Source: a virus. Taken from it: a DNA stretch of 20,228 nucleotides. Below are positions 1 to 20,228 of the stretch, piece after piece; positions within the stretch are counted from its first letter, which is position 1, and each line of letters opens with the position of its first letter. The notes below the pieces were generated by a model. That model was not told the origin of the DNA and did not search any database. It was given only the letters and a program-made list of their open reading frames with translations. The DNA lies in the IMG/VR virus record IMGVR_UViG_3300010293_000049, positions 1-20,228 of that record, one strand, 5' to 3'. The translations under genes and the position numbers were made by a program.

Positions 1-2
1 CA

Positions 3-164
3 GTTATTCAAATGGTATTAGATAGCAATTGGACAGATATGACAAAATATACTGAACAAAGAGCGGCTAGTAAGATATCACAAAAGATAATGGAAAAGAA
101 AAAACAAATCATATCAAGATTAAATTCTGGGTATGATGCAGATTATACATCGAAAAAGAAATAA
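3..164 (+). CDS. C-terminal end of an unidentified gene upstream of the prohead protease
   Basis: An open frame enters from the left edge and stops at TAA 162-164, giving the last 53 residues of a protein. The tail is lysine-rich (it ends YTSKKK) and has no domain I recognise. It ends 11 bases before the protease ATG, so it probably shares a transcript with it. In T4 the genes just before gp21 are the portal (gp20) and the small prohead core proteins gp67 and gp68, so one of these is the contextual guess. The visible sequence does not decide between them. Confidence 0.7.
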   Translation, partial: VIQMVLDSNWTDMTKYTEQRAASKISQKIMEKKKQIISRLNSGYDADYTSKKK

Positions 165-175
165 GGAGAGAAGTC

Positions 176-838
176 ATGAAACTTCTAAGAGAATTTGTTT
201 CATTCGATGCTATTGAAATGATTTCGGAGAGTGATCAAAATACAGGAAAGAAAAATTATTTCTTAAAGGGTCCATTTTTGGAAGCCAATGTTAAGAATCG
301 TAATGGAAGACGGTATATGCAGGAGACCCTTAATCGTGAAGTAAAAGATTTTTATGAAACAAAGATCAAAACTAAACGTGCTATGGGGGAATTAGATCAT
401 CCACCTGAACCTACAATTAACCTGGAGAGAATATCTCATATCATTACTGAATTGTATATGGATGGGAATGTCGGATATGGTGTTGCCAAATTGTTAAATA
501 CACCTATGGGTGAAATAGCAAAGGCACTTGTTGACGATGGTATTCAGTTAGGTATGTCCACACGTGGTGTCGGAACACTAGATGATGATTTAGTAAAAGA
601 TGACTACAAATTAATTACAGTAGATATCGTTGCTGATCCATCTGCTCCTACGGCATTTGTTGAGGGTGTACTAGAGAACAAAAATTATATCATATCTTCT
701 ACAGGTGAAATAGTCGAAGCGGCTGTTGCACAATTAAAGAAGAATATGGATGTCGCTGTTAAGCAAAATAAATTTGACAAGAATGCGTTCTCGTCAGCAA
801 CACTTGACTATTTAAATACTTTCTTAAAGTCAATATAG
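176..838 (+). CDS. 21: Prohead core protease, T4 gp21-like
   Basis: This 220-residue protein is the maturation protease of the T4 gp21 serine-protease family. It sits in the prohead core and cleaves scaffold and capsid proteins before DNA packaging, typically after (L/I)-x-E. The GELDHP motif near residues 71-76 supplies the expected catalytic His75. The GMSTRGVG motif near residues 126-133 supplies the expected nucleophile Ser128. The VDIVADPSAP segment (149-158) is the usual conserved strand after them. The start ATG follows GGAG at 165-168 with good spacing. Length matches T4 gp21 (about 212). It lies directly before scaffold and major capsid genes, the same 21-22-23 order as T4. The family call is firm; the catalytic residues are inferred from family motifs. 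Confidence 0.93.
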   Translation: MKLLREFVSFDAIEMISESDQNTGKKNYFLKGPFLEANVKNRNGRRYMQETLNREVKDFYETKIKTKRAMGELDHPPEPTINLERISHIITELYMDGNVGYGVAKLLNTPMGEIAKALVDDGIQLGMSTRGVGTLDDDLVKDDYKLITVDIVADPSAPTAFVEGVLENKNYIISSTGEIVEAAVAQLKKNMDVAVKQNKFDKNAFSSATLDYLNTFLKSI

Positions 839-874
839 TATATCTGTATATACCATAAAGACTTATAGAAATTA

Positions 875-882
875 TATAAATA
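875..882 (+). promoter_or_regulatory. T4-type late promoter motif TATAAATA
   Basis: Exact match to the T4 late-promoter -10 octamer recognised by gp55-containing RNA polymerase, in the non-coding gap after the protease gene. It lies about 200 bases before the scaffold ATG, so it would give a long leader. Confidence 0.5.
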
Positions 883-1037
883 TTAATAGATTTGTTGAAA
901 ATATGTAATGAATTAAAAAAATATGAGTTTTTATTTTTAAATATCTAAATAGTTTAAAAACAAGGACTTATGAGTTTCTAAAATTTTTCAAAAATAGACA
1001 TAAATTAAAAAAGTGTCTGAATTTGGGAAGAAAATAA

Positions 1038-1045
1038 TATAAATA
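1038..1045 (+). promoter_or_regulatory. T4-type late promoter motif TATAAATA
   Basis: Exact late-promoter octamer 33 bases before the scaffold gene ATG, with the AGGAGG ribosome site between. The spacing is what a late promoter driving scaffold and capsid genes should have. The context (AATATAAATACT) resembles the other intergenic copies. Confidence 0.65.
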
Positions 1046-1078
1046 CTTTATAAGAATATGATTTAGGAGGAATTTCTT

Positions 1079-1912
1079 ATGTCGAAGAACATTACCCAGA
1101 AAATCAGGGAACTTTTAACACCAGAAGATTTGAAAGTATTTGAGAGTGCTGTTGACAGCATGATCGAAGAAAAAACCAAAGCTAAACTTTCTGATTTGAT
1201 TCAACTTAAAGAAGAAGAGTTGAAAACAAAATATGAAAGTCTTGCTGAGAAATATGTTTCAAAAGAGGTGGATAAACGTTTGACTGATGAAAAAGCAAAA
1301 CTCGTAGAAAGCTATGATAAGAAACTTTCTCTTCTTGAACAGAAAGTTGTTACTAAACTCGACTCATATCTTGACCATGTAATCAGTGAACAAATCTCTG
1401 ATGAAATGCTTGAGAAGGTCGCTATCAATGAAACACTTCAGCCTGTGGTTGAAGGAATTCGTGCGGTATTTAGTGATAACCATCTTAAACTTAATTCCAA
1501 AGCACAGTCTACTATCAATAGTCTGACAAAAGGAATTGAAGAAATTAAGAGTGAACTTTCTGAATCAATAGAGAAGAATATTAAGCTTGAATCGAAGTTG
1601 GAACAGAGTGCTGTATATCTTTTGATTTCTGAAAAAACAAATGGACTTAAAAAATCTGACAAACAAAAAGTTGTTGGGATGTTCAAGTCTAAAGATTTCG
1701 AAGAAGTAGAAAAGAATATTGATAACTATCTTCAACTTATCAAAGAGAGCGATAGCATTAAAACCAAAAAACCTATGGCTAAAACTTCGGTTAAATCAAA
1801 GGTAGTTTCGGTAAATGAAGGTGTCGTTCCAGGAAATACAAAAAAGGCAATCGTTAAGGAAACTATTAAGGATCCTGTAACAATTGTAGACGTTTCAAAC
1901 AGATTATTGTAA
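1079..1912 (+). CDS. 22: Prohead core scaffolding protein, T4 gp22-like
   Basis: This 277-residue protein is highly charged and probably almost entirely helical. Lys/Glu-rich heptad-like stretches run through residues 20-110 and 140-225, as expected for a coiled-coil scaffold around which the prohead shell assembles and which is later degraded by the gp21 protease. Several L-x-E and I-x-E tripeptides (for example LKE and ISE) are possible cleavage sites. Length matches T4 gp22 (269). A strong AGGAGG precedes the ATG. It lies between protease and major capsid genes exactly as in T4. The call rests on size, composition and position, since scaffolds diverge quickly. Confidence 0.82.
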   Translation: MSKNITQKIRELLTPEDLKVFESAVDSMIEEKTKAKLSDLIQLKEEELKTKYESLAEKYVSKEVDKRLTDEKAKLVESYDKKLSLLEQKVVTKLDSYLDHVISEQISDEMLEKVAINETLQPVVEGIRAVFSDNHLKLNSKAQSTINSLTKGIEEIKSELSESIEKNIKLESKLEQSAVYLLISEKTNGLKKSDKQKVVGMFKSKDFEEVEKNIDNYLQLIKESDSIKTKKPMAKTSVKSKVVSVNEGVVPGNTKKAIVKETIKDPVTIVDVSNRLL

Positions 1913-1940
1913 TAACAAATAAATTATAGGAGGACATAAA

Positions 1941-3323
1941 ATGTCGAATTATAAAGAACAGTTAGTACGCAAATGGGAAAAAGCTAAAGGTCCCATGAGC
2001 ATTAAGAGCATTGAAGATCCTTACATGAAGGAAAACCTTGCTACTCTTCTTGAAAACCAGGAGAGAAAAGATTTTAACGGAAACCAGATTTTTCTCGGAG
2101 AATCAGATGGTGCAACAAATACAGGTGCATTAGATGGTGCATTTGGTAGTGATGCTGCAACTGCTGGTAATGGTGGACCTTCTGGATGGACAGGTGGAGA
2201 CTGGAGATACCGCCCGGTTGCTCTTGCTCTTATGAGAAGAACTTTCCCTGACCTTTTCGCTAACAAAGTTGTTGGTGTACAGGCTATGTCAACCCCAGTT
2301 GGTCTCTCATATGCTCTTCGTTTCACTTACAATAAAAGCGGAACAGGTGTTGAAGCGGCTTGGGATAATGTAGACAAGTATGCTGGATATACAGGTGAGC
2401 CTGGCGTAGGAACTGATGGTAAAGATACAAACTTTACTAAATTTACAGATGCAACATCTGCTGCTAATGTGTTTGGTACATCAGGTAGAGGTCTTTTGAC
2501 ATCTGCTGGTGAAGCTCTTCAGATTGCTGATAGCAGAACTGCATGTCTTACAGGATGCAATGAACCTGCATGGAATCAACTTGGTCTTCGTATCGATCAA
2601 CAGGCTATCGAAGCATTGACTCGTAAACTTGCAGCAAGCTTCTCTCTTGAAGCCGCTCAGGACATCAAGGCAATGCATGGTATTGACATCGAAAGAGAAA
2701 TGGTAAATGTACTTCAGTATGAAATTACTGCTGAGCTTGACCGTGAACTTCTTTCTTCTCTTAAGAGAGTTGCTACTGATTCAACCAAAGAAGGTCGTAT
2801 AATTCCTGCGGTTGATGTGTCTGCAAGTGATGATTATGGTCGTTGGAATGGTGAAAGATTCATGAGTGTTATCTCTGCTATCATCTATCAAGCTAATGAA
2901 ATTGCAATTAGCACAAGACGTGGACCTGGTAACTTTGTTATCGTGTCTCCTGATATTGCTACTGCTCTTCAGGCAGCAGGTCACCAGTTTGTTAACTATT
3001 CACAGAATGTTAATCCTGGTACAACTATGGCGGCTATCGGTAAACTCAATGGAACCATTGATGTATACCGTGATCAGTATGCTACAAGTTCATATGCTCT
3101 TGTTGGATACAAAGGTCCTGGAGTTTCTGATGCTGGTGTTATTTTCTCACCATATATCATGGGTCTTCAGAACAGAGCAATCTCTCCTGATGATTTTGCA
3201 CCAAGAGTGGGCGTTATGTCCCGTTATGCGATTACTGATTCGCTTCTTGGAGCTGGTCGTTACTACAGATTGATTCCTTTCATGAATGTAACAAAACTTA
3301 TTCCTGGTGCTAGAAGCTACTAA
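1941..3323 (+). CDS. 23: Major capsid protein, T4 gp23-like
   Basis: This 460-residue protein is the HK97-fold shell subunit. It shows gp23 family landmarks: YRPVALALMRRTFPDLFANK near residues 90-110, an NVLQYEITAELDREL segment near 255, GNFVIVSPDIATAL near 333, and the C-terminal stretch from VGYKGPGVSDAGVIFSPY to RYAITDSLLGAGRYY. T4 gp23 is 521 residues before processing. The N-terminal 54 residues end in F-L-G-E, which fits the (L/I)-x-E rule for gp21 cleavage, so the mature subunit probably begins at Ser55. AGGAGG precedes the ATG. The gene uses more CTT and GCT codons and looks less AT-rich than its neighbours, as expected for the most highly expressed protein. A strong terminator follows at once. 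Confidence 0.96.
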   Translation: MSNYKEQLVRKWEKAKGPMSIKSIEDPYMKENLATLLENQERKDFNGNQIFLGESDGATNTGALDGAFGSDAATAGNGGPSGWTGGDWRYRPVALALMRRTFPDLFANKVVGVQAMSTPVGLSYALRFTYNKSGTGVEAAWDNVDKYAGYTGEPGVGTDGKDTNFTKFTDATSAANVFGTSGRGLLTSAGEALQIADSRTACLTGCNEPAWNQLGLRIDQQAIEALTRKLAASFSLEAAQDIKAMHGIDIEREMVNVLQYEITAELDRELLSSLKRVATDSTKEGRIIPAVDVSASDDYGRWNGERFMSVISAIIYQANEIAISTRRGPGNFVIVSPDIATALQAAGHQFVNYSQNVNPGTTMAAIGKLNGTIDVYRDQYATSSYALVGYKGPGVSDAGVIFSPYIMGLQNRAISPDDFAPRVGVMSRYAITDSLLGAGRYYRLIPFMNVTKLIPGARSY

Positions 3324-3346
3324 TAGGATAAGTTCGGAATAGAACG

Positions 3347-3378
3347 AAAAGGACACTATTAAGTTAGTGTCCTTTTTT
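3347..3378 (+). terminator. Intrinsic terminator after the major capsid gene
   Basis: A perfect 12-base inverted repeat (AAAAGGACACTA / TAGTGTCCTTTT) with a six-base loop (TTAAGT, 3359-3364) is followed by a run of T. It lies 23 bases after the capsid stop codon and separates the head genes from the following operon. Confidence 0.9.
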
Positions 3379-3394
3379 ATTTTATGTGAATTTA

Positions 3395-3402
3395 TATAAA
3401 TA
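3395..3402 (+). promoter_or_regulatory. T4-type late promoter motif TATAAATA
   Basis: Exact octamer inside TTTATATAAATAATAT, located between the capsid terminator and the gene at 3443. A terminator followed by a new late promoter marks a transcription unit boundary. The same extended sequence recurs at 13288-13304. Confidence 0.65.
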
Positions 3403-3442
3403 ATATTGTAATCATTATGTAATTTAATATATTGAGGTAAAT

Positions 3443-3910
3443 ATGTATGTTAGAAATGTTGCGGGGTATAACTTCGCATTTAAATATCGTGAAGCCGTAA
3501 TATATATTCCGTGTGATGGAAAGATATATTCTATTCCCGATGATAGTGGAACTTATAGTGAATTGAAAGTTATTCAACCTATGCACATTAGAACTCAGGG
3601 TGTACAGTATATTAATAAAGATGGAAGTCATGCAAGTGAAAAGTTGATAGGTCATAAGAGACGTGGTAGACCTGAAAAAAAAGTTAATCCTGATAAACCG
3701 TTATTAGGTGTTAGAATAAAAAATCCTGAATTATTAAAACCGAAACAAAAAAATGTTGAGACTAAAGAAGTTGAAACGCCAACAGTTGATGATAATAATG
3801 ATAATTCTGTTATGGATATCGACTTAACAAATGATGTTTCTGTTGAAAATACTGTTGATTCTACAGAAAAAATCAAAAGTAAATATAAAAATAAAAAAAG
3901 TTCTCAATAA
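3443..3910 (+). CDS. Unknown 155-residue protein with AT-hook-like motif and charged tail
   Basis: I do not recognise this family. Residues 1-55 look like a compact beta-rich domain (alternating hydrophobic strands around YIPCDGKIYSIPDD). Residues 70-80 form a basic patch, HKRRGRPEKK, containing the R-G-R-P core of an AT-hook, a minor-groove DNA-binding motif. The last 65 residues are low-complexity, rich in Asp, Asn, Lys and Ser, and probably disordered. It begins a new late transcription unit after the capsid terminator and lies 10 bases before the neck gene, so a virion or head-completion role is plausible. GAGG at 3434-3437 sets the start. DNA binding is inferred from the short motif only. 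Confidence 0.8.
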   Translation: MYVRNVAGYNFAFKYREAVIYIPCDGKIYSIPDDSGTYSELKVIQPMHIRTQGVQYINKDGSHASEKLIGHKRRGRPEKKVNPDKPLLGVRIKNPELLKPKQKNVETKEVETPTVDDNNDNSVMDIDLTNDVSVENTVDSTEKIKSKYKNKKSSQ

Positions 3911-3920
3911 GGAGAAATGA

Positions 3921-4685
3921 ATGAGTATAACTCATCCGGTATCATTAGATGACATGAAACAATATGTCCTCACACGTTTAGGTCACCCTGTAATAAATGT
4001 GGAAGTTGCAGATATTCAATTAGAAATAGCAATATATGATACTATTCAAGATTTCAACAGATATAATTATGGTGATGGTGTAGATTTAGTTAATACTACA
4101 TTGATGGTGTCTGCAGGGGTGAGTGAATATTATGTGGGTGATAGTGGAATTGAGGCTGCATACGATATAGGTTTATCTACAATGGGTGATATAAATGCTT
4201 TATTCTCCCCAACACATATGTTATTGTATAATGACTGGGTAAACAACGGTAATTATCCTGGCGGACCTGGTAATGCATTATATTCGTTTGGTGGTGGAGG
4301 AGGAATGCTCACTAGTTATGAAATAATGGGTGAGTATATGGCACAAGCGAATCAAATGCTTGGTGCACAATATACTGTTAAATATAATTACAACAATAGA
4401 AGTTTAATTATAACACCCACACCGAAACAATGTATGCTTGCTACATTAAAATTATATTGCCGAACTGATGCCGAGAGATTATATAATCATCCTCTCGTTA
4501 AGAAATTAGCAGTCGCAAGAGCAAAAATACAATGGGGATTGCAATTAGGAAAATACACAATTACAATGCCCGATGGATCAACTATGAATGGTTTTGAAAT
4601 CATGAATAGAGGATATGAGGATGAAGAGAAGGCTTTCGATCAAATTAGAGCTGAGAGCGAGAAGCCTGATTTTTTTGTCGGTTGA
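3921..4685 (+). CDS. 13: Neck (head-completion) protein, T4 gp13-like
   Basis: This 254-residue protein resembles the gp13-type neck proteins of T4-like phages, which seal the portal after packaging and join head to tail. The N-terminal part (residues 8-45, with LGHPVINVEVADIQLEIAI and then a helix ending DFNRYNYGDG) is the characteristic helical start. A glycine-rich loop lies near residue 120 (SFGGGGGM). The C-terminal half ends in a helical region (KLAVARAKIQWGLQLGKY) and an acidic segment. Start choice: GGAG at 3911-3914 lies six bases before ATG 3921; an ATG at 3917 is in another frame and soon stops. Position upstream of the gp15, 16, 17, 18 and 19 homologues agrees with T4 order. Confidence 0.7.
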   Translation: MSITHPVSLDDMKQYVLTRLGHPVINVEVADIQLEIAIYDTIQDFNRYNYGDGVDLVNTTLMVSAGVSEYYVGDSGIEAAYDIGLSTMGDINALFSPTHMLLYNDWVNNGNYPGGPGNALYSFGGGGGMLTSYEIMGEYMAQANQMLGAQYTVKYNYNNRSLIITPTPKQCMLATLKLYCRTDAERLYNHPLVKKLAVARAKIQWGLQLGKYTITMPDGSTMNGFEIMNRGYEDEEKAFDQIRAESEKPDFFVG

Positions 4686-4712
4686 AAGTGAATCAATAGA
4701 TTTCTGAATTTA

Positions 4713-4720
4713 TATAAATC
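4713..4720 (+). promoter_or_regulatory. Probable late promoter, TATAAATC
   Basis: One-mismatch version of the late octamer in the 55-base gap before the acidic gene at 4741. It shares the TTTATATAAAT context of the exact copies and has a suitable distance to the start codon. Confidence 0.45.
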
Positions 4721-4740
4721 AATAATATAGGAGAATAATT

Positions 4741-5154
4741 ATGTCTTTTAAACAATATGTAAAAGAACAAGAAGAACTTTTGATGTTAAGTCAAGAAACT
4801 TCTAAAAGAGAACAAATTGCTGATTTAATTCGCACAATGGAAGATATCAACAATGAAAAATTGCGTGATTTTGCTATCAGCGAACTTGGTATGTCTGAAG
4901 AAGAAGCAGAAGCTCTTGTCTACAAAATGCTTCGTGACTATCTATTAGCTAGTGATAAGGAAGAAACTATAGTTCCTGATGAAGATGATTTAGGTAGTAT
5001 TGACGCTATTGATATCGGCGGTGAAGATGATTTCGAAGATGATATGGGTGATATGGATATGGGTAACATTGATGCTGATGTTGATGCTGATGTTGAAGAT
5101 GATGTTGATGCTGATGTTGAAGATGATGTTGAAGATGATGTAGACGAGGAATAA
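4741..5154 (+). CDS. Unknown acidic protein with Asp-Val repeat tail
   Basis: Residues 1-75 of this 137-residue protein look like a helical domain (EQEELLMLSQ, then SEEEAEALVYKMLRDYLLAS). The rest is almost wholly acidic and ends in alternating D-A-D-V and E-D-D-V units encoded by a short tandem DNA repeat. I do not recognise a family. T4 has a comparably acidic prohead core protein (gp67), so a core or internal-protein role is possible, but the position after the neck gene differs. It may be cotranscribed with the next acidic gene, whose ATG lies three bases after this stop. The GGAG at 4731-4734 sets the start. Confidence 0.75.
   Translation: MSFKQYVKEQEELLMLSQETSKREQIADLIRTMEDINNEKLRDFAISELGMSEEEAEALVYKMLRDYLLASDKEETIVPDEDDLGSIDAIDIGGEDDFEDDMGDMDMGNIDADVDADVEDDVDADVEDDVEDDVDEE
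5068..5148 (+). repeat. Short tandem repeats encoding Asp-Ala-Asp-Val / Glu-Asp-Asp-Val
   Basis: Degenerate tandem units built on GATGCTGATGTT and GAAGATGATGTT fill the 3' end of the acidic gene. The 12-base units keep the reading frame, so copy number can change by slippage without breaking the protein. Confidence 0.75.
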
Positions 5155-5157
5155 TCA

Positions 5158-5835
5158 ATGAGACTATTAGATGAATTAGAATTGTTAACAGAGGAAAAGG
5201 ACAGTTATAAACTTTATCCTGTTGATTACGATGCTGAATCAGGGGTGTCCTTTGGTGTGGATTTAGTGGATGATGACGAAACTGTGGCAAAGATTACTAT
5301 TAAAACCATTGATGGTGTTCCTATTGATGCGTTAAATGGTAATTATGATTATGATGATGTGTATGCTGATGTCAGTATTGAAGGGGATAATGATGACCCT
5401 AAAAATGCGGATTTGATGTTGTGGGTTCTTAAAAAAATAAAGAATATGGGATATGATGAACAGTCTATACGAATTGATGGTGATGAGTATTATAAGAAAC
5501 CTGAAACATTATCACATGATGCAAATGATGAAGGTGAACATATACAATCAGATACCGAGTTTGATCCGTCATCATATTGGAAGAGTGATACCGAAAACGA
5601 TACTGATTCTGATGATGAATATTCTTCTGTTCCAGGCGACACAGACGAAGAATCTGACGACGATTCATCTACCGAAGATGAATCCGATGATGATTCCGAA
5701 GACACTGAATCTTCCAAATCTTCCGAAACCGATGTCCCGTCAGACGAAGATGAAAATGATGAGGATGACGAAGAGAAGAAAGCTAAAGAACAAGAAGAAG
5801 AAAGAAAAAAACTTTTGAAAAAAGTAACATTCTGA
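5158..5835 (+). CDS. Unknown acidic protein with Ser/Asp/Glu-rich tail
   Basis: This 225-residue protein is not a family I know. Residues 1-110 look folded, with mixed strands and a helix (NADLMLWVLKKIKNMGYDEQ). Residues 115-205 are a Ser-Asp-Glu-Thr low-complexity tract with repeated DDDS and EDES-like units. The protein ends in a basic helix (KKLLKKVTF). From about 5630 the codons shift toward GAC, TCC and ACC, unlike the AT-ending codons before, which suggests the tail grew or was acquired separately. It lies between the gp13-like and gp15-like genes, where T4 has gp14, but I see no gp14 similarity. GAGG at 5146-5149 lies before the ATG, inside the previous gene's end. Confidence 0.75.
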   Translation: MRLLDELELLTEEKDSYKLYPVDYDAESGVSFGVDLVDDDETVAKITIKTIDGVPIDALNGNYDYDDVYADVSIEGDNDDPKNADLMLWVLKKIKNMGYDEQSIRIDGDEYYKKPETLSHDANDEGEHIQSDTEFDPSSYWKSDTENDTDSDDEYSSVPGDTDEESDDDSSTEDESDDDSEDTESSKSSETDVPSDEDENDEDDEEKKAKEQEEERKKLLKKVTF

Positions 5836-5836
5836 T

Positions 5837-6700
5837 ATGATAAAGTATTACTACCCAAGAACTATAAGGGCTATAACAGTAGCCCTTCTTGATATGTTTA
5901 ACGATATTCGTGTTGTTAAATATGACAAGTTTAATAATCCTATATCCGAGAAGGAAGTACCAATAACATTTGGTCCTGTGGAAAAATATCATCTCGACAG
6001 AAAAGAGGATCATTATTTTGATTCTGATAATGTTGAGCATAACAAACGATATTACCTACAAATCCCTCGTATAGCAATGATTCCTAATGGTGTAGTATAT
6101 GATCCCGAAAGAGCAACGGGTGTTAATGAATGGCGATATTGGATGAAAGAATCGTTGGAACTTACAGAGAGTCAAATAGATAGTATAGTTTCTGATTATC
6201 AACCAACACCATATAATTTTAATTTTACCATTTATATTAAAAATGACTCTATGGATTATATGTCTCAAATTCTAGAAAACATATTACCATATTTCAACCC
6301 CACCTTAATGTTAAGAGTTAAAGAATTTTCGTTTCTTAATATCGAAAGAGATTTACCTGTTGTATTAGATGGTGTCGGCTATGATTTTATTGAAGATGAA
6401 TCAGTGGCAGATACACGATTTGTTAATGCAACATTGAATCTTACCGTTAAAGGATATATGTATAGACCATTCCTAATGTCTAAAGTCATTAAAGTGATTA
6501 ATTCTAAATACATAAACCAATTAACAGGTTCGATGAGGGAAGGATTTAGTACTTCAGGATTCGAAACATCTGCGGGTGTTCCCATAGTAACAAGTGCTAT
6601 ACCTTCACCTAATGATTATTTTACTAGTGGTTATTATAATAATGATGATAAGGAATATAATTGGTACAAAAGTGTGATACCAATAAATATTTATATTTGA
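5837..6700 (+). CDS. 15: Tail sheath stabiliser / tail completion protein, T4 gp15-like
   Basis: This 287-residue protein matches the T4 gp15 pattern in two places. The N-terminus (YYYPRTIRAITVALLDMFNDI, then KEVPITFGPVEKYHL) parallels the gp15 start, including the VPIT-y-a-s-K-E-h segment. The middle (YQPTPYNFNFTIYI, then MSQILENILPYFNP) parallels the gp15 segment with Y-N-P-S-P and EQILPYF-P. gp15 forms a hexameric ring at the top of the tail that locks tube and sheath and docks to the neck. Length is close to T4 (272). The ATG lies one base after the upstream stop and has only a weak ribosome site, so translation is probably coupled. Gene order 15-16-17-18-19 then follows T4. Confidence 0.85.
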   Translation: MIKYYYPRTIRAITVALLDMFNDIRVVKYDKFNNPISEKEVPITFGPVEKYHLDRKEDHYFDSDNVEHNKRYYLQIPRIAMIPNGVVYDPERATGVNEWRYWMKESLELTESQIDSIVSDYQPTPYNFNFTIYIKNDSMDYMSQILENILPYFNPTLMLRVKEFSFLNIERDLPVVLDGVGYDFIEDESVADTRFVNATLNLTVKGYMYRPFLMSKVIKVINSKYINQLTGSMREGFSTSGFETSAGVPIVTSAIPSPNDYFTSGYYNNDDKEYNWYKSVIPINIYI

Positions 6701-6715
6701 TAAATTGAGGTTTAT

Positions 6716-7348
6716 ATGAGTGATGATGACGATATTGAATCAGTTGATGAAACTGAAACTGAATCTATTAATGATGTTCATCGTTCGTTTTTCTCTATGG
6801 GTAAAGAACTCGATGCCGAGTTTGTTGAAGAAGCAACCATAGAAGAAATAGATGAACATATTAAAACTGAATTTTCCAGTGTGATTAAAAATAAAGATTT
6901 AAAATCCCAATCTAATAATTTGATGGAATCTGTCCAACAAGAAGTTGCGGCTATTAATACTAAAAAAGAAGAAATAGAAAACGCACTAACTTCAGCAAGA
7001 ATAAAAGATTCTAACTTCCTAGAAAAAGAAATCAAAGGATTAATACTATCTAGCAAACGTGTCCTAGAAACGCTTGAGAAGGATATTAAGATAGGTGCAT
7101 CACCAAGGATGTATGAAGTGTATGCCGTGATGCTAAATGCCATTACAGGGCAGTATAAAGAGCTTAGAAGCCTTAACGAATCCATAGCTAAATTCGTTTT
7201 AGAAAATAAAAAACAAAATCTGGAAGAAGTTAAAGAAGATCATAAAATGGTCATGAACTCAAATGATGCTCTTAGCCTATACATGAAAGCTAAAGAAGAA
7301 AGTACAATGGGCGAAATTGATACCGATTTTCAAATTCTTGACGATTAA
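6716..7348 (+). CDS. 16: Small terminase subunit, T4 gp16-like (TerS)
   Basis: This 210-residue protein has an acidic N-terminus and a helical core. Residues about 100-160 (helix, then IKIGASPRMYEVYAVMLNAITGQY and another helix) match the signature centre of T4 gp16, where two helices flank the S-P-R-h-x-E-V-f-A motif. Small terminases form rings that select viral DNA and stimulate the large subunit ATPase. It is longer than T4 gp16 (164), mostly through about 45 extra N-terminal residues. GAGG at 6707-6710 sets the start. It lies 12 bases before the first terminase large-subunit fragment, the expected 16-17 arrangement. Confidence 0.85.
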   Translation: MSDDDDIESVDETETESINDVHRSFFSMGKELDAEFVEEATIEEIDEHIKTEFSSVIKNKDLKSQSNNLMESVQQEVAAINTKKEEIENALTSARIKDSNFLEKEIKGLILSSKRVLETLEKDIKIGASPRMYEVYAVMLNAITGQYKELRSLNESIAKFVLENKKQNLEEVKEDHKMVMNSNDALSLYMKAKEESTMGEIDTDFQILDD

Positions 7349-7360
7349 TAAGGTGGTATT

Positions 7361-7723
7361 ATGTTTCTAGGAAGACCTAACTTAAGAGGCGAAGGTGAAA
7401 CTTATGAGTTCACTAATGAACTATTAGCAGAATACTTTAAGTGTGCGGAAGATATTGTGTATTTCGCTCATGAATACTTCTATATAACCAATATAGACGA
7501 TGGTAAACATAAAATACAATTATTCGATTTTCAAAAAAAAGCACTTAAAGTATTCACTAGCCCACAGGTTGATGGTAAGAAAAATACGATTGTCCTCATG
7601 CCCAGACAAATGGGTAAGTGTTTTTTTAAAGATACTAAAGTTAAAATAAGAAATAAAAAAACAGGAGAAATTGTTGAAATTTCCGCAGAAAATGTGTATA
7701 AGAGGATAGAGACAAAGAAATAA
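7361..7723 (+). CDS. 17: Large terminase fragment 1: N-extein to Walker A GK plus split-intein N-half
   Basis: Residues 1-86 are the N-terminus of a gp17-type packaging ATPase and end in VLMPRQMGK, the first half of the Walker A loop (T4 has SRQLGKT). Residue 87 is Cys, the first residue of an intein, followed by 33 residues with a KDTKVKI block-A pattern and a TGEIVEIS segment, then TAA. The polypeptide therefore ends in a 34-residue intein N-half. Alone it cannot bind ATP properly. It must trans-splice to the fragment encoded from 7820, whose extein starts with Ser-Thr, restoring PRQMGKST. A good AAGGTGG precedes the ATG. The stop is not a simple error, since the next gene has its own start and the complementary C-intein. 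Confidence 0.92.
   Translation: MFLGRPNLRGEGETYEFTNELLAEYFKCAEDIVYFAHEYFYITNIDDGKHKIQLFDFQKKALKVFTSPQVDGKKNTIVLMPRQMGKCFFKDTKVKIRNKKTGEIVEISAENVYKRIETKK
7619..7720 (+). other. Split intein 1, N-half (34 residues)
   Basis: It begins at the TGT codon for Cys1 immediately after the Walker A Gly-Lys codons and ends at the stop. The net charge is about +5 (ten Lys/Arg against five Asp/Glu). The break lies very near the intein N-terminus, unlike the canonical DnaE-type split that leaves about 100 residues on the N side. It matches the atypical class known from AceL-TerL, itself a phage terminase intein. Confidence 0.88.
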
Positions 7724-7819
7724 AACAATATCACCCTAATACACATAAAAGAATCCGATTACAATAACAACAAAGAAGAAGTTATTGAAAGGTGTTTAAA
7801 ATTTATAAATGGATAATAA
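7724..7819 (+). pseudogene. Gap of intein 1: probable remnant of a homing endonuclease C-terminus
   Basis: The 96 bases between fragment 1 and fragment 2 have no start codon in frame but read open for 30 codons (NNITLIHIKESDY, then NNNKEEVIERCLKFING), then TAA TAA, then the ATG of fragment 2. The LIHIxExD pattern followed by N-K-E-x-V and a final helix resembles the last strand and helix of Vsr/EDxHD-type nucleases, the endonuclease family described inside fractured split-intein genes. I infer that an endonuclease gene once filled this gap and was deleted except for its tail. The tail would be a different family from the HNH-like gene in the second gap. Confidence 0.5.
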
Positions 7820-8164
7820 ATGGCAGAAGTTATTGAGACACACGACATAGACGATTGGGAAATATTGAGTGATGATGGATGGCATGATTTAACACACATT
7901 CACAAAACGATTCCTTATGATGTTTGGTCATTGAAGACAGACACACACGAATTAATGTGTGCTGACGAGCATATTGTTATTAGATATGATGGTAGTGAAG
8001 TATATGTTATGGATTTGTGTGTCGGTGATAAATTAAAGACTGATAATGGTATTGAGTGTGTTGTAGAGGTTAAGAAATTAGATATGCCTCAAGAAAGTAT
8101 GTATGATTTTTCTGTTGATTCCGAAGATCATACATTATTTACTAATGGTATTTTATCACACAAT
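7820..8164 (+). other. Split intein 1, C-half (115 residues)
   Basis: From the start codon to the HN at 8159-8164. The block B position has ADEH near residue 48-51, with the usual Thr replaced by Ala and the His kept. Block F is YDFSVDSEDHTLF and block G is NGILSHN followed by Ser as +1 residue. It is strongly acidic (about 27 Asp/Glu against 7 Lys/Arg), complementary to the basic N-half. Confidence 0.88.
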
Positions 8165-8812
8165 TCTACTATGTCGTCTGTGTATTTGCTTCATTATATG
8201 TTGTTTAACAAGGATAAAGTTGTTGCTATATTAGCAAACAAAGAAACTGCGGCACAAGAGGTTTTAAGGCGTGTTAAGGGTGCTTATTCCATGCTTCCTT
8301 TATGGATGCAACAGGGTATTCGTAAATGGAACGAAGGTTCTATAGAGCTTGAAAATGGTATGCGTATGATAGCGAATACCACATCATCAGACTCCATTTC
8401 CGGTGAAACTGTTTCATTATTATATCTTGACGAGTTTGCAAAAGTTAAACCTCATATTGCTGAAGAGTTTGTAACATCAACACTTCCTGTAGTTTCCTCT
8501 GGTAAAACATCTAAGGTTATAATCGTTAGCACGCCACTTGGGATGAACCAATTCTATTCATATTGGCGTGGAGCAAATGAAACTGACCCTAAACTTGCGA
8601 ACAACTTCTATCCTATTAAGGTTAACTGGTGGGATCATCCTGACAGAGATGAAGCATGGAAGATTGAGCAATTAAAAACATTCAATAATGATTTAGCAAA
8701 ATTTAATCAGGAATATAATTGCTTGAAATCAGAAACTTATATAAATATTAAAGATACAGAAACAGGCGAAATATTAAATATGCCTATTTCCGAAGTATAT
8801 AATTTATTATAA
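7820..8812 (+). CDS. 17: Large terminase fragment 2: intein-1 C-half, ATPase core, intein-2 N-half
   Basis: This 330-residue protein has three parts. Residues 1-115 are an intein C-half ending YDFSVDSEDHTLFTNGILSHN, the block F and G pattern with the terminal His-Asn. Residues 116-300 are terminase: Ser-Thr completing Walker A, then VSLLYLDEFAKV (Walker B with the catalytic Glu), and IIVSTPLGMN (coupling motif). Residues 301-330 start with Cys after FNQEYN and form a second 30-residue intein N-half ending at the stop. The protein must splice at both ends. The upstream ribosome site is weak and the gene follows two in-frame stops, so expression could depend on re-initiation. It is the central piece of the packaging motor. 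Confidence 0.92.
   Translation: MAEVIETHDIDDWEILSDDGWHDLTHIHKTIPYDVWSLKTDTHELMCADEHIVIRYDGSEVYVMDLCVGDKLKTDNGIECVVEVKKLDMPQESMYDFSVDSEDHTLFTNGILSHNSTMSSVYLLHYMLFNKDKVVAILANKETAAQEVLRRVKGAYSMLPLWMQQGIRKWNEGSIELENGMRMIANTTSSDSISGETVSLLYLDEFAKVKPHIAEEFVTSTLPVVSSGKTSKVIIVSTPLGMNQFYSYWRGANETDPKLANNFYPIKVNWWDHPDRDEAWKIEQLKTFNNDLAKFNQEYNCLKSETYINIKDTETGEILNMPISEVYNLL
8720..8809 (+). other. Split intein 2, N-half (30 residues)
   Basis: It begins at TGC (Cys1) after the FNQEYN codons and runs to the stop. It shares T-G-E-I and S-E-V-Y features with the N-half of intein 1, suggesting common ancestry. It is slightly acidic (about -3), unlike the basic intein-1 N-half. Confidence 0.88.
8740..8747 (+). 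promoter_or_regulatory. TATAAATA motif inside intein-2 N-half, upstream of the endonuclease gene
   Basis: Exact late octamer lying 73 bases before the endonuclease ATG. It overlaps codons for Thr-Tyr-Ile-Asn-Ile, so it may be chance, but free-standing T4 homing endonuclease genes often have their own late promoter. Confidence 0.3.
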
Positions 8813-8820
8813 GGATTTCT

Positions 8821-9804
8821 ATGATATGTTTAGTTTGTGGCGACAATATTGAGAAATATACATCTACCCAATCGTTTATTACCCATCATGTGGCAAAATA
8901 TCACGGATTAAATGCTAAAGAATATTATGATCAATATGCTCGCAAAGACGGTGATGGTGTGTGTAAATGTGGATGTGGGAGACCAACAAAATTTGTAACT
9001 TTTATTAATGGTTATCGTAAGTGGCACAGTAGTCAATGCTATATTCAGTCTAGTGAATTTAGCGACACTATTAAGAACTCTTTTAGTGTTCGTGATATAG
9101 ATAGTGAATCTAAAAAAAGAAAAGATACATGTATTAAAAAATATGGTGTTGAGCACATATCCCAATTAGAAGAGACAAAACAAAAAGTAATAAACACAAA
9201 CATATCTAATTGCGGACATTATACTAATTTATTAACTCAAGATTGTTATGATGCTAGATGGAAATCGTTAAATGATAATAAAGATACTATTAATATTAAA
9301 AGACGAGAATCATGGACACCTGAAAAAATTCAAATAACATTACGAAAGAGAAAACAGACATGTTTAGAAAAATACGGAGTAGAGTCAGTTTTTCAATTAG
9401 ATGATGTTAAAAAACATACTAGACAAGTTAATGTTGATAATGGTGTGTGGTTAGAAGATGGTAAATTTAATGAATTTCAAGCATATCGACAACGCGTAAG
9501 ATATTATACATTATTACATAAGGACGAATTATTTGAAAATTGGGATGGTTTAGATTATTATACGGGGGATGATTTATTATTATTAAATAATGATTTTGAT
9601 GGTAAAGGATATTTTAAGTATCAGCCAACGATAGATCATAAAATTTCTATATTTTATGGATTTATTAATAATATAGATGAAAAAACAATTTCACATATAT
9701 CTAATTTATGTGTTTGTAGTAGAAGCATAAATGCTCAAAAGAATATTTTGTGTGAATTTGAATTTAAACAAAAGTTGATTGATAGAGGAGTTATTCATGC
9801 TTGA
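8821..9804 (+). CDS. HNH-like homing endonuclease inside the split gene
   Basis: This 327-residue protein lies in the gap between the halves of intein 2. The N-terminus has C3-x2-C6 with His22/23 and His28, a likely zinc finger. A second cluster at 48-73 (CKCGCG, then GYRKWHSSQC) is typical of phage homing nucleases. Two related modules, KYGVEHISQLEETKQK near 107 and KYGVESVFQLDDVKKH near 184, look like DNA-contacting repeats. The C-terminus has YYTGDDL, then PTIDHKISI (Asp272-His273), SNL (Asn295) and N-A-Q-K (Asn304), an HNH-style D-H/N/N arrangement. AAGGA precedes the ATG. The end overlaps the next gene by eight bases (ATGCTTGA). It probably spreads the intein by cutting uninterrupted terminase alleles. 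The exact catalytic family is an inference. Confidence 0.82.
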   Translation: MICLVCGDNIEKYTSTQSFITHHVAKYHGLNAKEYYDQYARKDGDGVCKCGCGRPTKFVTFINGYRKWHSSQCYIQSSEFSDTIKNSFSVRDIDSESKKRKDTCIKKYGVEHISQLEETKQKVINTNISNCGHYTNLLTQDCYDARWKSLNDNKDTINIKRRESWTPEKIQITLRKRKQTCLEKYGVESVFQLDDVKKHTRQVNVDNGVWLEDGKFNEFQAYRQRVRYYTLLHKDELFENWDGLDYYTGDDLLLLNNDFDGKGYFKYQPTIDHKISIFYGFINNIDEKTISHISNLCVCSRSINAQKNILCEFEFKQKLIDRGVIHA

Positions 9805-10141
9805 TACAGAAATAAGATATAATACACGATATCAAATAGAGACTCCTGATGGTTTTGTTGATTTCGATGGTATAGGTAAGATTAATATACCACAGTATAT
9901 TGTTCGTGTATGTTTAGAGTCAGGAACATATATTGATGTCAGTATTGGTCATATATTTGTTGTAGATGATGAAGAGATACCTGCACGAGAGTTGTGTGTC
10001 GGTATGCCTATACAGACCATTGACGGTTTTGATATTGTTTCGTCTGTGGATCTTATGGATGATATGGCTATTGTGTATGATATATTAGAAGTTGAATCAA
10101 AAAATAATTTATATTATGCTAATGGAGTACTAAATCACAAT
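9797..10141 (+). other. Split intein 2, C-half (115 residues)
   Basis: It has the ETPDGFVDFDGIGKI opening, block B SIGH near residue 49-52, ARELCVGM, block F VYDILEVESKNNLYY and block G ANGVLNHN before Cys. It is exactly as long as the intein-1 C-half and acidic (about -15). The overall pattern closely recalls the AceL-TerL C-intein. Confidence 0.88.
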
Positions 10142-10858
10142 TGCAAATTTATAGGATCGAGTGACACACTCATCGACCCTGAAATATTGGAGAGATTGGT
10201 TATTAGACAGCCAATAGAGTTTAAATGGAACCACGCATTAAGCATTTTCAATACCCCAGAAGACAATACAACATACATAATGGGTGTTGATACGGGTAAG
10301 GGTACGGGAAGGGATTATAGCGTCGTACAGGTGCTTAAAATCAATGGTGAGTTTGATGTTGAACAAGTGGCTATATATCGTAATAATTTAATATCCACAC
10401 ACGACTTTGCACAGGTGTGTATTGGTATATCGAAATATTATAATGACGCACAAATGATGATAGAAAATAATGGTATTGGTGAGGCATTAACTCAGGCAAT
10501 ATGGTATGAATATGAGTATGACCACATTATTAATTTAGATTCTTCGGGTCTAGGTGTTCGATCTACTGCTAAAAGCAAATTACAAGCTAATTTGTTATTA
10601 AAACGGTACTTGGACGAGAAATTCTTAAAAATAAAAGATGAATATACGATTACAGAATTATCACGATATATTGAAATTCGACCGAATGTGTTCCAGGCGG
10701 AGACAAGTTCGACACATGATGACTGTGTTACGGCGTTATTGTGGGCTTTATATTTCATAACTACTGATTATTTCGATAAAGACAACTTAGAGGTTAAAAC
10801 CCTTGATGATCAATATGATTTAACTAATAGTGGACCAATTATGTTTCTCCCAGATTAA
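9797..10858 (+). CDS. 17: Large terminase fragment 3: intein-2 C-half and nuclease domain
   Basis: Start ATG 9797 is chosen because GAGGAG at 9785-9790 lies six bases upstream; the frame extends to 9779 only with a TTG. Residues 1-115 are an intein C-half ending VYDILEVESKNNLYYANG then VLNHN. Residue 116 is Cys, the +1 extein residue, leading into CKFIGSSDTLID, the conserved terminase segment. The RNase H-like nuclease follows: YIMGVDTGKGTGRDYSVV (first Asp, about residue 165), MMIENNGIGEAL (Glu), and SSTHDDCVTALLWAL (HDD). These match T4 gp17 Asp401, Glu458 and Asp542 in order. This piece carries DNA-cutting activity without the ATPase until spliced. The protein is 353 residues, 238 of them extein. 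Confidence 0.92.
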   Translation: MLDTEIRYNTRYQIETPDGFVDFDGIGKINIPQYIVRVCLESGTYIDVSIGHIFVVDDEEIPARELCVGMPIQTIDGFDIVSSVDLMDDMAIVYDILEVESKNNLYYANGVLNHNCKFIGSSDTLIDPEILERLVIRQPIEFKWNHALSIFNTPEDNTTYIMGVDTGKGTGRDYSVVQVLKINGEFDVEQVAIYRNNLISTHDFAQVCIGISKYYNDAQMMIENNGIGEALTQAIWYEYEYDHIINLDSSGLGVRSTAKSKLQANLLLKRYLDEKFLKIKDEYTITELSRYIEIRPNVFQAETSSTHDDCVTALLWALYFITTDYFDKDNLEVKTLDDQYDLTNSGPIMFLPD

Positions 10859-10869
10859 AATACAAATTA

Positions 10870-10877
10870 TATAAATA
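10870..10877 (+). promoter_or_regulatory. T4-type late promoter motif TATAAATA
   Basis: Exact octamer in the 101-base gap after the terminase, 82 bases before the sheath ATG. Likely start for sheath transcripts. Confidence 0.6.
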
Positions 10878-10888
10878 CTATAAAGTGT

Positions 10889-10915
10889 GTTATGATAATA
10901 TTTCTATATCATAAC
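10889..10915 (+). repeat. Nine-base inverted repeat between terminase and sheath genes
   Basis: GTTATGATA and TATCATAAC form a perfect nine-base stem with a nine-base loop. There is no T-run after it, so it is not a classic terminator. It lies just downstream of a late promoter and would fall in the sheath mRNA leader. Confidence 0.45.
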
Positions 10916-10941
10916 TAAATATAGAATTTATGATATAACGA

Positions 10942-10949
10942 TATAAATA
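10942..10949 (+). promoter_or_regulatory. TATAAATA motif abutting the sheath ribosome site
   Basis: Exact late octamer immediately before GGAG (10950-10953) of the sheath gene. A transcript from here would start at or near the ATG, so function as the main promoter is doubtful; the copy at 10870 is better placed. Confidence 0.3.
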
Positions 10950-10959
10950 GGAGTAAATT

Positions 10960-13215
10960 ATGGCAGGATATTCAGCCCCTGGGGTATACAGACGTGAAAT
11001 AGACCTGAGCGAAATATTGGTCGCTACGGGTGTATCTAATGGAGGAACTGTCGTTAGAGCATTAAAGGGTCCTGTTAGACGACCTGTTCTTGTTACTAAT
11101 GATAAAGAGTACATTGAAGTATTCGGAGAACCGTATTATGTTAATGGTTTGGATGATAAAAATCCGACCCAAGCAGCAATAGGTGGAAGTCTCGTTCCCG
11201 AACTAGGATATGGGGCATACGGAGCAATAGAGTTTTTAAAAGAATCTAATACTTTATTTGTTGTTAGAGCATATGATGATGACGATAAATATGCCGTTAC
11301 TGAGGTTAAATCAGATGCACAGACTGATTATACTGTTAGTGGTGGTATTTCTGTAACTGACGCTCCACTCGATGTATTTGACTCCAGAGAAAATATTTCT
11401 ACATACGATAATTATAAGTCTGATTCTAAAATTGATGGATCATTGCTTGTTGGATATGTTGGTCCAGGAGAAGATGGTAATCAATATGCTATTACTGTAG
11501 AAACAATTAGTCCTGAAGCAGAATGGCTTTATAGTTATGATGAGTACCCTACTCAAACTAGTGCTACTATTGCTAAATACGGGTATGATGTTCCAGAAGT
11601 GTGGATTAGTGGTACAAATTTAGATACATATGTTACGACACATCCTACATCTGCAACCATATATAACCCATTAACATCTGTATATTCTGATCATATAATA
11701 TTTGTTCCTGAAAATGTCTCAAAGCTTAATGATGACAATACTGAATGGAAAATATATAGTGCATTGAGTGGGGCAAATGCTCAAGAAATTATTCCCCCAA
11801 GTTCACTTACATCAGAATATAGTGATTGGACATATACTATTGATAATAATACCTGGACAATTAATGCTGTAAAATCTGATACTGTTGCACTTAGTGCTAC
11901 TGGTACATATGTTGCTGAACAGGGTCTTATGACCGGATCAGGTGACGAAGTTAAAAGACATTTTAAAATAGCAAGCAAAGTTGTTAAACTTTCTGTTTAC
12001 AAACGTCCTGATGATAAAGAATGGGAAGAATTATATTCTAATAACTCTGATGCTAATGAATTTAAGCTTCGAAATGAACCGTTGGAAGTTTTCTTCGGGA
12101 CAATGGAGCCGACACTAGATACAGATGGTAATGAATTGTTTATCGAGCGTTCTGTTAACGGTAATTCTAAATATATCTATGTGAAAGCGGACAAGTCATT
12201 CGATATTGATGCAACATGGGATTTTGTTGGTGGAGGATTTATTGCTCGTAGCCTAGGTAAACCTGATGGTGAAGATAGTGCGGGATTCTTTGTTTATAAC
12301 GATGATAAATTTGCCAAGTTAACAGGTGGTTCTGCAAATATGTCTCCTGGTTTCTTTGGTCGTGATTCCGAGTTCTGGTCGTATTTCGAAAACAGAGAAG
12401 AAATTCCTGTTCAAATCTTGATCAACCCAAGTTTCTCGAAAGAAGATAAATTAGCAGTTGCTGAATTGTGTAATAATAGACGTGACTGTATTGCTTCTAA
12501 CCCTGTTGGACACGTTAAACTTCTTGATTATAGAGATATTATCAACTATGAAGAGTTTGGTTATCCGTATGCATCTTTTATGGCATTGTATTCTGGATAT
12601 TCAAAAGTATACGATAAATACAATGATAAGTATGTATATCTTCCTAACTCTCTTTTTGCTGCGGCTCTTTATGCTAGAGTTGATAGATTGACTGATCCTT
12701 GGTATGCTCCTGCTGGTGTTGCTAGAGGAACAATGTCTGTGCTCGATCAGAATAAAGTTTTTAGTAATGACCAAATAGGTAAAATGTATGATAGAAATAT
12801 CAATACAGTTAAATTCGTTCAGGGTTCAGGATTCGTTATGTGGGGTCAGAAGACTGCACAACTTAAGAAATCTGCACTCGATAGAATCAATGTCAGACGA
12901 AATCTTATCTATATGCAGGTTAATATCGAAAGATCATTGAACTCATTTGTATTTGAAAATAATACACAACAAACAAGACTTAGAGTATTTTCTGTTATTG
13001 ATGATTTCTTGGCTGGTATTAAGGCGGGTGATGGATTATATGATTACACTGTAGTTTGTGACGAAACCAATAACACTCCTGCTGTTATTGATTCTAATCA
13101 ACTCAACGTGGATATATATGTTCAGCCTACGAAAACTATCGAATTTATACAATTTACAACAGTTATCACCCGAACAGGTGTTAGCTTTAGTGATGTACAA
13201 CTTAAGTATGCATAA
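10960..13215 (+). CDS. 18: Tail sheath protein, T4 gp18-like
   Basis: This 751-residue protein is the contractile sheath subunit. The N-terminus MAGYSAPGVYRREIDLSE and the following KGPVRRPVLVTNDKEYIEVFG are standard for the family. The middle (about residues 110-430) is a variable, surface-exposed insertion. The conserved C-terminal domain runs from about 455 (SPGFFGRDSEFWSYF) through DPWYAPAGVARGTM to the final VQPTKTIEFIQFTTVITRTG. T4 gp18 is 659 residues, so this one has a larger variable region. Subunits stack around the tube and contract at infection. GGAG at 10950-10953 sets the start. A terminator follows. Confidence 0.96.
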   Translation: MAGYSAPGVYRREIDLSEILVATGVSNGGTVVRALKGPVRRPVLVTNDKEYIEVFGEPYYVNGLDDKNPTQAAIGGSLVPELGYGAYGAIEFLKESNTLFVVRAYDDDDKYAVTEVKSDAQTDYTVSGGISVTDAPLDVFDSRENISTYDNYKSDSKIDGSLLVGYVGPGEDGNQYAITVETISPEAEWLYSYDEYPTQTSATIAKYGYDVPEVWISGTNLDTYVTTHPTSATIYNPLTSVYSDHIIFVPENVSKLNDDNTEWKIYSALSGANAQEIIPPSSLTSEYSDWTYTIDNNTWTINAVKSDTVALSATGTYVAEQGLMTGSGDEVKRHFKIASKVVKLSVYKRPDDKEWEELYSNNSDANEFKLRNEPLEVFFGTMEPTLDTDGNELFIERSVNGNSKYIYVKADKSFDIDATWDFVGGGFIARSLGKPDGEDSAGFFVYNDDKFAKLTGGSANMSPGFFGRDSEFWSYFENREEIPVQILINPSFSKEDKLAVAELCNNRRDCIASNPVGHVKLLDYRDIINYEEFGYPYASFMALYSGYSKVYDKYNDKYVYLPNSLFAAALYARVDRLTDPWYAPAGVARGTMSVLDQNKVFSNDQIGKMYDRNINTVKFVQGSGFVMWGQKTAQLKKSALDRINVRRNLIYMQVNIERSLNSFVFENNTQQTRLRVFSVIDDFLAGIKAGDGLYDYTVVCDETNNTPAVIDSNQLNVDIYVQPTKTIEFIQFTTVITRTGVSFSDVQLKYA

Positions 13216-13245
13216 TATTTAATTGTATTTTATTGTATTCATAAC

Positions 13246-13278
13246 AAATGGGGGATATGTAATGTATCCCCCATTTTT
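13246..13278 (+). terminator. Intrinsic terminator after the sheath gene
   Basis: AAATGGGGGATAT (13246-13258) pairs with GTATCCCCCATTT (13264-13276) across a five-base loop, with one G-T pair, and leads into a T run. The five consecutive G-C pairs make a very stable stem. It ends the sheath unit. Confidence 0.9.
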
Positions 13279-13292
13279 GTATTTTTAATTTA

Positions 13293-13300
13293 TATAAATA
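13293..13300 (+). promoter_or_regulatory. T4-type late promoter motif TATAAATA
   Basis: Exact octamer in ATTTATATAAATAATAT, after the sheath terminator and 40 bases before the tube ATG. Same terminator-then-promoter layout as at 3347-3402. Confidence 0.65.
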
Positions 13301-13340
13301 ATATAAGGAAGATTTTATTATTTATGACAAGGAGTAAATA

Positions 13341-13946
13341 ATGGATTTAAGTGATTTAGGGAATGCGATAAACCCTTCAAATTTTACGATTAATGGTCGC
13401 TCATATAAATATCCTGATGTTCAACGTAATTTCATGTGGCAGTTATTTGTCCCAGGTATTATTAGTGTTGCTCCATCAGCATTATTGGATGCTGAAGACC
13501 TATTAGTTAGATGCAGAAGTATTTCAATACCACAGCGTTCAAATGAACCTATAACATCTAATTTTATGGGAACACGTCAATTCTTCCCCGGTAGAGCTGA
13601 TCCGGGTGGAGGCACTGTATCTGTTGATTTCGAAGATACTGAAGATATGGCTATTCAGAGAATTTTTTATGAATGGCAACAGAATATTTTCAACATTAAT
13701 CCAGCAAGTGCTATAACAGCAGGTAAATCTAAAAAGGTTTTAAAACGCCTTCTTACTAAAGATTTATACTTGATTTTGTATAATTATGCGGGTGTTCCTT
13801 TGCCTAAGCAGATTCGTTTTAAGAATGCATGGGTTCAGAATGTTGGTGAAGTATCTATGTCTTATGATGGTAATGAAGCGGTAAAGTATAGTGTAACATT
13901 TCAATATGATTATTGGACTTTGTTTCCTGATACAACTACTACTTAA
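13341..13946 (+). CDS. 19: Tail tube protein, T4 gp19-like
   Basis: This 201-residue protein forms the inner tube through which DNA passes. The LLVRCRSISIPQRSNEPI segment (about residues 50-67), the F-x-G-x-R-x-FFPGR segment and VSVDFEDTEDMAIQ are characteristic of the gp19 family, as is the closing strand pattern with SMSYDGNEAVKYSVTFQYDYW. It is longer than T4 gp19 (163), with an extra N-terminal stretch and an extended loop near residues 125-135. GGAG six bases before the ATG sets the start. It stands after the sheath gene as in T4 but has its own promoter, allowing separate expression levels. Confidence 0.93.
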   Translation: MDLSDLGNAINPSNFTINGRSYKYPDVQRNFMWQLFVPGIISVAPSALLDAEDLLVRCRSISIPQRSNEPITSNFMGTRQFFPGRADPGGGTVSVDFEDTEDMAIQRIFYEWQQNIFNINPASAITAGKSKKVLKRLLTKDLYLILYNYAGVPLPKQIRFKNAWVQNVGEVSMSYDGNEAVKYSVTFQYDYWTLFPDTTTT

Positions 13947-13959
13947 TTAGGAGATAGTG

Positions 13960-14607
13960 ATGCCGGTAAGTGTAAAGGCTAATGGCTTGAGCTACGGATC
14001 GTTTTATACTAATAAATCCGTAGTTCGATCATATAAATTTGATGTGTGGTTTAATTTTGATAAACGGTTTGGTGAATTTCCAACTATGTCAAATATTATG
14101 CCATACCATGTTTTATCTGTAGATATACCTTTCGCTACATTTAACAGAGAAACTACGGCTATAGGTGCTTTACAATATTCTTATCCAGTATTATCAAAAG
14201 AACAACCATTAGATATTAAAGTCACTATGGAAGAGGATACTGATGGGACGATAGCAACATTTATTCAAGATTTACAGAATAGTGTTGTTCGTAAGGGATA
14301 TCATGTTCCCCCATCACAATCCAAATTAGGTGAAATACATATATCTATTCTTAATCAGCAAGATGTGTTTATTAGTAAATATATTGCTAGAGATGTATTC
14401 TTTTTGGGGGCATCATCTATTAATGCATCATATGATAGTAATGATACTGTTAGGTATGATATCACATTTGGTACAGATTTTATGGAGCATGTGTCTAATT
14501 GGGTTCCACCTGAACCTGATGTTGATGTCCCACAGAGTTCTATACCTCAAACTATACCGAAGTCTAATAGGTCTGTAACATTTAATCCTGCAAATATTTT
14601 TGGATAG
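13960..14607 (+). CDS. Second tube-like protein, candidate tube-initiation or tail-terminator protein
   Basis: This protein is 215 residues from ATG 13960, chosen over GTG 13957 because TAGGAG at 13948-13953 then has six-base spacing. The layout echoes the tube protein: an initial strand (VVRSYKFDVWFNF), then YHVLSVDIPFATFNRETTAI in the position of the tube's RCRSISIP segment, a strand with acidic end (PLDIKVTMEEDTDG) and a final SYDSNDTVRYDITFGTDF resembling the tube's SYDGNEAVKYSVTFQYDY. I infer a tube-fold paralogue. T4 has several tube-like or tube-adjacent proteins (gp19, gp54, gp48, gp3), so the exact role is open. The tail after residue 185 is proline-rich and probably flexible. Confidence 0.65.
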   Translation: MPVSVKANGLSYGSFYTNKSVVRSYKFDVWFNFDKRFGEFPTMSNIMPYHVLSVDIPFATFNRETTAIGALQYSYPVLSKEQPLDIKVTMEEDTDGTIATFIQDLQNSVVRKGYHVPPSQSKLGEIHISILNQQDVFISKYIARDVFFLGASSINASYDSNDTVRYDITFGTDFMEHVSNWVPPEPDVDVPQSSIPQTIPKSNRSVTFNPANIFG

Positions 14608-14633
14608 TTGAATTTTTTAATAAGGAATGAATT

Positions 14634-15551
14634 ATGAAAATGAAAGATGTTATTGAAGATTTTGATGATGATTCTGTAGTTGAACATGATGAAAACAGAT
14701 CGGAAAAAAAGATGTTGGAACTTATGGCGCAAATGCAAAAGAGTGCGTCTCAAGTCACGACAAACAGTGTTCCGAACAAATCTAATAATATAGGTTTAAC
14801 TGTTAAGCCTGAAGACGACATTAATTATTGGGATATAGAAGATCTTCCCACTAAATACAAATTGTATCCTGATGGTACAATGATTAAGGCTAGACCGTTA
14901 AAAGTTATAGAGATTAAAAAATTAACGGCATTAACAGAAGATAATGCTGATAATATTGTTAATGACATTTTACGTAAGACCGTTCGTGGAATAGATATCA
15001 ATGAGATATATTCTGCTGATAAAATGTATATATTGTTATGGTTAAGAGCTAATTCTTTTAGAGACAATAGATATGTTGTTGGTTTTAATTGTAATATGTG
15101 TTCAAAAGAAACATCGTATCATTTTGATATTTCAAATGTTATTGTAGATTATCTTAATGATGAATACAATCCTAATGATACATTGTCTTTATCGAATGGG
15201 GATGTTCTTAAATTTAAACTCCTTCAGATTAAAGATGAATTAGCATTGAAGTCATTTAATATGAAACATCGTAGTATTTTTGAAAAATCGGGAGAAGAAG
15301 TAGATGATGAATTATTGTCAATATCTTTTATGATAGATACCATTAACGGACATAATGAAGATTCTATAAAGAAATATGAATATTTATTAAATATGGATCC
15401 GGGTGATTTTGCATCATTAACTACTAAACTCAGTAAGACTAACGTTGGTATAAAATCATATATGAATGTTAAGTGTACGGAATGTGGAGGTGAGTCCCAA
15501 GTTGGACTTACGTTTCACTCCGACTTCTTTCTTCCCGCGTATAGAGCTTAA
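14634..15551 (+). CDS. Baseplate hub assembly protein, T4 gp26-type (PF12322-like), with zinc site
   Basis: This 305-residue protein begins with an acidic, disordered stretch. The folded part starts near residue 62 (YWDIEDLPTKYKLYPDGTMI). Two CxxC pairs, CNMC at 153-156 and CTEC at 281-284, could bind one zinc. The pattern agrees with the T4 baseplate protein family that includes gp26 and related hub assembly factors in many myoviruses. It lies just before the tape-measure-like gene, the place of the tail assembly chaperone in other tailed phages. Its end overlaps another open frame by 86 bases and may be extended by frameshifting. AAGGA before the ATG sets the start. Confidence 0.72.
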   Translation: MKMKDVIEDFDDDSVVEHDENRSEKKMLELMAQMQKSASQVTTNSVPNKSNNIGLTVKPEDDINYWDIEDLPTKYKLYPDGTMIKARPLKVIEIKKLTALTEDNADNIVNDILRKTVRGIDINEIYSADKMYILLWLRANSFRDNRYVVGFNCNMCSKETSYHFDISNVIVDYLNDEYNPNDTLSLSNGDVLKFKLLQIKDELALKSFNMKHRSIFEKSGEEVDDELLSISFMIDTINGHNEDSIKKYEYLLNMDPGDFASLTTKLSKTNVGIKSYMNVKCTECGGESQVGLTFHSDFFLPAYRA

Positions 15552-15765
15552 TGACATATTAGAAATAGAATTTCAATTGACAAAGGCATTAACTATTCCT
15601 TTCGATTATAATAAATGGGAATATTATGAATTTGTCTGGAGATTTGAACGCCTTGTCGATGACAGAAATTCTGAAAATGAGGCAGCTAAAGCGTCCCAAG
15701 GACGAACATCTATTTCTAATCTCGGTATAAATATGTCTCAAATGGGAATGAATAAAAATGGCTGA
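15466..15765 (+). CDS. Overlapping frame, probable +1 frameshift extension of the hub chaperone
   Basis: This frame is open from 15466 to the TGA at 15763-15765 and overlaps the previous gene by 86 bases. Its first ATG has no ribosome site. The part beyond the upstream stop, from about PRIELNDILEIEFQLT to YYEFVWRFERLVDD, looks like a folded helical protein, while the part inside the overlap looks like a shadow of the other frame. Slipping +1 at CCC (15534-15536, next base G) would join FHSDFFLP to RIELNDILEIEF and give about 376 residues. This resembles the G/GT-type tail assembly chaperone arrangement, or T4 gp26 plus gp51. An independent short gene or a sequence error are the alternatives. 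The end overlaps the next ATG (ATGGCTGA). Confidence 0.6.
   Translation: MLSVRNVEVSPKLDLRFTPTSFFPRIELNDILEIEFQLTKALTIPFDYNKWEYYEFVWRFERLVDDRNSENEAAKASQGRTSISNLGINMSQMGMNKNG
15726..15733 (+). promoter_or_regulatory. TATAAATA motif before the tape-measure-like gene
   Basis: Exact late octamer inside the end of the overlapping frame, 24 bases before ATG 15758. The leader would be short, about 10-15 bases, so function is uncertain. Confidence 0.3.
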
Positions 15766-17956
15766 AAAAGAAAATAGTAATGACTTTTTAAATGGTGTTC
15801 GAATAGAACAATTCATTAAAAGTAATAACGATCAACTTAAAAGTGCTCTTGGTGGTCTAGGAAAAGACACCACCAAGAGCTTTTCGGCTATCCTATCTAA
15901 TCAGAAGATTCAAATAAAATCATTAACATCTATAGATAAGACAACAAAAGTTTTATCTAGTAATGTATTAAAGATGTTAAAAACTCAAGATAATATCCTT
16001 AAGGTTTTATCTAAAGATAATAAAGATAAACTTTCAGGTAAATCTATACAAGATAATATCCTTAAGGCTTTATCTAAAGATAATAAAAAAGATAAAAAAG
16101 ATAAAAAAGCAGGAACAAATATTTTTGATGCGGTTAAGAGTAAAAAGTCGGCTCCTGAACCTAAAAAAGATTTATTTAAACGTGTGGGCTTTGATAAAGA
16201 TAATAATAGTCTATTGAAAAAAATAAATAAGGGCATAAATATTATGTCTAAAGCTAAATCGGCACTTCCCGGACTTGTTGGTGGTGGACTTGCTGCATTA
16301 TTTGCCGGTGGAGGTATTTTAGGATTCCTTCTTACAGGTAAAACAGAAATGCTTGGTAATATATCAAAAGGATTACAATTTGGATTACAGATAGGTGGTA
16401 AGGCATTACCAAAAGCACTTCAAAGTAGTAAGTTTATGAAGGGTATTCCTGGTGTTGGGTTGATTACTAGTTTGATTACGGGTGTTATGAGATTTAAACG
16501 TGGTGATATAACAGGGGGTCTTATTGATCTTGCGGGTGGGTTAGCTGGTATTATTCCGGGTTTTGGAACAGCGGCATCCATAGCATTGACAATGTATAAT
16601 ATGAAACGTGATTTGACGATGACAAAGGGTGAACAAGCCAAAGAGGGTAAAGATCTAACTAATTTTTATCGTAATAAAGAAAATTTAAAAATGGTTCCTG
16701 GTATTGGGGCTATTGTATGGTTCAATGAAGGTCGAGAGTTATGGGCTAAAGGTGATAAACTGGGTGCTATTAAAGCATTTGCTCGTAGCGGACTGAATAT
16801 TGCGGGATTTGATCTTGTGGCTGCCATTGTTGAGGGGAATAATTCTAACAAACAAAATAGGGAGTTAAAACAAAAAGCTGATAAGGATAACGCTTCTTTT
16901 GAATCATATAAAAACACTTTAAATAAAATGTCCTCTAACCAAAAAGAATCTTGGCTTAATCATGCAAAGAGTCAGGGGTGGGATATGAAAGCTAGAATGG
17001 CTAATATTGACACATATATGTCATCTAATCCAGGATCAGCAGACGGAAAAGAGGCAGATTCGTCAACATTGGGTAATATATCTAATAATTTTGTAAAAAT
17101 TATGGCCCGTAATGTTTCATCCTCTAGTGGTGTTAGTGATGTTAATGCTGGGAGTGATGTAATAGATTCTGTTCCTAAAGGTATAGGTGTAACACCCCCT
17201 GCTCCTTCAAATTATATAACACCTATTATGGAAGATGAATCTGTATTAAAGGATAGACCTGAATCGTGGAAATCTTATTCTATATATAAGCCATGGAACC
17301 CTAATATTTCCGGTGTGCGTGATGATGTATGGAATAATTTTATTGGTATGGCATACGAATATAATAAATTAACCGATGGTGGGAAAATACAAATTAATTC
17401 AGCATATCGTGATCCGTCTAAACAACAGAAACTATATGATCAATATTTAAAAGATAAGGCTGCTGGTAAAAATCCTAGTCCTGTTGCCCCTCCTGGTAGA
17501 TCTATGCATAACTATGGGTATGCTATGGATATAAATGGTTCTGATGGTGATAAATTAGCTAGTATGGGATTACTTAGTAAGTGGAAGTTTCATCGACCTG
17601 TCGGTAAGCCTGGAGAGAAGGGATGGGAACCTTGGCATATAGAGCCTATAGGATTGGATAAAAATGCTATACGAAATGGTGATTCTCAAGGTGATCCTTC
17701 AGCAAAACCATCGGGTATAGGTGATAGTGCAACATTAAATCCTGTGTCTATTAGCTCGTCAGGAATGCCGTCTGTAAACTTACCACAAGGAACGGTATCA
17801 CCAAAAGCCACACCTCAACAAATAATGAATGTTAAATTAACATCTGCTGATATTGAGGCACTTGCACTTGCATTTGGTAAACAATTATCTAATATACCTA
17901 CACCAAAAACAACTACTGTTAAATCTAATTCTGGAAGCCCTAGAGGTAATTTATGA
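15758..17956 (+). CDS. Tape-measure-like tail protein with M15 (VanY-type) peptidase domain
   Basis: This 732-residue protein has a Lys-rich helical N-terminus (1-160) and a glycine-rich hydrophobic stretch near 167-192 (PGLVGGGLAALFAGGGILGF). Further hydrophobic segments lie near 225-285 (IDLAGGLAGIIPGFGTAAS). This layout is typical of tape measure or hub-lumen proteins that enter the host envelope. Residues about 510-635 are a D,D-carboxypeptidase-like M15 domain: NSAYRDPSKQQKLYDQYL, then SMHNYGYAMDING with ligands His584 and Asp591, and WEPWHIEP with Glu624 and His627. All expected zinc and catalytic residues are present, so it probably cuts peptidoglycan peptides during entry. The C-terminus is Ser/Pro-rich. 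The ATG overlaps the preceding frame. The peptidase call is firm, the tape-measure call less so. Confidence 0.8.
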   Translation: MAEKENSNDFLNGVRIEQFIKSNNDQLKSALGGLGKDTTKSFSAILSNQKIQIKSLTSIDKTTKVLSSNVLKMLKTQDNILKVLSKDNKDKLSGKSIQDNILKALSKDNKKDKKDKKAGTNIFDAVKSKKSAPEPKKDLFKRVGFDKDNNSLLKKINKGINIMSKAKSALPGLVGGGLAALFAGGGILGFLLTGKTEMLGNISKGLQFGLQIGGKALPKALQSSKFMKGIPGVGLITSLITGVMRFKRGDITGGLIDLAGGLAGIIPGFGTAASIALTMYNMKRDLTMTKGEQAKEGKDLTNFYRNKENLKMVPGIGAIVWFNEGRELWAKGDKLGAIKAFARSGLNIAGFDLVAAIVEGNNSNKQNRELKQKADKDNASFESYKNTLNKMSSNQKESWLNHAKSQGWDMKARMANIDTYMSSNPGSADGKEADSSTLGNISNNFVKIMARNVSSSSGVSDVNAGSDVIDSVPKGIGVTPPAPSNYITPIMEDESVLKDRPESWKSYSIYKPWNPNISGVRDDVWNNFIGMAYEYNKLTDGGKIQINSAYRDPSKQQKLYDQYLKDKAAGKNPSPVAPPGRSMHNYGYAMDINGSDGDKLASMGLLSKWKFHRPVGKPGEKGWEPWHIEPIGLDKNAIRNGDSQGDPSAKPSGIGDSATLNPVSISSSGMPSVNLPQGTVSPKATPQQIMNVKLTSADIEALALAFGKQLSNIPTPKTTTVKSNSGSPRGNL
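15845..15880 (+). repeat. Perfect 12-base inverted repeat inside the tape-measure-like gene
   Basis: GCTCTTGGTGGT (15845-15856) and ACCACCAAGAGC (15869-15880) enclose a 12-base loop and are followed by TTTT. It looks like an intrinsic terminator or attenuator but lies about 30 codons into an open gene. Confidence 0.7.
15986..16087 (+). repeat. Two 39-base direct repeat copies with 63-base period
   Basis: Copies at 15986-16024 and 16049-16087 differ at one base and encode QDNILKVLSKDNK and QDNILKALSKDNK. The 63-base period is 21 codons, so the duplication keeps frame. Confidence 0.85.
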
Positions 17957-18960
17957 TAACGAGTGTTATAGATAGAGATTTGTGGACATCTTTAAATAAT
18001 AACTTTAAGGATTATTCTTCGTCATATGATGGGGCATTGGGTTTTAATTTAGTTAAACTTCGACCTAATCTTAAGACATGGCCATCGCATCGTAAAAATG
18101 ATGATGCTGCTAAAGCGGCAATAGATAAAACTATTACAGGTATTATGATAAATGAATTTAATTATTCTATGGATTCTGAATGGGGTACGATGGAAACACC
18201 AATTGACAGTGGACTCGGATCGGTTATTGGTGGTGTTGGTACAATGGGTGGCGGAGGAGAAATGGGATATGTTTATAGAAGTAAAAAATATTGGAAAAAG
18301 AGTGGATACTTAAAAGTTAGTCCGGAAATTCGTATAATAGATATTGATGGTACTGGTTTGCCATTAGTGGTTGCACGAACATTGTTACTGTGGACTGTTG
18401 CATATAGTATACCAGAGAATTCTTTTTTTAAGTCAACAGAGACACGATTAAAAAATGCTTATAATAGTCTTATTACCGAAAATGTTCAAAAAATACAGAA
18501 AGTTCAGAGAGAAGATAATGGGGATAGCGCTTTTGCGGAGTCACTTGTTAATGGTATAGCAAATACCGCTCAAGCGGGTGTTAATTTTTTAGAAGACATA
18601 GGTGATTTATTTTCATTAAGACAATCTCCTCCACCATTGCATGTTGATATTGGTAGAATATTTAGTCATAGTGATATGGTATTAGATTCTGTGTCTTTTA
18701 AGTTTTCTAGGGAGTTTACGGACAAAGGACCGTTATATATCGATGCCACATTGGATTTGAGCACTAGAAAGATGATAAGTAATATTGATGATACTGGTCT
18801 TTTAGGTTCGGTTGGACATGTCCAAATCGTGAATAGTTCTAAAACTCCCATAGAGAGTTCTTTAGATGCCCCTGCCCCTCCTCCTTTGCTTGCTCCAACA
18901 CCACCAACAATAGATCCACAAAAACAAAAGGCTGGTTTTGTCCCAGTTTTTAGGTTTTAG
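17953..18960 (+). CDS. Putative baseplate or tube-cap protein, gp48-like candidate
   Basis: This 335-residue protein has an ATG overlapping the stop of the peptidase gene (ATGA), implying coupled translation. I do not recognise the N-terminal half with certainty. It includes a Gly-rich loop near residues 90-103. The C-terminal half has PLHVDIGRIFSHSDMVLDSV, then FSREFTDKGPLYIDATLDLS, a strand pattern like the tube-contacting end of T4 gp48-type proteins (ligand strand, 'F-s-k-e', 'G-p-l', beta strand, S-x-R). The tail is a Pro/Ala-rich flexible segment. Position between a tape-measure-like gene and gp53 supports a baseplate role. The specific name is inference. Confidence 0.5.
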   Translation: MITSVIDRDLWTSLNNNFKDYSSSYDGALGFNLVKLRPNLKTWPSHRKNDDAAKAAIDKTITGIMINEFNYSMDSEWGTMETPIDSGLGSVIGGVGTMGGGGEMGYVYRSKKYWKKSGYLKVSPEIRIIDIDGTGLPLVVARTLLLWTVAYSIPENSFFKSTETRLKNAYNSLITENVQKIQKVQREDNGDSAFAESLVNGIANTAQAGVNFLEDIGDLFSLRQSPPPLHVDIGRIFSHSDMVLDSVSFKFSREFTDKGPLYIDATLDLSTRKMISNIDDTGLLGSVGHVQIVNSSKTPIESSLDAPAPPPLLAPTPPTIDPQKQKAGFVPVFRF

Positions 18961-18970
18961 GTAGGTATAT

Positions 18971-19309
18971 ATGATATTTAGTAGATTTAAAAGAACTAAT
19001 TTTTTATCAAAAGTCACGAATATGGATGGTGCTCTTGAATATGATATGATATTAAGTAATTGGGATTTATTCGAAATTAAAAATCCTATTAGATTTGATA
19101 ATGTACAATATGGTGAAGTTCAAAGACCTGATTTATTATCATATAGAATTTATGGTTCATCGGAGTATTGGTGGATTTTGTGTAAGTTTAATCAGATAGA
19201 TGATGTATGGAATGATATGTATGTCGGAATGGATTTAATTATCCCTAGTATTCAAGATATACAATTATTTTATAGTAATGTTCGTAAAAGAGTGAGAGCA
19301 AATGGCTAG
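18971..19309 (+). CDS. 53: Baseplate wedge protein, T4 gp53-like
   Basis: This 112-residue protein has the gp53 hallmark: LLSYRIYGSSEYWWILCKFN (about residues 55-74), comparable with the ANAIYGNPQLYWVLLMCN segment of T4 gp53. It is followed by a D-x-W and a VGMDLIIPS segment as in small LysM-like endings of this family. T4 gp53 is larger (196), so this is a compact version without the long C-terminal extension. gp53 bridges wedge units when the baseplate closes around the hub. A short AGG lies five bases before the ATG. Its end overlaps the next gene by eight bases (ATGGCTAG). Confidence 0.82.
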   Translation: MIFSRFKRTNFLSKVTNMDGALEYDMILSNWDLFEIKNPIRFDNVQYGEVQRPDLLSYRIYGSSEYWWILCKFNQIDDVWNDMYVGMDLIIPSIQDIQLFYSNVRKRVRANG

Positions 19310-20228
19310 TGAGCAACTATACACACTACAAGTTCTATTGAGTAATAATAAGGATGCTCCACCATCAACAGAAACTATGTTGGGTATTCCATATGAAAGT
19401 ATTATCAGTTTAGAAATAACTGAAAGTGTATTAACTTTACTTCCTAAAATAGATATTACCATTGCTGATAAAGGTACATTTATTGAAGGGTATCCTATTT
19501 CAGATAAAGATGTATTACATGTAACAATGAACAATAATACAGGTATGCCCGAGTCCGAAATATATGCTACATTTATAATCACGGGTGTCACTATATTATC
19601 TGACACATTTGATAACCAAGGAAATACTGTTAATATTGTAGGATACATGGCAGCAGATTTTGCATTTTCTCCTCATACATATAATGCCATAAGTGGTACA
19701 TCAGATTCAGTTATTAAAAAGATTGCAACTAAAATGGGATTAAAGTTTAAGGGTGATGCTAATGGCTATGAAAATATTTATTGGTATCAAGATGGTAATA
19801 ATTATCAATATTTAAAATATATTGCTAATCGATCGTATGTTCCCAATGATGGGGTTCTTGTTTATGGTACATTTGACGGGACGATAAATTACACAACAAT
19901 TAATACTAAACAATCAAAGAATGTGAAATTCGAAGGGGTGTATAATCGTGAACGAGTTCAAAATAATATTTTATTGGATGACGATTTAAAATATATGTTT
20001 TTTGATTCCTATGAAATTATGGATTTGTCTGAATTATATAATAACACATTAAATTATGGTGGAAATGTTGGTCATTACAATTTAGATACATATGACACAT
20101 TTATATTGTCTAATAAATCAAAATCAACTGATTTATTTAATAGAAATAAAAGATATTCTTCGGATGTAGTATTTAATGAAAATTACGGTATAGTTGGGGA
20201 TAAGACACTTCAAAATACAATATATAAG
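19302..20228 (+). CDS. Baseplate hub protein, gp27/gpD-like, 5' part
   Basis: The frame opens at ATG 19302, inside the gp53-like gene end, and runs 309 codons to the window edge without a stop. The sequence is beta-rich. Residues about 125-205, with DSVIKKIATKMGLKF, then YWYQDGNNYQYLKYIANRS and PNDGVLVYGTFDGTINY, follow the hub pattern seen in gp27, gpD and related late-control proteins: helix with IA, then W-x-Q-x(4-6)-N-x-x-x-L-x-x-I-A-x-R and a strand with DG. Such hubs form the trimer that seats the spike under the tail tube. The C-terminus is outside the window. Hub identity is inferred from pattern and gene position. Confidence 0.65.
   Translation, partial: MASEQLYTLQVLLSNNKDAPPSTETMLGIPYESIISLEITESVLTLLPKIDITIADKGTFIEGYPISDKDVLHVTMNNNTGMPESEIYATFIITGVTILSDTFDNQGNTVNIVGYMAADFAFSPHTYNAISGTSDSVIKKIATKMGLKFKGDANGYENIYWYQDGNNYQYLKYIANRSYVPNDGVLVYGTFDGTINYTTINTKQSKNVKFEGVYNRERVQNNILLDDDLKYMFFDSYEIMDLSELYNNTLNYGGNVGHYNLDTYDTFILSNKSKSTDLFNRNKRYSSDVVFNENYGIVGDKTLQNTIYK

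What the first reader, a model, noticed from the sequence alone, without database searches (positions are those of the whole stretch)
7361..10858. Large terminase split into three genes by two atypical split inteins
Three separate frames carry successive parts of one gp17-type terminase. Each junction has a complete intein signature: Cys1 N-halves of 34 and 30 residues ending at stops, and 115-residue C-halves beginning at their own ATGs and ending NGILSHN/S and NGVLNHN/C. The short-N, long-C geometry is the rare class typified by AceL-TerL. Two such splits in one gene, giving a motor that needs double trans-splicing (86 + 185 + 238 residues), is to my knowledge unusual and may be undescribed. 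Domain content of the pieces is seen directly; splicing is inferred.
Basis: partly seen in the sequence, partly recalled or inferred. Interest (0 to 1): 0.95.

Follow-up and report, generated by a model that had tools for sequence, protein, structure and literature searches.

The report
Phage packaging motor in three pieces
A virus encodes its DNA-packaging motor as three separate proteins that two different self-removing protein tags must stitch together, and the same double break recurs across related viruses, including one cultured phage whose three pieces lie far apart on opposite DNA strands.

Summary
Confirmed, with corrections. The T4 gp17-type large terminase is encoded in three ORFs. 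Each junction carries an intein split near its N-terminus: N-halves of 34 and 30 aa, C-halves of 115 aa each. The joined 509-aa extein aligns end to end with T4 gp17 (E 4.5e-77). The sites are the Walker A motif (GK^ST) and the ATPase/nuclease boundary (QEYN^CKF). The first C-half is predicted to fold like the VidaL intein (TM 0.82, rmsd 1.2 A). The two inteins are different lineages: intein 1 is Walker-A/VidaL-like, intein 2 groups with the AceL/Cat-TerL type. A homing-endonuclease gene fills gap 2. Gap 1 keeps only the tail of another. Relatives have empty sites, either intein alone, both, or other combinations at four sites. Twelve of 52 intein-enriched terminases carry two split inteins, scattered over the tree (10 changes at least). 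In the cultured Salicola phage SCTP-2 the three pieces lie at three distant loci on opposite strands, so RNA cis-splicing and local assembly error cannot explain it there. Precedents are "fractured genes" (one split) and AceL/GOS-TerL. I found no report of a naturally twice-fractured gene, but the key 2009 and 2014 papers could not be read here. Splicing itself is inferred.

The parts
7361..7618 (+). Terminase extein piece 1 (86 aa), ends in Walker A ...PRQMGK
7619..7720 (+). Intein 1 N-half (34 aa, Cys1), TAA stop 7721-7723
7730..7813 (+). Remnant tail of a zinc-finger/Vsr-like homing endonuclease, 28 codons, in frame but with no start codon
   Evidence: 54% identity to residues 295-322 of the endonuclease ORF in L005
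7820..8164 (+). Intein 1 C-half (115 aa, ends ILSHN), own ATG
8165..8719 (+). Terminase extein piece 2 (185 aa, starts ST, ends FNQEYN)
8720..8809 (+). Intein 2 N-half (30 aa, Cys1), TAA stop 8810-8812
8821..9804 (+). Free-standing homing endonuclease (327 aa; DUF7487, phrog_3339) between the halves of intein 2; its end overlaps the next ATG by 8 nt
   Evidence: homologue in the same gap of L010, L022, L030, L032, L101
9797..10141 (+). Intein 2 C-half (115 aa, ends VLNHN), own ATG after AGAGGAG
10142..10858 (+). Terminase extein piece 3 (238 aa, RNase H-like nuclease domain, starts CKF), with stop

Best explanation
The large terminase gene has been fractured twice by two unrelated split-intein/homing-endonuclease elements. 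Three proteins are made: E1-IntN1, IntC1-E2-IntN2 and IntC2-E3. IntN1 docks into IntC1 and splices K86 to S87, completing the Walker A P-loop. IntN2 docks into IntC2 and splices N271 to C272, joining the ATPase to the nuclease domain. The result is a normal 509-residue gp17-type motor. Each break arose when an endonuclease-bearing split intein homed into the uninterrupted gene. At site 1 the endonuclease has since been deleted except for its tail, but the split persisted. Shown: anatomy, homology, conserved catalytic residues, empty sites in relatives, selection, predicted fold of the first C-half. Inferred: the splicing reactions, pairing specificity, and homing.
For: The extein is continuous with gp17 across both junctions, and relatives L001-L003 have the gene uninterrupted at the same points. 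In the C-halves collected, every site-a C-half ends HN and is followed by S or T (45 of 45); at site d 9 of 12 end HN and 11 of 12 are followed by C. The C1 model (pLDDT 92) matches VidaL at TM 0.82, rmsd 1.2 A. A contiguous relative at site a (L080) is predicted to form a complete HINT fold, again closest to VidaL. C-halves evolve under purifying selection, dN/dS 0.20 and 0.15. The two inteins fall in separate supported clades. Twelve of 52 terminases are doubly split. In Salicola phage SCTP-2 the pieces are at 429.4-429.7 kb (-), 256.4-257.3 kb (+) and 216.0-218.1 kb (-), with intein halves at both junctions and no intact terL found. Vibrio phage VmeM-32 has its pieces about 79 kb apart on opposite strands.
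Against: No splicing data exist for these sequences. Intein 1 C-half scores weakly against Pfam intein models and its block B Thr is Ala (A5), though VidaL also has Ala there. The N-halves are too short to be recognised by Pfam or NCBIfam models alone. The first C-half has a weak ribosome-binding site (GGA only). The contig is a fragment, so an intact second terL elsewhere in this virus cannot be excluded. N-half dN/dS values are high (0.5-0.6), but on only 30-34 codons.
Confidence: 0.9

Rival explanations
1. The breaks are removed at RNA level by group I or II introns, and the intein-like ends are coincidental.
For: Phage terminase genes do carry RNA introns, for example ICP1 terL (PMC10448857).
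Against: No Rfam match in the window. Intein halves are conserved as protein (dN/dS below 1) and C-half 1 has an intein fold prediction. SCTP-2 and VmeM-32 pieces lie on opposite strands tens of kb apart.
Confidence: 0.02
2. The pieces work unspliced as a non-covalent complex, or the gene is decaying.
For: Gap 1 endonuclease is already decayed; splicing is unproven.
Against: Piece 1 would end inside the P-loop with a 34-aa extension, and piece 2 would begin with a 115-aa intein domain. Catalytic residues are kept in nearly all relatives. The extein is under strong selection (dN/dS 0.04-0.09).
Confidence: 0.05
3. Assembly or sequencing errors created the stops and gaps.
For: Metagenomic contig.
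Against: A second assembly agrees; the stops are in frame and three separate TAA codons lie in gap 1; a complete endonuclease gene lies in gap 2; dozens of independent contigs and several cultured phages have breaks at the same residues.
Confidence: 0.01
4. The two splits are kept because they regulate the motor: splicing acts as a timer or AND gate for packaging.
For: Splits persist after loss of the endonuclease (window gap 1; L030 gap 43 nt; L103 site d overlap; SCTP-2).
Against: Close relatives manage with no intein (L001-L003). The patchy distribution (10 changes) fits mobile elements and drift without any function.
Confidence: 0.08

Closest known systems
Fractured genes (Dassa et al. 2009, NAR 37:2560; known here from citing papers and from memory; full text not held)
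   Same: Essential phage gene split by a split intein with a free-standing endonuclease gene between the halves.
   Different: Here one gene is fractured twice by two unrelated inteins, and one gap has lost its endonuclease.
AceL-TerL, GOS-TerL and consensus Cat intein
   Same: Split in the terminase large subunit, IntN of 25-37 aa ending after the first helix (PMC11766414, PMC13014065); intein 2 groups with Cat in a supported clade and hits CatC at 1e-7.
   Different: Described as one split per gene. Whether the native insertion site is exactly QEYN^CKF was recalled, not tested.
VidaL intein (PDB 6vgv)
   Same: Closest solved relative of intein 1 by sequence and fold.
   Different: VidaL IntN is 16 aa, split after strand 2 (PMC13014065); window IntN1 is 34 aa and ends after the first helix.
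Salicola phage SCTP-2 terminase (MF360958.1 gp224, gp267, gp534)
   Same: Same principle: three pieces and two split inteins, one of them at the same Walker A site.
   Different: Second split at Walker B rather than the domain boundary; the pieces are dispersed. The depositors named all three pieces terminase but the annotation names no intein.
Pseudomonas phage MIJ3 split PolB (PMC6892783)
   Different: Different gene, a single split.

Membership tests
T4 gp17-type terminase large subunit | ATPase and RNase H-like nuclease domains collinear with gp17 | tested here: met
   residues 2-489 align to gp17, E 4.5e-77; Terminase_6N and 6C
Class 1 split intein | Cys/Ser at position 1, C-terminal His-Asn, Cys/Ser/Thr at +1 | tested here: met
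   C1 and HN^S; C1 and HN^C; conserved in relatives
Class 1 split intein | Block B T-x-x-H | tested here: inconclusive
   His invariant in A1; Thr is Ala (intein 1) or Ser (intein 2). VidaL also has Ala, Cat has Ser (alignments)
Class 1 split intein | HINT fold | tested here: met
   C1 model: 39 PDB matches at E<=1e-3, nearly all inteins or intein-like domains, best VidaL TM 0.82. C2 by sequence only
Class 1 split intein | Trans-splicing activity | not testable with these tools
   needs protein expression
Atypical (short IntN) split intein | IntN about 16-37 aa, split after strand 2 or helix 1 | tested here: met
   34 and 30 aa; aligned with L080 model (strands 7-12 and 17-22, helix 23-29) both end after helix 1
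AceL/Cat-TerL lineage | Sequence clade with Cat | tested here: inconclusive
   Intein 2 shares a supported 28-row clade with Cat; intein 1 lies outside it
Fractured gene | Free-standing homing endonuclease gene between intein halves | tested here: met
   gap 2: 8821-9804. Gap 1: only a remnant tail; intact in L005, L008, L015
Group I/II intron | Intron RNA at the break | tested here: not met
   no Rfam match at gathering threshold

The most novel reading that the evidence does not exclude
Double fracture of the packaging motor is a recurrent, selected state: two mutually exclusive trans-splicing reactions gate assembly of the ATPase (P-loop completed by one, nuclease attached by the other), so that no active motor exists until all three proteins have accumulated.
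Probability: 0.1. Interest if true: 0.88.

Novelty: new variant of a known kind. Interest (0 to 1): 0.74.

Why it matters
Known natural split inteins that I could trace break their gene once. Here an essential viral motor depends on two orthogonal trans-splicing reactions. The state recurs on many branches, and in SCTP-2 it has gone on to dispersal of the gene over the genome. This makes it testable whether fracture is a one-way ratchet driven by selfish endonucleases. It also offers naturally co-evolved orthogonal pairs with short N-halves for three-segment protein ligation. The middle gene has the order IntC-extein-IntN, the arrangement used in the laboratory to cyclise proteins, so natural selection against cross-pairing can be studied directly.

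Tried and rejected
RNA introns: Rfam scan negative. Charge complementarity as a general orthogonality code: it holds in the window (N1 +5, N2 -3, both C-halves acidic) but not in L030 (+4, +5), so dropped. First search for SCTP-2 piece 1 failed because the last 40 kb had not been fetched; found when completed. Close DNA relatives among named phages: none beyond short patches. Reading Dassa 2009, Stevens 2018 and the VidaL paper: not held. YN00 dN/dS mostly failed to converge, so NG86 used. Intragenic duplication of one intein into two: rejected by the tree.

Full report
OBSERVATION. The three ORFs, four intein halves, stops and start codons are as described. Intein 1: N-half 7619-7720, C-half 7820-8164. 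Intein 2: N-half 8720-8809, C-half 9797-10141. Joining the exteins gives 509 residues that match Pfam Terminase_6N (2e-26) and Terminase_6C (9e-7). They align over residues 2-489 with T4 gp17 (4.5e-77). Junction 1 falls between Lys and Thr/Ser of Walker A (gp17 RQLGK^T). Junction 2 aligns with gp17 QEHT^AAF; the gp17 ATPase-domain structures 2o0h/2o0j/2o0k cover query residues 2-278, so this site is at the ATPase/nuclease boundary. The neighbours are ordinary T4-like structural genes: head protease, major head protein, tail sheath.

WHAT IS IN THE GAPS. Gap 2 holds a 327-aa endonuclease ORF (DUF7487 3e-15; phrog_3339 homing endonuclease 4e-14). Homologues sit in the same gap in L010, L022, L030, L032 and L101. 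Gap 1 is 96 nt and in frame with both halves but holds three TAA codons. Its 28 codons at 7730-7813 are 54% identical to the C-terminus of an endonuclease ORF that is intact in the same gap of L005, with relatives in L008 and L015. That protein has C2H2 zinc fingers and a weak match to a Vsr/REase-like domain. Site 1 therefore once carried an endonuclease and lost it; the split remained.

RELATIVES. A scan of viral contigs with the extein found terminases uninterrupted at both sites (L001, L002, L003), with intein 1 only (L005, L008, L015), with intein 2 only (L010), with intein 1 plus a contiguous LAGLIDADG intein at a third site VS^TPxG (L006), and a near-identical copy of the window (L009). 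Scans with the C-halves found about a hundred more loci. Across these the terminase is invaded at four sites: a, Walker A GK^[ST]; b, around Walker B; c, VS^TPxG; d, QE(Y/F)x^CxF(L/I)GS. Junctions were read out one by one. Examples with a and d both split: window, L022, L025, L030, L032, L101, L083. With a and b: L050, L064, L093. With b and d: L103.

PHYLOGENY. On a 52-row terminase tree, 12 rows have two split inteins and the doubly split state needs at least 10 changes. Site states were assigned by hand, and the sample was drawn mostly by looking for these inteins, so the frequency is not a population estimate. A few C-halves in the table lack an obvious ATG (L083 site d, L101 site d). On the tree of C-halves, intein 1 lies among Walker-A inteins and intein 2 in a supported clade with site-b, site-d and Cat inteins. 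The two are separate acquisitions and not copies of one another.

FOLD AND SELECTION. The C1 model (pLDDT 92) matches 39 PDB chains at E<=1e-3, nearly all inteins or intein-like domains, best VidaL (TM 0.82, rmsd 1.2 A). The contiguous site-a relative L080 gives a full HINT model, again nearest VidaL. In it the first two strands and first helix occupy residues 7-12, 17-22 and 23-29. The window's N-halves align with that stretch and end just after it, which is the split position described for AceL and GOS TerL (PMC13014065). NG86 dN/dS: C1 0.20 (window/L006), C2 0.15 (L010/L022), exteins 0.04-0.10. N-half values (0.5-0.6) rest on 30-34 codons.

CULTURED PHAGES. Salicola phage SCTP-2 (440 kb): piece 1 with an N-half at 429,356-429,748 (-) (gp534, HMM 4.6e-34), piece 2 with C-half a and N-half b at 256,428-257,321 (+) (gp267), piece 3 with C-half b at 215,993-218,077 (-) (gp224); no intact terL was found. 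Vibrio phage VmeM-32 has piece 1 at 79,947-80,624 (-) and the rest at 1,102-3,216 (+). Agrobacterium phage Atu_ph07 is split at a; Providencia phage PSTRCR_127 and Vibrio phage VP-1 are split at d. A plaque-forming phage with the pieces on opposite strands cannot join them by cis RNA splicing. This is the strongest available evidence that such pieces are joined as protein, although it is evidence from relatives.

MECHANISM. Three proteins, two trans-splicing reactions. The middle protein has the order IntC1-E2-IntN2, so cross-pairing would cyclise E2 and could join E1 to E3. The inteins are only 29-30% identical to each other, which is consistent with orthogonality but does not show it. Function beyond restoring the motor is not needed to explain the data: homing gain, endonuclease loss and persistence of the split suffice.

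NOVELTY. Fractured genes and split terminases are known. Searches of the held papers gave no description of a naturally doubly fractured gene. The primary papers of 2009, 2014 and 2018 were not available, so priority is not settled. I class it as a new variant of a known kind.

Noticed in passing
L008 5182-5865 (also L007): Inside the gap of intein 1, next to the endonuclease, is a 227-aa terminase ATPase-domain paralogue (phrog_5989 5e-22) with an intact RQMGKT motif that ends at the position of site d. A second, truncated terminase inside a split-intein gap.
   Followed up: partly
L036, L047, L078, L088 (DnaB-like); L042, L044, L063, L090 (AAA/Clp); L082 (clamp loader): The same Walker-A split-intein family interrupts other P-loop ATPases, always before the Ser/Thr of GK(S/T) in the listed cases: a P-loop-specific intein family across unrelated genes.
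   Followed up: partly
L010 4209-4652: 147-aa free-standing intein C-half-like ORF just upstream of terL, ending GGILVN with no extein after it.
   Followed up: no
L050 5592-6641, L064 5595-6605, L114 site d: N-halves fused in frame to a GIY-YIG endonuclease, so that the endonuclease is the tail of the N-piece rather than a free gene.
   Followed up: no
L113 3468-4361 (SCTP-2 gp267) and L139 1494-3578 (gp224): The site-b N-half in gp267 is about 96 aa and seems to repeat part of the region also present in the complete 112-aa C-half of gp224: an overlapping split. gp224 also carries a contiguous intein near site c.
   Followed up: no
L022 1090-2402: The contiguous LAGLIDADG intein at site c seems broken by a frameshift while the flanking split inteins look intact; error or decay not resolved.
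   Followed up: no
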